A stretch of 64,000 nucleotides of DNA, taken from an uncultured Prevotella sp. GTDB taxonomy: Bacteria; Bacteroidota; Bacteroidia; Bacteroidales; Bacteroidaceae. Of the stretch, positions 1 through 64,000 are shown piece by piece. The notes beneath the pieces are model-generated. The model worked only from the letters and a program-made list of their open reading frames with translations, was not told the origin of the DNA and made no database searches. The DNA lies in contig CALUHC010000019.1 in NCBI GenBank assembly GCA_944320355.1, forward strand, positions 1-64,000, in the 5' to 3' direction. The position numbers and the translations under genes are program-made. Position 1 is the first letter of the stretch. Each line of letters begins with the position of its first letter.

Positions 1-577
1 CATAATAGAAACCGAACCACGCCGGGAAGAGCGCACAATAGAGCGGCAGGCGGCTGCCCGTAACATAGTCGTGGAAGTACATCAGCGCTACATAAAGCGG
101 CGTGACGGCCCAACAAACGAGGTCTACTACACGATTGTCCTGTTGTATCAATTTTATCAAAAACGGGGTGAGCAAGGTAAGTTGCAAAAGGACACTCAAG
201 AAATAAAGTTGCGGAGCAGCTCCTCCGAAGAAAATAATCTTTATTATCTCGTACGTGTCGAAGTCTATCTTACGTCCACCCAGAAACCGCAGGGAGATTC
301 CATACACAAGTAGAGCGAATATTGTCCACAGGCAATATGGCAGCCATGTACGCAACGTGCGTTTTTTGAGAGAAAATGTCTCTGTCTTGACAAAATATCC
401 TGAGATAAAGAAGAAGACAGCAACCGCAAAATTAATGACTTGCTGTGAAATGTTCACTCCGGAAACAGGTGGTATATGTATCATGACAACGGCTATGATA
501 CACAACCCTCGTACGGCTTGCATGTAGTTGTCGCGCGGTGGTAAAGTTGTCTGTGTACAAGTTGTCATGTTCTTCAT
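1..577 (-). CDS. Acyltransferase family 3 membrane protein (5' part only)
   Basis: The reading frame starts at ATG 577 (a second in-frame ATG lies at 568) and runs off base 1, so about 192 N-terminal residues are visible. Near residues 18-35 it shows the family's entry motif (YMQAVRGLCIIAVVMIHI), with the Arg-Gly and His34 typical of inner-membrane acyltransferases that acetylate sugars of surface polysaccharides. At least five hydrophobic helices follow (for example INFAVAVFFFISGYF). It sits downstream of rfbB in the same direction, 123 bases away, which suggests surface-polysaccharide decoration. Its DNA is clearly AT-rich (bases 361-420 are 33 percent GC by my count) while rfbB next to it is GC-rich, so it may have been acquired separately. 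The acceptor sugar cannot be told from the sequence. Confidence 0.82.
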   Translation of the reverse strand, partial: MKNMTTCTQTTLPPRDNYMQAVRGLCIIAVVMIHIPPVSGVNISQQVINFAVAVFFFISGYFVKTETFSLKKRTLRTWLPYCLWTIFALLVYGISLRFLGGRKIDFDTYEIIKIIFFGGAAPQLYFLSVLLQLTLLTPFLIKLIQQDNRVVDLVCWAVTPLYVALMYFHDYVTGSRLPLYCALFPAWFGFYY

Positions 578-700
578 ATATAGGCAATAGCTCTTCCAGG
601 AAGATATTTCAATACAACATTTCGATAGAAAGAGTTTTTATAAACCTTGCATCTGTATAACTATAATACACACAATGACTATGCATTATGAATATCCGAT

Positions 701-1831
701 TCATCTCTTCTCATACATCTCCTCGTAGTACTTCTCATAGTCGCCCGAGGTGATGTTGTCCATCCACTCCTGGTTGTCGAGGTACCACCGTACGGTCTTC
801 TCGATGCCCTCTTCGAATTGCAAACTGGGCTCCCAACCTAACTCTTTTTGCAGTTTCGTCGAGTCGATGGCGTAACGCTTGTCATGCCCGACACGGTCGG
901 TGACATAGGTGATGAGGTCCATGTCTTCGTCTTCCCGGCGTCCTAACAGGCGGTCGACGGTGTTGATGACGACCCGGATGAGGTCGATGTTTTTCCACTC
1001 GTTGAAGCCGCCTATGTTGTAGGTATCGGCTGTCTTGCCTTTGTGGAAGATGAGGTCGATGGCTCGGGCATGGTCTTCGACATAGAGCCAGTCGCGAACG
1101 TTCTCACCTTTACCGTAGACGGGAAGGGGCTTGCGGTGGCGTATGTTGTTGATGAAAAGGGGTATGAGTTTCTCCGGGAACTGGTACGGCCCGTAGTTGT
1201 TCGAGCAGTTGGTGACCACGGTCGGCATGCCGTAAGTGTCGTGGAAGGCGCGCACGAAGTGGTCGCTCGAAGCCTTGGACGCCGAGTATGGCGAGTGGGG
1301 ATTGTACTTGGTGCACTCGCGGAAGAACTCCGTGCCGTATGCGTGGTGGTGCTCTGACGAGGCGCGGGTGGTGAACGGCGACTCGATTCCCTCGGGATTG
1401 GTCAGCTCCAGCGCGCCATACACCTCGTCGGTGGATATGTGGTAGAAGAGCTTTCCGTCGTAGCCCTCTGGCAGCGACTCCCAATACACCTTGGCGGCCT
1501 GCAGGAGCGAGAGCGTGCCGAGCACGTTGGTGCGGGCAAAGGTGAAGGGGTCCTTGATGCTGCGGTCCACGTGGCTCTCGGCGGCGAGGTGTATGACGCC
1601 GCTCACGGCGTGCTCCCTCATCAGCGCGAGCATGGCCTCGTAGTCGCAGATGTCGGCGCGCACGAACAGGTAGTTGGGCCTGCCCTCTATGTCCTTGAGG
1701 TTGGCCAGGTTGCCCGCGTATGTCAGCTTGTCAACGTTGATGACACGATACTCGGGATATTTTGTCACGAACAGGCGCACCACGTGGCTGCCTATGAACC
1801 CGGCTCCGCCGGTTATGATGATACTCTTCAT
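701..1831 (-). CDS. rfbB: dTDP-glucose 4,6-dehydratase
   Basis: This 376-residue short-chain dehydrogenase converts dTDP-glucose to dTDP-4-keto-6-deoxyglucose, the second step toward dTDP-L-rhamnose and related deoxysugars. Visible hallmarks are the NAD-binding glycine motif GGAGFIGSH (residues 8-16), the STDEVYG block carrying the catalytic Thr-Asp-Glu (about 133-139) and YSASK with catalytic Tyr182 and Lys186. The segment between STDEVYG and YSASK (about residues 140-180) is longer than in Escherichia coli RmlB, as in many Bacteroidetes enzymes. It lies 43 bases after the metallophosphoesterase gene and is probably co-transcribed with it. The other rml genes are not in the window. Confidence 0.95.
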   Translation of the reverse strand: MKSIIITGGAGFIGSHVVRLFVTKYPEYRVINVDKLTYAGNLANLKDIEGRPNYLFVRADICDYEAMLALMREHAVSGVIHLAAESHVDRSIKDPFTFARTNVLGTLSLLQAAKVYWESLPEGYDGKLFYHISTDEVYGALELTNPEGIESPFTTRASSEHHHAYGTEFFRECTKYNPHSPYSASKASSDHFVRAFHDTYGMPTVVTNCSNNYGPYQFPEKLIPLFINNIRHRKPLPVYGKGENVRDWLYVEDHARAIDLIFHKGKTADTYNIGGFNEWKNIDLIRVVINTVDRLLGRREDEDMDLITYVTDRVGHDKRYAIDSTKLQKELGWEPSLQFEEGIEKTVRWYLDNQEWMDNITSGDYEKYYEEMYEKR

Positions 1832-1874
1832 ATTGTTTGGTTTTGGATTGTCTGTCAGAAGCCCGGTCGCTGCC

Positions 1875-2363
1875 CTACCCCAGCGTCACCACTTCGCAAT
1901 CGGCGAAGCTGCTGCCGTCGATGGTCAGGCGCACCAGCGTGCGCTCCTTCTGCCATCCCTGCAGCCCCGCCGCGCCGGGATTGATGTGCAAGAGGCCGAG
2001 CGTGCGGTCGTACTTGATTTTCAGTATGTGCGAGTGCCCGCAGACAAAGAGCTGCGGCGGCATGGCGTAAAGCTGGCCGCGCACAGACGGGTCATAGCGC
2101 CCGGGGTATCCGCCGATGTGCTTCAGGAGCACCTCCACGTCCTCGCACTTGAAGCGCAGCGTCTCGCGGAACATACGGCGCAAGTCGCCTCCGTCGCAGT
2201 TTCCGTAGACGGCGCGCAGCGGACGGAAGTCCGCCAGCCGCTCGGCCACATCGAGCGAGCCTATGTCTCCGGCGTGCCATATCTCGTCGCACGGCTCGAA
2301 GTACTTCAGGTAGCGGTCATCCCAGTATGAGTGGGTGTCGCTGATGATGCCTATCTTCTTCAT
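1875..2363 (-). CDS. YfcE/MJ0936-type metallophosphoesterase
   Basis: A small (163-residue) calcineurin-like phosphoesterase. The metal-binding motifs appear in order: the N-terminal GIISDTHS (D-x-H), AGDIG (G-D), GNCDGG (G-N-C-D, the YfcE-type variant of GNHE), and CGHSHILKI (G-H-S-H). I start it at ATG 2363 because MKKIGIISDTHS is the usual N terminus; the frame is open upstream to 2435, and ATG 2384 is an alternative, but 2410-2435 overlaps the preceding gene. The family hydrolyses phosphodiesters in vitro, and the physiological substrate is unknown. It lies between a kinase-like gene and rfbB in one minus-strand run with gaps under 50 bases. Confidence 0.88.
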   Translation of the reverse strand: MKKIGIISDTHSYWDDRYLKYFEPCDEIWHAGDIGSLDVAERLADFRPLRAVYGNCDGGDLRRMFRETLRFKCEDVEVLLKHIGGYPGRYDPSVRGQLYAMPPQLFVCGHSHILKIKYDRTLGLLHINPGAAGLQGWQKERTLVRLTIDGSSFADCEVVTLG

Positions 2364-2409
2364 TTCCGCATTTCGTTTTGCCATTGTCCGGCTGACGGCA
2401 GGCCGCCGC

Positions 2410-3033
2410 TCAGAGCCCCAGCCGCCTGGCCACAAAGCCTGCTATGAAGTCGGCCGTGCCCTCAAGCCCCAGCAGGCAGGAGTTGACGCACAGGTCGTAG
2501 GACGCGCTGTGGCCCCATGTCTTGCCCGTATAGTAGTTGTAATATGACGCGCGCTCGCTCTCCCCGCTCTCTATCAGCTTCCGCGCGGCTGCCGCATCGC
2601 AGCCGTTGCGCCTGGCCACCTGCTCTATGCGGTAGTCGAGGTCGGCGGTGATAAACACGTCGACCTTGTCCTGGCGGTCGCGCAGGATATAGTCGGCGCA
2701 GCGGCCCACGAACACGCACGAGCCGCTGTCGGCGGCCTTCCTGATGGCATCGCTCTGGAACTTGAACAGCCCCTCCTGCGAGAACTCGTTGCTGTAGAAG
2801 TTGGAGCTGCCCACAAAAGGCATATTGAAGTGGAACAACGCCTTGAAGAAGCCCTTGTGCTCGTCGTTCTGCTCGAAGAACTTCTCGCTGAAACCACTCT
2901 CCTTTGCGGCGAGATTCAGCAGCTCGCGGTCATAGAAGTTGCAGCCGAAACGGTCGGCCAGCATCTTCGCTATGGTGCGTCCGCCGCTGCCGAGCTGCCG
3001 CCCCACGTTTATTATAATGTGCTTATCGCTCAT
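2410..3033 (-). CDS. Cytidylate kinase-like protein
   Basis: About 207 residues, beginning MSDKHIIINVGRQLGSGG, a P-loop variant with the GRQxGSGG signature of the cytidylate-kinase-like family common in Bacteroidetes and Firmicutes. It keeps the NFYDRELL block and a later CVFVGRCADYIL segment. The true Cmk is usually a different, shorter-loop protein, so the substrate is uncertain; a nucleotide or small-molecule kinase is likely. Start ATG 3033 is chosen over the upstream ATG 3096 because the kinase fold begins there. The start overlaps the end of the MATE gene by 11 bases, indicating translational coupling. Confidence 0.85.
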   Translation of the reverse strand: MSDKHIIINVGRQLGSGGRTIAKMLADRFGCNFYDRELLNLAAKESGFSEKFFEQNDEHKGFFKALFHFNMPFVGSSNFYSNEFSQEGLFKFQSDAIRKAADSGSCVFVGRCADYILRDRQDKVDVFITADLDYRIEQVARRNGCDAAAARKLIESGESERASYYNYYTGKTWGHSASYDLCVNSCLLGLEGTADFIAGFVARRLGL

Positions 3034-4399
3034 AGTCTGCACTGTTTGCTTGTGATAGTTTCTTGAATTTCCGCATATAAACCACCATGATGACAAAGGT
3101 CACCACGGCGGCCACGAAGTCTGATATGGGCATGGACCACCACACGCCGTCCACGCCGTAGAGCCTCGAAAGCACGAAGAGCAGCGGCAACAGGAATATG
3201 AGCTGTCGCGAAAGCGACAGGAACATGCTCACCTTGGCCTTGCCAATGCTCTGGAAGAAGCTGGTGATCACCATCTGGTAGCCCACTATCGGGAAGGCCA
3301 GCATCTCTATCCTTATGCCCGTGATCGACATATCTATCAGCGTCTTGTCGGTGGTGAAGAGGCGCGCGCAGGGGCCGGGCAGCAGCTGGGCCACGAGGAA
3401 CCCGGCCGTGGTGACCACCGTCCCGGCTATGGTGGCGTACTTGACCACCTTCATCAGGCGGTCGAAGCGCATGGCGCCATAGTTATAGCCGGCTATCGGC
3501 TGCATGCCCTGGTTGATGCCCATCGTCACCATCACGAAGATGAAGCATATCTTGTTGGCTATGCCGTATGCGCCCACGGCCATGTCGCCGCCGTGCTGCT
3601 GCAGGGAGTTGTTGATGAAGATGACCACTATGCAGGCGCAAACGTTCATGGCGAACGGCGACATTCCGATGCCTATGATGTCGCCCACGATGCGCCGCTT
3701 CAGCCTGTAGATGCCGCGCTTGAGGTGCAACAGCTCGTTCTTGTTGCTGAAGAGCCTCATCTGCCAGCACAAAGCCATGAGCTGCGCGATGATGGTGGCA
3801 TAGGCCGCGCCGCGTATTCCGAGCTGGAGCGGATAGATGAAGATGGGCGCGAGGATGGTGTTCATCACCACGGTGAACATGGTGGCGAACATGGCCTGGC
3901 GCGGTTTGCCCGCCGCGCGCAGCACGGCGTTCATGGCGAAGTACATGTGCGAGAACACGTTTCCGGCCAGGATGACTATCATGTAGTCGCGGGCGTATGG
4001 CAGGGTCTGCGGGCTTGCGCCGAAGAAATAGAGGATAGGGTCGAGAAAGAGCAGCGACACGATGCTGAACATCACGCCGATGATGAGGTTGAGCGTGACG
4101 GTATTGCCGAGCACGTTCTCGGCCGCCGCGTAGTCCTTCTGCCCGAGGCGCACCGAGATGCACGTCGACGCGCCCACGCCGACGGCTGCGCCGAAGGCCG
4201 CGGCAAGGTTCATAAACGGGAACGTGAGCGCAAGGCCGGAGATGGCCAGCGCACCAACACCCTGCCCGATGAAGATGCTGTCCACCATGTTGTAGAGCGA
4301 AGAGGCGGTCATGGCCACGATGGCGGGCAGGGCATACTGCACGAGCAACGAGCCGACTGGCTTGCTTCCCAATTCTAAAGTTGCCTTGTTATTTTCCAT
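3023..4399 (-). CDS. MATE family efflux transporter
   Basis: A 458-residue polytopic membrane protein with about twelve hydrophobic helices. The N-terminal region (GSLLVQYALPAIVAM, then SLYNMVDSIFIGQGVG) is the standard MATE/NorM opening, and the two halves have the expected pseudo-symmetry. MATE proteins export cationic drugs or metabolites in exchange for Na+ or H+. It is the first gene of a minus-strand run (MATE, kinase-like, phosphoesterase, rfbB, acyltransferase). A -7 box lies 21-28 bases upstream of the ATG. The substrate cannot be predicted. Confidence 0.92.
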   Translation of the reverse strand: MENNKATLELGSKPVGSLLVQYALPAIVAMTASSLYNMVDSIFIGQGVGALAISGLALTFPFMNLAAAFGAAVGVGASTCISVRLGQKDYAAAENVLGNTVTLNLIIGVMFSIVSLLFLDPILYFFGASPQTLPYARDYMIVILAGNVFSHMYFAMNAVLRAAGKPRQAMFATMFTVVMNTILAPIFIYPLQLGIRGAAYATIIAQLMALCWQMRLFSNKNELLHLKRGIYRLKRRIVGDIIGIGMSPFAMNVCACIVVIFINNSLQQHGGDMAVGAYGIANKICFIFVMVTMGINQGMQPIAGYNYGAMRFDRLMKVVKYATIAGTVVTTAGFLVAQLLPGPCARLFTTDKTLIDMSITGIRIEMLAFPIVGYQMVITSFFQSIGKAKVSMFLSLSRQLIFLLPLLFVLSRLYGVDGVWWSMPISDFVAAVVTFVIMVVYMRKFKKLSQANSADYER

Positions 4400-4419
4400 A
4401 AAACATTCAAAATAGCGTG

Positions 4420-4427
4420 CAAAGGTA
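4420..4427 (-). promoter_or_regulatory. -7 promoter box of the MATE operon
   Basis: Reads TACCTTTG on the minus strand, a match to the Bacteroidetes -7 consensus TAnnTTTG. It would start a short leader before ATG 4399. No clear TTTG -33 box is seen at the usual spacing. Confidence 0.6.
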
Positions 4428-4663
4428 CTAATTTTATTCCGAAGAGTGAAGCCATCGGTGATTTTTTAGAAGCTGCGACACCATATTATAATATGCGCAA
4501 GGCGACAGACAGCGCCTCCCGCCACGACGCGCAACGCCGCCACAAGGCACTGCCGAAACCCAGCTCCGCGCCACAAGCGCTGCCCCTCGCCACGCCGGCA
4601 AAGGCCGTGCGGGATGGTCGCTGGCCACCGGCTACGCAACCTTCTGACTGTCAGGAGGTTGCA

Positions 4664-4742
4664 AAACGGGTCGTTTTGGCTTCCAAAACGACCCGTTTCA
4701 GACGATGAAACGTGCCGTTTCGGGGCGCGAAACGGCACGTTC
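4664..4742. repeat. 22-bp-phased palindrome array, copy A
   Basis: Four 13-bp units of form AAACG-N3-CGTTT begin at 4664, 4686, 4708 and 4730, exactly 22 bases apart. Their central triplets are GGT, ACC, TGC and GCA, so neighbours 1-2 and 3-4 are complementary and can fold as two long hairpins. The last unit ends CGTTC. A CTGACTGTCAG palindrome lies about 20 bases to the left (4644-4654). The array lies between the unknown gene at 4813-5712 and the MATE gene. The rest of the 4428-4812 gap holds a 10-bp perfect stem (4762-4771 with 4783-4792) just past the upstream gene and nothing else I recognise. Confidence 0.9.
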
Positions 4743-4812
4743 CGCAAAACGGTTCGGCACGGGCCGCCCTGCGGAGGCGCGACAGGGCGGCCGCCTACAC
4801 GGCCAAAGGGCA

Positions 4813-5712
4813 TCACTCGGAGCCCATGGCGCGGAGCAGGCGCTTCTCTTCCGCCAGGTCGTCGGGGCGCATGGTGGGCGACGGAATGTTGCACATCCGC
4901 ACCACATCCTCGGCGCAACAGGTGTAGTCATAGTACCGTTGCTCCTCCTCCGTCAGCTCGCCGCGCTCCTTCAGGCAACCCCGCATGGCGGCAAAGTCGT
5001 CGGCCGAGGTGCCGTTGCCCGCCTTCACGAAGAGTATCCGGCGGGCTATCGGGTTGTAGTTGTAGTCGAAGCAGGTGTATATGCCGCGCAGAAAGGGCGG
5101 CCGGTCGTGCATGGGCAGCTTCAGGCAGACGTTGAACAGCGACAGTTGCGGCGGCCTGTTCTCGTTGAAGGCAAGGTAAATGTGGTTCAGTCCGTTCATC
5201 ATCACGAGGCCGCGGTGGGTTGTTCCGTAGGCGTTGTTGTGCGTCACCTCCGCATAGTCACCTCCGGCTGAGATGGCAATCATGTATGGCTCCACCTTCA
5301 TGGCGTGCGAGCCTGACGACACGCTGTAGCTCATGTATGTGCCGCAATAAGGCCTGAGCGGCTCCACGGCGGCCGCCATGATGCGCTGCATGGCGGCCGC
5401 GTAGGGGTTCAGAGGCGCGTCCGGCAGCCCCTCCGGCTCAACGTCGAGACGCGAGAGTGTGGCCGCCATGGGGCGGAGCGACGCCAGCAGGCGTTTCTTC
5501 GACACGTTGTTGACCCACACCAAGGCCTCGTCCAAGGCCTCAGCCCCGCCCATGCCCTTGTCGATGTTCTTCAGGTAGGCCGGCATCACGGTGGTATATA
5601 GCGCCGAGAGCACGCTCGGGGCGAAGTCCACGCAGGCGGCGATGTCCTTCATCCTCATGCCCTTGCGGCGCAGATATGCTATGCGTTCGTAGATAGTCTT
5701 GAGTTCGTCCAT
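4813..5712 (-). CDS. Unknown protein with an N-terminal helix-turn-helix-like segment
   Basis: I do not recognise a named family, though similar proteins occur in Bacteroides. About 299 residues. The first 45 residues resemble a helix-turn-helix (YLRRKGMRMKDIAACV then APSVLSALYTT), followed by a mixed alpha/beta region without metal or nucleotide motifs (blocks YCGTYMSYSVSSGSHAMKVEP and MMNGLNHIYLAFNENRPPQ). No signal peptide or membrane segment. I start at ATG 5712 rather than 5733: a TATTTTTG -7 box at 5738-5745 puts the transcription start near 5731, too close for the upstream ATG. It stands alone, with its own promoter. A sensory or DNA-binding role is only a guess. Confidence 0.7.
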   Translation of the reverse strand: MDELKTIYERIAYLRRKGMRMKDIAACVDFAPSVLSALYTTVMPAYLKNIDKGMGGAEALDEALVWVNNVSKKRLLASLRPMAATLSRLDVEPEGLPDAPLNPYAAAMQRIMAAAVEPLRPYCGTYMSYSVSSGSHAMKVEPYMIAISAGGDYAEVTHNNAYGTTHRGLVMMNGLNHIYLAFNENRPPQLSLFNVCLKLPMHDRPPFLRGIYTCFDYNYNPIARRILFVKAGNGTSADDFAAMRGCLKERGELTEEEQRYYDYTCCAEDVVRMCNIPSPTMRPDDLAEEKRLLRAMGSE

Positions 5713-5737
5713 AAGCCTTACAGTAGCTTTCACAGTG

Positions 5738-5745
5738 CAAAAATA
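5738..5745 (-). promoter_or_regulatory. -7 box of the unknown gene 4813-5712
   Basis: Minus-strand TATTTTTG fits TAnnTTTG. Its position decides the start codon: transcription would begin at about 5731, leaving ATG 5712 with a leader of about 20 bases. Confidence 0.55.
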
Positions 5746-5874
5746 CAGCTTTCCGGCTTAAAACACGTTCCTTTTGTCTTACATTCGGGTTGCCGGCTTG
5801 TTGCGGCGGCGTTATCGCAGCGTTACGATAACATTAATGAATTGTTACGGCGGATAATTCATCAGATATTCATT

Positions 5875-5903
5875 TTTGCGCCGCCGCCCCGTAAGTAATT
5901 TTG
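5875..5903 (+). promoter_or_regulatory. Promoter of the DUF5690-phnX-phnW operon
   Basis: TTTG at 5875-5878 and TAATTTTG at 5896-5903, separated by 17 bases (19-20 is more usual). The in-frame TTG codon at 5901 is part of the -7 box, so it cannot be the translation start of the following gene. Confidence 0.6.
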
Positions 5904-5933
5904 CACCGCGAAACAAACAAGCGACAAACCAAA

Positions 5934-7292
5934 ATGAAACAGACCATAAACATAATGCGACGCATGAGGACCGCCGGGGGCGCGATGCCCGACTGGCTGT
6001 TCGTAGCCTACGCCGGCGGCACGGCCCTGCTGTCCTATTCGCTCGTGTACGCCCTGCGCAAGCCGTTCACCGCGGCAGAGTTCGAGGGGCTGGAGGTGGC
6101 CGGCATGGACTACAAGGTGGTGGTGAGCATCATCCAGCTGGTGGGATATGTGTGCGCAAAGCTGCTCGGCATAAAGTTCATATCTGAGCTGCGGCCGGCC
6201 ATGCGCCTGCCTTTCATCATAGGCTCGGCGGCACTCTCCGAGCTGTCGCTGCTGGCTTTTGCCACGCTCCCCGTGCCTGTCAACATCTTCGCGCTGTTCT
6301 TCAACGGCCTGTCTCTGGGCTGTATGTGGGGCGTCCTGTTCAGTTTCCTCGAAGGGCGGCGCACCACCGACATCCTGGCCAGCATCATGGGAGTGAGCAT
6401 GGCGCTGAGTTCGGGCGTGGCAAAGTCGCTCGGCCTCTATGCCATGAACACGCTCCACGTCAGCGAGATGTGGATGCCCGCGCTCATCGGGGCCGCGGCC
6501 TTCCCGCTGCTCTGCCTCACCGGGTGGATGCTCACGCGCCTGCCCAAGCCCACCGAGGCCGACATCGCGGCGCGCTCGGAGCGCGTCACGCTCGACGGAC
6601 GGCAGCGCAGGCAACTCTTCAGGGCGTTCATGCCCGTGCTGACGCTGCTCTTCATGGCCAACCTCCTGCTCACTGTGCAGCGCGATATAAAGGAAGACTT
6701 CATCGTGTGCATCATCGACGTGCAGACGGTTCCGGCCTGGGCGTTCGCCTATCTCGACGGCATTGCCACGGTGGTGCTGCTCGCCATGTTCGCCATCATG
6801 GCCAGGGTGGGCAACCACCTGCGCGTGCTCTGCACACTGCTGGCCGTATCCACGGCAGGCATGGGGCTGCTGGCGTTCATCGGCGCGTACCAGACGCAGC
6901 TCGCCCTGCCCACCACCCTGTGGCTGTTCCTGCAGACGCTGTGCATCGACATAGCCTACCTGAGCTTCCAGACCATCTTCTTCGAGCGGTTCATAGCCTG
7001 CTTCAAGCTCCGCGCCAACGTCGGGTTCTTCATCATAACCATCGACTTCATAGGCTATCTCGGCACGCTCGGCATCCTGCTCTTCAAGGAGTTCGGCGCA
7101 ACGCACATAGACTGGCCGCTGTTCTACAACGAACTCAGCGTGTGGACCGGCGCGGCCTGCTGCATAGCCTTCGTCGGCTCGGCGGCCTATCTCGTGCAGG
7201 CCACGCGCTCACGGCACGACGACAGCACGGCCACGGGCGGCAACCTGAGCCTGGCCGGAGGCGTGGGCATGGGCAACAACACCGCATACTAA
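5934..7292 (+). CDS. DUF5690 MFS-like membrane protein, probable phosphonate-cassette transporter
   Basis: About 452 residues with roughly twelve transmembrane helices and the overall look of a major-facilitator-like carrier (for example GTALLSYSLVYALRKPF, the GCMWGVLFSFLEGRR loop, and QRDIKEDFIVC between the halves). I recognise it as DUF5690, a Bacteroidetes family. Start ATG 5934 (MKQTINIMRR) is chosen because the open frame upstream lies in the promoter. It is followed after 30 bases by phnX and then phnW, so import of 2-aminoethylphosphonate or export of a pathway product is the natural inference; no biochemical proof is visible. The tail after the last helix is Gly-rich and probably cytoplasmic. 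Confidence 0.83.
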   Translation: MKQTINIMRRMRTAGGAMPDWLFVAYAGGTALLSYSLVYALRKPFTAAEFEGLEVAGMDYKVVVSIIQLVGYVCAKLLGIKFISELRPAMRLPFIIGSAALSELSLLAFATLPVPVNIFALFFNGLSLGCMWGVLFSFLEGRRTTDILASIMGVSMALSSGVAKSLGLYAMNTLHVSEMWMPALIGAAAFPLLCLTGWMLTRLPKPTEADIAARSERVTLDGRQRRQLFRAFMPVLTLLFMANLLLTVQRDIKEDFIVCIIDVQTVPAWAFAYLDGIATVVLLAMFAIMARVGNHLRVLCTLLAVSTAGMGLLAFIGAYQTQLALPTTLWLFLQTLCIDIAYLSFQTIFFERFIACFKLRANVGFFIITIDFIGYLGTLGILLFKEFGATHIDWPLFYNELSVWTGAACCIAFVGSAAYLVQATRSRHDDSTATGGNLSLAGGVGMGNNTAY

Positions 7293-7322
7293 CGTACACT
7301 AACAACAGAACAAGCTAAAAAT

Positions 7323-8105
7323 ATGAATATGAACAAGATTGAATGTATCATTATGGACTGGGCCGGAACGGCCATAGACTACGGTTGCTTCGCCCCCGTG
7401 GCGGCCTTCGTGAAGTGCTTCGAGGACATGGGCCTCAGCGTAACGCCGGCCGAGACGCGCGCCCACATGGGCCTGACCAAGATTGAAGAGGTGCGCGCGC
7501 TGTTCGCCATAGACCGCGTGAAGGCCGAGTTTGCCGCCAAGTACGGCCGCGACTACACCGAGGACGACGTGCAGCGGTGCTATGCCGGCTTCGAGAGCGC
7601 GCTCATGGCCACGCTCGAAGACTACGCAAAGCCCATTCCGGGAGTGGTCGATACGATAGCCGCACTGCGCTCCGAGGGCATAAAGGTAGGCTCCACCACG
7701 GGCTACACGCAGTCCATGATGGACGTGGTGATGCCCGCAGCCGCGCGGTTCGGCTATACGGTCGACTGCTGCGTGACCTCCGACGGGCTGCCCGGCGGCC
7801 GCCCCAAGCCATATATGGTGTGGCAGAACCTGTGCCGCCTCGACGTGCCTTCGCCCGCATCGGTGATGAAGGTGGGCGACACCATCGCCGACATACGCGA
7901 GGGCCGCAACGCCGGAGCCTGCAGCGTGGGAGTTATCCTGGGCAGCAACGAGATGGCGCTGACCGAAGAAGAGACCGCCACCCTGCACGCCGACGAGCTG
8001 AAAAAGCGCATGGACGACGTGCGTTTCCGTATGTATGCCGCCGGAGCCCACTACGTGATAGACAGCATAACCGAGCTGCCAAGACTAATAAAAGCCGTTG
8101 GGTAA
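7323..8105 (+). CDS. phnX: Phosphonoacetaldehyde hydrolase
   Basis: A 260-residue HAD-superfamily enzyme that splits phosphonoacetaldehyde into acetaldehyde and phosphate, the second step of 2-aminoethylphosphonate degradation. Asp12 in MDWAGTAIDYG is the HAD nucleophile, and Lys53 in AHMGLTKIEEV is the Schiff-base lysine specific to this family, which separates it from ordinary HAD phosphatases. Later HAD motifs are STTGYT (residues about 121-126), GRPKPYM and KVGDTIADI. It lies between the DUF5690 transporter-like gene and phnW in one operon; the 116-base gap to phnW is AT-rich near its end. Confidence 0.95.
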   Translation: MNMNKIECIIMDWAGTAIDYGCFAPVAAFVKCFEDMGLSVTPAETRAHMGLTKIEEVRALFAIDRVKAEFAAKYGRDYTEDDVQRCYAGFESALMATLEDYAKPIPGVVDTIAALRSEGIKVGSTTGYTQSMMDVVMPAAARFGYTVDCCVTSDGLPGGRPKPYMVWQNLCRLDVPSPASVMKVGDTIADIREGRNAGACSVGVILGSNEMALTEEETATLHADELKKRMDDVRFRMYAAGAHYVIDSITELPRLIKAVG

Positions 8106-8221
8106 TCTATAATATACACTCCATAATGCATAATGGGCAGCGCGGCCGTTGGCCAAAGAGAGCCGAAACGACGCCGCAAAGCATATTTTCTTAATTTTTA
8201 ATTCTTAACTTTTAATTATAT

Positions 8222-9316
8222 ATGAGGCCTTACTTATTGCTTACTCCCGGTCCGCTCACAACGACAGACACTGTGAAAGAAGCCATGATGAGCGACTGGT
8301 GCACATGGGATGAAGACTATAACATTGGCGTGGTGGAGCAAATCCGCACGCAATTGGCAGAGCTGGCATCGAGCCGTCCGGCAGAATATACGGCGGTGCT
8401 GATGCAGGGCAGCGGCACATTCTGCGTGGAAGCGACGCTCGGCACGGCACTTAAACCCGCCGACAAGCTGCTCATTGCCGCCAACGGAGCCTACGGAAAG
8501 CGCATGGGAACGATAGCCGACTACTACCGGATAGACCACCACGTGATGAAGTTCGAGGAGACAGAGGCCGTCGATCCGGCCGCCATAGACAGCTATCTCG
8601 CCGAGCACGAGGAGGTGACCCACGTGTCAGTGGTGCACTGCGAGACCACCACGGGCGTGCTCAACCCGCTCCCCGAGATTGCGCGGGTGGTGAAAGGGCG
8701 CGGCCGCGTGCTCATAGTCGATGCCATGAGCAGCTTTGGCGGAGTGCCGATAGACATGGCCGAACTGGGCATCGACTTCCTCATCAGCAGCGCGAACAAG
8801 TGCATCCAGGGCGTGCCGGGCTTCGGTTTCGTCATTGCCCGCCGCTCTCTGCTGGAGCAGTGTGAGGGCAACGCCCGCTCGCTGTCGCTCGACCTGTACG
8901 ACCAGTGGCGCACGATGGAAAGCGGACACGGCAAGTGGCGCTTCACGTCGCCCACCCACGTGGTGCGCGCCTTCATGCAGGCCATGGCCGAGCTGAAGGC
9001 CGAAGGCGGTGTGGCGGCACGCCACGCACGCTACCGGGAGAACCACCGCACGCTGGTGGAGGGTATGCGCAGCCTCGGCTTCAGCACGCTGCTGCCCGAC
9101 GAAGTGCAGTCGCCCGTCATCACGTCTTTCCTATATCCGTCGGCCGACTTCGATTTCAAGGACTTCTATACGAAGCTGAAGGCAAAGGGCTTCGTGATAT
9201 ATCCGGGCAAGATTTCGCAGGCCGACACATTCCGCATCGGCAACATCGGCGACGTGTTCCCAGAGGACTTCGAGCGGCTGGTGAGCACGATAAGGGAAGT
9301 GCAGAGTTTAGAGTGA
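8222..9316 (+). CDS. phnW: 2-aminoethylphosphonate-pyruvate transaminase
   Basis: A 364-residue class V PLP aminotransferase that converts 2-aminoethylphosphonate plus pyruvate to phosphonoacetaldehyde plus alanine. Hallmarks: the N-terminal [17 protein letters not shown] block, [19 protein letters not shown] with the PLP Asp, and [13 protein letters not shown] with PLP-binding Lys193. With phnX it makes a complete two-step route to acetaldehyde and phosphate. The stop codon (9314-9316) lies inside a repeat, and the last residues (SLE) are the same as those of the convergent alanine dehydrogenase (see findings). The alanine made here could be used by that dehydrogenase. Confidence 0.95.
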
Positions 9317-9339
9317 TGAGTGCAGAGGTATGATTACCT
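9301..9339. repeat. Left arm of the inverted repeat flanking the phnW/ald gap
   Basis: About 39 bases that recur, nearly perfectly and inverted, at about 9695-9733. The arm covers the last codons and stop of phnW; its partner covers the last codons and stop of ald. It also contains the first unit of the 44-bp tandem repeat. Confidence 0.85.
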
Positions 9340-9474
9340 CGAGTGCAGAGCGCAGAGTGATGAGTGAAGAGGTATGATTACCTCGAGCGCAGAGCGCAGA
9401 GTGATGAGTGAAGAGGTATGATTACCTCGAGTGCAGAGCGCAGAGTGATGAGTGAAGAGGTATGATTACCTCAA
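9311..9474. repeat. 44-bp tandem direct repeat, about 3.7 copies
   Basis: Units start at 9311, 9355, 9399 and 9443 (period exactly 44), each beginning GAGTGATGAGTG and containing the small palindrome GAGGTATGATTACCTC. Copies differ at only a few bases. It follows the phnW stop directly and has no open frame of its own. Confidence 0.92.
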
Positions 9475-9549
9475 GTAATGAGCACGGGGTAATGTGCAAA
9501 AGCACATATCTATCACTTCATATAAGGCATGGAATACCTTACCTATTAT

Positions 9550-9597
9550 AAATATCACGCCACGTTTGATGATAACTTCAAACGTGGCGTGATATTT
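9550..9597. terminator. Bidirectional terminator between phnW and ald
   Basis: A perfect 20-bp stem (9550-9569 with 9578-9597) and an 8-base loop, with A-rich left and T-rich right edges, between two convergent genes. Both transcripts can end here. The rest of the gap 9317-9715 is the tandem repeat and the inverted-repeat arm. Confidence 0.85.
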
Positions 9598-9694
9598 TAT
9601 ACAAGCTGATTGATAGCGAATTACAAGTGAAGTGAGATTATATCAAAAGGCAAATAACCCCTCTTCACTCCTTACTCTAAGTTCTGCACTAAAG

Positions 9695-9733
9695 GTAATC
9701 ATACCTCTGCACTCATCACTCTAAACTCTTCAC
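9695..9733. repeat. Right arm of the inverted repeat at the end of ald
   Basis: Reverse complement of 9301-9339 with only a few differences. It includes the ald stop codon at 9716-9718 and the codons for its final Ser-Leu-Glu. Confidence 0.85.
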
Positions 9734-10828
9734 TGAACAATACTCTATCCCGAACACGTCGGCCACGGCCTTGTAGGTCACCTTTCCCTCCACAACGTTG
9801 AGTCCGAGAGCCAGGGCCGGGTCGTCGGCGCAGGCCTTGCGCCAGCCCTTGTCGGCCAGGGCGAGGGCGTAGCGCAGCGTGGCGTTGGTCAGTGCCGACG
9901 TTGATGTGTGCGGCACGGCGCCCGGAATGTTGGCCACGGCGTAGTGCACTATGCCGTCAAGCTCATATACCGGCTCGCTGTGGGTGGTGGGATGCGACGT
10001 CTCGAAGCACCCGCCCTGGTCTATGGCCACGTCGACGAGCACCGAGCCGGGCTCCATCAGCCGCAGCATGGGGCGCGTGATGAGGTGCGGAGCCTTGTCG
10101 CCCGGCACGAGCACAGAGCCTATGACCACGTCGGTGTCGGGCAACTCGCGCTCTATGTTGTGGCGCGAGGAGTAGAGAGTGCTCACGTTTGCGGGCATGG
10201 TGAGCGACAGCTCACGCAGCTTGGGCAGCGATATGTCAGCTATGACCACCGTGGCCCCGAGGCCCGAAGCCACGCGGGCGGCCGCCTGCCCCACTATCCC
10301 GCCGCCGAGCACGAGCACCTTGACGGGCTTAACGCCCGGCACTCCGCACACCAGCTTGCCCTTGCCGCCCTTGGTTTTCTGCAGGTAGTAGGCACCGTTT
10401 ATCATGCCGAGGCGGCCTGCCACCTCGCTCATTGGCACGAGCAGCGGCAGCGAACCGTCGGCCAGCTGCACCGTCTCGTAGGCCAGGCACACGCCGCCGC
10501 TCGCCACCATGGCCTCGGTCAGCGTGCGGTCGCAGGCAAAGTGGAAGTAGGTGAACACCAACTGACCGCGACGCACCAGCGCATACTCAGGCTCGATGGG
10601 CTCCTTCACCTTTATAATCATGTCGGCCGCAGCGTATGTTTCCTCTATCGTGGGCAGTATCTTCGCCCCCGCCGCAGTGTAGGCGGAGTCGGCAAAGCCG
10701 CTGTTCTCGCCCGCGGTGTGCTGCACATACACTTCGTGTCCGTGGCCCACAAGCTCGGCTACGCCTGCCGGGGTCATGCCAACACGGTTCTCGTTGTTCT
10801 TGATTTCCTTTGGAATTCCGATTTTCAT
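9716..10828 (-). CDS. ald: Alanine dehydrogenase
   Basis: A 370-residue NAD-dependent enzyme that interconverts L-alanine and pyruvate plus ammonia. The N terminus (MKIGIPKEIKNNENRVGMTPAGV) contains the conserved substrate-binding Arg15; Lys73/Glu75 lie in IIKVKEP; the FTYFHFA block carries the catalytic His of this family; and the Rossmann motif is VLVLGGGIVGQAAARVA. Length matches family members (about 370). It converges on phnW, whose reaction releases alanine, so the two may be linked metabolically. A -7 box at 10924-10931 gives a leader of about 90 bases that contains part of a GC-rich hairpin. Confidence 0.96.
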   Translation of the reverse strand: MKIGIPKEIKNNENRVGMTPAGVAELVGHGHEVYVQHTAGENSGFADSAYTAAGAKILPTIEETYAAADMIIKVKEPIEPEYALVRRGQLVFTYFHFACDRTLTEAMVASGGVCLAYETVQLADGSLPLLVPMSEVAGRLGMINGAYYLQKTKGGKGKLVCGVPGVKPVKVLVLGGGIVGQAAARVASGLGATVVIADISLPKLRELSLTMPANVSTLYSSRHNIERELPDTDVVIGSVLVPGDKAPHLITRPMLRLMEPGSVLVDVAIDQGGCFETSHPTTHSEPVYELDGIVHYAVANIPGAVPHTSTSALTNATLRYALALADKGWRKACADDPALALGLNVVEGKVTYKAVADVFGIEYCSVKSLE

Positions 10829-10875
10829 AATCCAAGGTTTTTAGTTTGTGGCTCTATGGTTAGTTATTCTCTCGC

Positions 10876-10920
10876 GCGGCAAGGCACTGCTTCCGCAGTG
10901 AGGAGGCGCGCCCTTGCCGC
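10876..10920 (-). promoter_or_regulatory. Hairpin in the ald leader
   Basis: Outer arms GCGGCAAGG (10876-10884) and CCTTGCCGC (10912-10920) enclose an inner stem CACTGC/GCAGTG (10885-10890 with 10895-10900). Because transcription should start near 10917, the 5' end of the mRNA can form this structure. It does not match a riboswitch class I know. Confidence 0.45.
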
Positions 10921-10923
10921 CCA

Positions 10924-10931
10924 CAAATGTA
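10924..10931 (-). promoter_or_regulatory. -7 box of ald
   Basis: Minus-strand TACATTTG fits TAnnTTTG. No convincing -33 box is present at 19-20 bases. Confidence 0.5.
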
Positions 10932-11058
10932 GTGTTTTTTCCGCACAACGCGGTGCTCCGCCCCAATGTTTTTTGCCCGTCGGGCGAATATTTTTGGTAT
11001 ATTAACAAAGTATGGCACAGCATATGGCCATCGACCGCAGCCTATAGCAGAGGCCAAA

Positions 11059-11074
11059 ACTGCATATATGCAGT
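11059..11074. promoter_or_regulatory. 16-bp perfect palindrome between ald and xseA
   Basis: ACTGCATATATGCAGT, a perfect dyad in the divergent intergenic region. It has the size of a dimeric repressor operator, but it is over 100 bases from either promoter box and I cannot name a binding protein. Confidence 0.3.
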
Positions 11075-11231
11075 AAAAATTTTTGCCCAACAAAAATGCG
11101 CTAAAAAATTGAACGCAGGGGGCGGAGGGCCACCCGACGGCGGTGCATCGACTTTGTTTTATGCCCACAAGCCGCGTTTTATGCTACAACAGGCACGTTT
11201 TTGCCCTCCGGAACGGTCGCCGCCGATTGCA

Positions 11232-11310
11232 AAACGGCACGTTTGGCGATGCGAAACGACCCATATCGCAGTGCGAAACGTGCCGTTTTGCAAGGCGAAA
11301 CGGCACGTTT
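11232..11310. repeat. 22-bp-phased palindrome array, copy B
   Basis: Units begin at 11232, 11254, 11276 and 11298, each 22 bases apart, with centres GCA, ACC, TGC and GCA. The second unit has a decayed right arm (CATAT instead of CGTTT) yet the register is kept. The array sits between the divergent genes ald and xseA. Apart from it, the palindrome at 11059 and the promoters, the gap 10829-11541 shows nothing I recognise. Confidence 0.88.
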
Positions 11311-11508
11311 CACACCACAAAAAGGCGCAAGACATTGCACATTTTTCTTTTTTTACGCCTATTTCTCTGTCACACAGTCACTTAAAATTGCACACGCAAG
11401 AATCGCGTATTTGCGCCCCGATGGCCGTTTCGGCGCAAAAACGGCAGCCACGGAGCTGTTTCCGCAAATTAATATGCAATACGCCGCGCCGTTGCAAATA
11501 ATTATTCG

Positions 11509-11516
11509 TACCTTTG
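11509..11516 (+). promoter_or_regulatory. -7 box of xseAB
   Basis: TACCTTTG fits TAnnTTTG and lies 25 bases before ATG 11542; no clear -33 box. Confidence 0.55.
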
Positions 11517-11541
11517 CGAGAGGCAATACACAACGACAGAA

Positions 11542-12852
11542 ATGACCGGCATGAACGACAGGAGGGCCATGACGCTCCTCGAACTGAACGGACTGGTGCG
11601 CTCGGTGATAGAAGGCACGCTGAGCGGAGAGTACTGGGTGGAGGCCGAACTGGCCGAGGCGCGCGAGTCGCGCGGCCACTGCTACATGGAGCTGATACAG
11701 AAAGACCCGCGCAGCGCCACGCCCGTGGCACGGGCGCAGGCCAAGTGCTGGCGGCAGACGTGGGCCGTGGTGCGCCCCTACTTCGAGCGCGCCACGGGCC
11801 AGACGCTCCATGCCGGCCTGCAGGTGATGCTGCGCGTCTATGCGCAGTTCCACGAGGCGTATGGCTTTTCGTGGATAGTCACCGACATAGACCCCACCTA
11901 CACACTCGGCGACATGGCCCGCAAGCGGCTCGAAATAATCCGCCGGCTGAAGGAGGAGGGCGTTTTCGACCTCAACAAGGAACTGCCCCTGCCCCTGTTC
12001 ACGCAGCGCATAGCAGTCGTCTCAAGCGCCACGGCCGCCGGCTACGGCGACTTCTGCGCCCAGCTCGCCGCCAACGAGTACGGCTACCGCTTCACCACGC
12101 GCCTCTTTGAGGCCGTGATGCAGGGCGAGAAGGTGGAGCAGAGCGTCATAGCCGCGCTCAACCGCATCAACGCCGAGGCCGACAGCTTCGACTGCGTGGT
12201 CATCATCCGGGGCGGCGGAGCCACGAGCGATATGTCCGGTTTCGACACACTGGCCCTGGCGGAGAACGTGGCCAACTTCCCCCTGCCGGTCATAACGGGC
12301 ATTGGCCACGACCGCGACGAGTCGGTGCTCGACATGGTTTCGCACACAAGGGTCAAGACCCCGACGGCCGCCGCCGCGCTGCTTGTAGGCCGTCTGCGCA
12401 CAGTCGACGAGCAGATAGACGCCCTGCGCCAGTGCCTCGCGCGCGCTGTCACGGCCACACTCACCGCCGAGGGCAGGCGCGTGTGGCATATAGCGGAGCG
12501 CATACCCACGCTATTCGCCGTGGTGAAGACGCGCCGCACCGCCCGGATAGACCTGCTGGCAACCCGCATCAACGCCGCCGCCATGAGGCAGGTGGCCGCC
12601 GCGCGCCAACGCACCGAAGCCGCCGCCCAGGCCGCATGGCCCGCGGCCGCACGCGCCGTAGAGGCGCAACGCCACCGCCTGCAGCTGCTCACGCAGCGTG
12701 CCGCCGCCCTGGACCCCACCCTGCTGCTGCGCCGGGGCTACAGCATAACCACCATAGGGGGCCGCGCCCTGCGCAACGCCGCCGACGTGAAGGCGGGCGA
12801 CGTGATAGAGACAAGGCTTGAAGAAGGAACAATAAAATCGACAGTGATATGA
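11542..12852 (+). CDS. xseA: Exodeoxyribonuclease VII large subunit
   Basis: A 436-residue catalytic subunit of ExoVII, which degrades single-stranded DNA in both directions during repair. The N-terminal OB-fold (GEYWVEAELAEARESRGHCYMEL) is followed by the nuclease domain, with the signatures RIAVVSSATAAGYGDF, VIIRGGGATSDMSGFD, TGIGHDRDESVLDMV and KTPTAAAALL. A coiled-coil region and the C-terminal LRRGYSIT motif complete it. ATG 11542 fits the promoter; an internal start at MTLLELNG (Met10) is possible. It overlaps xseB by 4 bases. Confidence 0.95.
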   Translation: MTGMNDRRAMTLLELNGLVRSVIEGTLSGEYWVEAELAEARESRGHCYMELIQKDPRSATPVARAQAKCWRQTWAVVRPYFERATGQTLHAGLQVMLRVYAQFHEAYGFSWIVTDIDPTYTLGDMARKRLEIIRRLKEEGVFDLNKELPLPLFTQRIAVVSSATAAGYGDFCAQLAANEYGYRFTTRLFEAVMQGEKVEQSVIAALNRINAEADSFDCVVIIRGGGATSDMSGFDTLALAENVANFPLPVITGIGHDRDESVLDMVSHTRVKTPTAAAALLVGRLRTVDEQIDALRQCLARAVTATLTAEGRRVWHIAERIPTLFAVVKTRRTARIDLLATRINAAAMRQVAAARQRTEAAAQAAWPAAARAVEAQRHRLQLLTQRAAALDPTLLLRRGYSITTIGGRALRNAADVKAGDVIETRLEEGTIKSTVI

Positions 12853-13058
12853 AGAAAAACATGAAATACGAGGACGCCATGCGCGAACTGGAGCGCATAG
12901 TGGCGCAGATGGAGAACGGAGAGCCCGACATCGACTCGCTGGCCGCCCAACTGAAGACCGCGCAGGAACTGATAAAATACTGCAAGGACAAGCTGACCAA
13001 GACCGACGAGGAGATAAAGAAGATACTCGACGGGCAAGAACCGGAAGGCAAGAGCTGA
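12849..13058 (+). CDS. xseB: Exodeoxyribonuclease VII small subunit
   Basis: A 69-residue, mostly helical protein matching XseB (YEDAMRELERIVAQMENGE, then SLAAQLKTAQELIKYC). Several copies bind along the helical arm of XseA. The ATG overlaps the xseA stop by 4 bases, typical of translational coupling in this pair. Confidence 0.94.
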   Translation: MKKNMKYEDAMRELERIVAQMENGEPDIDSLAAQLKTAQELIKYCKDKLTKTDEEIKKILDGQEPEGKS

Positions 13059-13087
13059 AAAAGAAAAAGCAAAAAAGAGCCGCATTA

Positions 13088-13119
13088 TTTGTCGGCATAC
13101 GATATTTTGCGTATCTTTG
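13088..13119 (+). promoter_or_regulatory. Promoter of ilvE
   Basis: Textbook Bacteroidetes promoter: TTTG at 13088-13091, 20 bases, TATCTTTG at 13112-13119. The TTG codon at 13089 that opens the upstream frame is part of the -33 box, so translation must start later. Confidence 0.8.
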
Positions 13120-13154
13120 CCGTAATCTTCAGAAAACAAAGAACGTTAAGACAA

Positions 13155-14183
13155 ATGGTTATGAAGAACTTAGACTGGGCCAACCTGTCGTTCGGCTACC
13201 TGCCGACCGACTACAACGTGCGTTGCTATTACCGCGACGGGAAGTGGGGAGAGATAGAAATCTGCTCCGACGAGTACATCAAAATGCACATGGCAGCCAC
13301 CTGCCTGCACTACGGCCAGGAGGCATTCGAGGGCCTGAAGGCCTACCGCTGCCCCGACGGCAAGGTCAGGGTGTTCCGCATGGACGAGAACGCCGCGCGC
13401 CTGCAGAGCACCTGCCGCGGCATAATGATGCCCGAAGTGCCCACCGAACTGTTCGAAGAGATGGTGACAAAGGTCGTGCGCCTCAACCAGGAATACATAC
13501 CGACATACGAGAGCGGAGCCACTCTCTACATACGCCCGCTGCTCGTCGGAATGTCGGCACAGGTGGGAGTGCATCCCGCCTCGGAGTATCTGTTTATGAT
13601 ATTCGTAACACCCGTGGGCCCGTACTTCAAGGGAGGGTTCGCCACAAACCCATACGTCATCATACGCGACTACGACCGCGCCGCTCCGCTCGGCACCGGA
13701 TGCTACAAGGTGGGCGGCAACTATGCCGCCTCGATGAAGGCAAACCACATTGCCCACGAGAAGGGTTACGCCTGCGAGTTCTACCTCGACGCAAAGGAAA
13801 AGAAGTACATGGACGAGTGCGGGGCGGCCAACTTCTTCGGCATCAAGAACAACACCTACGTGACGCCCAAGTCGAGCAGCATCCTGCCCAGCATCACAAA
13901 CAAGAGCCTGATGCAGCTGGCCGAGGACTTCGGCATGACCGTTGAGCGCCGCCACATACCCGAAGAGGAGCTTGAAACGTTCGAGGAGGCAGGCGCGTGC
14001 GGCACCGCCGCCGTCATATCGCCCATCTCGTACATAGACGACCTGGACACCGGCAAGCGCTATGTGTTCAGCAAAGACGGCAAGCCGGGGCCAATATCAA
14101 CCAAGCTCTACAACCACCTGCGCGGCATACAGTACGGCACCGAGGACGACAAGCACGGCTGGACGAAGGTGGTAATAGAGTGA
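13155..14183 (+). CDS. ilvE: Branched-chain amino acid aminotransferase
   Basis: About 342 residues, a class IV PLP aminotransferase of the eukaryote-like BCAT subgroup, transferring the amino group of glutamate to the keto acids of leucine, isoleucine and valine. Motifs seen: HYGQEAFEGLKAYR, YIRPLLVGMSAQVGV, GCYKVGGNYAASM with the PLP lysine, and MDECGAANFFGIKN. ATG 13155 (MVMKNLDWANL) or 13161 is the start; earlier in-frame codons lie in the promoter. Ferritin follows after 35 bases with no separate promoter seen. Confidence 0.95.
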   Translation: MVMKNLDWANLSFGYLPTDYNVRCYYRDGKWGEIEICSDEYIKMHMAATCLHYGQEAFEGLKAYRCPDGKVRVFRMDENAARLQSTCRGIMMPEVPTELFEEMVTKVVRLNQEYIPTYESGATLYIRPLLVGMSAQVGVHPASEYLFMIFVTPVGPYFKGGFATNPYVIIRDYDRAAPLGTGCYKVGGNYAASMKANHIAHEKGYACEFYLDAKEKKYMDECGAANFFGIKNNTYVTPKSSSILPSITNKSLMQLAEDFGMTVERRHIPEEELETFEEAGACGTAAVISPISYIDDLDTGKRYVFSKDGKPGPISTKLYNHLRGIQYGTEDDKHGWTKVVIE

Positions 14184-14218
14184 ACGACAGAAAAGAGAAA
14201 CCATAAACACAGACAAAT

Positions 14219-14740
14219 ATGCTAAACAAGAAAATCGAAGAGGCGCTCAACGCCCAAATCAACGCCGAGATGTGGTCGGCATATCTATATCTCTCCATGG
14301 CTGCCTACTGCCACTCCAACGGCAAGCCAGGCATGGGAAAATGGTACGAGGTGCAGTTCCAGGAGGAGCAAGACCACGCCAAGATACTGTTCAACTACGT
14401 GATACAGCGCGGCGGCAAGGTGACACTGAGCCAGATAGACGCCGTTCCCACAGAGTGGAAATCCATCCTCGACGTGTTTGAGAGCACACTGGAGCACGAG
14501 CAGAAAGTGACATCGCTCATCAACAACCTGTTCGCCCTGACCGCCGCCGAGAACGACTACGCCACACAGAGCGCGCTGAAGTGGTTCATCGACGAGCAGG
14601 TGGAGGAAGAGGAAACGGCGCAGAACATCATCGACAACCTGAAGATGATAAAGGACAACGGCTACGGACTGTATATGCTCGACAAGGAGTTGGGAGCACG
14701 CACATACACACAGGCTGCCCCGCTGGCCTCAGCCGAGTAA
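14219..14740 (+). CDS. ftnA: Ferritin
   Basis: A 173-residue non-haem ferritin that stores iron as ferric oxide. The ferroxidase ligands are in place: Glu17, Glu50, His53, Glu94, Gln127 and Glu130, in the four-helix layout typical of bacterial FtnA. It follows ilvE closely and may be read from the ilvE promoter, which would be unusual pairing but is what the spacing suggests. A strong terminator follows. Confidence 0.96.
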   Translation: MLNKKIEEALNAQINAEMWSAYLYLSMAAYCHSNGKPGMGKWYEVQFQEEQDHAKILFNYVIQRGGKVTLSQIDAVPTEWKSILDVFESTLEHEQKVTSLINNLFALTAAENDYATQSALKWFIDEQVEEEETAQNIIDNLKMIKDNGYGLYMLDKELGARTYTQAAPLASAE

Positions 14741-14770
14741 GCAAAGACTGTTTCATAATTGTTAATTTGG

Positions 14771-14812
14771 CCGCCGCCGGAGTATCAAGAGTACCGAGGC
14801 GGCGGTTTTTTT
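14771..14812 (+). terminator. Rho-independent terminator after ferritin
   Basis: Stem CCGCCGCC (14771-14778) with GGCGGCGG (14798-14805), followed by seven T residues (14806-14812). Confidence 0.9.
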
Positions 14813-14834
14813 CTTCATTTACAATACCACAGGC

Positions 14835-15605
14835 ATGAGCAAAGGAAAACTGCAGAAGTTCGCCGAGATGGAGACGTTCGCCAACGTTTTCCAGTACCCA
14901 TACTCCGTAATGACCGACGTTCCATTCGGGATGAAAGGCCGCTGGCGCGATGACTACTTCCACAACCAGAACCCGATAGTGCTCGAACTGGGCTGCGGCA
15001 AGGGCGAATATACCGTGGGACTGGCCAAGCTGTACCCCGATGTGAACTTCGTCGGCGTGGACATAAAGGGCGCGAGGATGCACACCGGAGCCAAGCAGGC
15101 ACTCGAAGAGGGCCTGAAGAACGTGGCCTTCCTGCGCACGAACATAGAAATCATAGACAGGTTCTTCGACCCTGACGAGGTGCAGGAGATATGGCTGACC
15201 TTCAGCGACCCGCAGATGAAGAACCCGCGCAAGCGGCTCAGCAGCACGTTCTTCATGGAACGCTACCGCCGCTTCCTCGCCGACGGCGGCACGGTGCACC
15301 TGAAGACCGACTCAAACTTCCTCTTCACATACACCACCTACATGGTAGAGCGCAACCGCCTGCCCCTGCTCTTCCGCACCGAAGACCTCTACCACACCGA
15401 CGGAATAGACCCCGAGACGCGCAAGATTCTGTCAATCCAGACCTACTACGAGGCGCAATGGATAGACCGCGGGCTGAATATCCGCTACATGAAGTTCGCC
15501 CTCCCGCACACAGGACAGCTCGAAGAGCCCGACGTGGAGATACCCCTCGACGAGTATCGCAGCTACAAGCGCACCAAGCGAAGCGGCCTCGCCACAAGCA
15601 AATGA
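14835..15605 (+). CDS. trmB: tRNA (guanine-N7-)-methyltransferase
   Basis: A 256-residue SAM-dependent enzyme making m7G46 in tRNA variable loops. The SAM motif is [16 protein letters not shown]; the family signatures [29 protein letters not shown] and [14 protein letters not shown] follow in the usual order. It starts 23 bases after the T-run of the ferritin terminator and no clear promoter is visible, so its expression route is unclear. Confidence 0.94.
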
Positions 15606-15644
15606 GCGCCGACAAGCTCATAGAGAACGAGGAAACTGACAAAT

Positions 15645-17018
15645 ATGGACGAAGAGAAAGAACGCCAAGACAACGAGACTTCTGACCCATTGCGGAGGCT
15701 CATCAACAAAATACTCATAAACAAAATGAGTTATGAAGACGAGATTGATGAGGGAACGGGGTATTTAATAGGAAGTGTCATCACACTCATCATACTTCTG
15801 CTCTACTATCTCACCAGCACGCCTTTATGCTTTATGCTCGAATACATGGGCTTTGAAGGAGACCGGCTGAAGGCGTTTACCTTGGGCATGGCCGCCATCC
15901 TGACAGTGGTTTGCGGGATAATAGGACTGTGGGCAAAGGAGAAGGACAAGAAGGAAGAGCCGCGCTTCTCATACATACCACTGGCAATATTGCCGGCGGT
16001 TTTGCCTTGGGGCATATTCTTTCTTAGGAACTCGTCTCAGACGGTGTGGCTGGTGGTGCTGGCGGTGGTCTATATCGGCTGCATAGCCCTGTTCGCAAAG
16101 ACACGCGTCGCCGCCCCTCTGGTAATATTGATTGCTGCCACCGCCGCCTGCTACTTGGCGGTGAAGAAGGTTCCCCGCGCAGGGATGGAACGCGGCGACA
16201 CCGCGATTGCCACCGAGGAACGCGCCCAATGGCCGTGCCTGCCCGACTTCGGCGAGGTGGCAGAATGCCTTGCCGTGCTGCTCAACTCTCCCCAAGGCTA
16301 CCTCGACCTTGCCGCCAGATACAGCGCAAGAGGCGATGCCGAGACAGCCATATCGCTGTTGGAGCGGGGGCACAAGGCACGGCCCGACAGCCCCAAGCTG
16401 CTGTATTACTACGGCACTACCCTGGCCGGGAACGGCGATACGGAAGGAGCGTTGCGCACCTTTGCCGCCGGAGTGGAGCACATAGCACACTCTACAGACA
16501 CCGTCAACGTCGTGAATTGCTTTTGCGCCTTGGCCAATATGCAACTTGAGCGGGGCGACACGGCTGCTTGCATCAAGGCTCTTGAAACCTGCATCAGGTT
16601 CGACAGCACCGCATACGACGCCATGAGCGAGTATGCCCTGGTGCTGGCCATGACGGAGCCTGACGGCGACCGAGCCTTGGAATGGCTCCGGAAAGCAAGC
16701 GAACTCGGCTCCCTCACATACCGCGATTACCCAACCATGGCCATCGCCTATTTCAAAAAAGGCGACTACACCTCTGCCAGAAGGTACATTGACGATATTT
16801 TATACACGACCAAAGACAGCTCCGCAGCCATGCTTGAGCTTGCCGGCGACATCTACATGAAGGTAGAACTCGAATACAAAGGCAAGAGAGCATCGGACTA
16901 TACCATAAGAATGTGGCGCGAGAAAGGCCGCGAGTTCTACCGGAAAGCCCTCGAACGAGCCCCCGGCAACAAGGCTCTCGCAGACAAACTGATGCGGGCA
17001 CAAGCCGCAACAGAGTGA
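15645..17018 (+). CDS. Inner-membrane protein with C-terminal TPR repeats
   Basis: 457 residues, not a named family that I recognise. After a short charged N terminus come about five hydrophobic helices between residues 40 and 175 (for example YLIGSVITLIILLLYYLTS and VWLVVLAVVYIGCIALFA). From about residue 215 there is a set of TPR-like helical repeats (YLDLAARYSARGDAETAISLLERG, then LLYYYGTTLAGNGDTEGAL and later copies), which would serve as a docking platform. It lies 39 bases after trmB and is probably co-transcribed. A scaffold or assembly role is inferred only from architecture. Confidence 0.8.
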   Translation: MDEEKERQDNETSDPLRRLINKILINKMSYEDEIDEGTGYLIGSVITLIILLLYYLTSTPLCFMLEYMGFEGDRLKAFTLGMAAILTVVCGIIGLWAKEKDKKEEPRFSYIPLAILPAVLPWGIFFLRNSSQTVWLVVLAVVYIGCIALFAKTRVAAPLVILIAATAACYLAVKKVPRAGMERGDTAIATEERAQWPCLPDFGEVAECLAVLLNSPQGYLDLAARYSARGDAETAISLLERGHKARPDSPKLLYYYGTTLAGNGDTEGALRTFAAGVEHIAHSTDTVNVVNCFCALANMQLERGDTAACIKALETCIRFDSTAYDAMSEYALVLAMTEPDGDRALEWLRKASELGSLTYRDYPTMAIAYFKKGDYTSARRYIDDILYTTKDSSAAMLELAGDIYMKVELEYKGKRASDYTIRMWREKGREFYRKALERAPGNKALADKLMRAQAATE

Positions 17019-17069
17019 CTTCACCCGCCGCAGCATGGCCGCGCCACCCGTTTTTCATCACTTTTAGGT

Positions 17070-17101
17070 ATTGCACAGCCGCCTATTTTCCGTTAGTTTT
17101 G
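17070..17101 (+). promoter_or_regulatory. Promoter of the DUF2023 gene
   Basis: TAGTTTTG at 17094-17101 (-7) with ATTG at 17070-17073 (-33, one mismatch) and 20 bases between. Confidence 0.65.
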
Positions 17102-17167
17102 CAGTCGGAAATCAACGTAATATAAAACCCGCCGCTCGCCGGCGGCCCACATACCGACACACAGCTT

Positions 17168-17554
17168 ATGGAAACTGCGAACATAAACCCCGTGGAACTG
17201 AAAGTGTTCCTCAATCATGTCTACGAGTTCAAGAAGGGCGTAAGGCAGATGGTGCTGTACACAATGAACAAGAAGTACGAGGACTTCGCCGTGCGACGGC
17301 TGAGCCGCCAGGGCATACCCTACGTCATACAGCCCGCCGGGCGCAACAGCGTGAACCTATTCTTCGGCAAGAGCGAGTGCATAGAGGTGATAAAGCACCT
17401 CGTCAACTGCCCGCTCTACGAGCTGTCGCCCGAGAAGGACTTCATCCTCGGAGCCATGCTCGGCTACAACATCTGCGAGCAGTGCAAGCGATATTGCAGC
17501 CAGATGGAGAAGACCGCCCCGCGCACAGCACAGGCCGACACGGCCATGGCCTGA
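17168..17554 (+). CDS. DUF2023 family protein
   Basis: A 128-residue soluble protein. The N-terminal VFLNHVYEFKKGVRQMVLYTM and the following RLSRQGIPYVIQPAGRNSVNLFFG match DUF2023, a small Bacteroidetes/Chlorobi family often found beside flavodoxin genes. No flavodoxin is encoded here. The C-terminal third has the motif YNICEQCKRY with two cysteines three apart, which could bind metal or form a disulfide. Function is unknown. Confidence 0.78.
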   Translation: METANINPVELKVFLNHVYEFKKGVRQMVLYTMNKKYEDFAVRRLSRQGIPYVIQPAGRNSVNLFFGKSECIEVIKHLVNCPLYELSPEKDFILGAMLGYNICEQCKRYCSQMEKTAPRTAQADTAMA

Positions 17555-17587
17555 CCGCTGCCTGCGGCCAACGCCGCCACAGAACGG

Positions 17588-17804
17588 ACCTTTGATTTTT
17601 GACAAAAAAGCGAAGTCGGAACGGCATTCGCGGCAGTTCGTATAACCATTTGACAATCAATGCCTTGCAAAACATAACGCTTAGACTTCACAAACGGCCC
17701 GTTTCGCGCTCCGAAACGGGTCGTTTTGCAAGGTGAAACGTGCCGTTTCGTCATGCAAAACGGCACGTTTCAGAATACCATACTGCAAACTTTGATTTTT
17801 GATA
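17588..17804. repeat. 22-bp-phased palindrome array, copy C, with both outer boundaries
   Basis: Core units begin at 17692 (centre GCC), 17714 (GGT), 17736 (TGC) and 17758 (GCA); decayed units fall in register at 17670 and 17780. A TTTGATTTTTGA sequence occurs at about 17590 and again at about 17791, bounding the element. The left marker TAACCATTTGACAATCA is at 17643-17659. It fills most of the gap between the DUF2023 gene and mrp (17555-18039); the remaining 17805-18039 shows no gene, only a weak promoter-like AATATTTG at 17997-18004. Confidence 0.88.
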
Positions 17805-18039
17805 CGCCCCGAGCCGCTGCAGAACCACCCGCCGGAAGCAGGGCGACAGAAGCGCTACGCACCCGCAACGGGCGGCAACGCGCAAGCGCAAGACGGCCTT
17901 TCATTGCATCCACACCGCACCGGCCGACGTCACCGAAAGCGCAACGCGAAGAACAGTTTCCGCGCAAAACGCATGGCGCACAGACGCTTTCGGCACAATA
18001 TTTGCTGTGCGTTTTGAACAACACTTATACCGTAAAGAT

Positions 18040-19140
18040 ATGACACTTTATCCAAAACTCATACTCGACGCGCTGGCAACGGTGACCTACGCCGGCACGA
18101 AGAAGAACTTGGTGGAGAGCGACATGGTGGCCGACAACATCAGGATAGACGGCATGTCGGTGTCGTTCTCGCTGATTTTCCCGCGAGACACCGACCCGTT
18201 CCTAAAGTCAACAGTAAAGGCTGCCGAGGCCGCCATACACTATCACGTGGGCAAAGACGTGCAGGTGAGCATCACGGCGGAGTTCAAGTCGAAGCCCCGC
18301 CCCGAGGTGGGCAAGCTGTTGCCCGAGGTGAAAAACGTCATCGCCGTGAGCTCGGGCAAGGGCGGCGTGGGCAAGAGCACCGTGGCCGCCAACCTGGCCA
18401 TAGCCCTGTCGCGCCTCGGCTACAAGGTGGGACTGCTCGATGCCGACATATTCGGCCCGTCGGTGCCCAAGATGTTCCACGTGGAGGACGCGCGCCCATA
18501 CGCCGTGGAGAAGGACGGCCGGCAGCTCATAGAGCCGATAGAGAAGTACGGGGTGAAGCTGCTCAGCATAGGCTTCTTCGTCAATCCCGACACGGCGACG
18601 CTGTGGCGCGGCGGCATGGCGTCCAACGCGCTCAAGCAACTCATAGCCGACGCCGACTGGGGCGACCTCGACTACTTCATACTCGACACGCCACCGGGCA
18701 CGAGCGACATACACCTCACGCTGCTGCAGACGCTCGCCATCACCGGCGCGGTGATAGTGAGCACACCCCAGAACGTGGCCCTGGCCGACGCGCGCAAGGG
18801 CATCGATATGTACAGGAACGACAAAGTGAACGTGCCTATACTCGGCCTGGTGGAGAACATGGCGTGGTTCACGCCAGCCGAACTGCCCGAGAACAAGTAC
18901 TACATCTTCGGCCGCGAGGGCTGCAAGGCCCTGGCCAAGGAGATGGACCTGCCGCTGCTGGCACAGATTCCGCTCGTGCAGAGCATCTGCGAGAGCGGCG
19001 ACGCGGGCGAGCCGGCCGCCTGCAACTCCGACAGCATGACTGGCCTTGCCTTCATAAACCTCGCGCAGGCCGTGGTCACCGTGACCAACCGCCGCAACAA
19101 AGAGCAGGCTCCCACGAGGATTGTGGAGGTGAAACAATAA
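18040..19140 (+). CDS. mrp: Mrp/ApbC family iron-sulfur cluster carrier ATPase
   Basis: About 366 residues. Residues 1-95 form a DUF59/MIP18 domain, and the remainder is a deviant Walker A P-loop ATPase (VSSGKGGVGKSTVAANLA), with DADIFGPSVPKM and FILDTPPGTSDIHLTL. These proteins carry and transfer [4Fe-4S] clusters. The usual C-terminal C-x-x-C for cluster binding is not obvious, and the region where it is expected reads FTPAELPENKYYIFG; some Mrp proteins lack it. ATG 18040 (MTLYPKLILDALATV) is preferred over the in-frame GTG at 18007, which adds no conserved residues. Confidence 0.93.
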   Translation: MTLYPKLILDALATVTYAGTKKNLVESDMVADNIRIDGMSVSFSLIFPRDTDPFLKSTVKAAEAAIHYHVGKDVQVSITAEFKSKPRPEVGKLLPEVKNVIAVSSGKGGVGKSTVAANLAIALSRLGYKVGLLDADIFGPSVPKMFHVEDARPYAVEKDGRQLIEPIEKYGVKLLSIGFFVNPDTATLWRGGMASNALKQLIADADWGDLDYFILDTPPGTSDIHLTLLQTLAITGAVIVSTPQNVALADARKGIDMYRNDKVNVPILGLVENMAWFTPAELPENKYYIFGREGCKALAKEMDLPLLAQIPLVQSICESGDAGEPAACNSDSMTGLAFINLAQAVVTVTNRRNKEQAPTRIVEVKQ

Positions 19141-19141
19141 G

Positions 19142-19555
19142 GAAGTTAGCCGGAGTTATCGGGAGTTACAGCTCCGTTGCACTCCGCTTTGGAGTTAGCG
19201 GACAATAGTTTTGGCGACTCTTTTGTATGGAAGTCAACAGGAGTTATCGGGAGTTACACCTCAGTTGCACTCCGCTTTGGAGTTAGCGGACAATGGCTTT
19301 AGTGGCACTTGGGTATGGAAGTTAACAGGAGTTGGCTGAAGTCATAAACAATAACAAAAGGTCAGAAGGAGTTAGAGGCAGCAAGCCTTGTGACACATTG
19401 CGGTCACAAAGCCATTGTCCTCTAACTCCTTCTGACTTCTTATAACTCCTTTTAACTCCTAAAAGCTCGGCGCAGAGCCATTGTCCGTTAACTCCAAAGC
19501 GGAGTGCAACGGAGCTGTAACTCCCGACAACTCCGGCTAACTCCCATTTAAAAAG
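19142..19555. repeat. Nested inverted and direct repeats between mrp and the M16 protease gene
   Basis: A unit of about 66 bases at 19142-19208 recurs as a direct copy at about 19235-19296 and as an inverted copy at about 19483-19549, the inverted one differing from the first at only a few positions. Between them lies an 18-bp perfect stem (19361-19378 with 19419-19436) enclosing a smaller stem TTGTGAC/GTCACAA. All are built on GGAGTTA-type words. They separate two convergent genes and may also act as terminators. No gene is present in 19141-19560. Confidence 0.87.
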
Positions 19556-19560
19556 AGCAT

Positions 19561-22479
19561 TCAATACCCAAATACCTCCTCCGTGGTGAGCCGCTTGATG
19601 GGGCCGATCTTGCCGAGCGACTCCATGTCGAGCTCCTTCTCGTTGCCGAGGATGATGTAGCGGAAAGGCTTCTTGGCGATGTTGTTGCGCTCAAAGGCCA
19701 CGATGTCGGGCAGAGTCAGCGTGGGCAGAGCGTTGTAGATGCGCTCGTTGATGTCGTAGTCGATGCCCAACTCGCGCGCCCTGACGTATGCCTCGATCAC
19801 TCCGAAGCGCGTGATGCGCTCGCTCTGAAGGCTCTTCATGAGGCTCTGACGGGCCACTTCAAACGATGCCTGCGACTGCGGTATCGAGTCAATGATGTTG
19901 TTGAACGTGCGGATGCAGTCCGTCATCTTGTCGTTCTGCGTGGCAATGAACGTGGTGAACGTCTCCGATGCGCCCTTGCGCCACGGCAGGCTATAAAGCG
20001 CATTGGCACTGTAAGCCAGCCCACGAGACTCGCGCAGCTCCTGGAACACGATGCCGTTCATGCCCGTTCCGAAGTAGGTGTTGAACAATGCCCGCACGGC
20101 CGCCTCCTCGGGATGCCACTCGCGGCCCTCGTTGCTGAACTGCGTCATGTAGATGTTCTTCGCGTCGTAGGGCGCAATGAGCACCTCGTTCTTCGGCGTA
20201 AGCTCCATCGTGTACTCGCGGCCCTGCGGCACCTGGGCGAGCGTGGCGGCCAGATGGCGGCCACGGTCAACGGCGGCGACAAACTCATCCTGAGCCATCG
20301 GGCCATAATATAATATGGTGTGGCGGTAGCCGGCGAGGCTCTTCAGCATATCGGTGAGCAGCTCCGGGCCTGCGGCGCGCAGCTCGTCGATGCTCCGCAC
20401 GTTGCGGTTGTAGTTGTAAGGGCCGTATTTGCCGTAGTCAAACAGATATGACACGTTGGCGTTCTGGCTCGTCTTGGCGTCAGCGCGCGACTTGGCGAGC
20501 AGGCTGACAAAGCTGTTGAACGAAGCGGTGTCGCCCTTGGCGTTGTTCAAAAGGTCGTCGAGCAGGGCCACGGCACGCTCCATGTTCTCGCTAAGTCCGC
20601 TCAGACTGACGGTCAGCGAGTTTGAACCGGCAGAGATGCTGTAGCTGCATCCGAGGCTGTAGAACTCCTGTTTCACTTCCGCCGCCGACTTTGTGGCCGT
20701 GCCGATGTAGTAGAGATAGCTTGGCGCGAGGTTCAGGTCTTTCACGTCTTCGGTGCCGAACTCATAGCGGTAGCACAGGTCAAAGAGCCCGTCATCGGTG
20801 TTCTGCTTGTATATAACGGGCACTCCCGAGGCGGTTTTCGCCTCCGAGAGGTCCTTGCTGAAGTCGAGGAAGCGCGGCTCTATGGGCTTCACCTCGGTCT
20901 CGGAAATCTCTCTGAGGAAGTCGCTCTGCAGATTGCGGTTGGCCGGGATGGGCGTTATCTGCGGCTTGTCTATCTTCTTTATCGTCGTGTCGTTGCCCTG
21001 CCGCTTGTACACGCAGACGTAGTTGTCGGCCAGGTGGCGGCGGGCAAAGTCAACAATCTGCTGCTTGGTGATGCCCGAGATGCGGCCGATGCGGCCCACC
21101 TCAACATCCCACTGACGGCCGTTGACGAACGCGCTGACGAACATATCGGCCCGCTTGCTGTTGTCGCGGAGCTGCTTGTAGTAGTCAAGTTTCATGTTGT
21201 TGATGACCGCCGGGAGCAGTCCGTCGTCAAAATCGCCGCTCCGCAGTTTGCCGAGCTCGCCCAGAACGAGGGCGCGGAGCTCATCGAGCGACTGTCCGTC
21301 TTTGGGGGATCCTAACAAGAGCAGCGACGAGTAGTCGGCCTGTCCGTCCGTCATGGCAGAGACAGAGCGCACCAACAGCTTCTGCTCAAGGTCGGTTTCC
21401 ATCAGGCCGGCGGTGCCGTTGGTCAGCATGTTGATTATCACTCCGAGCGTGTCGGCCTGCAAATCGGCCGCCCCCTTGAACCTCCAGCCGAGCATAAGGC
21501 TCTCCGCTTCCTGCCCAACGACGGTCGTATCGACAGGCGAGACAATCGCCGCAGGCTCGGGAAACTCGGGCCGCGAGAGCGCGGGGTCGGCCTTCCACGA
21601 GCCGAAATACTTGTCGATGAGCACGATGACCGAGTCGGGATTGAAGTCGCCCGACATGCAGATGGCCACGTTGTTGGGCACGTAGTAGCGCTTGAAATAG
21701 TTCTTGATGTTGGTTATCGAGGGGTTCTTCAGGTGCTCCTGCGTGCCGAGCGTGGTCTGCGTTCCGTAGGGATGGCCGGGATAGAGCTTGGCGCACAGAG
21801 CATAATATGCCTTTTCAAAATCGCGCGTCAGCGACATATTCTTCTCCTCATAGACGGCCTCAAGCTCAGTGTGGAAGCCGCGTATCACCATGTTGCGGAA
21901 CCTGTCAGACTCTATCTTGAGCCAGTTCTCCACCTCGTTGGACGGTATGTCCTCCGTATAGCACGTCACGTCGGTGCTCGTGTAGGCGTTGCTGCCCTGC
22001 GCCCCGATGCTCGCCATGAGCTTGTCGTACTCATTCGGGATGAAATAACGGGCGGCAAGCTGCGACAGACTGTCTATCTCGTGGTAGCAACGGCGGCGTG
22101 CCTCCGGGTCGGTCAGCGTGCGGTAGTGCTCGTACTTGGCCTCTATGGCATCGAGCAGCGGCCGCTCCGAGGCGTAGTCGGTGGTTCCGAACGACTTTGT
22201 TCCCTTGAACATCAGGTGCTCAAGATAGTGTGCCAGGCCGGTGGTTTCGGCCGGGTCGTTGCGGCTTCCGGTGCGCACGGCTATGTAAGTCTGTACGCGC
22301 GGCTTCTCACTGTTCACTGTAAGGTAGACCTTCAGCCCGTTGTCGAGGGTGTATATGCGCGACTTCATGGGGTCGCCCTCCACGGACTTGTAGTCGTAAT
22401 TGCCTCCCATGACGGCCACCATGGCCGCGGCGGCGAGGCTGGCTGTTGCCAACAATCTCAGTTTGTGCGTCATTTCCAT
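19561..22479 (-). CDS. Periplasmic M16 (insulinase-like) zinc protease, two tandem peptidase units
   Basis: 972 residues. A signal-like hydrophobic segment (residues 8-25) suggests export. The inverted zinc motif HxxEH is HYLEH at 84-88, with the third ligand probably in EAVYEEKNMSL (about residue 155-165). M16 peptidase and inactive-domain pairs fill both halves, the second half (from about 560) lacking HxxEH, as usual for PqqL/YmxG-type fusions. Such enzymes digest small peptides in the periplasm. It lies 63 bases after the DUF4954 gene and is likely in the same transcript. Confidence 0.9.
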   Translation of the reverse strand: MEMTHKLRLLATASLAAAAMVAVMGGNYDYKSVEGDPMKSRIYTLDNGLKVYLTVNSEKPRVQTYIAVRTGSRNDPAETTGLAHYLEHLMFKGTKSFGTTDYASERPLLDAIEAKYEHYRTLTDPEARRRCYHEIDSLSQLAARYFIPNEYDKLMASIGAQGSNAYTSTDVTCYTEDIPSNEVENWLKIESDRFRNMVIRGFHTELEAVYEEKNMSLTRDFEKAYYALCAKLYPGHPYGTQTTLGTQEHLKNPSITNIKNYFKRYYVPNNVAICMSGDFNPDSVIVLIDKYFGSWKADPALSRPEFPEPAAIVSPVDTTVVGQEAESLMLGWRFKGAADLQADTLGVIINMLTNGTAGLMETDLEQKLLVRSVSAMTDGQADYSSLLLLGSPKDGQSLDELRALVLGELGKLRSGDFDDGLLPAVINNMKLDYYKQLRDNSKRADMFVSAFVNGRQWDVEVGRIGRISGITKQQIVDFARRHLADNYVCVYKRQGNDTTIKKIDKPQITPIPANRNLQSDFLREISETEVKPIEPRFLDFSKDLSEAKTASGVPVIYKQNTDDGLFDLCYRYEFGTEDVKDLNLAPSYLYYIGTATKSAAEVKQEFYSLGCSYSISAGSNSLTVSLSGLSENMERAVALLDDLLNNAKGDTASFNSFVSLLAKSRADAKTSQNANVSYLFDYGKYGPYNYNRNVRSIDELRAAGPELLTDMLKSLAGYRHTILYYGPMAQDEFVAAVDRGRHLAATLAQVPQGREYTMELTPKNEVLIAPYDAKNIYMTQFSNEGREWHPEEAAVRALFNTYFGTGMNGIVFQELRESRGLAYSANALYSLPWRKGASETFTTFIATQNDKMTDCIRTFNNIIDSIPQSQASFEVARQSLMKSLQSERITRFGVIEAYVRARELGIDYDINERIYNALPTLTLPDIVAFERNNIAKKPFRYIILGNEKELDMESLGKIGPIKRLTTEEVFGY

Positions 22480-22542
22480 TATATGTTTAAACCTTTCTAT
22501 TCATTCCTATGCGCCCCACGCCAGTGCGGCGCGGGGCGAGAC

Positions 22543-24375
22543 TCACACTACGTCCGTCACCTCCAGACTGTCAAGGAAGGCGTTCAGAGCCTCCTCCTCC
22601 ACGTCGCCGAGGGCAAACTCGCGCTCCGCGTCGCGGCGGACCGCATCCAGCCAGTCTCTGCGGGCGGCATCACTGTCGGCCGCTATGCGCCGTATGTCGG
22701 CCTCGGTGAGCGTGTCCAAGCCATAGTAATCGAGCGCGAGGCGATACGTGTAGTTCCACTTGTAGCCCTCGTAAGCCGCGTCCATGGCTGCGAAACGGTC
22801 AGCTACGGCCTGCACATCGGCCACCTCTCCGCTGCGTATGTCGTCAGCGAGCCGCTCCACCTCTGTCTCCGGCACGGGCATCCCGCCAAGGTCTGTCCAC
22901 CCGCCAGTGCCGACCGAGCTTTCGGGAAGCTCGCAATAATGGCCCGCAACGGCACGACCCAGATATATGCGCAAGGCCATGTCGTAGAGCGCGATGCCCT
23001 TGGCGAGCCACCTGTTCTTTATCAGGCAGCCGCCGCAGGCACACACGGCGTCCTCACCGCCCTGCTCCGCGCGGAGCGAAAGGAGAAGCCGCCGCCCATC
23101 GGCCACGGCGGCAACGACCACCGGAGAGAGCCAGTCGAAGTTGACGATGGTCTGCCGCCCTGCCCTCGGACGCATATCGCGCCGCTGCCACTTGCCCACG
23201 TCGCGGGCCGTGCCAACGGTCACAAGGTTGCGCCCGGGCACTATATAGGTGGCTCCGGCAGAGCCTATCACGTATGAGAAAGGCAGCCGCCGCGTGTCGG
23301 GATGGGTCTCCACCTTGCCCAAGCACACCGAGAACGCCCCGATGCGGGCGGGCAACAGCAGGTGGGCTCCACTGCCGGTCTTGCTCCCGCGGGCCAGAGT
23401 GCCGTGGTGGACAGGGCCGAGCTTGTAGGCGTGGTTGCTGAAGTTGGTGGCCGAGCCGGCGTTGAAGAACGAGTAACGGCCGCCTATGAGCAGCGTCGCC
23501 TTGTGGTGACTGACACTGAACGGGCCGCAAAACGCGGCGCAGGCCTCGCCGTTGTCCATGTACGAATTGGCAAAGAACAGGCTGCTCTCAGCCGAGAATC
23601 CGCGCCCGATGTGGCACGCCTCGCCCACAAAGCTGTTGTAGACCCGCGCGCCGGACACTATCGACGCGCCTGCCTGCACCACGGTATTCTCGCACACAAC
23701 GTCGTTGCCAATGAACACGTCTGCATCGGCCGCCCCAATAATGGTGCAGTCGCAAAGACGCGACGCGCCGCTTATCTCGCAACCGTCGCCTATGACAACG
23801 TTGACAATCTCGCGCGTGTTGACAATCTTTACCCCATAGCCCACGGTGCCGCGCGGCGCGGCGTTGGCAGCCACGCAGGCCCGTATCATGGCGCGCAGCC
23901 GCCCCATCAGTTCGCGGTCGGCGGCATGGTCGACCATGAGCGCGGCCATCTGGGCGGTCAGTCCGGAATATATCACCACGTTGCCCGCCCCAGCCTCGTT
24001 GAGCACGGACACGGTGTTGCCCTCGCCGAAGGTGGCTCCCTCTGTGGAAACCATCTGCCCCACGCCGGCAATGTAGCAGTCGTCGCCTATGGTGTAGCGG
24101 CAGATGTGGGTGCCGATGTTCTCTATCAGGCAGTTGTCGCCTATGGAGACATCGCACAGCACGGCGTTGCGCAGCCCCGAGTGGCGGCTGAAGCCCTCGC
24201 AGACCTCGACCTGCTTGTCGAACAGCCCGAGGCTTACATCGCCGTGGAACGCCACACTATGTATATATGCCGGCGTGAAGTCTTCGGCCACGCTGATGCG
24301 TGTCCAGTCTTCGGCAGTGCATCCATGCCGTTCGAGAGTCTCTATTTCGTCAACAGTAAGTGAACGCATAAACAT
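22543..24375 (-). CDS. DUF4954 left-handed beta-helix protein
   Basis: 610 residues matching DUF4954, a Bacteroidetes family related to hexapeptide-repeat nucleotidyl/acyltransferases. Residues about 70-300 show many short hexapeptide-like turns (CDVSIGDNCLIENIGTHI, YTIGDDCYIAGVG, NVVIGDGCEISGASRL), and the NFSNHAYKLGPVHHGTL block is typical. The C-terminal 200 residues are helical. No signal peptide. A sugar-nucleotide or acyl transfer role is plausible but unproved. The start ATG (24375, or 24369) is followed in the reverse direction by the M16 gene. Confidence 0.86.
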   Translation of the reverse strand: MFMRSLTVDEIETLERHGCTAEDWTRISVAEDFTPAYIHSVAFHGDVSLGLFDKQVEVCEGFSRHSGLRNAVLCDVSIGDNCLIENIGTHICRYTIGDDCYIAGVGQMVSTEGATFGEGNTVSVLNEAGAGNVVIYSGLTAQMAALMVDHAADRELMGRLRAMIRACVAANAAPRGTVGYGVKIVNTREIVNVVIGDGCEISGASRLCDCTIIGAADADVFIGNDVVCENTVVQAGASIVSGARVYNSFVGEACHIGRGFSAESSLFFANSYMDNGEACAAFCGPFSVSHHKATLLIGGRYSFFNAGSATNFSNHAYKLGPVHHGTLARGSKTGSGAHLLLPARIGAFSVCLGKVETHPDTRRLPFSYVIGSAGATYIVPGRNLVTVGTARDVGKWQRRDMRPRAGRQTIVNFDWLSPVVVAAVADGRRLLLSLRAEQGGEDAVCACGGCLIKNRWLAKGIALYDMALRIYLGRAVAGHYCELPESSVGTGGWTDLGGMPVPETEVERLADDIRSGEVADVQAVADRFAAMDAAYEGYKWNYTYRLALDYYGLDTLTEADIRRIAADSDAARRDWLDAVRRDAEREFALGDVEEEALNAFLDSLEVTDVV

Positions 24376-24399
24376 TTATAATTTGGAGTTTTGAGTTTC

Positions 24400-24568
24400 G
24401 AATTTTGAGTTGTCGCGCTGCGCGCGATGTGGAATTATTCAATCTTGAATTGATGGCGCAAACCCGTTTCGCAATCCGCAATTGTTTATTGGGCCGATAG
24501 CGCAAGTCCGTTCCGCAATTTGTAATTGTTTAATTCCACATCGCGCGCAGCGCGACAACTCAAAATTC
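24400..24568. repeat. 38-bp perfect inverted repeat with internal near-duplicates
   Basis: Arms 24400-24437 and 24531-24568 are perfect reverse complements over 38 bases and continue imperfectly outward for about 20 more. Each contains the dyad CGCGCTGCGCGCG. The interior 24438-24530 holds two near-copies of a GCGCAA-C-CCGTTTCGCAAT-type sequence. It lies between hflX and the DUF4954 gene, both on the minus strand; the outer edge touches the hflX stop codon. Confidence 0.88.
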
Positions 24569-24587
24569 AAAGCTCAAAACCCGTAAC

Positions 24588-25847
24588 TCAAAGTTCGTAA
24601 TTGTCGTATAGGAAGTCGTTGTACGGATATTTCTGCACGTGCAGCTCGCGCACCCTGCGGTACATCGCATCGCGCAGCTCGTCGATGTTCTGCCGCTCGC
24701 GGGCGGAGATGAATATGCAGTCGTCGCCGAGCCGCGCCATCCATGTGCGCTTCAGCTCGTCGAGCGTCACGTTCTCCCGGGTGGGCGGCGTCAGGTCGTC
24801 GGGCTCCTTGTCCACCCACCGGTAGGCATCCATCTTGTTGAACACAATCATCAAGGGCTTGTCGGCGCAGCCGAGGTCCTTCAGGGTGTTCTCCACGACG
24901 GTTATCTGCTCCTCGAAATCGGGGTGCGAAATGTCCACGACGTGCAGCAGCAGGTCGGCCTCGCGCACCTCGTCGAGCGTTGACTTGAACGAGTCCACGA
25001 GGTCTGTGGGCAGCTTGCGGATGAATCCCACGGTGTCTGCCAGCAGGAACGGCAGGTTGTCTATCACCATCTTGCGCACTGTGGTGTCGAGCGTGGCGAA
25101 GAGCTTGTTCTCGGCGAACACGTCGCTCTTGGCCAGAAGGTTCATCAGCGTCGACTTGCCCACGTTGGTGTATCCCACCAGTGCCACGCGGATGAGCCGC
25201 CCGCGGTTCTTGCGCTGGGTGGTCTTCTGCTTCTCTATCTCGGCCAGACGCTGCTTCAGCAGGGTGATGCGCTGCAGTATTATGCGGCGGTCCATCTCCA
25301 GCTGGGTCTCGCCCGGGCCGCGCAGACCCACGCTTCCCTTGCCGCCGCCCGAGCCCGAGCCTCCGCCCTGACGCTCCAGGTGGGTCCACAGGCGCTGCAG
25401 GCGGGGCAGCATGTAGCGGTGCTGGGCCAGCTCCACCTGCGTCTTGGCCTCGGCCGTCTGGGCGCGCATGGCGAAGATGTCGAGTATGAGCGATGTGCGG
25501 TCGAGTATCTTCACCTTCAGCTCCTTCTCGATGTTGCGCATCTGCTTGGCCGACAGCTCGTCGTCAAAGATGACCATCCCCACCTCGCGGTCGGCCTCGG
25601 CTTCGTCTTCTATGTACTTGCGTATCTCGGCCAGCTTGCCGCTTCCCACGTAGGTTATGGAGCTTGGGCCGTCCATCTTCTGCGTGAACCGCTTCACGGT
25701 CACGGCTCCCGCCGTGTCGGCAAGGAACTCCAGCTCGTCGAGATACTCCTTGGTCTTGGCCTCGTCCTGCCCCTTGGTTATCAAGCCCACGAGCACAGCG
25801 GTCTCCGCCTTTGCCTCGGATATTATGAATTCTTTCATCTGTAACAA
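24588..25847 (-). CDS. hflX: GTPase HflX
   Basis: About 419 residues. The N-terminal HflX domain (DELEFLADTAGAVTVKRFTQ, then GKLAEIRKYI) is followed by the GPGETQLEMDRR linker and the GTPase core: G1 GYTNVGKST, G3 DTVGF, G4 NKMD, G5 SA. HflX binds the 50S subunit and splits stalled ribosomes under stress. A glycine-rich stretch just before GPGETQ is a lineage feature. Translation may start at Met4 (25838), since transcription should begin near 25856. Confidence 0.95.
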   Translation of the reverse strand: MLQMKEFIISEAKAETAVLVGLITKGQDEAKTKEYLDELEFLADTAGAVTVKRFTQKMDGPSSITYVGSGKLAEIRKYIEDEAEADREVGMVIFDDELSAKQMRNIEKELKVKILDRTSLILDIFAMRAQTAEAKTQVELAQHRYMLPRLQRLWTHLERQGGGSGSGGGKGSVGLRGPGETQLEMDRRIILQRITLLKQRLAEIEKQKTTQRKNRGRLIRVALVGYTNVGKSTLMNLLAKSDVFAENKLFATLDTTVRKMVIDNLPFLLADTVGFIRKLPTDLVDSFKSTLDEVREADLLLHVVDISHPDFEEQITVVENTLKDLGCADKPLMIVFNKMDAYRWVDKEPDDLTPPTRENVTLDELKRTWMARLGDDCIFISARERQNIDELRDAMYRRVRELHVQKYPYNDFLYDNYEL

Positions 25848-25862
25848 TCGTTTAAACGGCTA

Positions 25863-25894
25863 CAAATTTAATAAATAGTGGCGAAACCGCCAAA
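25863..25894 (-). promoter_or_regulatory. Promoter of hflX
   Basis: On the minus strand: TTTG (25891-25894), 20 bases, TAAATTTG (25863-25870). A full consensus match. A GC-rich stem (CCCACCC at 25934-25940 with GGGTGGG at 25956-25962) lies between this and the divergent promoter. Confidence 0.82.
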
Positions 25895-26055
25895 GGTTTG
25901 CCGCCAGATGATGCCCCCGGAATGCCGAACCACCCCACCCTGCTGCCCGCAGGCGGGGTGGGCCGCGGTTAATCTAAGTAAAAGGCCAACTGCAATGCGC
26001 CCGCGAGACGCCGCAAAGGTAACCCCGTTGTGACCGACTTACCTCCGCGTGCCTT

Positions 26056-26087
26056 CTTGCGCGGACGGCCACAGATGGCTAAATTTG
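26056..26087 (+). promoter_or_regulatory. Promoter of the secreted MBL-like gene
   Basis: TAAATTTG at 26080-26087 with CTTG (one mismatch to TTTG) at 26056-26059; spacing 20. Confidence 0.65.
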
Positions 26088-26140
26088 CACCGTGAAACCA
26101 AAGAACAAGATATAGAACAAAAGAAAAGGAGAAACGAACG

Positions 26141-26977
26141 ATGAGAAAACTGATGACAGCCGCGCTCGGCCTGGTGGCCATGGCGGCAGCGGCGCAGGAG
26201 AAAGGCCGCATGGAAGTTCACGACATGGGCAGCTGGAAGCTGCACGTGTATTACTCGAACGACGTGATGAACGACGCGAGCTACATCGTGGAGGGCCGCG
26301 ACTCGATAGTGACAATGGAGCAGCCGCTCTTCAAGGACAACGCCGCCGAGTTTGACGCTTACGCCGCCAAGACGGGCAAGCCGGTGGCCGCAAGGATAAC
26401 AGACTACCACATGGGCGGCACCGCCGACCACGACGTGCTGATGGCCGAGGGCATGGGCGCGTTCTCCAAGGGGCCTGTATACGGCGGCATGATGCAGGGC
26501 TTCGCCAAGACTTTCGGCGACGCGATGGTGAGCCTGCCCACGGGCAAGGTGACCGAAGCGCCCTTCGGCTCCACCCGCGCCATAGTCGGAGTGACATTCA
26601 GCTTCAGCCACGGAGCCGCAACCGACTTCCCGGCAGCGAGCATTCTCATAGGCGGCAAGGCTTATCTGACGCACTGGGCACCGGCCAAAGCCCACCCGTC
26701 GCACCTGCAAATATCCTCGCCGCAGGCCATAGACGCCGAGATTGCCGAGGCCAAGCGGGCGCAGGAGTCGGGCGCGACGCTCTTCATAGGCAGCCACGGC
26801 GGCGCGGCCAAGGCCGACGCGGTGGCGTTCAAGACAGCATACCTTGGCAAGATGAAAGAGACCCTGGCCTCATCGCCCACGCCCGAAGCCTTCGTCGAGG
26901 CCATGAAGTCGGCCTACCCCGGACTGCCCGGCGAGGAAGGACTGCCCGAACTGGCCAAGGCGCTGTTTAAGAAGTAA
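26141..26977 (+). CDS. Exported metallo-beta-lactamase-fold-like protein with degenerate metal site
   Basis: 278 residues with a signal peptide ending near residue 19 (VAMAAAAQ). The fold order resembles an MBL protein: a strand pair with NDASYIVEGRDSIVTMEQP, then ITDYHMGGTADHDVL where the metal motif HxHxDH should stand, and LFIGSHGG near the C-terminal His. Only scattered His and Asp remain (YH-GG-ADHD), so catalytic activity is doubtful. It is monocistronic with its own promoter and a strong stem after it. The family assignment is from pattern only. Confidence 0.6.
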   Translation: MRKLMTAALGLVAMAAAAQEKGRMEVHDMGSWKLHVYYSNDVMNDASYIVEGRDSIVTMEQPLFKDNAAEFDAYAAKTGKPVAARITDYHMGGTADHDVLMAEGMGAFSKGPVYGGMMQGFAKTFGDAMVSLPTGKVTEAPFGSTRAIVGVTFSFSHGAATDFPAASILIGGKAYLTHWAPAKAHPSHLQISSPQAIDAEIAEAKRAQESGATLFIGSHGGAAKADAVAFKTAYLGKMKETLASSPTPEAFVEAMKSAYPGLPGEEGLPELAKALFKK

Positions 26978-26986
26978 AGGAATGGC

Positions 26987-27040
26987 TGTTTTGGAAGTTA
27001 AGGGAGCCATGGGAAGTTAGCTCCCTTAACTTCCAAAACA
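26987..27040 (+). terminator. Terminator-like stem after the MBL-like gene
   Basis: A perfect 21-bp stem (26987-27007 with 27020-27040) and 12-base loop directly after the stop codon. The following bases are only moderately T-rich. Confidence 0.7.
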
Positions 27041-27135
27041 TTCTTCCTTATCTTCAAGAAATGCCTCTCAAATTTCCCGCCTCTGTAAATTTTTCGCCAT
27101 CGGGCGGCAAATTCGCCCGAAATGAAAGTGCAACG

Positions 27136-27290
27136 CCAACATACTGACTGTCAGATACTTAACCATAAAAACCACGAAACAAGACAGGATTCTGCCCACG
27201 CTTGAATCGCAAAACGGGTCGTTTCGTAATGTGAAACGACCCGTTTCTGCATACGAAAGGGCCTCCATCGCAGCACGAAACGGCACGTTC
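27136..27290. repeat. 22-bp-phased palindrome array, copy D
   Basis: Clear units at 27212 (centre GGT), 27234 (ACC) and 27278 (GCA), with a decayed unit in register at 27256 and possible decayed ones at 27168 and 27190. A CTGACTGTCAG palindrome at 27144-27154 matches the left marker of copy A. It lies between the MBL-like gene and the PL11 lyase. The rest of the gap (to 27613) shows only the palindrome at 27554. Confidence 0.82.
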
Positions 27291-27553
27291 CGGAATGCCC
27301 TTAACACCCATTTCCGGCACATTTTGCCGCATACAGGTCAAAAAACACAGTAGGACGAGCCGCCAAGACCAGGAAAAACAGCACTCAAAAAACTTTTTAG
27401 CAGACCTGCGTCTGTCAATATTTCAGAAAGGCTTTCCGCCGTAACTTCCACCTGCCCCCACCCTGCCAGCCCGCAGACCTACAGGGTCAACGTCTCCTTT
27501 TGCCTCCACACACTTTTATTTTCCATACCGTTAAACCATTCTAACCGACAGCC

Positions 27554-27567
27554 GTCATACGTATGAC
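27554..27567. promoter_or_regulatory. 14-bp perfect palindrome upstream of the PL11 lyase
   Basis: GTCATACGTATGAC, 47 bases before ATG 27614. It could be a regulator site. No TAnnTTTG box is visible in this gap. Confidence 0.35.
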
Positions 27568-27613
27568 AACATAAACAACCATTGATTAAAAACCCAAACC
27601 AAAACCCAAACGG

Positions 27614-29674
27614 ATGAAACACATCTTGACAACGGCAGTGGCGGCGGCAATCTGCGCCACTGTCTGTGCGCAACCCCGATACGACATGGACAACATACAG
27701 CGCGAGCGGCTCGACCGCGGCGTGGTGGCCGTGAGGCAGGACGCAGGCCACGTGATTGTGAGCTGGCGCACGCTGTACACCGACAAGAAAGGCGAACCGT
27801 TCGACATCTACCGCAACGGCGTCAAGCTGAACACCAAGCCGCTCACCACGGGCGGCACATTCTTTGTGGACGACAAGCCGCTCAACACCGAAGCGACTTA
27901 CGAAATACGCGGCGGCGGGCGCGACGGCAAATACACACTGACCGCCGACGCACCGGCGGGATACCTGCCAATAAAGCTGCAACGGCCCGAAGGCGGCATA
28001 ACGCCCGACGGGCGCGAATATACATACTCGGCCAACGACGCGAGCGTGGGCGACGTGGACGGCGACGGACAGTACGAAATCATACTGAAGTGGAGCCCGT
28101 CGAATGAGCACGACAACGCCCACTCGGGCTTCACGGGCAACACCCTCTTCGACTGCTACCGCCTCGATGGCACACGCCTGTGGCGCATAGACATGGGGCC
28201 GAACATACGCAGCGGGGCGCACTACGTGCCGTTCATAGTCTACGACTTCGACGGTGACGGGCGCGCCGAGCTTATGGTCAAGACGGCCGACGGCACCATC
28301 GACGGCACCGGACGCGCCATAGGCGACGCCAAGGCCGACTGGCGCGAGGAGGTGAAGGAAGCAATGGCCAACTTCGACGCCAACCGCGAGGCCGCCAAGA
28401 AGGAACAGGCAGAGATGGAACAGAGGCGCAGGGAGTGGGAGCAGATGCACCGCGAAGGCCGCCGACCCGCACGCCGCAGGCCCAACAGGCAGCGCCGCAA
28501 CCCGGGCTACAACGAGTGGAAGGCAGGCAGAATACTGTCGGGGCCGGAATACATCACCGTGTTCAACGGACTGACAGGAGCAGCGATGGCCTCTGCCGAC
28601 TACATCCCAGCACGCGGCGACGTGCGCGACTGGGGCGACGACCGCGGCAACCGCTCGGAGCGCTACCTCGCCGCCATGGGCTACTTTGACGGACGGCACG
28701 CCAGCGCGGTGTTCTGCCGGGGATACTACGGACGGTCGGTCATAGCGGCATGGGACTGGGACGGCAAGGAACTGAAGAACCGGTGGACCTTTGACACCGA
28801 CGACGAACGATGGCACGACTACGCCGGACAGGGCAACCACAACATACGAGTGGCCGACGTGGACGGCGACGGATGCGACGAGATAACATACGGCTCGATG
28901 GCTGTCGACCACGACGGCACGGGGCTGTACACCACGGGCATGGGCCACGGCGACGCCATGCACCTCACCGTGTTCGACCCCACGAGCGACCGACTGCAGC
29001 TGTGGGACTGCCACGAGAACCGCCGCGACGGCTCTGACCTGCGCGACGCAGCCACGGGCAAGGTGATATTCCAGATAAAAAGCAAGGACGACGTGGGACG
29101 CTGCATGGCCGCCGACATAGACCCGACCAACCCCGGACTGGAGATGTGGAGCTCCGACAGCCACGGCATACGCAACATAAAGGGAGAGCTGGTGACACCA
29201 AAACGCAGCGAGGAAGAGGAGAAAGCCGACCGCAAGAAGGCCGAAGAGGACGACACGGCACTCTTCCTGCGCGGCATGAGGCTGCCCACAAACTCGGCCG
29301 TATGGTGGGACGGCGACCTGCTGCGCGAGATGCTCGACCACAACCGCGTGTCCAAGTATGACTGGACCACGGGCGGCATGACGCTGATCAAGGAGTTCAG
29401 CGGATGCACGTTCAACAACGGAACGAAGTCCAACCCCTGCCTCAGCGCCGACATCCTGGGCGACTGGCGCGAGGAAGTGCTCGTGAGAACGACCGACAAC
29501 AGCGAGCTGCGGCTCTACGTAACGACCATTCCGACAGACTATCGCGTCAACTGTCTCATGGAGGACATACCCTACCGCATCGGCGTGGCCACCCAGAACG
29601 TGGGCTACAACCAGCCGCCCCACACCGGCTTCTACCTCGGGCCGGACAAGTCGGCGGTGGATTTTCTGAAATAG
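27614..29674 (+). CDS. Secreted rhamnogalacturonan lyase, PL11
   Basis: 686 residues with a signal peptide (MKHILTTAVAAAICATVCAQ). PL11 lyases cut the alpha-1,4 bond between rhamnose and galacturonate in rhamnogalacturonan I by beta-elimination, using calcium. The eight-bladed propeller is marked by calcium-binding loops GDVDGDGQYE (about 147), DFDGDGRAEL (211) and ADVDGDGCDE, and by DWREEVLVRTTDNSELRLY near the end. Two charged insertions are unusual: about residues 241-300, Arg/Glu-rich (ending RRPARRRPNRQRRN), and a Glu/Lys-rich run near 530-550. Convergent with the SASA gene, separated by a two-way terminator. Confidence 0.92.
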   Translation: MKHILTTAVAAAICATVCAQPRYDMDNIQRERLDRGVVAVRQDAGHVIVSWRTLYTDKKGEPFDIYRNGVKLNTKPLTTGGTFFVDDKPLNTEATYEIRGGGRDGKYTLTADAPAGYLPIKLQRPEGGITPDGREYTYSANDASVGDVDGDGQYEIILKWSPSNEHDNAHSGFTGNTLFDCYRLDGTRLWRIDMGPNIRSGAHYVPFIVYDFDGDGRAELMVKTADGTIDGTGRAIGDAKADWREEVKEAMANFDANREAAKKEQAEMEQRRREWEQMHREGRRPARRRPNRQRRNPGYNEWKAGRILSGPEYITVFNGLTGAAMASADYIPARGDVRDWGDDRGNRSERYLAAMGYFDGRHASAVFCRGYYGRSVIAAWDWDGKELKNRWTFDTDDERWHDYAGQGNHNIRVADVDGDGCDEITYGSMAVDHDGTGLYTTGMGHGDAMHLTVFDPTSDRLQLWDCHENRRDGSDLRDAATGKVIFQIKSKDDVGRCMAADIDPTNPGLEMWSSDSHGIRNIKGELVTPKRSEEEEKADRKKAEEDDTALFLRGMRLPTNSAVWWDGDLLREMLDHNRVSKYDWTTGGMTLIKEFSGCTFNNGTKSNPCLSADILGDWREEVLVRTTDNSELRLYVTTIPTDYRVNCLMEDIPYRIGVATQNVGYNQPPHTGFYLGPDKSAVDFLK

Positions 29675-29734
29675 AACCATCAGTGAGCATCACTGTCAAA
29701 GCAAAACCCAACAAGCAGTAACAAACAAAAAAAC

Positions 29735-29780
29735 AAGTCCGCCCGCACGGTGCGTAACGCATAACCGTGCGGGCGGACTT
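29735..29780. terminator. Bidirectional terminator between the PL11 and SASA genes
   Basis: Perfect 17-bp stem (29735-29751 with 29764-29780), A-rich on the left, TTTATAAT on the right, between convergent genes. Confidence 0.85.
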
Positions 29781-29819
29781 TATAATGCTTGCGGCATACA
29801 CATCCACCGCAAGCGCAGA

Positions 29820-31817
29820 CTACTTGAACAAATACTTACGACCGTCACAGATGTAAAGGCCGCGCGATGGATGCTCAACCGCCACGCCATCGATTGTGTA
29901 CCATACGCCAGGTTCTCCACCACCTACGTATGTACGGTCAATACCAGCGACAGAGCCAACAACGGTCTTTACCACATCGGCAATTTCTGTGGCAGGTAGC
30001 CTCAGGTAAGCCTGCTTCTCAAGCGGGTATGATGCCACAATTCTATGAAAGTCGGTCTGCCCGCCAACGGTCTGCAGCACATAATTATTGCATTGCACAC
30101 CATCAGCCATCTCTGTCGCAGGAACCGAGGCCGCACCAACAACCGGCACAAGCAGGCTCTTGACGGCAACAGAATGACCGTCAACCACAGGCGCGCCCAC
30201 AAGGCACTCCTCTCCTATCAGCACAACACCGGTATTAGCCGGAATGGTGTCTGTCTGCTCAAGGACAAGCACATCGGTCTGGGCGTCATATTCGGTGGCC
30301 ACGTATGCTTTTATCATGTCCGAGTATGGCTTGACACTGCACGATTTATCGCTGCTGAAAGTCACCTTGCCGTCTGCCCCGACGAGTATCTGCACATACG
30401 GAGACGCCACCTGCACACTGTAAACGTAAATAGCTCCACCGTCGGAGTGGAAAACGAGGTCAACAGGTTCCTTGAGTGTCTCCTTGACGCGCCATACATT
30501 GATGACCTTGCCGCTCGACTTGCCGCCGCCACTCACCAACTCCAAGTACTCCTCACTGTCGGTAGTCAGTCCACGCTCGCCCTTTGCAGACTCGGTGACA
30601 ATGGTCACTGTCTGCCCGGGCTTCACCTTGGGAACTTCCATGTACAGGTTGTCTGCATACAGGCAAATGTTGTTTCCCGGATTAACTATGATGCGGTTGC
30701 CTGTGCTGCACTTGAACAGCAGCCCCTTGGTTTCCGGGAACACATAGCCACCAGACGTGGCAAGCTCCTGCCATTCCGGCATTGCCGACGAATAACGGTA
30801 TCCCAACTTCTGGAACGTGGGCCACTTGCTGTCGGCCTGCAACTTGGCAATAGTCTCCTCGCTCCATGCCGCCGAAAAATCCCAATGGCGCTCGGCGTCC
30901 ACCTGCAGTGTGTCACTGGCACTTGGTTTATGGGGCTTGGACACTTCTATCTTGTTGCCGTCGACCAACTTAAGCTCCACCAACGTGTTGTACATCTGCT
31001 TGCCAAGGTACTCTGTCCACGCCGAATCGAAGTGCAACGCGTCCGAACGCAAACCGGCATCACTCATGTCTATATAGTAAACATTAGGCAATTCTGCGGC
31101 CACTTTCAGCTGCGCCTCCTCCACGCCTTTGCTGTACTGCTTGCTTTCATGCGACACAGTGCCGAATATGAAAGGCAATGTCTTATCCTTGTCACGGCCA
31201 GTCTTGGCATATATGGCGTTGCGCATATATGTTATCATGTCCTTGAAATTCTTGTAATAATGGTCGGGCAACTTGCGGTCACTCTCGCCCTGATGCCACA
31301 TTATGGCCTTAACATCATACCCCTGCTGCAACTTAGAAAGGGTGATATCCACACAATCGGCAAACCCCTCGGTAAGTGACTTAGTGAGAGACTTGCCTGT
31401 ATTGATGTCGCCGCGGTATGCGTTGTTATCCGCTATCCACTCCGCATCGGCACACCACACAGGTAAGTGCGCGTAAGTGGCGGCAGTATCAATAGCCGTT
31501 CCTCCGTAAGCGCATTTGATAGCGTAGAAATCAGACTGCAAAGCCTGCTCAATAAAATAATTGGTTATGTCGCAAAAAGCGAACCTTTTGTCGAACTTGA
31601 ATTCACCAAAAGTGCCATCACTCGACGAAGTGACGTTTGTGTATCTTAGATATTCATACCCATCCTTGAGATAGGACGGCAACTTGTCCACGTATTCGCG
31701 GCCGTCGGCGTTCGACTGTCCGGCGGTAATGAACACCGACACAGGCTCCTGCGCATGAGCAACAAAAGCCGACGCAAACACAAAAAGCGAAAAAAAGGAA
31801 ACACGATTAAAGCTCAT
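29820..31817 (-). CDS. Secreted SASA-domain carbohydrate acetylesterase
   Basis: 665 residues with a signal peptide (cleavage near AHAQ, residue 23). Residues about 27-285 form a SASA (sialate/xylan O-acetylesterase, CE6-like) domain, with the serine block ITAGQSNADG, MWHQGESD and DALHFDSAW carrying the His. The rest is beta-rich, probably carbohydrate-binding or structural, and the protein ends in a short conserved tail (YTIDGVAVEHPSRGLYICDG) of the type seen on secreted Prevotella enzymes. In this setting removal of acetyl groups from rhamnogalacturonan is likely. It starts only 23 bases after a terminator stem belonging to the upstream gene. Confidence 0.85.
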   Translation of the reverse strand: MSFNRVSFFSLFVFASAFVAHAQEPVSVFITAGQSNADGREYVDKLPSYLKDGYEYLRYTNVTSSSDGTFGEFKFDKRFAFCDITNYFIEQALQSDFYAIKCAYGGTAIDTAATYAHLPVWCADAEWIADNNAYRGDINTGKSLTKSLTEGFADCVDITLSKLQQGYDVKAIMWHQGESDRKLPDHYYKNFKDMITYMRNAIYAKTGRDKDKTLPFIFGTVSHESKQYSKGVEEAQLKVAAELPNVYYIDMSDAGLRSDALHFDSAWTEYLGKQMYNTLVELKLVDGNKIEVSKPHKPSASDTLQVDAERHWDFSAAWSEETIAKLQADSKWPTFQKLGYRYSSAMPEWQELATSGGYVFPETKGLLFKCSTGNRIIVNPGNNICLYADNLYMEVPKVKPGQTVTIVTESAKGERGLTTDSEEYLELVSGGGKSSGKVINVWRVKETLKEPVDLVFHSDGGAIYVYSVQVASPYVQILVGADGKVTFSSDKSCSVKPYSDMIKAYVATEYDAQTDVLVLEQTDTIPANTGVVLIGEECLVGAPVVDGHSVAVKSLLVPVVGAASVPATEMADGVQCNNYVLQTVGGQTDFHRIVASYPLEKQAYLRLPATEIADVVKTVVGSVAGIDRTYVGGGEPGVWYTIDGVAVEHPSRGLYICDGRKYLFK

Positions 31818-31839
31818 GATAAAAAAATTAAAGAAAAAA

Positions 31840-31880
31840 GCAGGGCGGCAAGCCTACTTATAAGACTTGCCAAGCCCTGC
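31840..31880 (-). terminator. Terminator after the PL11 fusion gene, just before the SASA start
   Basis: Stem GCAGGGC/GCCCTGC extended by GGCAAG/CTTGCC (31840-31880), followed on the minus strand by a T-rich run that ends a few bases before ATG 31817. No separate promoter is seen for the SASA gene, so it depends on read-through or on an unseen promoter. Confidence 0.85.
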
Positions 31881-31889
31881 CCCAAAAGA

Positions 31890-34800
31890 CTAATTTATGA
31901 TTTGTTTTTGTCCGTTCACAATGTAAACACCGGGAGCAAGCCCGTCGAGTGCACCATCGGCGGCCACGCCCGAGCGCAGCTTCACGCCGTCAACAGAATA
32001 CACATCGACCTTAGAGCCATCGACAGAGATGCCTCCGATGCCATCGGTTGAAGCCACCAGGAGAATTCCCTCGCTGAGCAACGCCGTGTCGTCCCATTCT
32101 ATCTGCTGTCCAGGACTCTCTGTCTTGATAATGAATGAGCCGCTTTGGGCACCCTCGCCTGTGAACACCTCTATCTTCTCTCCTGCCTGGAGGATGCGCT
32201 CCGGATTCACTTTCACAAGGATGGTATCGCCGTTATGGCTTACGTTACCTTGGAACTTGTACTTGTCATTGGTGCCGTTGCTAAGTGAGTTCACGCCAAC
32301 CTTCACCTCAATGGTGCTGCCCTCGGCCAGCGTCACGGCACCGGTAGACTTCATTGTGCCATAAACCGTCTCGCTCCCGGCGGCGATCACGCCTCCCTTG
32401 TTCACCACAATGGTGCTCGCGCCGCCGCGTCCGGTGAGCCGGCCACCGGCATTCACCGTCACAGTTCCGGTGGTTATTGCTGACGGAGTGCTGCTGAATG
32501 GCTTGTTGTTAAGCTCCAACGCGCCCTCGGCCACCACTATATCAGAGGTGCTTGCCTCGTTGTTCAGCGTCCAAGTGCCTGCGCCATACTTGGTGACGCG
32601 GCTTGCGGCAAGCCGCCCTTCGTACTCGGTGCTCTCGTTGTTGAAGCCTACCTCGTAACTGTCGCGGCTGTTGCCAAGCGTGCAGTCATCCGCCGATGAC
32701 TCCACAGAACCTATCCGCGTGGTGACGGCACGGGTGCCGCTGCCGTTTGACTGATAGTGGCTCACGATGCTGCCTGCATCGAGCACCATCCTCGTCTTGC
32801 TCATGTCGGTCACGTTGTCCTGCAGGCGGAAGTTGCCACCCTGCGCGGTCAGCGTGCCTTCAAACTGCGAGAAGTCGGCTCCGATGTCGTTGCGCACACC
32901 GTCGGACACAATGGTCAGATCGCCTGTACCGGCAAAACTGCCGTTGATTGCGCCGCGCGTCGTGCCCTTCACTGTGTTCTTCGTGCCTTCAACGACGGTC
33001 ACTTTGTAGTTGAATATGGGTCGCGTTGAAGAGTTGTTCACGTCGAGCAGGTCAACCGTTCCGCCCGCCAGCACCATGGGCGAGCCGCTACGGCCAAACG
33101 TTGAGTTCCATGCGCCGGTGGCAACGATGCCCTGCTTCACTATGAGACCGGCAAATGGGTTCTCGCCTCCGTATGTGAAATTGAGCTGGCCGGGACCATC
33201 CTTGACGAGATAACCGTCGCCCTTGACAATGCCTTTGAGCGAAACAGTGCCGGAAGCAGAAGCCACATATACTGTCGAAGTGTCCGCAAGGGTGACAATA
33301 TGGTCGGTGGCCATGTTGGTGGCGTCCACTTTCAGCGTGCCGCCATTGAGCTGCAGGTTGCCCTCTTCGGCTGTCGACGCGCCGAGCGCGCTGGCCTTGC
33401 CGCCATCGGCAAGGCTGGTCACGGTGAGCGTTCCCTCGTTGATTACGGTCTGGCCGGTATAGCTGTTGGCCGTCAGCTCCATGCGGACTTCGCCCTCTCC
33501 GTTCTTGACAAGGCCGCCTTCGCCGCCTATCGAGCCGCTGCCGGTGAACGTATAGGTGCCGCTGTCGAAGTCGAACGTAACGCCGTCTGCCGAAACATTG
33601 TCATCAACGGTGATGTTGCGGTTGCCCGACTCGTCGTTGAACACCACTGCATCTCCCGTAACGAAAGGCGTAGCCTCGCCTTCGGCCACAAAGTTCTCTG
33701 CCTTGTAGTCCCACAGGTTGCTCTCGTTTCCGGTCCATACCACGCCCTGCTGCGGTGCGCGGGTCTCATTGACGGTAAGCACAAGGCGGCTGCCGTCTAC
33801 GCTTACGTCGCAGTTCACGCCCTCAAGACCGCGCACGGCGATGGCCGACGGGTCGGCAGTGAGCGTGCCGCTGCACTCTGCCAGCACGTAATCACCGGGC
33901 GCGAGCGTGCCGCCTACGGCATTGACGGTGATGGTGTTAGCGCCTTCAAGCGTGAGGTCGCCATTCACCTTTATCATAGAAGCCTGCCCTGCCGAGGCGC
34001 TCACCTCCACATATACGCTACCGGGAAGCGTGAGGCTCTTGCCGAATGTCATCACTCCATACACATTGTCGGCATTGCCCGGCATGATGCGGCAGCCCTC
34101 GTAGTTGAGAGCTTCCTCGAAGGCCACATCGCCATTGAGCGTACCCGTGCCGGACAGCGTGCCCTTGGCGCGAAGCTCCACGGGGCCGGCCACAGTGCCG
34201 TTGAGGCAGAGCGTGCCTTCGCTTATGACGGTGCGGCCCGTATAGGCAAGGTCGTTGGCAATGGTCACCGTGCCTTGCTGCGACTTCCACAGTTCCATCT
34301 CGCCGGCCAGTGTGCCTGTGCCGCCGAACGTATAGTCATGCCCCTTGGGGTTCATCAGGTAGACGGCAGAGGGGCGCAGCGTGCCGCTGAGCTGTATGGC
34401 CTGCGCGTTCTCGCCGCTGATGTCGAACACCACGCTTGCGCCGTCGGTGTAGTTGCGTGCCGAAGCCTGGTCGAACGACGTGAAACCCGAGCCCGACGCG
34501 CTCCACACAGAGCCGCCCTGCCAGCGCAGGTCTGTAAGCATGGTGGGCGGCAGAGGCGGATATGGCATATCGCCGCCGAGGTAGAAGCCCGTGCAGGGCA
34601 TCTGGTAATAGCCGCGCGTGGTGCAGTCGAGACGGTAGTGCGGGTCTTCCTGCAACGTGTAGAAGCTGTAGTCGGTGGGGATATTGGTCGAGTAGCCCAC
34701 CATTCCGGTGCTTGTCTCGGCGTTCTGCTTCATCAGTATCAGCTCCTCGCGCCAGTCGCCGGTCATGTCGCCCATAAAGGCGGGACGCACGGCTCCACCG

Positions 34801-36506
34801 GCATGCACTGCCCACTCGCTCTCGCGCGAGAACTGCACGAGGCGCGTGCCGTCATACTTGGATATCATCACGTTGGTGCCTCGGTTGCTGCCGCCGCTCG
34901 ATGATATCAGCTCGCGCTGCAGGTCACCATCCCACCATGCGGCCTCAACCGGGTAGGCAGTCTCGCCTTCGCGTATAACATCGCCCTTGCAATCGTAGAG
35001 ATTGCCCATGGTGGAGAAGATTTCATAGCCCTTGTGGGCTGGATCCACATCAATGCATCGGCCACGTCCCACGTCACCGATGGTGGGCAGATACCACTCC
35101 TTGATGTGTTCGCCGGTGGCCGCGTCGTAAAGCAGCTGCCCCATTAGGTTGCTCTGCTGTATGGCATATACCTCAAGACCTGGGCGGTCGGGGTCTATGT
35201 CGCTCACATCGAAGCGGTCGCCGTGCCCTATTCCGGGGCTCATCACCAGCCCCTTGGCCGAGTTCACGGCATATCCTCCCTCCATCACCTCGTCAATGCC
35301 GTCGCCGTCAACGTCGGCCACACGCATCTGGTGGAACTCGGCGGCCGGGGGATTGGCGCTCTTCATGGCCCAAGTGTAGGCGTGATGCCAGTTGGATGGC
35401 TGTCCGCCCGCCCAGTCAAACTTCCACTCGGTCACGTAATAGTGGTGGCCGGTCTCCTTGTTGCGGTTGTAACACTGCACGGCGAGCGACGGATGCACGC
35501 CGTCAAAGTAGGCAATGGCGAACTTGCCGCCCAAGAAGGCGTATTCCAAACCGTTGCTGTCATTGTAATAGTCGGCGCGATTGTCGCGGCTGTACTGGTC
35601 CTCTCCGTCGGTTATGGCGGCATAGTCTATCTCAGCGTGCGTCATCTCCTCGCCCGTTACCCCGTCTATTATAGATATGTAGAAAGGCGGATTGCGCTGT
35701 CCCTGCTTGGTGTAGTCGATGATGCCGTCGCCGTCGGTGTCGGCCGTGGCGCTGCCGCCCACGTAGCTTCCCCACGTGCCGGCCTCGGAATCCCAGAAGC
35801 GGGTGCCGTCGGAACTCTTGATGATGACCTCGCAACGGCCGTCGCAATTTATGTCGTATGCCACCACGAGGTCGTTCTGCCCGGCATCGATGTCAACGTT
35901 AGGTCCCACGTCAACCGTCCAGAGGCAACGGCCATCGAGCGAATAGGCCTGCAGTTTGTGGCTCGTGGTGGTGCAGCCGGGGTCGGCCGTGCCGGCCAGT
36001 CCGCAGTAACGGCGGTCGGCCAGTATGGCGTCATACTCCCCGTCGCCGTCGGTGTCCATGGGCCACGCGTACTTGAACTCATAGTTGTTGGGGTTGAGCA
36101 GCGTTGTCTCGAAGTCGATGTCGAAGAACACGTTGCCCCAGGCCTGCTGTTCGAACAGGAACGGCGCGCTCTTGTCGCCCTCCGCTCCGTCGGGCGACAC
36201 CATGCTCACGGCCAGCTCAGAGCCGTATGGTATCGACGCGGTGGCCGCCTGGTAATTGGTCTTGAGGATTGGCTCGGAGTTCACCTTCGTGTAGTCCGAC
36301 GCTCCCCGCGCCCTCATGTAGAGGTTGTAAGAGCAGTTCTCTGGCTCTTGCGCCAGCTTGCGCCACGACACGAGCACACTCTGCCCGCTGCCGTCGGTGA
36401 CGGCCACCACCGACCGACCGAGCGGCTGCTGTATGCGCTGGGCATACATTTCTGACGGCAATACAGCTGCCATCAACATTCCGATAAACAGTTTTCTAAT
36501 TGTCAC
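31890..36506 (-). CDS. PL11 rhamnogalacturonan lyase fused to autotransporter-type beta-strand repeats
   Basis: 1538 residues. A signal peptide (to about residue 22) and a full PL11 lyase (residues about 23-650; calcium loops PMDTDGDGEYD, ADTDGDGIID, VADVDGDGIDEV, and MTGDWREELILM) are followed by 800 residues of autotransporter-associated beta-strand repeats (PATR type; for example YTGRTVISEGTLCLNG, YTGQTVINEGTLTVT, KYGAGTWTLNN). A short tail (VDVYSVDGVKLRSG then GLAPGVYIVNGQKQIIN) resembles a reduced sorting/anchor tail. The repeats probably form a long beta-helix that holds the lyase away from the cell or binds polysaccharide. No transporter barrel follows. Confidence 0.9.
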   Translation of the reverse strand: MTIRKLFIGMLMAAVLPSEMYAQRIQQPLGRSVVAVTDGSGQSVLVSWRKLAQEPENCSYNLYMRARGASDYTKVNSEPILKTNYQAATASIPYGSELAVSMVSPDGAEGDKSAPFLFEQQAWGNVFFDIDFETTLLNPNNYEFKYAWPMDTDGDGEYDAILADRRYCGLAGTADPGCTTTSHKLQAYSLDGRCLWTVDVGPNVDIDAGQNDLVVAYDINCDGRCEVIIKSSDGTRFWDSEAGTWGSYVGGSATADTDGDGIIDYTKQGQRNPPFYISIIDGVTGEEMTHAEIDYAAITDGEDQYSRDNRADYYNDSNGLEYAFLGGKFAIAYFDGVHPSLAVQCYNRNKETGHHYYVTEWKFDWAGGQPSNWHHAYTWAMKSANPPAAEFHQMRVADVDGDGIDEVMEGGYAVNSAKGLVMSPGIGHGDRFDVSDIDPDRPGLEVYAIQQSNLMGQLLYDAATGEHIKEWYLPTIGDVGRGRCIDVDPAHKGYEIFSTMGNLYDCKGDVIREGETAYPVEAAWWDGDLQRELISSSGGSNRGTNVMISKYDGTRLVQFSRESEWAVHAGGAVRPAFMGDMTGDWREELILMKQNAETSTGMVGYSTNIPTDYSFYTLQEDPHYRLDCTTRGYYQMPCTGFYLGGDMPYPPLPPTMLTDLRWQGGSVWSASGSGFTSFDQASARNYTDGASVVFDISGENAQAIQLSGTLRPSAVYLMNPKGHDYTFGGTGTLAGEMELWKSQQGTVTIANDLAYTGRTVISEGTLCLNGTVAGPVELRAKGTLSGTGTLNGDVAFEEALNYEGCRIMPGNADNVYGVMTFGKSLTLPGSVYVEVSASAGQASMIKVNGDLTLEGANTITVNAVGGTLAPGDYVLAECSGTLTADPSAIAVRGLEGVNCDVSVDGSRLVLTVNETRAPQQGVVWTGNESNLWDYKAENFVAEGEATPFVTGDAVVFNDESGNRNITVDDNVSADGVTFDFDSGTYTFTGSGSIGGEGGLVKNGEGEVRMELTANSYTGQTVINEGTLTVTSLADGGKASALGASTAEEGNLQLNGGTLKVDATNMATDHIVTLADTSTVYVASASGTVSLKGIVKGDGYLVKDGPGQLNFTYGGENPFAGLIVKQGIVATGAWNSTFGRSGSPMVLAGGTVDLLDVNNSSTRPIFNYKVTVVEGTKNTVKGTTRGAINGSFAGTGDLTIVSDGVRNDIGADFSQFEGTLTAQGGNFRLQDNVTDMSKTRMVLDAGSIVSHYQSNGSGTRAVTTRIGSVESSADDCTLGNSRDSYEVGFNNESTEYEGRLAASRVTKYGAGTWTLNNEASTSDIVVAEGALELNNKPFSSTPSAITTGTVTVNAGGRLTGRGGASTIVVNKGGVIAAGSETVYGTMKSTGAVTLAEGSTIEVKVGVNSLSNGTNDKYKFQGNVSHNGDTILVKVNPERILQAGEKIEVFTGEGAQSGSFIIKTESPGQQIEWDDTALLSEGILLVASTDGIGGISVDGSKVDVYSVDGVKLRSGVAADGALDGLAPGVYIVNGQKQIIN

Positions 36507-36605
36507 TTATGGTTTTTAGTCATTGTCTTTTCTGTCGTTTCCAAGCCGGGTCAGTGCCTGCGGAAGACACCGCAGCCCCTCCGGCCAAACCAGCCGCACC
36601 GGGCT

Positions 36606-36792
36606 GGACTTTGTTTTTTGGCCTACATCACACCGTTGCCGCGCCCGCCTGTAACCATCTGATAATCAGTGGAGTTACAAAACGTGCCGTTTTGGCCTCT
36701 AAAACGTGCCGTTTCACCGCCTGAAACGGCACGTTTCGCAGCGCAAAACGGCACGTTTCGCAAGCCCAAACGGCAGGCTTTGATTTTTGACA
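36606..36792. repeat. 22-bp-phased palindrome array, copy E, with both outer boundaries
   Basis: Units at 36680 (centre TGC), 36702 (TGC), 36724 (GCA) and 36746 (GCA), and a decayed fifth at 36768, all 22 bases apart. Left marker TAACCATCTGATAATCA at 36652-36668; outer left word TTTGTTTTTTGG near 36610; right boundary TTTGATTTTTGA at 36779-36790. The cleanest copy in the window. It lies between the PL11 fusion gene and the two-domain esterase gene. Confidence 0.92.
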
Positions 36793-36828
36793 CACATCGC
36801 GGCGGCACACAGGCTGCCGCTTTTGCCT

Positions 36829-36906
36829 TTTGCAAAGGCCATGCAAGCGAGAGCGATGAGAGTTTGCTCTCAGATTGCCGGGCGCAGCTTGCCTTATGCA
36901 AAGGTA
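36829..36906 (-). repeat. Promoter-bearing intergenic repeat, copy 1
   Basis: A 78-base sequence about three-quarters identical to 62808-62884. It contains a GAGAG/CTCTC stem and ends in a minus-strand TACCTTTG (-7 box, 36899-36906). It may drive the PL11 fusion gene with a leader of nearly 400 bases that includes array copy E; no nearer -7 box was found. The remainder of 36907-37138 shows no gene. Confidence 0.6.
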
Positions 36907-37138
36907 GCATTTTTGCAAACATGGCACGCCCCGACAAGGCAGAAAATCAATGCAAGCGTTTGCATAAACAAAGGCGGTGACAATATGCAGCCGCCTCAAG
37001 CACAGGCACGGCAGGCACGAAAACACGAAAAGCAATGCCACACCGGCATTGCCTTCCGCTATTTTCCATGAGAAAAACACATAACAGACGGTGAACCCTA
37101 TGCCAGGCCTCACACAGACCCGGCGGCACACCCGGACG

Positions 37139-38557
37139 CTATTTCCCGCCCTTGCCGATGGCATCGGCCACGGCCTTGGCTATCACGCCCGCGCCCTTGG
37201 CCGTGGGGTGTATGCCGTCGCGCTGCATCATGTCCGACTTGGGGTCGATGAGCGGGTGCAGGTCGATGACCTCTATCTTGTTCTTCTTGGCCACCTTCGC
37301 TATGGCGGGGATTATTGATGCCACCACGACGGAGTCGCGAATCTGGTCGGGCTTGCCCGCCTTGGCCGATGTCTCTGAGCTTATGGGGTTGCAAAGGTAG
37401 ATGGCAGGCTTGCCCGGCAGCGCCTTCAGCTCGTCTATCATCTGCTGCAGGTCGGCGGCAAACTCACTGCCATATTTGTCCCAATTGCATGGTTTGCTGT
37501 CGTTGGTGCCGAGCTTTACGACCACGATGTCCGGCGCGAAAGCCTTGGCCTCGGCCCATGCCTGCTCCTTCATGTATGGTCGGTCGCCGTGGTTGAGCAG
37601 CGTGCGAGCGCTCACCCCGAAGTTGCGCACGCAGTAACCGGAGCCGAGCAACCGCTGCAACTGAGCCGGATAGCCCTGCACGTCGGCCATGTCGATGCCG
37701 AAACCGTCGGTTATGCTGTTGCCCACGCAGGCCACACGGAGCGCGTCGGCCTTCGGTGCCTTGACACTCTTGAGCCACGCCTCAAGCTCGCCGAGCATCT
37801 GGTCGTGGTATGCGAACGACGTGCGGAAGCCGAAACCGTGGCCGCCCGAGGGATATATGTGCACGGCGGCGGGTATGCCCGCGCGGCGCAGGGCGGTGTA
37901 ATAAGGCAGCCCGTTGGTGAGAGGCGGCACGGCACGGTCGTCGCCCGCCATGATGATGAGGGCGGGCGGAGTGCGGTGCTTGCCCACCTGCTTGTCGTTG
38001 GAGAACTCCCTCACGAGCTTCTCGTCGCGCCGGCCGTCGCCGAGGAAGTTCACGCACGAGCCTTTGTGCGTCACCCTTTCGTCCATCGAGATTACCGGAT
38101 AGAACAGTATCTGGAAGTCGGGACGCGCATCAATCGGTGCGTGCGTGGCCGTGGTGGATGCCAGATGGCCGCCGGCCGAGAAGCCCATTATGCCGACATC
38201 GTAGGGATTCACGCCCCAGGCGGCGGCACTGTCGCGCACGGTGCGGATGGCGTTCTGCGCGTCAGACATGGGCAACGAGCGGTCGCCACCCGGCATACGG
38301 TACTTCAACACACAGAAGGCTATGCCCTGGCGGTTGAAATACTCGGCCCAGTCAGTGCCCTCGTTCTGCATTGACAGGTGCGAATAGCCTCCGCCCGGAC
38401 AGTCCACGATGGCACGCCCCGTGGGGTTCTGCGGCAGGAACACCTGCAGGTTTGACGCCCCGTCGGGCGTGATGTTGACGGTCAGCTTGCGCGCCGTCTG
38501 TGCCTGCGCCGCCACACCGAGCAGCGCGAAGGCACACAATAGCAATGATTTCTTCAT
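37139..38557 (-). CDS. Secreted two-domain esterase: alpha/beta hydrolase plus SGNH hydrolase
   Basis: 472 residues, signal peptide to about residue 20. Residues 25-265 are an acetyl-xylan-esterase-like alpha/beta hydrolase (oxyanion CPGGGYSH, nucleophile Ser127 in GFSAGGH, DDRAVPP, and SGGHGFGF with the His). Residues 268-470 are an SGNH/GDSL esterase (GNSITDG, GTNDSK, and DGIHPT with the catalytic Asp and His). Both catalytic sets look intact. Each domain family removes acetyl groups from plant polysaccharides, so the fusion could clear two positions or two sugars. It has its own promoter and lies downstream of the alpha-L-rhamnosidase. Confidence 0.9.
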   Translation of the reverse strand: MKKSLLLCAFALLGVAAQAQTARKLTVNITPDGASNLQVFLPQNPTGRAIVDCPGGGYSHLSMQNEGTDWAEYFNRQGIAFCVLKYRMPGGDRSLPMSDAQNAIRTVRDSAAAWGVNPYDVGIMGFSAGGHLASTTATHAPIDARPDFQILFYPVISMDERVTHKGSCVNFLGDGRRDEKLVREFSNDKQVGKHRTPPALIIMAGDDRAVPPLTNGLPYYTALRRAGIPAAVHIYPSGGHGFGFRTSFAYHDQMLGELEAWLKSVKAPKADALRVACVGNSITDGFGIDMADVQGYPAQLQRLLGSGYCVRNFGVSARTLLNHGDRPYMKEQAWAEAKAFAPDIVVVKLGTNDSKPCNWDKYGSEFAADLQQMIDELKALPGKPAIYLCNPISSETSAKAGKPDQIRDSVVVASIIPAIAKVAKKNKIEVIDLHPLIDPKSDMMQRDGIHPTAKGAGVIAKAVADAIGKGGK

Positions 38558-38666
38558 ATCTTGTGTCTTGATTTTTATGCCTTGATTAAGCAGCTACGGC
38601 CAAAGACAGTGCAAACAGGCACAAAGAAAGCCCGCCTGCAAATCCCCATACGCAGCTTATCTCCTA

Positions 38667-38697
38667 CAAAAATACAAACAAAAAGGTTAATGCCAAT
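38667..38697 (-). promoter_or_regulatory. Promoter of the two-domain esterase gene
   Basis: Minus-strand TATTTTTG (38667-38674) with ATTG (38694-38697; one mismatch) and 19 bases between. Leader about 105 bases. Confidence 0.65.
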
Positions 38698-38765
38698 CCG
38701 CTTAACCACATTTAACAAAACGGGGAACGCTGAGCTTTGATGCACAATTCATACTGAAACAAATT

Positions 38766-38811
38766 GCGCAGGCTGCACCTTGCCATACAAACGGCAAGGC
38801 ACTGCCTGCGC
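38766..38811 (-). terminator. Stem-loop after the alpha-L-rhamnosidase gene
   Basis: Near-perfect 19-bp stem (38766-38784 with 38793-38811). The minus-strand T-run is weak (AATTTG), but its place between the rhamnosidase stop and the next promoter fits a terminator. The gap 38558-38890 otherwise holds only that promoter. Confidence 0.65.
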
Positions 38812-38890
38812 ATTTTTCTCAATAAGGCATATCACAATAAGTGCCACCGCCCCCGCAGGCAGCTGTCACGCTGCCCCTGCCCAGCGTCTT

Positions 38891-41554
38891 TCAGAACTCA
38901 TAGTCGCCCGAGCCGATCTGCCTCACGCTGCCGTCGGGCAGGTGAACCTCGGCGGTGGTGTTGGCGGGCAGGCTCACTCGCCAGACTATGCGGCCACCCT
39001 CGCGCCTCCAGTCGCTGCGTATGATGCCGTAGGGCGAGCGGTGGGAGGCCGAGACGCGGGTGAGACGGCTGATGGAGAAGTCGGGACGGAGCACCACGTG
39101 CTTGAACCCGGGGCGCGAAGGGTCGGGGCGTATGCCTGCCAAATGCTCATAGCACCACGGCAGGAGGTCGCCGAGCAGCATGACATGGTTGCCGCTGTTC
39201 ATTGACGGGTTGGCCGTGTCGCCGTTCCACAGCTCCCAGATGGTGGTGGCACCGCGCCTCACCATATAGCCCCAACCTGGGTAAGTGTCGGTGGTGGCGA
39301 GGGCGTAGGCCACGTCGCCGCGCCCTATCTGCGACAGATAACGCATGAGCCACTGGATGCCGATGACCCCGGCACTGATGTGTGTGTCGTTCTTCCGGAC
39401 TATGGTGTGCACCAGGCTGTCGGCCACCGACCGCTCCATACTGTCCGGCACGATGCCCATGGCCAGGGGCAGGAGGTTGGCCGTGACGGTGCCGTTGGCG
39501 TAGCGGCCGCCGAGCAGGAACGTGTCGTTGACGGCACGGAGCGTGACCGCGGCCTCGCTGGCGTAGTAGGCTGAGTCGGACGGACTGCCGACCATGGCGG
39601 CATAACGCTGCATGAGACGGCAGAGATAATAGTAATAGGTAGAGGAGATGAGCCGTCCGTCGGTCTGACGGGCCGGGTCCTTGCTGTGAACGAGCTTGGG
39701 CGACTCTGGCGGCACGCACCAGTCGCCATAGCGATCGTAGGGAACGAGGCCTCCGGAGTAGTTATCCCGGCGAATCATGTCGAGGAAACGCTTTATGGCG
39801 GGATAGCTCTCACGCATGGGGCGGAGGTCGCCGTACTGCCGGTACAGCATATCGCAGGCAAAGGGAAGGGCAGCGGGCCAGGTTATGTTGGTGTTGTATA
39901 GCCGCCAGTAGGCGGGCATCACGTCGCTGATGCGGCCGTCGGCGCGCTGGCCGTCGCGGATGTCGGCCACCCACTTGGCGTAGAGCGCGTGGTTGTCCAT
40001 GAGATAGCTCTCGCCGAGACAGCCCGTGGTGCGGTCGCCGAGCCACGGCATACGCTCGTCGCGCTGCGGACAGTCGACAGGCATACCCTTGTAGTTGCTG
40101 CGCACTCCGCGCCGCGCGTTGGCCACGATGGCGTTGAGCAGGCTCGGCCCTCCGGCCTCGTAGGCGGCGAAGTCGGTGCCGGTGTCGTCCATGCTGTCGG
40201 CAATCAGCTCGCGCACAATGCCGCAACCGGTAGTGTCACTGATGCCGGTTATCTCGGCATAGCGGAAGCCGTAGTAGGTGAACTCTGGCGACCAGCGGCG
40301 CGGCCGGCCGTCGCTCACGTACCACGCCGTGGCCTCGGCCGCGCGCAGGTTGGCCACGTAGAGCGTGGAGTCGCCCGCCTCAAGCAGCTCGGCGTGGCGT
40401 ATGCGGACGGTGTCGCCCGCGTTGCCGCGGAGCGATAGGCGCAGGCGGCCGGCGTTGTTTGTGCCGAAGTCAACTATAAAGCGGCGACCATAGCGGCGCA
40501 CGGACACAGGCCGATCTTCGGCATAGACCGTCATGGGCGGGGCAAGCGCGCCGCGCATACGGCCGCCGGGCGCGCCAACCACCTCGGCACTGCGCCAGCG
40601 GCTGTCGTCATAGCCGGCCTCGACCCAGCCCGACAGTGAGCGGCGTGCGTCGAAAAGCTCGCCGTCGTACTCGTTGGCATAGCGTATAGGGCCGTCGGCA
40701 CAGAACTTCCAAGACACGTCAGTGACCACGGTGTCGGCCGTGCCGTCACGGTATTCAACGATGATGTTGGCCAGCAGCTTGGGATATCCATAGGTGGTGC
40801 GCACGTTGGTCTGGTAGTTTTGCGTCTGCGCGAAGTAGTGGCCGGGAGCCAGGGCCACGCCCACGGCGTTGCGCCCCGTGGCGAGCAGTTGTGTGAGGTC
40901 GTAGGTGTCGTAGGCCACGGTCTTGGTATAGTCGGTGGGCAGGGGCGCGAGCACGTGGTCGCCAACGCGCCGCCCGTTGACCATCAGCACATAGTTGCCG
41001 AGGCCGGAGATGTGGATGGTGGCTCGGCTTACGGCTCCGCGCACAGTGAACTCGCGGCGCAGATGGCGCACGGCCATACGGCTGTGGCGGTCGGCGCGGT
41101 CGCCGGGCAGGAGTGTGTCGAGACCTATCCACGAGCCGCGCCACGCGGCGGGCGACATGAGACCGGTGGACCAGCGTGAGGCCGCGCTCCAGGCGGACTT
41201 GCCGCGACTGGTCTTGACGCGCACTTTCCAGTAGTAATCGCGGTTGGGACGGAGCTGGAGGCCACGCAGAGCCACCCACTGCGACGAGTCGGAGCGCACC
41301 CAGCCGCTCTCAAAGACATCTCCCTCGTTGCGGTCTATCCGCTCGCGCGACGAGGCTACTATTACACTATAAGCCGTCTGGACGACATTCCGCTCGGCCG
41401 ACTCTATCTGCCAGCCGAAACGCGGCGACGGCTCGTCGAGCCCCATCGGGGCCACGCGCCCTTCTACGGTGAGCCTACTGAGGCTCACCTTGGCTGCCGA
41501 GGCGGCACAGGCTATGAGCACCGCGAGGGCAAGCGCAAAGGTTTTCTTGTTCAT
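38891..41554 (-). CDS. Secreted alpha-L-rhamnosidase, GH78
   Basis: About 887 residues. ATG 41554 (MNKKTFALALAVLIACAASA) starts a clear signal peptide; the longer frame to 41590 adds nothing conserved. Order: an N-terminal fibronectin-like sandwich (SRLTVEGRVAPMGLDEPSPRFGWQ), the GH78 beta-sandwich (WRGSWIGLDTLL), and the (alpha/alpha)6 barrel with catalytic acids in PVDCPQRDERMPWLGD, then the C-terminal beta domain with LWNGDTANPSMNSGNH. The enzyme removes terminal alpha-L-rhamnose, here most likely from unsaturated oligomers made by the PL11 lyases. Confidence 0.95.
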   Translation of the reverse strand: MNKKTFALALAVLIACAASAAKVSLSRLTVEGRVAPMGLDEPSPRFGWQIESAERNVVQTAYSVIVASSRERIDRNEGDVFESGWVRSDSSQWVALRGLQLRPNRDYYWKVRVKTSRGKSAWSAASRWSTGLMSPAAWRGSWIGLDTLLPGDRADRHSRMAVRHLRREFTVRGAVSRATIHISGLGNYVLMVNGRRVGDHVLAPLPTDYTKTVAYDTYDLTQLLATGRNAVGVALAPGHYFAQTQNYQTNVRTTYGYPKLLANIIVEYRDGTADTVVTDVSWKFCADGPIRYANEYDGELFDARRSLSGWVEAGYDDSRWRSAEVVGAPGGRMRGALAPPMTVYAEDRPVSVRRYGRRFIVDFGTNNAGRLRLSLRGNAGDTVRIRHAELLEAGDSTLYVANLRAAEATAWYVSDGRPRRWSPEFTYYGFRYAEITGISDTTGCGIVRELIADSMDDTGTDFAAYEAGGPSLLNAIVANARRGVRSNYKGMPVDCPQRDERMPWLGDRTTGCLGESYLMDNHALYAKWVADIRDGQRADGRISDVMPAYWRLYNTNITWPAALPFACDMLYRQYGDLRPMRESYPAIKRFLDMIRRDNYSGGLVPYDRYGDWCVPPESPKLVHSKDPARQTDGRLISSTYYYYLCRLMQRYAAMVGSPSDSAYYASEAAVTLRAVNDTFLLGGRYANGTVTANLLPLAMGIVPDSMERSVADSLVHTIVRKNDTHISAGVIGIQWLMRYLSQIGRGDVAYALATTDTYPGWGYMVRRGATTIWELWNGDTANPSMNSGNHVMLLGDLLPWCYEHLAGIRPDPSRPGFKHVVLRPDFSISRLTRVSASHRSPYGIIRSDWRREGGRIVWRVSLPANTTAEVHLPDGSVRQIGSGDYEF

Positions 41555-41594
41555 AAACACGGATTGAAGGTTGCTTGATTGGTTTGTCATTTCT

Positions 41595-41787
41595 GGCAGG
41601 TTCTATAAATTATGTCGAGGCGATTTTTGCATTTTAGCGAGTGGCAGTTTGCAAGTTGAAGAGGGAGTATAGCAGGCTATACGACCGATAAGACTTGGCA
41701 AAATGACACCGATAAAAGCAAAAAGCGACCGAAACCATTTATTGAACATACCATTGTTTGTAAAAATCAGAATTTATAGTACCTGCC
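41595..41787. mobile_element. MITE-like element upstream of the rhamnosidase gene
   Basis: A 193-base segment bounded by 20-bp imperfect inverted repeats (41595-41614, GGCAGGTTCTATAAATTATG, and 41768-41787), with two mismatches between them. No transposase fits inside. No convincing target-site duplication is seen. It ends 41 bases before the start codon and could carry regulatory signals for it. Confidence 0.55.
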
Positions 41788-41898
41788 TTTTATATGATTC
41801 TACTCTGCGACAAGGTCGGCACACGGCCTTCTCGTTTGCGGTTCACCACCGTCCGCCCGCTCTTCCTCCCCACTCAGACATCGCGTCAGCCAGGTACG

Positions 41899-42084
41899 GA
41901 ACTTAGATTTTTGCTACGCGCCGAGCCGTCAACGTAGCCTCTGTAAGTCATTGATAATCAACGAGGTTACAAAACGTGCCGTTTTACAGTTTGAAACGGC
42001 ACGTCTTGGCCGATGAAACGGCACGTTTCGGGATGCGAAACGGCACGTTTCGCAAGGCCAAACGGCAGACTGTGATTTTTGATA
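41899..42084. repeat. 22-bp-phased palindrome array, copy F, with both outer boundaries
   Basis: Units at 41972 (centre TGC), 41994 (GCA), 42016 (GCA) and 42038 (GCA), and a decayed fifth at 42060. Left marker near TTGATAATCA (41951-41960); outer left word TTAGATTTTTG near 41902; right boundary TGATTTTTGATA at 42073-42084. Together with the MITE-like element it fills the gap 41555-42134. Confidence 0.92.
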
Positions 42085-42134
42085 CGGCAGCAGGCGGCAT
42101 TCCGGTCGCCTCGACACGGTAGCCGCAAGTGCCG

Positions 42135-42824
42135 TCAGCGGGCGTGCTGCAGCACGAAACTCTCGGCCACAGGCAGGAATCGGTCGTGGCCGCGGGCGTT
42201 GAGATGGGCGGTGTCCTTGCCCCCTCCGCCTTGGAAATAGATGCTGCGGAAGCGGTCGCTGGCGGCATAGATGCCACTGCGGCGAGCCGCGTCGAACACG
42301 GGGATGCCGTAGTTGCCGCACACGCGAAGCATGGCGTCGACCACCTTCTGGCGGTTGCTGCCCTCGAAGTCCTTGCACACCCAAGGCGTGAAGAACAGTA
42401 TCTGCGCCCGCGGATACTTCTCTATGAGGCCCGCGCACAGCTCGCCGAGCCGACGCTCGAACAAGTCGAGGCCGATGGAATCGAGCCGCGCGGCATCGTT
42501 GTGGCCACCTATCACAAGCACATAGTCGAGTGTGTCGGTCATGTCGGCATAACGCTTGTACATGCCCGTGCCCCACCGCTTGAGGTCAACGGATATGCAG
42601 TTGCCGTTGCGCCCGTAGTTGTGGTAGGTCATGCCGTGCTTGGCGGCCAGCTTGTAGTGCCACGTGTTCTCGATGGGTTCCCTGTGGTTGCGCACGTAGC
42701 TGTCGCCAATCACACCCATGCTCTTGCCCCTCAGCGGGTCGGCCGACTGCGCCGCGGCTGGGAGCAAAGCCCCGAAGGCCGCCACAAGTAACAGCACCCG
42801 GAGCGTGCTCAATCGTTTCATCAT
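42135..42824 (-). CDS. Secreted SGNH/GDSL esterase, probable rhamnogalacturonan acetylesterase
   Basis: About 229 residues. ATG 42824 (MMKRLSTLRVLLLVAAFGALL) gives a signal peptide; the longer frame to 42926 overlaps the preceding gene and adds no conserved residues. SGNH blocks: I GVIGDSYVRNH, II around YNYGRNGNC, III VIGGHNDA, V DTAHLNARGH with the Asp-His pair. It follows the GH27 gene by 98 bases in the same direction and is probably co-transcribed. Acetylesterase activity on pectin side groups is inferred from context. Confidence 0.85.
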   Translation of the reverse strand: MMKRLSTLRVLLLVAAFGALLPAAAQSADPLRGKSMGVIGDSYVRNHREPIENTWHYKLAAKHGMTYHNYGRNGNCISVDLKRWGTGMYKRYADMTDTLDYVLVIGGHNDAARLDSIGLDLFERRLGELCAGLIEKYPRAQILFFTPWVCKDFEGSNRQKVVDAMLRVCGNYGIPVFDAARRSGIYAASDRFRSIYFQGGGGKDTAHLNARGHDRFLPVAESFVLQHAR

Positions 42825-42922
42825 GTTGTATGTCATATCTGCTGTCATTGATTCTGCTGTGCGAAAGCGGTGGCGCAGGGCTTTAGGCACAACGGCAGAG
42901 GCGCGCCCTGCCCCAGGCCGTA

Positions 42923-44632
42923 TCACTCCTTCTTGATCAGTTCGAACCTGTCTATGTCGGGAGTCCAGCCGTAGGGATAGCCCATCTCCACGGTATTGTT
43001 GCCCGGGCGAAGCGTCACGGGGATGGTCACCGTGGCGAGCTTGCCCTCTGCCTTCAGGTCATGGAGCGGCGTAGTATGGCCATTGACGCTAACGTGGAGG
43101 CGGCGATGGGCAGCCGGCACGTATGTTATGGTCAGGTCGTAAGTGCCGCCCGTGGTGCTGTAAACGTCGGCCCAACGGGCGATGTTCTCCTTGCGGCCAC
43201 CCAGCCACGACACCACCATGCCCCCCGACGCATCGGGATTGGCGGCGTAGAGCACCTGGTGCTTCACCTTGCCGAGGGCGTCGAAACACGGCAGGTAGGC
43301 CCATTCGGCCTCAAACGTCACGGGGTCTGTGCGCCGCTCGCCCTCGGCGCGGAGCAGGCGGACGCTGCGGGCAGGCAGGTCGAGCACTATGCTGTCGCGC
43401 ACGGCCTTCATGTCGGCGCGGCGAATCACGTCGCGCAGCTTCACCCGGCCGTCGAGTTCCAACAGCGACACGGGCACACGGAAATGGCAGACGGTGTCAG
43501 ACGGATTGTACAACGCCACGGCGCGCACCCTGCCGCGCCGCCGCTCGATGTCCTTAACGAGCACATAGCCCTCGCCCTCGTGCTGTACGACATACGCCTG
43601 CAGCCCGAGCGGGTCTTGGTTCAGGGCAATAAGCTCGGGATTTGTTATCAGTGCGAGCGAGGAGGCGGGGATGGTCGTGAGGTCGCAGCCTATCATGAGC
43701 GGCGAGCTCATTATGCACCACATCCCGAAGTGCACCTCCTCTTCGTTGGGCTTCAGGCCGCGGCCAATCTCCAGCATATCCATGTCGTTGTAATGACCGC
43801 CGCCGCAATAGGCCGAGAGGTAAAGGTTGAGGCCGATGATGTTCTTTATCGACGACCAGCGCGGCCTTATGTCCGGACTGATGCGCCACGAGCGGGCAAA
43901 GTCGGCCGCCCACGTTCCGGGGAACGCCCAGCGGCAGATGTTTATCTCAACGTCTCCGCAGCCCTCGGCCTTGAACGCCTCGTATATCTCGGTATATCGC
44001 TGCCGCTCGTCCAAGTTCAGCTCCGTGCCGGCACCGCAATAGTCTATCTTGATGAAGTCGAAGCCCCAGCCCTTGAAGTAAAGGCGGGCATCATGCCGCT
44101 CGTGACCATAAAGTCCGGCCCAGAATCCGTTCGGATCGTCATCATAGCGCGACCCACAAGTGTGGCTGCCCGCGTCGGAATAGATGCCGGCCTTCAGCCC
44201 GAGCGAATGGATATAGTCGGCCACAGGCTTCACCCCGCGCGGGAAACGCTGCGGATGGGGGTGCATCATGCCCGTGCTGTCGCGATAGCCGAAAAAGCCG
44301 TCATCGATGTTTATGTACCTGTAGCCCGCGTCCTTGAGCCCGCTCTCCACCAGCGCGTCCGCCTGCCGCATGATGAGCGAGTCGCTGATATTCACATGAT
44401 AGGTGTTCCACGAACTCCATCCCATGATGGGGGAAGGCATACCCTCTCCGGCTGAGCCGCCCACACCACCACCGACAGCCACCGGGGCAGCCGCAGCCAC
44501 CGGACTGACCGCGCCGGCTGCAGAAGCCCAACCGGCATTACACACACAAGCCGAACGCGATGTCTGCCAATGAAACAGCCCAACAACAGCAAGGGCATGA
44601 ATCATCCAAACTCTACAAGTCTTTGCCTTCAT
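42923..44632 (-). CDS. Secreted GH27 alpha-galactosidase with C-terminal CBM-like domain
   Basis: About 569 residues from ATG 44632 (MKAKTCRVWMIHALAVVGLF, a signal peptide); ATG 44653 is an alternative. The GH27 barrel begins MGWSSWNTYHVNISD, the nucleophile is the Asp in DFIKIDYCG, and the acid/base Asp is in WRISPDIRPRW. CGGGHYNDMDMLEIGRG and SSPLMIGCDL are also typical. After the C-terminal sandwich, the last 130 residues (VTFEAEWAYLPC to NNTVEMGYPYGWTPDIDR) resemble a CBM35-type galactose/uronic-acid-binding module. It would remove alpha-galactose from pectin side chains. The promoter at 44784-44815 drives it. Confidence 0.92.
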   Translation of the reverse strand: MKAKTCRVWMIHALAVVGLFHWQTSRSACVCNAGWASAAGAVSPVAAAAPVAVGGGVGGSAGEGMPSPIMGWSSWNTYHVNISDSLIMRQADALVESGLKDAGYRYINIDDGFFGYRDSTGMMHPHPQRFPRGVKPVADYIHSLGLKAGIYSDAGSHTCGSRYDDDPNGFWAGLYGHERHDARLYFKGWGFDFIKIDYCGAGTELNLDERQRYTEIYEAFKAEGCGDVEINICRWAFPGTWAADFARSWRISPDIRPRWSSIKNIIGLNLYLSAYCGGGHYNDMDMLEIGRGLKPNEEEVHFGMWCIMSSPLMIGCDLTTIPASSLALITNPELIALNQDPLGLQAYVVQHEGEGYVLVKDIERRRGRVRAVALYNPSDTVCHFRVPVSLLELDGRVKLRDVIRRADMKAVRDSIVLDLPARSVRLLRAEGERRTDPVTFEAEWAYLPCFDALGKVKHQVLYAANPDASGGMVVSWLGGRKENIARWADVYSTTGGTYDLTITYVPAAHRRLHVSVNGHTTPLHDLKAEGKLATVTIPVTLRPGNNTVEMGYPYGWTPDIDRFELIKKE

Positions 44633-44783
44633 ACTCTTCTTATTGAGTCTCATTATGTCTGATTTTACCAATTCTTGCAACCGCCAAACGGCAAACAAAC
44701 TCCCAACCCCACACCACGCAGCAAGCAAGGCCGGAACTCTTCGCCGCGCAAACAACAGTTGCGTCATGCTGGCATAACGGATG

Positions 44784-44815
44784 CAAAATTATCACTTTCA
44801 CTCCTAATGGCCAAA
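44784..44815 (-). promoter_or_regulatory. Promoter of the GH27-SGNH operon
   Basis: Minus-strand TTTG (44812-44815), 20 bases, TAATTTTG (44784-44791): full consensus. Leader about 145 bases. Confidence 0.82.
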
Positions 44816-45037
44816 GGAAAAGCGCGCAAAATCACTGCAAACGCTTGCAATATGTGTACTGAACTCGGTTAGACTTTTTCCGATAAAGTATTTATCACCC
44901 ATTTTTTTAGGCTCTTTTCGGCCGCTTTCTCTGCCGTCGCTCGTCACATGACCCATCATGTTCCTCTTCCGGCAAAGAAACAGTCTCGAAAACACCTCAC
45001 AAAAATCGGACGTAAAAAGTTTAACCCCAATCGTCAT
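44804..45037 (-). other. Short open frame of doubtful coding status
   Basis: A 77-codon frame beginning MTIGVKLFTSDFCEVF and rich in basic residues. Its end overlaps the -33 box of the GH27 promoter. No signal peptide, domain or promoter supports it. It may be a conserved intergenic sequence that happens to be open. The rest of 44633-45291 shows only the GH27 promoter and the SusD terminator. Confidence 0.25.
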
Positions 45038-45211
45038 TAGACCACCGGATGCTCATTCTTTATCTGTTTTTGGCTTCCCAAACGCCTCCTTCCTCTTGTC
45101 GGCATCTTGTCTGCCGCTTCGTCTCGACGCAGCCCGCTACGCCTCCGACAAAGGCGGCCACCAATCAGCATGGCGACAGAACGGAAAGCACAGACACAGA
45201 CAGACATACAT

Positions 45212-45251
45212 AAAAAAAACGAATCGCACGCAAAAACTCACGTGCGATTCG
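45212..45251 (-). terminator. Terminator of the SusCD/Fas1 operon
   Basis: Perfect 11-bp stem CGAATCGCACG (45220-45230) with CGTGCGATTCG (45241-45251), followed on the minus strand by eight T residues (45212-45219). Confidence 0.93.
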
Positions 45252-45291
45252 CATTAACACTTGCTATTAAAAAAAAACAGTTTTTGCTGTT

Positions 45292-47130
45292 CTATTTCAT
45301 TGGCAAATACCAATTAGACTCATCTTCAAAATTCTTATCTGTCTTGTGAGCCAATTTCCGGGTAAGCCAACGCCCTCCGAAATTTGCGCCATAAGAAGCC
45401 GGGCTCGACTCATTTTTGTGGCGCGCAAGGCGCATCAAGTCCGAATAGCGAGTGCCTTCAAAAGCGAACTCCATTGCATATTCGTCACAGAGCAGATCTT
45501 CAACAGCGTTAATGAGCACTTTAAGAGAATCATCAGGGTCAGATGTAGCAGAGTTAAGGTTGAACATCTTGTCAATCTCTGCCACCTTACGAGCGACTTC
45601 CGTAGACATTTGATACATAGAGAACGTACCCTCTGTACCAGTCTGATCGCCACAGCCATGACGATGGATGCCATAGTTGCGTTCATCGGCAGTGGAACCA
45701 CTGAAGATTGTAGCACCCTCGCCTGTGCAGAATGGATAGCGCGAAACCCAAAGCTCTTTGGTTGCATCCGTGATATACGTAGTGTCTGAAAGTAGAGACG
45801 TGGTTATGCCATCTTTCAATATGGCAAACGCAGCATCAGGATGCCCCATACGGTTGAATGCCTCGGCAAGGTGCAACCATACTGTTGTGCTGCGGAAAAG
45901 CCACACAACCGCATATTGATACAAGCGAAGGTATTTCGTTGTATCATTTGCCACATCCTCGCCATCTCGAGTCATAAATCTTGTATAAGCACGTTGATCG
46001 CCCAAAGCTACAGTACCCTTCACATTTTCCTGGCCAGGAAACGCTGATGTATAATAATACACGGAGCTATCAGCCAACTGGTTATACACGGAAGAAGGAA
46101 CTATCTGCAGTTCGTCAAGATAACGACTGTCGGAACCTTCGCTGCCGCTGTAATAATAATCATAGCCAAAGAGGGAAGGGAGAACAGTGGTGACACCACG
46201 GAACTTGTCTGCTGCAAACGGTATTATCGTTATGGTTCCTGCCCCAGTAGCCTCAGTACTAAACTGTTCAAAATTATGCTGGAACCATTCGTTAGACCCT
46301 TGGACCATAGTCGGCGAGTAGTCGCTCGGCAAATTCATGTTGTATGCCTTGTTCATGTCTACAGACGAAAGCAGGTTGACAGCCACCACCCTATTTTGAA
46401 GGAGGTACTTAAAGTAATAATCAGCTGCCTCTGCATAACGCCCTGCCTCAAGATATAGTTCTCCTAGCATTACATCAACAGGTATGCAACATTGACCCAA
46501 CCACATTCCGTCATAACCTGCCCAAGTGCCGTAAGGCCTCTCACATCCGCTAAAACGCCTAAGAGCCTGCTCCCCGTCATCGGCAAGACGAGCTACTATT
46601 TCATGGATGCCAAGCTCCTCAGAGTTGTCCGTTTCAATATCTGTCAAACTTTCCAAAGGACGAGTGAAGAACTTCACCTTGCCATAATTGCGCACGAGCT
46701 GCAAATAAGCCCATGCCCGGAAAGCCAACACTGCTGCATATTCATTGCGCACGACATTATAAGTTCCGTCAAGAATGGTTGTATCTCTGTGCGCAAGATA
46801 GTAATTGCAATTGTTAATTACGCGATAATATACGTATGCACTGTCATACTTGTTTGAAGTAGTGGCGCTGAAGTTGGCCAACTGCCGAATGTCCAGCTCT
46901 GTGTATGGAGTCACATCTGCCAAATCGCCACGCATCTCATTCTGCAACACATACGCGTCAACAGCCTGCTGGACAGCCTGCAATATGCCGGCAACAAAGT
47001 ATAACGAGTCGCTCGCCTGATTCATTCCGGGCGTTTCGACTTCACGCCCACTGTCAACATCAAGCATATCGCTGCACGACGACACAAGAAGTGCCACCAT
47101 CGCAACAACTGAAAATATTGTTTTCTTCAT
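45292..47130 (-). CDS. SusD/RagB family surface glycan-binding lipoprotein (pair 1)
   Basis: 612 residues. The lipobox (ALLVSSCSDMLDVDSG, Cys19) marks an outer-membrane lipoprotein. The helical TPR-type core (VYYRVINNCNYYLAHRDT, EYAAVLAFRAWAYLQLVRNYGKV) and the C-terminal CDEYAMEFAFEGTRYSDLMRLAR are SusD hallmarks. SusD forms the lid over its SusC partner, which lies directly upstream (12-base gap). It is the last gene of the long operon and is followed by a strong terminator. The ligand is unknown. Confidence 0.94.
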   Translation of the reverse strand: MKKTIFSVVAMVALLVSSCSDMLDVDSGREVETPGMNQASDSLYFVAGILQAVQQAVDAYVLQNEMRGDLADVTPYTELDIRQLANFSATTSNKYDSAYVYYRVINNCNYYLAHRDTTILDGTYNVVRNEYAAVLAFRAWAYLQLVRNYGKVKFFTRPLESLTDIETDNSEELGIHEIVARLADDGEQALRRFSGCERPYGTWAGYDGMWLGQCCIPVDVMLGELYLEAGRYAEAADYYFKYLLQNRVVAVNLLSSVDMNKAYNMNLPSDYSPTMVQGSNEWFQHNFEQFSTEATGAGTITIIPFAADKFRGVTTVLPSLFGYDYYYSGSEGSDSRYLDELQIVPSSVYNQLADSSVYYYTSAFPGQENVKGTVALGDQRAYTRFMTRDGEDVANDTTKYLRLYQYAVVWLFRSTTVWLHLAEAFNRMGHPDAAFAILKDGITTSLLSDTTYITDATKELWVSRYPFCTGEGATIFSGSTADERNYGIHRHGCGDQTGTEGTFSMYQMSTEVARKVAEIDKMFNLNSATSDPDDSLKVLINAVEDLLCDEYAMEFAFEGTRYSDLMRLARHKNESSPASYGANFGGRWLTRKLAHKTDKNFEDESNWYLPMK

Positions 47131-47142
47131 GTTTCTTTTTCC

Positions 47143-50100
47143 TTATAGATTTATCTTCAAACCGAAAGTAAACGCACGGCCTTGAGCCAAATTGCCGGCA
47201 TCGATGCCCTGATACAAAGCTCCACGGCCAACACTGAACTCGGGGTCATTACCCAAATACTTGGTAAGAGTAAAGACATTGAGTGCCTCTGCCCACACCG
47301 TAAGGCCCTGCAGCCAGCTGAAGTTAACCGGGATGCGGTATGACAACTTGACGGTCTTGAGACGGAGATAACTGCCGTCCTCTATCCAACGGTCGCTGAA
47401 ACGACTATTGCCCATAGGATCACCGTAGGCAATGCGGGGGATATCGGTAACATGACCCTCATAGCGCCAATGGTCTGTCATTGCCACCTGCTGGTTGTAA
47501 AAATTGCTACCCGAATTAAGAATCATGCGCTGATAGTTGAAAACATCGTTGCCCAAACTGTAATTGAAATTAAGACTTAGCGTAAAGTCCTTCCAACTCA
47601 AGTTAGCAAATATGTTTCCATATATATCCGGGTTGGGGTCTCCAATGACAGTACGGTCTTTCTCGTTAATCTCTCCATTACCGTCACGATCTATAAAATG
47701 CATATTGCCTGCCTTAAATTCCACTTCAGCACCGGTTTCATCGATCATGTACAAGTAGTCATGGCCTGTGCCTTCAGCAGCCTTGCGCGCAGCGGCATCA
47801 TCAGCGAATACGCCGGCTGTCTCATAGCCATAGAACAGAGCTACAGGATTGCCCACAGATGTCAAAATATTCTCTTCGCCATATATCGAAGAGTAGAAAT
47901 CACCTTCGGGAAGCGACTTGACCTCGTTCTTGTAATGGCCTACGCTCGCGCCAATCTCCACTGCCCAATCCTTTGCAACAACAGGCTTGCCGGAGAGCAC
48001 AAACTCAAAGCCTGTATTCTGCAGTTCACCGCCATTGGTCCAATAAGAATTTATACCGGCAATAGGATCGGAGAACGACCTAAGCGTGAGCAAATCGGTA
48101 GTTTTGTGGATAAAATAGTCAAAGCCCAATACAAGGCGATTGTGAAGCATATTTGCCTGCAAACCAACATTGAACTTCTTCATCGTCTCACTCTTTATCT
48201 GGTCATTGCCGATATTCTTTAGCTGAAGTCCGGCTATGCCGTTGAACTTGACAACAGAATATACGGTACGCGCGGCATTGTTGTAGATGTCGTCATTTCC
48301 ACTCATGTCATAACCGACATTAAGACGCAGATAATCGATTCCGGCTTTCTTTGGGAACCACTGCTCATTGGTAACAACCCAACCTGCTTGAACGCTGGGA
48401 TAAATCTGCCAAGGCACTCCAAACATATCGAGCCCGTCGGCATTTTCGCCAAAGCGGCTGTTTGCCTCCCCAAGCAACGAGAGGGTAAGGAAATAGCGGT
48501 TTTTGTAATTGTAGTCTATATTCCCGTACCACTGTATCTGCTTCCACACATCATTTGCGCCATAGCCCTGTATGATATTGGCCGTATTGTTAGAGATCTG
48601 CGGGTTCTTATCGTCCTGACGGGTTGTGTACTGAGTGGAGATGCCATCGCCATCGTAAGAGAAATAGTTATAACGGAAACCCACGAAAGCGCTCAAAGTG
48701 TGCGCCCCAAATATATGAGAATAATTCACATGAGTATTGCTCAATATATTATTCTCGTTGGCGTAGTATGTGGAGAACTCGTTATAGACCGTGGCGACAT
48801 CTGGAATGTTAAAACCTGCCACACCCTTGTTCGGCCTGTAATAACGCTGGTTGTTGCGGTTGAGCGTATAGCTGAAAGCCGTGGTTATGCTCCAATCACT
48901 ACCCAATTTTAAGGTCGGTTCCACCATAACTTGGAAATAAGTATTCTCAAGATAGTTCTTGTTATCTCCATCAGCCTGCTGGAGGATGGCAACCGGGTTG
49001 GACAATGATGTCTCTGAGCCTACTTGCGAGAACATTTCGTCGGCCTCACTGAGCAAACTTGAAAAGCCACCAAGGAACTCGTTGTACTGGTACGGCGAAA
49101 GCAAAGGCGACTTTATATTGGCGAGGAAACCTATAGAAGTGGGCGTAGCAGCGTCAAAGTCCTCTTGGACACCATCGTCCTTCAAGTCATTCTGCATACG
49201 CGATATAGACACATTGAACTTCGTAGAAAGGTTCTTCAAAATATTAATGTCTGTGTTGAAACGAACATTCATACGATTGTAGCCAATGCCCTTGATAGTA
49301 TTCTCACCATCCACATAGCCCACAGACAGATTGTACATACCAATATTATCGCCTCCCTGAACGTTGATGCTGTAATTCTGCGTCAAGGCGTTCTGATAGA
49401 CTTCATCCTGCCAATCGGTGTTGTTGTGATACGTATGGTAATAATAACCGTTGGGGTCATCATTAAGGAAATAGAAGTCGGAAGCCGGAATGTCAAGGTT
49501 GGGCACTGTGCCAAGCATCTCAGTGGCATACAAACGATATTGGTTGCCATCCATAACAGTAGGCAACTTAGGAATAAGCGAAAGCCCAACGGAGATATTG
49601 GCATCGATACGGGTTGCCATACTATGGCCACGCTTGGTTTCAATAAGTATGACACCATTGCCACCACGCGACCCGTAAAGGGCTGTTGCGTTCTTGAGCA
49701 CAGTGACCTTCTCAATGTCTACCGGCGAAATATTGCCAAGCATATTGAAGAAGTTGCCGGAATGAAGCACCGCACGATCACGCTGCATATCAAGCTCAAC
49801 ACCATCCACGATGATAAGAGGCTGTGAATTAGCATTGATCGAACTGAGGCCGCGTATATACATATCAGCACCTACGCCCAATGCTGCAGAACGCTGTGTG
49901 GTGCGCACGTCAGCAAGCATATTGTCCTCAATCTCAGAGTCAATGGTGTAATTCTCTACGGCAGAGGAGGTCAAACTACGCTTTGCCGTGATATTGGTAC
50001 CGTCCTCATATAATGGGCGGTACTTATCATTGAGCATATAAATCACAAGCTCTGAACTGCCATCACCGACAGCAACCTGCTGCGAAGAAAACTCCGGAGC

Positions 50101-50430
50101 ATACACATACAACGAGGTTGTAAATGTAGGCACCTTTATTTCAAAATGCCCCTTGTCATCTGTCATGGCTGTATAACGGGCATTTGACAATGCCTTGACC
50201 TGAATACCAGCCAAAGGCTTTTTGCTGGTCTCTTCAAGAACTGTTCCCTTGACAGTCATGAGTTCATACTTCTCAGCCTTGGGTCGCGGCGCACTTCCCA
50301 CTGTTGTGGAATCTGCTCCCCCTGTCTCACCGTCCTGCGCAAACACAGGCATGGCCAAGCCTGCAAACAGGAGGTAGAACGCGCTACTCAGAAACGACAT
50401 ACGGATATTATATCTTATTTCAGTATTCAT
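47143..50430 (-). CDS. SusC/RagA TonB-dependent outer-membrane transporter (pair 1)
   Basis: 1095 residues. Signal peptide to about residue 31, then a Gly/Thr-rich linker, a carboxypeptidase-regulatory-like domain (VKGTVLEETSKKPLAGIQV), the plug (MYIRGLSSINANSQPLIIVDG, NATALYGSRGGNGVILIETK) and a 22-strand barrel ending in AFTFGLKINL. It imports oligosaccharide or peptide ligands using TonB energy together with the SusD that follows. The ATG overlaps the stop of the Fas1 gene upstream by 4 bases, so translation is coupled to it. Confidence 0.95.
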   Translation of the reverse strand: MNTEIRYNIRMSFLSSAFYLLFAGLAMPVFAQDGETGGADSTTVGSAPRPKAEKYELMTVKGTVLEETSKKPLAGIQVKALSNARYTAMTDDKGHFEIKVPTFTTSLYVYAPEFSSQQVAVGDGSSELVIYMLNDKYRPLYEDGTNITAKRSLTSSAVENYTIDSEIEDNMLADVRTTQRSAALGVGADMYIRGLSSINANSQPLIIVDGVELDMQRDRAVLHSGNFFNMLGNISPVDIEKVTVLKNATALYGSRGGNGVILIETKRGHSMATRIDANISVGLSLIPKLPTVMDGNQYRLYATEMLGTVPNLDIPASDFYFLNDDPNGYYYHTYHNNTDWQDEVYQNALTQNYSINVQGGDNIGMYNLSVGYVDGENTIKGIGYNRMNVRFNTDINILKNLSTKFNVSISRMQNDLKDDGVQEDFDAATPTSIGFLANIKSPLLSPYQYNEFLGGFSSLLSEADEMFSQVGSETSLSNPVAILQQADGDNKNYLENTYFQVMVEPTLKLGSDWSITTAFSYTLNRNNQRYYRPNKGVAGFNIPDVATVYNEFSTYYANENNILSNTHVNYSHIFGAHTLSAFVGFRYNYFSYDGDGISTQYTTRQDDKNPQISNNTANIIQGYGANDVWKQIQWYGNIDYNYKNRYFLTLSLLGEANSRFGENADGLDMFGVPWQIYPSVQAGWVVTNEQWFPKKAGIDYLRLNVGYDMSGNDDIYNNAARTVYSVVKFNGIAGLQLKNIGNDQIKSETMKKFNVGLQANMLHNRLVLGFDYFIHKTTDLLTLRSFSDPIAGINSYWTNGGELQNTGFEFVLSGKPVVAKDWAVEIGASVGHYKNEVKSLPEGDFYSSIYGEENILTSVGNPVALFYGYETAGVFADDAAARKAAEGTGHDYLYMIDETGAEVEFKAGNMHFIDRDGNGEINEKDRTVIGDPNPDIYGNIFANLSWKDFTLSLNFNYSLGNDVFNYQRMILNSGSNFYNQQVAMTDHWRYEGHVTDIPRIAYGDPMGNSRFSDRWIEDGSYLRLKTVKLSYRIPVNFSWLQGLTVWAEALNVFTLTKYLGNDPEFSVGRGALYQGIDAGNLAQGRAFTFGLKINL

Positions 50431-52157
50431 AATGCTTCATCTTCTTTTTTTAAATACTCATCATACTCAACCGGGCGCAATATCAATCTTGCGATACGCA
50501 TCCTGTTTGTATATTTGGGTCGCTCGGAATATGTACGACTCACCTCAACATAAAGGCTTGGCATACATTCCCCATTCTCATCTATATTTACATAGGCATA
50601 CGGGAAATTCACCTCACCAACAAAGAATGTATCAATCTTATTAAGATGGGCAGAGTCTGTAACCAAATCCTCGAACTCCACAGAAGGATTGCTCAAGGTT
50701 CCTATGTCGCCATCGGCAGACTCTGTATAATTGACACCAACATTGAACTTGAGCAACTGAGGCTCTGTAGTTACACTGCCTGTTATGCATTCCGGGACGA
50801 ACACTATATATATATTATATCGTGTAGAACATATATTAGGCAAATAGAAATGCACCTTAGGATTGTTGTTTCCTCGCGGAATAACATCAATGTAAGAACT
50901 TATATAATCGCCCACTGCCGGATTGAAATTATTTGGAGCCACTGTCATAGTATTTATACCAGAAGTGTTTTGAGAATAAGGTCTCATGGTCGTTGAAAAG
51001 ATGTTGGGATAAATCTCCGAACACCAGACATCCCATGGGAACAAAGCCAAAGAATCGACCCTGCGCACATAGCCATTGCTCACCTGCTCGGGGTCACCAA
51101 TGGTTCTTGCCATGATTTGCTCGCCATTGGAGAGATAAACTCCAGTGGTTGTCACGAGAGTGTCACGCAACAAAGGATTATGCTCATCGGCACGCCCAAC
51201 CTCGTCAAGCCAGAAATTATAAGAATTTGTGTGGCTCAACACAAGACTCGCGGCCATACACCAACGGGCAAGCGAATCCGAAAGATAAGCAGCATCGTAA
51301 TCACCATTCTCAACAGATTTTGTCTGCCTTGTGCCAGCTGAACTATTGATGTTATAGTACGTCGTAACGTCAGCGTAATTGAAATAGCTCTTTATCTTAT
51401 CATACGCCTTGGTATACGCATCGTCAGTAGGCACTATCATAGTGTAGAGACTGTCCTCGTTATCAAGCTTTGCGCGCATTTGCTCCATTATAACATTGCG
51501 CATCACCATGACAGAATCGCTATACGTCTGCTGTCCCAAAGAGTCTATAGGACCGACAACACTATTCTTCTCATCAAGGTACACATCTTCATATTTCTTC
51601 AAATACTGCGCAATAGAAGAGTCGGTGTCTGCATTGTCAAAAATATACTCATAAATATTCGGCATATACTGCACAGCACCGTCTGTAATATGGAGCGTTC
51701 CGTTCAAACTCGGGATATTAGACGTAACAATATCATTGCCGCCAAATGTACATCCCTCCAAATTCTGTAACGTAAACGACTTTTCATTCAACACATGAAC
51801 ACGCTCATCAACACTTGAAGACAACACAAAGTTATAGTCAGCCACATTACTTTTTATAAAGCGTTGCACCAACGTTGCACTGTCCATCTGATTGAATTCA
51901 TCAAAATTGAATGTGCCGTTCTCAGGCGCCCATACTGTGTAAAAACGCGACTTGCTAAGTTCCTTATCATATCCACCCTTAGACAACAACCGAGCAAAAT
52001 CCGATAGATTTTCACGCTCGGAAATGTTCTCCCACAGGGTCTTGTTGCTCCCAGCCCCACCGGTCTGGTAAGCCTCATTGTAATCGTCGAAATCGGTGCA
52101 TGAGGCAGCGATCAATGCCGCCGCCATCATGCCGTATATGAATTTATTGCTTCTCAT
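50427..52157 (-). CDS. Fasciclin (Fas1) domain lipoprotein, 576 residues
   Basis: The signal peptide ends in a lipobox (LIAASCTDFDDYNE, Cys20). Two Fas1-like units are seen: about residues 40-190 (LWENISERENLSDFARLLSKGG, FYTVWAPENGTFNF, GTLHITDGAVQYMPNIYEYI) and about 200-330 (KYEDVYLDEKNS, YTMIVPTDDAYTKAYDKI). The remaining 240 residues are beta-rich and unfamiliar. In Bacteroidetes such lipoproteins sit on the cell surface and are encoded with SusC/SusD pairs; they likely bind the same ligand or matrix. It overlaps the SusC gene by 4 bases. Confidence 0.83.
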   Translation of the reverse strand: MRSNKFIYGMMAAALIAASCTDFDDYNEAYQTGGAGSNKTLWENISERENLSDFARLLSKGGYDKELSKSRFYTVWAPENGTFNFDEFNQMDSATLVQRFIKSNVADYNFVLSSSVDERVHVLNEKSFTLQNLEGCTFGGNDIVTSNIPSLNGTLHITDGAVQYMPNIYEYIFDNADTDSSIAQYLKKYEDVYLDEKNSVVGPIDSLGQQTYSDSVMVMRNVIMEQMRAKLDNEDSLYTMIVPTDDAYTKAYDKIKSYFNYADVTTYYNINSSAGTRQTKSVENGDYDAAYLSDSLARWCMAASLVLSHTNSYNFWLDEVGRADEHNPLLRDTLVTTTGVYLSNGEQIMARTIGDPEQVSNGYVRRVDSLALFPWDVWCSEIYPNIFSTTMRPYSQNTSGINTMTVAPNNFNPAVGDYISSYIDVIPRGNNNPKVHFYLPNICSTRYNIYIVFVPECITGSVTTEPQLLKFNVGVNYTESADGDIGTLSNPSVEFEDLVTDSAHLNKIDTFFVGEVNFPYAYVNIDENGECMPSLYVEVSRTYSERPKYTNRMRIARLILRPVEYDEYLKKEDEAL

Positions 52158-52188
52158 ACTAATTTATATGCTATAAATGATGAATGTA

Positions 52189-54333
52189 TCAATACATATC
52201 CTCAAGGTATTGTGCATTTGAGGCCACATTCACCGGGGTCAGTTCGATATAATCTATCTGGAACTTACGCTCGGTGTTGCCATCATCAAGTGCAGTCTTG
52301 AGCCTCAACCAATAATCCTGCTGTCTAAACTGGCGGGTATCAAGAATTTTGCGGTACTGATCCGAATGGAAGCGGATGACATAGCCACCCTGCTCGTTTT
52401 CACGACACACAGACAACGGACCGCGGAGATAACCGTGCATATGCATGACCTTGTCACTCTCTATGCCGCGGTCTTCATACGCCTCCGGATAATTGGCCTG
52501 GTCATCAAGAGGAACACACCCCATGCCCACAACCTGCGGATCTTGGAAATCACCCTGGCTAATGCGCATATCGACAGGCACTCCGAGCGGCTCCATGGAG
52601 CTAATCTCAGGCTCGGGGCCAATATAATACTGGAGCATAGTGCCATGCATCATACAGTCGAGATTTATGCGCAACTCGTATGTGCCATCCGGCACAGGCG
52701 GCAGCTTTATGGCGAAATCGAAGATGCCCATGCCCTGGAAAGAGTCACCCTTGTACAAAGAATACGCCTTGACTCCCGGGTCAGCAACTACGTTCATGTC
52801 AAGCTGTGTACTATTGCCATTGAATACCTTGATGTTGTCAAAGTAATCAATCGGGTAGCGAATACGCCCAGCATCCTTTCCGCTATTTAAAGCAGTGATC
52901 TCACTGACATAAGCGCCACGGAAGCCATTGTCCATTGTCTCGCCCAATATGGAAAGAGCATCAAAGCGCATACGCTCGTTGAGCACACCAAAAGGCACCT
53001 TGCCATCATAAAGCAATATGTCCTTGATAGGATATATATATCCATTGAGAGGCTGCTTGATAGAGTCAAGCTGGAGGCCCACACCCTCATAAACCACCTC
53101 ATGCATGGAACTTGACCCCAATGACTCGGCTGCATCTGTCAACGTGTTGTTCCGTATATACCTATTAAGATAGGTTGTGTAACTTCCATTAGAAGTATTA
53201 TACACTAACCAAGCCTTGATAAGCGTCTTGGGCAACATCGTCTCATAATAATCAAAAGCCTCGCCACGCCAACCGTTGCCGGTGTAAGTGTTCTTCTTGA
53301 AGGCCAGCACATTGGAATTGACAGCTGTTTTCAGAATATGATAGGCCACAAACATATGCACAACATTATTCTCTTTGGTGTATTCGTCTGACATATCCAC
53401 TTCTATGTTGTTATTGCGGAAATAGTCATACCAACCTTCTGTCATGCTGCGTGTGCCTGTAGCGCACCTACCATACCACTCCTTGCACTTCTCCACAAGG
53501 TCATCAAAATCATAGATGCCATTGGCATTGAATACCGCATTTGTCTCAGCAAAGAGAGTGAAACCCTTCTTGCACTCTGTCGGGATATAGTAACCAGACT
53601 TCTCTGCCGGAGGAGTCGCCGACAAGGTTTTCATTTGGGTCTCAAGTTGCTTGTCAAGCCCAGTCTTCTCCAATGCTTCATAGAAAATGGAGAAATGAAG
53701 AGAATCAGACTTCAGCTCTTGTGCCACAAGCCTGTTGGAACGCGGTATGCACTTGTCAATGGCATGCACAATACCATTCACCACTTCGTTGTCACATAGA
53801 TTACGATCTATAGGCGCACCGCCATTCACAAGAATATTGGTTCCACTACCCCCAGCAGAAATGTTACGGCCAAGCATTGTCATATAAGACGCACCTGCAT
53901 TGGTAAGCATCTCTGTCGTAGTAACCTCTGTCTTGAGGAGATGATACATGGCAATGTCTGTACATAAGCTGTCCGTAAGACCCTCAAGAGAGTTCTCCGT
54001 GAGACCATTATGCAACAAATTGCCCTGCTCGTCTACACTCTCCTCGTCATTCCACAAACTATCTATGTACTCTATAATAGCATCGTTCTTGGGAGCGAAG
54101 CAAGTGTAGGTTCCGTAAGAACCGAGAATCCGATCCTGCCCGGAACGAGTCAGGATATAGTTAAAATTGCTGAACAGTGAGTCGTTATTGACAAGGAAGT
54201 CATTTACCGTCTCTCCTGTGAATGTAAAGCGGTTCGACTCATCCGGCTCGGCAGTACACGAGGACAGCGCCACGCACACAGGGAGAGCCAATGCCCCGAC
54301 CACTTTCAGCACCGATTTTATATTAACCTTCAT
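52189..54333 (-). CDS. Fasciclin (Fas1) domain lipoprotein, about 714 residues
   Basis: ATG 54333 (MKVNIKSVLKVVGALALPV) gives a signal peptide with lipobox VALSSC; the longer frame to 54381 overlaps the SusD end. Fas1 unit one: NDFLVNNDSLFSNFNYIL, GTYTCFAPKNDAIIEYI, NEVVNGIVHAIDKCIP. Unit two begins LHFSIFYEALEKTGLD and has YYIPTECKKGFTLFAETN. The C-terminal 200 residues form a beta-rich domain (YELRINLDCMMHGTMLQYYI) that often accompanies Fas1 in Bacteroidetes (possibly DUF5108; I could not check). It starts 16 bases after the SusD stop. Confidence 0.83.
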   Translation of the reverse strand: MKVNIKSVLKVVGALALPVCVALSSCTAEPDESNRFTFTGETVNDFLVNNDSLFSNFNYILTRSGQDRILGSYGTYTCFAPKNDAIIEYIDSLWNDEESVDEQGNLLHNGLTENSLEGLTDSLCTDIAMYHLLKTEVTTTEMLTNAGASYMTMLGRNISAGGSGTNILVNGGAPIDRNLCDNEVVNGIVHAIDKCIPRSNRLVAQELKSDSLHFSIFYEALEKTGLDKQLETQMKTLSATPPAEKSGYYIPTECKKGFTLFAETNAVFNANGIYDFDDLVEKCKEWYGRCATGTRSMTEGWYDYFRNNNIEVDMSDEYTKENNVVHMFVAYHILKTAVNSNVLAFKKNTYTGNGWRGEAFDYYETMLPKTLIKAWLVYNTSNGSYTTYLNRYIRNNTLTDAAESLGSSSMHEVVYEGVGLQLDSIKQPLNGYIYPIKDILLYDGKVPFGVLNERMRFDALSILGETMDNGFRGAYVSEITALNSGKDAGRIRYPIDYFDNIKVFNGNSTQLDMNVVADPGVKAYSLYKGDSFQGMGIFDFAIKLPPVPDGTYELRINLDCMMHGTMLQYYIGPEPEISSMEPLGVPVDMRISQGDFQDPQVVGMGCVPLDDQANYPEAYEDRGIESDKVMHMHGYLRGPLSVCRENEQGGYVIRFHSDQYRKILDTRQFRQQDYWLRLKTALDDGNTERKFQIDYIELTPVNVASNAQYLEDMY

Positions 54334-54349
54334 TTTGTTTACCTCTTTA

Positions 54350-56107
54350 TTATTGTTTAACAATAGATTCACTTGTCTCATAAGCCGGATTCTGGTGAAG
54401 CAGATTGTTTACACGCATCTCGCTTTGCACCACCGGGAAATAGAGGAACGGCTCCGACTCCATAGCCATTTGAACATCTTCGCCCATGACATCGCCAAGG
54501 ATAGCACTTGTTGCTGCGAAATTGGACAAATCGCCAATCTCGGCCATGGTAAGCTCAGGATGCAACAATGCAGCCTCACCACTGCTTGCCGAACGCAACT
54601 GACGATATGTGTACCTCATGAGATCGAACCAACGCTTCCCCTCGAAACACAACTCCCTCTGACGCTCATCAAGCACCAATGTCTCCATCGCTGCTTTTGA
54701 CCTATATGACGTCCACAACAATGTATCAGTATTGTTGAAAGTGGTCTTGCCGAGAGAACGTTTGTTCACTGTGTTCACAATGGCAAAAGCCTTTTGCAAG
54801 TTTGGATCGGCATCATCAGAACACATCTGCACCATGGCCTCTGCCTTCATAAGCATCACGTCTGTAAGCCTGTAAAAAATCCAGTTCCGCGAGATATTAT
54901 TATAACCGGGCGACACAAACGTAGCAACAGCACTCATCGAATTATCCATCGAGTTGCCAGTAGAAGACTTTGACACCAGTTTGTATAGCTGATATTGGTT
55001 AGCATCCGATGACCCAACGCCATAACACGTCTCATAATAACGGAAATCAAAACTTTGAAGGAAAAGATTTGAAGAACCGGTTCCTGAGAAGAGGTCGAGC
55101 GGAGCCATCATCAAGCCGTATGTACGAGACCTGTCATCATAGTTCCAATAGCAGTGGGCCAAGCCATTGTTTGAAACATTCTTACCGTCAAGCTGCAACT
55201 CAAAGATACTCTCTATAGAATTGCCATTACCAAAAATCTGGCTATAAGCATATTGGCCTGGATAGAGGGGATAACCATCATGGTCAATATTGCCACCAAA
55301 CATACTTGGTCCCTGCATTGCATCCTCACTAAGATATTGTTCCTGTTTTGACGCAATGACGGCATCACAATAGTTAACGCACTCTTGATAATCAGCGGCA
55401 TTACCTGTTATGGAAGCACGCCAAAGATAGACATCGGCAAGTATTGCATTTATGCCATCACGGTTTATGTATCCCACACGCCGCCAGTCAGTATAGCCGT
55501 TAGGGGCCAAAGGCGTCTGAAGCGCAGTCTTAAGATCTTCTATGCACTTATCAAGCACTGTAAGCGGAGCCTGCTGCGGAATCTCAAAGTTCTGACTACT
55601 ATTAAACGAAGCGCCCTCCGTAACAGGAACATCCCTAAACGCACGCACAAGATAAAAATAGCACAAAGCCCGCAAAGCAAGCATCTGAGACTCATCAGTG
55701 CGCAATGTACCTTCAGTGTAAGAAGGGTCTATTGCCACTACTTGAGGTGCACGCTCCAACACAATATTACACTTATTGATCACAGAATAAATAGAGGCCC
55801 AATTGGCATATTGGTTCTCATAATCCATTGTGCCGACCTTTATTTCCTCCAAATCAGTACGCTTCCCATCATTGAAAAGCGTCGAGTTCACTTCAAGTTC
55901 GTCCGATCGGAAGTCTCCCCAAACGACAAACCGCTCGATATTGTTAGTGCTGGCCATCTCCTTATAAGCAGCAGCGACCATTGACGTGACATCATCCTTT
56001 GTCTTCCAGAAATCTTCAGAGACCGTCTTGTCGGTAGGAAGTACTACCGTATCAATACAGGAAGTCAAGAGGGCACCCGACAATAAAAACAGAATATATT
56101 TCTTCAT
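54350..56107 (-). CDS. SusD/RagB family surface glycan-binding lipoprotein (pair 2)
   Basis: 585 residues. Lipobox SGALLTSCIDTVVLP (Cys17). SusD features: EDFWKTKDDVTSMVAAAYKE, VINKCNIVLERAPQV, MLALRALCYFYLVRAFRDVPV and LVLDERQRELCFEGKRWFDL. It lies 41 bases after its SusC partner. It differs strongly from the SusD of pair 1, so the two transport systems are not a recent duplication. Confidence 0.95.
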   Translation of the reverse strand: MKKYILFLLSGALLTSCIDTVVLPTDKTVSEDFWKTKDDVTSMVAAAYKEMASTNNIERFVVWGDFRSDELEVNSTLFNDGKRTDLEEIKVGTMDYENQYANWASIYSVINKCNIVLERAPQVVAIDPSYTEGTLRTDESQMLALRALCYFYLVRAFRDVPVTEGASFNSSQNFEIPQQAPLTVLDKCIEDLKTALQTPLAPNGYTDWRRVGYINRDGINAILADVYLWRASITGNAADYQECVNYCDAVIASKQEQYLSEDAMQGPSMFGGNIDHDGYPLYPGQYAYSQIFGNGNSIESIFELQLDGKNVSNNGLAHCYWNYDDRSRTYGLMMAPLDLFSGTGSSNLFLQSFDFRYYETCYGVGSSDANQYQLYKLVSKSSTGNSMDNSMSAVATFVSPGYNNISRNWIFYRLTDVMLMKAEAMVQMCSDDADPNLQKAFAIVNTVNKRSLGKTTFNNTDTLLWTSYRSKAAMETLVLDERQRELCFEGKRWFDLMRYTYRQLRSASSGEAALLHPELTMAEIGDLSNFAATSAILGDVMGEDVQMAMESEPFLYFPVVQSEMRVNNLLHQNPAYETSESIVKQ

Positions 56108-56148
56108 AATTCAATACTCCTTATATCAACATTTTGATACCACATCGC

Positions 56149-59100
56149 TTAGAATCCTATATTAAGACCCACCGTGAATGACTTTGTCCTCGGTGTTTTT
56201 GAGTCATCTTCTGCATAACTCCAACCGTCTGCAGAATGCTCAGGATCCGTTCCGCTATACTTAGACCAACAGTAGAGGTTGTTGGCTGAGAGGTAGATTT
56301 TGAACTGGTTCAGACCCAACTTCTTGGTGAGTTTGGTCGGCATATTATATGTCAACTGAACATACTGGAATCGAACAAAAGAGGCATCCTCAACGTAACG
56401 GTCTGAGCCAAGCCAGTTGTAAGCAGTGTTGCTGCCATACATGGCACGCGGAATAGGCGTCACATCGCCATCCTTACGCCAACGGTAGTTCACAGAGGCA
56501 CATTGGTTGTAAGCCTCTGACATATTCTCAAGGTTCATTCGTGCTGTGTTCACAACCTTGTTGCCAAAGCGGAAGTTAAAACTGGTACGGAGCGTCCACC
56601 TGTCATACTTTAACGTAAGACCGAAACCTCCATTGACTTTAGGCAGAGAGTTTCCTAAGTAAACAACATCGAGTTGGTTGATTTCACCATCATGGTTCAC
56701 ATCCTCATAAATGGCATCACCACCCTTGAACTCATAATTGACACCGGTATAATCGTAAACAATGTGCTTTGGCGTCCCATCTTCCTGCATAAGCACCTTA
56801 CCATTAGCGTCTGTGGCCACGGGGAACGTCTCACCACGAGCCAGACGGTTGTTTATCTCGTCCTCAAACTGCGCAGCTGTCCATCCATTTTCAGCCTGCA
56901 GGTCAGTAAGATAATCATAAGAGTACTGATAAACGCCCTTGTAACGATAGCCATAGATGGATCCAAGCGGATTGCCTACTTGAGCGCGGTTCATGAATTT
57001 GCCGTTATTACTGGACCATTCAGTGTTGACAGAATTTAGCACACGCTCATCCATCTCTGTTATTTCGTTATAATTCTGCGATACGTTCACGTATGCGTCG
57101 GCAGAAAACTTGCCTATCTTTACGAAATCATTGAAATTGACATTAAGCTCCCATCCTTCATTGGTCATCGCTCCGACGTTAGCATACGCCAAGGTTGAAT
57201 ATCCGCTCGTTGAAGGTATTGGAACATTTTTCATGAGAAGGTCTGTCGTCTTCTTGTAATAGTACTCAACTTCCGCCTCAATCTTGTCATCAAACAGTCC
57301 GAGGTTGAAACCTAAGTTATAACTCGTTGTCGTCTCCCACTTCAAATCGTCAAGCTTAAGCTGTGTGATTGAGGTTGTAGGAGTACCAGAACCCTGACCG
57401 TATGCACCATCAGAAGTTGTATAAATCTCATAGAATAGAGACTCTGAGCTCGGAGCATTACCAACGATACCCCAACTCGGGCGGAATGCAAGCATAGAAA
57501 CGACCTTACGCAACGGTTTCATAAACGGTTCGTCAATGATGTTCCAACGTCCTGAAACGCTGGGGAAGTATGCCCATTTGTTCTTAGGACCAAACTTTGA
57601 GTCGCCATCTGCACGCAATGTCACACCAAGTGAATAGCGGCTCTTGTAAGAGAAGTGACCGGTGTAGCTCCAGTTCTGCGAGCGCGACTCGCCTGTCGCA
57701 CTTGCGGTTTTATAGTCCTTGGTATTTATCAACTCACCGCCCAAAGTCGGAATATCGATACCTGATGGAACCATCACACCTGATTCCTCAAGGTGACTAT
57801 TCTTACCTGTCACCATCTGGTAACGTAACTTCATAGTTGCTGTCCAATCCTCGTTCTTGAAATAAGGAGTGAACACCAGGTCATTGGTAAAGGTGAAAGT
57901 CATCGAGTTGCTCTCGTAATTATAAGCACGGTTGTAATTGTCGTCATCCAACGTATATTTTCCGAGCTCAGCAGGCCAATAGCTCGGCTTGCTATTAGAG
58001 TATATGTCGAAATAGGCGCTACCGGTATATGTGAGGCGGCTCTTGCCCTCCTCTATGCCAAGAAGCTCATACTTAAGACGGAAATCCGGGTTGACACGGT
58101 AAACATTCTCCTTGGATGTTGCCAGATTGGCAATGGCAATGGGGTTACCAAGATCCCTGATTTTGTCAAGCTCTGAAGAAGACGGGTTGCGCGGAGCGTC
58201 ACTGCGGTTCATTATATAGAACTCATCGGTGTCGGTGCCATCGGCCCGCTGACGGTAAATGCTCATGTTCGGAGATATGCGCTGTGCAATACCCAACAAA
58301 TCACTGTAATTCTTATTGTTGTTTGTATAAGAGAACGAGAAGTTTGTTGTGAAAGTTATGCGGTCGCTCACGAAATAGTCAAGGGCCAAACGCGTCGTGA
58401 AACGGTTGAGCGTCTGCTTGATGATAGTTCCCGTCTGATGGTCGTATGCCGCAGATATGCGGAAATTGGCTTTCTCGCCACCACCCGTAAGGTTTACATT
58501 ATAACTATGGCTCTGCCCGAACTGCGTTACGGCATCCACCCAGTCTGTGTTATTATTCCAGTTCTCATAGAGCGGCCATGCCTGGTTGTAATTCAGCTCA
58601 TTGATGCCTGTTGTGGCGTCTTGTGCCTGCGTAGGGTTATAGAGAGCCTCTTTCATAAGCATGGTATAGCTGTCACCGTCAAGCAGTTCATATCCCTTGG
58701 GCTGCCAGCTTCCGGTAAACTTATATGAGAAATTCACACGAGTAGGACCGCGAGAACCACGCTTGGTCTTGATCTCAATGACACCATTGGCACCCTTTGA
58801 ACCCCAAATAGCCGTTGATGCAGCATCCTTAAGCACCGTTATACTGGCAATATCCTCCACATTAACAGAAAGCAACGATGCATAATCCTCGTCTGTCGCG
58901 TTTTCCGGATCGAAGTCGGGTGCATCAAAGATCTGGTCATCTACCACAATGAGAGGGTTCTTGTTTCCATTGATAGAGGTTACACCGCGCAAACGCATCT
59001 GAGTTCCAGAGCCAAGGTTACCTGATCCGGCCACAATGTCCAGACCGGCAATCTTACCCTGCAATGCCTCGTCTGCGCTAGTGAACGAAAGTCCCTCAAC

Positions 59101-59517
59101 ATCTGACATATCCATAGTCTGCTGAGCCACAGAAACCTCGCGCTTGGGTATGGACAGGCCACCGGAATTTGCACGGCGACGCGAAGTCACAGTAACCTCC
59201 TTCACTGTGGTTTGCGAAGAACCAAGCTTGATTGGGAAATGCGTCTTTGCACCAATAGGTATAGAAACAGGCTTAGCTCCCACGTAAGAGATTGTAAGAT
59301 GATTCTTGGTATTCTTCACAATCATAGAGAAATTGCCATTCACATCCGTGACGGCTGCTGTAACGATACGGTTGTTGGCATCCCGCTCAACAACGTTTGC
59401 CATCATCACCGGACCAAAATCGTCGGTGACAGTACCGGAGATGCGTGTTCCCTGCGCAAACGCAGTCTGCACCAAGGCCAGCAAGATGGCAGTGACCAAT
59501 AATTTTATTTTTGGCAT
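56149..59517 (-). CDS. SusC/RagA TonB-dependent outer-membrane transporter (pair 2)
   Basis: 1122 residues. Signal peptide to about residue 21 (LVQTAFAQ), CarboxypepD_reg-like domain (ISGTVTDDFGPVMMANV), plug (TQMRLRGVTSINGNKNPLIVVD, DAASTAIWGSKGANGVIEIKTK) and a barrel ending KSFTVGLNIGF. The sequence between signal and plug includes the TonB-box region. It works with the SusD that follows. It lies 40 bases after the 975-residue-frame Fas1 gene. Confidence 0.95.
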   Translation of the reverse strand: MPKIKLLVTAILLALVQTAFAQGTRISGTVTDDFGPVMMANVVERDANNRIVTAAVTDVNGNFSMIVKNTKNHLTISYVGAKPVSIPIGAKTHFPIKLGSSQTTVKEVTVTSRRRANSGGLSIPKREVSVAQQTMDMSDVEGLSFTSADEALQGKIAGLDIVAGSGNLGSGTQMRLRGVTSINGNKNPLIVVDDQIFDAPDFDPENATDEDYASLLSVNVEDIASITVLKDAASTAIWGSKGANGVIEIKTKRGSRGPTRVNFSYKFTGSWQPKGYELLDGDSYTMLMKEALYNPTQAQDATTGINELNYNQAWPLYENWNNNTDWVDAVTQFGQSHSYNVNLTGGGEKANFRISAAYDHQTGTIIKQTLNRFTTRLALDYFVSDRITFTTNFSFSYTNNNKNYSDLLGIAQRISPNMSIYRQRADGTDTDEFYIMNRSDAPRNPSSSELDKIRDLGNPIAIANLATSKENVYRVNPDFRLKYELLGIEEGKSRLTYTGSAYFDIYSNSKPSYWPAELGKYTLDDDNYNRAYNYESNSMTFTFTNDLVFTPYFKNEDWTATMKLRYQMVTGKNSHLEESGVMVPSGIDIPTLGGELINTKDYKTASATGESRSQNWSYTGHFSYKSRYSLGVTLRADGDSKFGPKNKWAYFPSVSGRWNIIDEPFMKPLRKVVSMLAFRPSWGIVGNAPSSESLFYEIYTTSDGAYGQGSGTPTTSITQLKLDDLKWETTTSYNLGFNLGLFDDKIEAEVEYYYKKTTDLLMKNVPIPSTSGYSTLAYANVGAMTNEGWELNVNFNDFVKIGKFSADAYVNVSQNYNEITEMDERVLNSVNTEWSSNNGKFMNRAQVGNPLGSIYGYRYKGVYQYSYDYLTDLQAENGWTAAQFEDEINNRLARGETFPVATDANGKVLMQEDGTPKHIVYDYTGVNYEFKGGDAIYEDVNHDGEINQLDVVYLGNSLPKVNGGFGLTLKYDRWTLRTSFNFRFGNKVVNTARMNLENMSEAYNQCASVNYRWRKDGDVTPIPRAMYGSNTAYNWLGSDRYVEDASFVRFQYVQLTYNMPTKLTKKLGLNQFKIYLSANNLYCWSKYSGTDPEHSADGWSYAEDDSKTPRTKSFTVGLNIGF

Positions 59518-59557
59518 AATATTTATTTGTCTTTAAATAATAATCGCATCATAAGAA

Positions 59558-62446
59558 TTATTCAACCGACACCAGCCCCTGGCTGTAATCCTGGTTGGAG
59601 TTATAGCTTAACGGTTCCGACAACTCATGCACAACAGCATAAGAAGATGCAGTGACATAGTTATTGGATGAAGCCCTGTTCTTCTCGAACTCCATATCGC
59701 GGGTCATCTCGTTGGTAAGCAATGCCGTATTAGAAGGATCTATCACTTTCTCCCCCTGTGCATCCTTTATGTATATCTTGCCACTGTTGTCCACACTCAC
59801 TTCAAGAGTCCTGTTGATATAAGTCTCCTCGTCCACAAGGAACGTTGTGTAGTCTGTTGCTCCACTTTCAAAATTGCCAGAGGCAAAAACAGAATTAGAG
59901 TGGAAATGATAACGGATGAAATCGCGAACAGCCTTTATCATGGTGAACACCTTCTTCTTGGCATCGGCTTCTCCTTCTGTCGTAGCACCTGTGATATAAG
60001 GCTCTGCTATGCCATTTATCTCCTCCCATGTGGGCAGTCCATGCTCCACGGCAATCTTCATTGCGTCATTGTCCGGCGCATACAATGTATAATTATAGTT
60101 ACTGAAGAACTTCACATTGTTGTCAAGACAGCGCAGCTGGTCTTCCTGGTTGGTGCTACCCTCGCCAGGGACAAAGAACGTACGGTACTGGTCAGCCATC
60201 ACAATGCCCGTCTCCGGGTTTTTCTCAGACGAGATGCCGGCCCATTCGGCCACCTCCGCATCGAAGTCATTGCAAAGTTTGAAGAACTCACTGAAACGGT
60301 CGTTGCTCTCCAGGAACGAATACACACTACGCGTAGTGCCTTCCACAAGACGGTTCACAGCATACGAATTTCCGTTAGACTGCTCAAACACCTCTGTCAC
60401 GGCTGGAGCCTCACGCCCCTCAACAAGCTGACCTCCGCCATATAAGCGTCCGTCGGCCAGATTGCCGCTTCCTTCAACCTTCACACCTGCGCCATTCTTG
60501 GTGAGATAATATCCAGGACGCAAAGTCTCACCCTCATCAAGCACAATAGTGTTCATCTGTATAAGCTCAGACAGCTGTGCTTTAACTATAGGCATATACG
60601 TGGTGGTTGAAGACGCCGACAGATCGAGTATACCTATTGAATCGAGGCCGCCACCCGCATTGCGTCTCCAACGCGAAGCGCCAATGCCAGCTCCACCCTG
60701 CGACATAGACACAGAGTTGTCTATATAATAATGTATATACTCCGGTGCGTTAGCATCGCGGCCAAGAGATGTCGGGTCGAGTATGTAATGATCAAATGCC
60801 TCCTTTGTTGGCAAGAACATCGCATAATTGGATGACGTTGACAACAGGTATGCATAGTAGTCAAGGCCAAGGGCATAGTTGTTATTAAAAGACACATTCT
60901 GTATAATCCAGTTGGTCATGCCCATTGTAGTACTTGAGTTGAACAATGCCGGAGCTGACACGACCTCGTATGCCTTTGGACCATAAACCTTGTTCATGAC
61001 ATAAATAACGCCATTGTTGGCAATCTTTACGTCATATCCGCCTCCGTCCTTTGTCTTCACGTCCGAGAGCGACAACCCCATGATGTCCTTTGCGTCATCG
61101 ACCACCGAGCTGAACTTGCTGGGCACTGATGAAGCAAACGACGTATTCATAACGTTAGAAACAAGCTTCGAAAGGATGTTGAGCGGCACATCCTCAATAT
61201 TGCTCATCACATTTTCCGGTAAGTTAGGCAATTTACCATAAGTCTCAAGCAATATGCTCGTGCTTGGGTTGTTTGTAAAATAATCTATCAATGCGTCATT
61301 TGTAGGCACGAACATGGCTGCGATATCTGCCAACTCCGGTGATGCAGTAGAGCCGCTTTGAGATACAGAAGCTATATAATATTCGTTCCAACCCGGATCG
61401 AACGTAAGCAGATAGTCATCAGCAAAGATACCTCCGCTTCTCGCGTCTCCACTGAACTTGGTGCTACCCTTCGATGATTTGCTGAGATAGCGCACCTCGT
61501 AAATAGAATCGGGATTATAGACACCGCTCATGTCGCCCACCGCCGACTGCTCTGCATACCAATCGTGGAACTGCTGAGTCACCTCCGCATTATAGACTGG
61601 CATGGCGAAACGGTCAAGCATATGGCTGAATATGGAAAGATTCGGATCGGTCTTTATCACCTGAGCCATGTTTCCGGGAGGCGTCACCACATCCTCGACC
61701 TGATGGATATATCCGTTCTGGCAGGTGACGTCCTGGGCAATAATCCTGTTGCCAAACACATACGCGTCATTGGCGTTCTCATAGCTGCCGCCGGATATTA
61801 TGGAGAAGTCACTGTTATCACCCGTGGTCGTAATATTGTTCTTCAGCATATAGTTACGCGTGAAATGAACAAGCATAGGCCTTGTGGCATCGCTAACCAC
61901 CGACACACCCTCATTGAAACGCGTCCAGAAAGGGTTATTCTCCCCGTAAGCATCGAGAGCTGACAGGAACGGATAAGTGGTCACTGTGTCAATGGTATTG
62001 AGCGACGTCGCGTGCTTCACTGCATTGCCCCTCACTACACCCTCATCCGAGCTGACATTGGAAAGCAGCTCCACGAGAATGGCATTATCAAGCATAGAGG
62101 AATAGAGGAGCATCTTTTTTTGAGAATTGGTCAGATCCTCGTATTTGCTAACACCCCACGTGTTATTCTGATAAAAGCGCTCAAAAGCCTCATCGTTGGC
62201 CGGGAACACTGTCTTACTTCCCGTCCTGTTGAGGGTCTCTGCATAACCAAGGTCATCGACAAGGCGCAGATAGTTTCTGAAAGTTCCCTGCAAGGCATTG
62301 CCTGAGCCAGGGTTACTCAGCGAACCGTAGATGCTCGTTCCAAGCCAATCGGGCTTGGTCTCTTCATCCACGAGCTCATTCTTGTCCACACAGGAAGACA
62401 GCATACCCATACAGACAAGCGAGATACAAAAGATGAGTTTCTTCAT
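59558..62446 (-). CDS. Large fasciclin (Fas1) multidomain lipoprotein, first gene of the operon
   Basis: About 962 residues from ATG 62446 (MKKLIFCISLVCMGMLSSC, lipobox Cys19); the longer frame to 62485 adds no conserved residues. About four Fas1-like units follow: one near residues 40-240 (TFRNYLRLVDDLGYAETLNR, KTVFPANDEAFERFYQ), others around AMFVPTNDALIDYFTN, YAMFLPTKEAFDHYI and YTLYAPDNDAMKIAVEHG. It is the largest Fas1 protein here and leads the operon. It probably extends from the cell surface. The -7 box at 62534-62541 lies about 90 bases upstream. Confidence 0.83.
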   Translation of the reverse strand: MKKLIFCISLVCMGMLSSCVDKNELVDEETKPDWLGTSIYGSLSNPGSGNALQGTFRNYLRLVDDLGYAETLNRTGSKTVFPANDEAFERFYQNNTWGVSKYEDLTNSQKKMLLYSSMLDNAILVELLSNVSSDEGVVRGNAVKHATSLNTIDTVTTYPFLSALDAYGENNPFWTRFNEGVSVVSDATRPMLVHFTRNYMLKNNITTTGDNSDFSIISGGSYENANDAYVFGNRIIAQDVTCQNGYIHQVEDVVTPPGNMAQVIKTDPNLSIFSHMLDRFAMPVYNAEVTQQFHDWYAEQSAVGDMSGVYNPDSIYEVRYLSKSSKGSTKFSGDARSGGIFADDYLLTFDPGWNEYYIASVSQSGSTASPELADIAAMFVPTNDALIDYFTNNPSTSILLETYGKLPNLPENVMSNIEDVPLNILSKLVSNVMNTSFASSVPSKFSSVVDDAKDIMGLSLSDVKTKDGGGYDVKIANNGVIYVMNKVYGPKAYEVVSAPALFNSSTTMGMTNWIIQNVSFNNNYALGLDYYAYLLSTSSNYAMFLPTKEAFDHYILDPTSLGRDANAPEYIHYYIDNSVSMSQGGAGIGASRWRRNAGGGLDSIGILDLSASSTTTYMPIVKAQLSELIQMNTIVLDEGETLRPGYYLTKNGAGVKVEGSGNLADGRLYGGGQLVEGREAPAVTEVFEQSNGNSYAVNRLVEGTTRSVYSFLESNDRFSEFFKLCNDFDAEVAEWAGISSEKNPETGIVMADQYRTFFVPGEGSTNQEDQLRCLDNNVKFFSNYNYTLYAPDNDAMKIAVEHGLPTWEEINGIAEPYITGATTEGEADAKKKVFTMIKAVRDFIRYHFHSNSVFASGNFESGATDYTTFLVDEETYINRTLEVSVDNSGKIYIKDAQGEKVIDPSNTALLTNEMTRDMEFEKNRASSNNYVTASSYAVVHELSEPLSYNSNQDYSQGLVSVE

Positions 62447-62533
62447 ACTGCTTATTATAAATTTTATAAATTTAGTTATTGACAAATATTTGTTAATAAT
62501 AGATGGAATCTAAATCTTAGTTATTGCACGGCA

Positions 62534-62541
62534 CAAAGTTA
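62534..62541 (-). promoter_or_regulatory. -7 box of the 17-kb SusCD/Fas1 operon
   Basis: Minus-strand TAACTTTG fits TAnnTTTG. The -33 region is not a clear match. The DNA around it (62460-62760) is strongly AT-rich. Confidence 0.65.
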
Positions 62542-62807
62542 CAAGTTTTTTTGAATTGCAGAAAATAAAATGACATAAAATTTAAACTTAATTTGAAATA
62601 TTACTGCAATATATCTACGTATATGTCATTTCATCTATTGCCAAATTGAAAATAATGTCAAATTGCGGATGGAGCCATATACAAACTCGTAAAAAAAACA
62701 TGAAATAATTATTGCTGATATTTGCGATTCACCTGTTTATGATTCATTAATATAAAATAGCATGAACGTCCGCAGATTGCCAACCCCATGCGCACGTCCT
62801 ACCTCTT

Positions 62808-62884
62808 TCCAAAGTCAATGCCAGCGAGCGGCAAGAGAGATTGCCCTCAATTGCCCGGGTGCAGCTTGGCATACACAAAGGAGA
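62808..62884 (-). repeat. Promoter-type intergenic repeat, copy 2
   Basis: Homologous to 36829-36906 (shared GCnAGCGAG, GAGAG, TTGC-CTC and GCAGCTTG words), but the -7 box is changed to CAAAGGAG in this copy and is probably inactive. It lies about 360-440 bases upstream of the Fas1 gene. Confidence 0.6.
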
Positions 62885-62967
62885 GGGGGGGGGACAAGCT
62901 GATGTACGATGTACAATGTGTTTGGACTTTGCTTGTGATATTATTCCACAAACCGCCCAGCGAGTGT

Positions 62968-63331
62968 GTATCAAAATGCACGCCTAATGGCCATAATCCC
63001 AGCCCTCTCTCAAAGGGCGAGAGCTGGGGAGAGGGTTAGGCAGACCTAAACACACATTTTGATACATCTCCGAGATGTGCGCTTTGAATTGACAATATGC
63101 GGACATTCATAAAGAGGCCTCTGCAAAACTCAAAAACGCACTGCTGAATATCAAAACGTCACGTTGTGAGGAATGGACTTTTGCAGAGGTCTCATAAAAT
63201 CAAAACAGCGTCAAAGAGAAAAGCTGCTGCACAATGAGTTGGACACCAACAAAACATAATGGATCACAAATGCTTCTAAGTGGGAACCGCTCCCCTCACC
63301 CACCACTTGGGAGAAGGTTTGAGAGAGAGGG
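62968..63331. other. Gene-free stretch with small inverted repeats
   Basis: Contains the 11-bp inverted pair GTATCAAAATG (62968-62978) and CATTTTGATAC (63055-63065), and two CCCTCTC/GAGAGGG-type stems (63003-63038 and about 63288-63331). No open frame here has coding features. The MITE-like element at 63114 lies within it. Confidence 0.6.
63114..63193. mobile_element. 80-bp MITE-like element with target duplication
   Basis: Ends GAGGCCTCTGCAAAA (63114-63128) and, inverted with one mismatch, TTTTGCAGAGGTCTC (63179-63193). Directly flanked on both sides by ATAAA (63109-63113 and 63194-63198), a 5-bp target-site duplication. No coding capacity; it would need a transposase from elsewhere in the genome. 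Confidence 0.72.
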
Positions 63332-63414
63332 TGACATTAGACGTTCATGTCCCCACTGCCTATCTGCGCGACAATACAGTGGAATCCTTTTGTCCCCTAA
63401 CGCGATTTTGGACG

Positions 63415-63462
63415 AAAAAAAACGGAAGCCCGAAAAAGCGATGAGCTTATTCGGAACTTCCG
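63415..63462 (-). terminator. Terminator after the last, partial secreted gene
   Basis: Stem at 63423-63439 with 63445-63462 (CGGAAG/CTTCCG ends), followed on the minus strand by eight T residues (63415-63422). Confidence 0.85.
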
Positions 63463-63508
63463 CCTATAGCAATAAGACAAGCCGGGAACGCCAGCCCGCA
63501 CCCATCAA

Positions 63509-64000
63509 TCACTTCAGCACCTTGCGTGTAACCACCTTGCCAGACGGCATAGTGGCCTTCATGATATACACACCTGTGCCCGGAGCTGAGATGCGCGCTC
63601 CTGCGAGGTTGTAATACTCCACGCTTACCGGAACTTCCTGAGTTGCCACATTATCTATTCCGTCTGTGCCGCTACCTTCGCCATAGTGGTATTCCATTTC
63701 CACTATCACGCACTGTTGCTCGCCTGTATTGGTGAACGTCAGCACATCCTCAACATCAGGCAGGCTGAAACTTACATGATCGGGGTTGTCAAAGTCCTTG
63801 TAGCAAGTCAATATCGTCGCAGTCTCCTCCGTGAACTTGGTTCCGCCCACTTCGGCCCAATAGTTAGGCCTATTTGGAGCCTCAAGGTTGGTGTAACTCC
63901 ACAAAGTAAGTTTTGTCACCTTAGCGCCCTCCGGCAGTATGATTGTGTTCTGCGCGCCGTTGGAGCACTTGATGGTCTTCAAGGTCTTTTTCTCGCCCTT
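63509..64000 (-). CDS. C-terminal end of a secreted protein (partial)
   Basis: The frame is open to the window edge, so only about 164 C-terminal residues are present; the TTG at 63982 is internal, not a start. What is seen is beta-rich (ILPEGAKVTKLTLWSYTN, FSLPDVEDVLTFTNTGEQQ) and ends in a tail (YYNLAGARISAPGTGVYIMK then VVTRKVLK) of the type carried by secreted Bacteroidales enzymes. The catalytic part lies outside the window, so the function cannot be named; a polysaccharide-active enzyme is likely from context. Confidence 0.75.
   Translation of the reverse strand, partial: KGEKKTLKTIKCSNGAQNTIILPEGAKVTKLTLWSYTNLEAPNRPNYWAEVGGTKFTEETATILTCYKDFDNPDHVSFSLPDVEDVLTFTNTGEQQCVIVEMEYHYGEGSGTDGIDNVATQEVPVSVEYYNLAGARISAPGTGVYIMKATMPSGKVVTRKVLK

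Follow-up and report, generated by a model that had tools for sequence, protein, structure and literature searches.

The window analysed here is a 64,000-nucleotide stretch of DNA from an uncultured Prevotella sp. (GenBank assembly GCA_944320355.1, contig CALUHC010000019.1, positions 1 to 64,000 of the forward strand). The locus around position 36,680 holds an intergenic composite made of a left palindrome, an array of 13-bp units and two outer motifs, one on each side and both in the same orientation (Table 1). The units have the form AAACG-N3-CGTTT (AAACGNNNCGTTT), and the strand of this array is able to pair end to end.

Nineteen mismatch-free copies of the unit are present in the whole window, at six loci, against 0.08 expected, and the maximum in 100 shuffles of the window was one; the six loci described by the first-pass annotation are thus real. 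Its count of three or four clear copies per locus is correct elsewhere and generous at 27212, where two units are perfect, one matches at 9/10 and one at 5/10. Every window unit lies on a 22-bp grid with four or five unit positions per locus, decayed ones included, and the decayed units at 11254 (8/10), 41994 (9/10) and 36768 (8/10) keep the register, as had been claimed. The centres in array 1 read GGT/ACC and then TGC/GCA, which makes two complementary pairs. Arrays 2 and 4 were left unoriented. The last 22 kb of the window (42,100-64,000) are array-free and carry large minus-strand genes in a run, with few long gaps.

Table 1. Arrays and associated features in the 64-kb window; fold z, single-stranded DNA fold against shuffled sequence.
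Feature	Coordinates	Strand	Perfect units (locus)	Description	Profile hit	Fold z
Array 1	4664..4742	+	3 (4664)	four units: three perfect, one 9/10		-10.6 (4628-4750)
Left palindrome, array 1	4636..4663	+		GCAACC..TGACTGTCA..GGTTGC
Array 2	11232..11310	+	3 (11232)	four unit positions, second decayed (8/10)	11226-11329	-7.2
Array 3	17670..17770	+	4 (17692)	one decayed and four perfect units	17638-17820	-8.9
Left palindrome-like end, array 3	17643..17669	+
Right outer motif, array 3	17790..17805	+		CTTTGATTTTTGATAC
Array 4	27212..27290	+	2 (27212)	two perfect, one decayed, one 9/10		-5.4
Array 5 (cited locus)	36680..36780	+	4 (36680)	perfect TGC, TGC, GCA, GCA and a decayed fifth	36649-36808 (144.9 bits)	-7.5
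Left palindrome, array 5	36650..36679	+		TGTAACCATCTGATAATCAGTGGAGTTACA
Left outer motif, array 5	36609..36626	+		CTTTGTTTTTTGGCCTAC
Right outer motif, array 5	36778..36793	+		CTTTGATTTTTGACAC; orientation as left motif
Array 6	41972..42050	+	3 (41972)	four units: three perfect, one 9/10	41939-42100	-6.8
Left palindrome, array 6	41942..41971	+		TGTAAGTCATTGATAATCAACGAGGTTACA
Left outer motif, array 6	41902..41917	+		CTTAGATTTTTGCTAC
Right outer motif, array 6	42070..42085	+		CTGTGATTTTTGATAC

The genome to which the window belongs comprises 2.48 Mb in 42 contigs and is 80% complete. It contains 287 adjacent unit pairs at the 22-bp spacing, while the backward control gave none. Within 560,550 bases of this genome the distances between units of up to 120 bp are 22 bp (67 cases), 44 bp (35), 66 bp (20), 76 bp (2) and 33 bp (1), so that 122 of 125 fall on the grid. 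None of the 140 perfect units in the same bases lies inside a called gene, at a coding fraction of 0.76 and with genes called by a simple open-reading-frame and hexamer caller rather than a validated gene finder. Random spacing and equal frequency inside genes, the two outcomes that the first-pass annotation had named as speaking against it, are therefore both absent from these 560,550 bases, and its statements on the strict register and the intergenic location hold well beyond the window. Arrays number 59 in 419 kb and occupy about 55-60% of the long intergenic gaps of the window genome.

The element as a whole is a composite of 80-180 bp. In oriented copies the palindrome TGTAAC-n3-TTGATAATCAA-n3-GTTACA stands directly before the first unit. 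The left ends match WATCARN4TTR, the consensus for integration host factor (IHF), in 26 of 48 oriented arrays of the window genome and in 16 of 26 copies from P. lacticifex, compared with 5 of 2,000 background 35-mers. This resemblance suggests that the left palindrome may be a bend site of the IHF/HU type.

The outer motifs divide the elements into subfamilies. Of the 48 oriented arrays of the window genome, 13 form class A, with a CTTTGATTTTTGAYAC-like motif at either side, and 11 (14 under a looser rule) form class B, whose motifs are different ones and unlike at the two ends; the others make up a remainder. Class B copies such as L110 10453, L112 4748 and L118 493 are flanked by a second set of palindromes, GTTAACATTTTTATGTTAAAG to the left of the array and TAGTTGCATATATGCAAGTA to its right, the former being, to our eye, a little like a Xer arm. 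Copies in P. lacticifex carry direct TGTAAAnATnnTTCA motifs on both sides at a mostly fixed left-right distance of 139 bp, and in the genome G600 the element is uniform and about 404 bp long, as measured on six copies. In P. lacticifex, G600 and class A the outer motifs are direct, not inverted.

Conservation along the element comes in blocks. In P. lacticifex the information content is 1.56 bits in the arms, 1.42 and 1.48 bits in the outer motifs, 0.89 bits in the spacers and only 0.36 bits in the sequence between (the logo uses 27 of 37 rows, the profile and bit scores 26); in class A the arms reach 1.63 bits and the sequence between 0.33 bits. Inert copies would lose information in every block to the same degree as they decayed; this pattern thus points to each copy being under constraint, not to dead copies decaying uniformly, and so to a function.

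The first-pass annotation had the arms constant and the central triplets variable. Both are confirmed, but the centres are not free: those of neighbouring units tend to change in concert, in complementary pairs. The central sevens of units 1 and 2 are fully complementary in 17 of 48 arrays of the window genome (6.9 expected) and in 8 of 20 arrays of the genome G263 (2.0 expected), in both cases beyond all 2,000 shuffles. Mean complementarity is also raised between units 3 and 4 (p 0.0035 and 0.0005, respectively); it is not raised for the pairs 1-3, 1-4 and 2-4 in either genome, and for units 2-3 it is raised in only one of two measures for G263 (3 vs 0.8, p 0.03). In P. lacticifex the pairing is weak, with p values of 0.013 for units 1-5 and 0.033 for units 2-3, uncorrected for the ten unit pairs compared. 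These position-specific tests leave out the unoriented arrays, namely 28 of 76 in the window genome (10 of 47 in an early set), 17 of 37 in G263, 27 of 40 in BRZ_BK and 7 of 16 in BRZ_QA.

A test that takes all arrays regardless of orientation counts those with a neighbour pair complementary at 12 or more of 13 positions. Such pairs occur in 41 of 76 arrays of the window genome (25.9 expected), 23 of 37 in G263 (10.5) and 14 of 40 in BRZ_BK (2.6), while the 6 of 16 found in BRZ_QA do not differ significantly from the 4.3 expected. In this array-by-array test, three of the four genomes thus show neighbours that are complementary beyond chance. Between non-adjacent units, the control, no excess is seen in the window genome and G263; the counts are raised in BRZ_BK (8 vs 1.6) and BRZ_QA (7 vs 3.7, p 0.036). 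Neighbour pairs complementary at 13/13 are formed even by units whose own 5+5 palindrome is imperfect: eight in BRZ_BK (0.41 expected, maximum of 3 in 1,000 shuffles), four in the window genome (0.86 expected) and five in G263 (0.88 expected).

Complementarity that in part exists despite a broken palindrome in the unit itself indicates that the folding unit is the neighbouring pair rather than the single 13-mer, and in many arrays a row of hairpins could form next to the conserved left palindrome. All six window arrays fold better than shuffled sequence as single-stranded DNA under DNA parameters (z -5.4 to -10.6; Table 1). The hairpins suggested earlier are in this respect supported, with the basic unit being more probably two 13-mers paired across a 9-bp spacer. 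Where both units of a pair are self-mismatched, compensation is no more frequent than in shuffled data in the window genome (14 of 42; shuffled 0.40) and in BRZ_BK (21 of 56; 0.39); same-site arm compensation in such pairs reaches 23 of 38 in G263 against 0.45 shuffled, and the test is mixed overall. Template-switch correction of quasi-palindromes could be a source of such complementarity that involves no selection.

Folding of this strength is also what would be seen if the pairs worked in RNA, as hairpins that terminate transcription or shield the 3' ends of mRNA. Between tandem genes the median distance of an array is 119 bp from the upstream stop and 331 bp from the downstream start, and 8 of 47 such arrays are within 60 bp of a stop; this position would also be expected from a transcript-level role and in that measure speaks against the chromosomal role proposed below. 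However, convergent gaps are not enriched: among 72 gaps with arrays 47 are tandem, 15 divergent and 10 convergent, compared with 114, 32 and 27 of 173 background gaps, and divergent gaps are not preferred either. The orientation of the arrays to the genes is not fixed (14, 10, 6 and 3 of 33), and an orientation code relative to genes was rejected on the same 33 arrays. G-T mismatches show no surplus relative to A-C mismatches, so RNA, which the first-pass annotation had offered as one alternative, is not specially favoured. A search of the window in Rfam gave no match, and a role in transcripts gives no reason for the even chromosomal spacing described below. It is considered quite improbable.

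Elements of this type extend beyond the window genome. Of 398 genus genomes, 15 contain the AAACG pair, as does 1 of 201 in a sample of the family. Among the matches listed, the named records with the pair are mostly Prevotella, including P. lacticifex and several rumen metagenome-assembled genomes, together with Marseilla massiliensis, and the single matches in unrelated phyla look like chance. P. lacticifex turns up again, with its pairs at identical positions, in the set of genus genomes. G263 has no AAACG pair at all, and instead shows the same left palindrome followed by AAAGG-N3-CCTTT units on the 22-bp grid. When the letters are ignored (AAASSN3SSTTT-N9-AAASSN3SSTTT), the pair is found in 64 of 158 genus genomes, with at least five copies in 46, and is absent from 94. 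The backward control of this pattern reaches at least five copies in 6 of the 158 genomes and is non-zero in 23, with up to 31 copies, which indicates that some genomes carry other 22-bp repeats too.

Further forms of the unit include AAAGCTTAGCTTT, AAAGCTATGCTTT and AAAGGTCAGCTTT. In G217 the unit AAAGCGTAGGTTT has its exact complement AAACCTACGCTTT as a neighbour, and the elements carry a TGTAAAGATAATTC outer motif like that of P. lacticifex. The layout is genus-wide, and its letters differ by species in the manner of dialects.

Other 22-bp-spaced repeats do occur in the genus: G490 and G531 have 31 and 15 backward-control matches, respectively, and no forward ones, and in G603 (UBA3288) the spacer of the 22-bp arrays is constant (GGAGGCTTC), these arrays being an ordinary minisatellite and not paired units. 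A fixed 26-mer, TGTAACATGTTGATTATCAATGGTTA, recurs in seven genomes (for example G000:C8:202), in some of them near a contig end, and is perhaps part of a multicopy element. A phage origin was rejected, the AAACG pair being present in one viral contig and the AAAGG three-unit pattern in none, as was a plasmid origin, the element at 36645-36800 having no plasmid match.

Arrays are spaced along the chromosome more evenly than the lengths of the available gaps would lead one to expect. A profile trained on 37 arrays of the window genome, with hits less than 50 bp apart merged, finds 76 arrays in 560 kb; it gives no hit in dinucleotide-resampled sequence of any of the five genomes, and its hits in reversed sequence (23 in the window genome, and 4, 7, 1 and 0) all fall on real arrays read backwards. 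Two arrays in one gap were not seen in the genomes scanned. In the window genome 62 intervals have a mean of 6.8 kb and a coefficient of variation (CV) of 0.339; the gap-length-matched null gives 0.793 and never fell below 0.565 in 3,000 draws. Only 1 of the 62 is shorter than 3 kb, where 16.2 would be expected. The CV is 0.546 in G263 (p 0.0047), 0.618 in P. lacticifex (p 0.0067), 0.429 in BRZ_QA (p 0.0033) and 0.567 in BRZ_BK (p 0.0003, rising to 0.027-0.035 when only hits of at least 40 bits are kept). Spacing is too regular in all five genomes (p ≤ 0.007), with mean intervals of 6.8-15 kb. Long gaps were rejected as its cause, as the length-matched null does not reproduce the regularity.

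The regularity first came to notice on contigs selected as rich in pairs. It was found again on contigs C5, C7, C8 and C12 of the window genome (17 arrays, CV 0.21, null 0.8) and in another, previously unused 400 kb of P. lacticifex (24 arrays, CV 0.32, null 0.9). Contig C13 (3,096 bases) and the genome G204 (83 kb, one array) were left out. A blind scan of G488 gave 7 hits in 100 kb, one of which is a different tandem repeat, at intervals of 10.6, 24.3, 10.4, 10.8, 11.4 and 10.0 kb, too few to test. Like the left palindrome, the outer motifs and the dialects, the even spacing had been missed by the first-pass annotation.

Where the regularity fails, array-free islands break it. Taken alone, the first 200 kb of P. 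lacticifex show no regularity (CV 0.95, p 0.69), the cause being a 62-kb gap without arrays. In this gap (C1:157-219 kb) an ISL3 transposase and genes for type I restriction stand among ordinary genes; a second array-free stretch, the 42-kb end at C1:1,000-1,042 kb, has a GC content of 0.43 compared with 0.50 and also an ISL3 transposase. Array-free stretches may mark recently acquired islands. G263 has four intervals below 3 kb, of which three are consecutive, near C16:28-37 kb. Five arrays at C16:28181-40212 follow each other at about 2.8-3.4 kb, and a tandem duplication carrying an array is possible there.

Positions of individual arrays relative to genes recur in some genomes. At a scan threshold of 29 an array lies upstream of gltX in the window genome, G263, BRZ_LE and BRZ_MT (3 of the 10 other genomes in which gltX is present), upstream of dnaA in the window genome, BRZ_BK, BRZ_QA and Marseilla (3 of 9 others; in G263 it is downstream) and upstream of dapB in the window genome and BRZ_QA (1 of 11 others), while with the profile BRZ_BK also has weak hits at gltX and dapB. 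Conservation of position was set aside and is not relied on: orthologous gaps pooled give 5 with an array in both genomes, 2 and 2 with an array in one and 71 with none, and since the gltX gap is counted in three pairs and 55-60% of long gaps are occupied, the concordance may reflect only which gaps are available.

Even spacing together with outer motifs that recur beyond the core can be read in another way. The elements may be a non-autonomous mobile family, moved into intergenic DNA by a putative transposase or recombinase and excluding one another, sites only a few kb from a copy already present being avoided, in which case the spacing would be the footprint of target immunity and not a function. 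The outer motifs shared within subfamilies (the CTTTGATTTTTGAYAC-like ones of class A, those of class B and TGTAAAnATnnTTCA in P. lacticifex) point to past copying as mobile DNA, as does the uniform element of G600. Gain or loss between relatives is seen at the queE-queD gap, which is 490 bp long with an array in the window genome and about 90 bp long and empty in BRZ_QA. Against this, conservation is in blocks and not uniform as in decaying copies, and the ends are direct rather than inverted repeats. The spacing is also even across subfamilies A, B and C together, so that exclusion would have to act through the core. Mobilisation by a REP-associated tyrosine transposase was rejected as a general mechanism: the Y1_Tnp domain (PF01797, RAYT) is not found in the window genome (80% complete) and is present in only 6 of 14 other array-rich genomes. 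Target-site duplications were looked for in empty and filled gaps, which are too diverged to place the junction. A mobile family is the main rival to a role in chromosome organisation, and is thought unlikely.

A signal for DNA uptake or recombination, spread evenly by molecular drive (an explanation also put forward for Haemophilus and Neisseria uptake sequences), would likewise combine even spacing with dialects, the latter following a changing receptor. Both features are typical of uptake sequences, which show lineage dialects, and the array-free gaps of P. lacticifex look like islands, with their ISL3 transposases, type I restriction genes and low GC. But uptake sequences are single motifs of about 10 bp that often lie in genes, while the Prevotella elements are composites of 80-180 bp with 0 of 140 units in genes. 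In Haemophilus, uptake sequences are reported to be evenly spaced, and 65% of them are in genes in H. influenzae (PMC1939737). An uptake or recombination signal is accordingly an improbable reading.

No element of this design was found in the open-access journal literature searched, in agreement with the first-pass annotation, which knew of none. The nearest working model is the bacterial interspersed mosaic element (BIME), built of opposed palindromic units in intergenic regions. Binding of gyrase, IHF or HU and insulation of supercoils are features of BIMEs; on this point the arrays show the IHF-consensus match of their left ends. Arrays share with BIMEs and REPs the intergenic location, the hairpin-capable palindromic units in opposed pairs (neighbours complementary in three of four genomes) and the presence of hundreds of copies per genome, and differ in the strict 22-bp register, the species dialects and the even spacing. 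BIMEs are reported to impede supercoil diffusion and may divide up the E. coli chromosome (PMC6907758). REPs bear a GTAG or CGTC tag at one end (PMC3733652); inspection by eye of 47 arrays of the window genome, where units begin with AAACG and end with CGTTT, revealed no constant GTAG or CGTC.

Also from Bacteroidales is the BrickBuilt MITE of Porphyromonas gingivalis. It is always intergenic, and in it a leader and a tail enclose a short-period array of 23-nt direct repeats without spacers; it has IS5-type terminal inverted repeats and 19 copies (PMC4596501). The Prevotella elements resemble it in the intergenic, short-period array, and differ in the 22-bp register, the 13-bp units alternating as complementary pairs, the variable 9-bp spacers and the even spacing. 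Their ends are direct in P. lacticifex, G600 and class A and unlike one another in class B, where a MITE has terminal inverted repeats.

The matS sites bound by MatP are 13-bp palindromes of the same 5+3+5 design and act in chromosome organisation; they are single and confined to the terminus region, whereas the Prevotella sites form arrays along the contigs sampled. A CRISPR array was rejected, as the 13-bp units differ and alternate in orientation, the spacers have 9 bp and there are 59 arrays in 419 kb.

Taken together, these results lead to a tentative proposal, to which a probability of roughly 0.4 is given: the arrays would be one family of evenly spaced intergenic elements acting as BIME-like architectural stations. 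Each station would present its left palindrome and then four or five 13-bp units on the 22-bp grid, with neighbours tending to be complementary, and these pairs would fold or be bound in the cell. It might be bound by a putative nucleoid-type protein, or be extruded as paired hairpins beside the bend site, and so anchor or insulate the chromosome at intervals of 7 to 15 kb. The effect would be topological, and the regular spacing would be what matters and what is selected.

A bolder form of the station proposal, which seems rather doubtful, is that of a built-in ruler. Genus-wide double-hairpin stations, one per 7-15 kb, would be read by a putative clade-specific DNA-binding factor, and they would represent a chromosome-domain system with selection acting on the spacing itself. 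The target letters would have drifted into dialects while the 22-bp register, the complementary neighbours, the bend-type left end and the spacing were retained.

Interspersed palindromic repeats were first described decades ago, and what part they play in organising chromosomes is still debated. In contrast to the arrays described here, the long-range placement of REPs in P. fluorescens SBW25 is random, with neighbour distances above 200 bp reported not to deviate from chance (PMC3116915). A repeat class with even spacing, conserved geometry and changing letters makes a role in chromosome organisation directly testable. To our knowledge, little is established about the nucleoid structure of gut and rumen Bacteroidales. 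If the station proposal is true, the elements would provide a handle on chromosome architecture in these bacteria.
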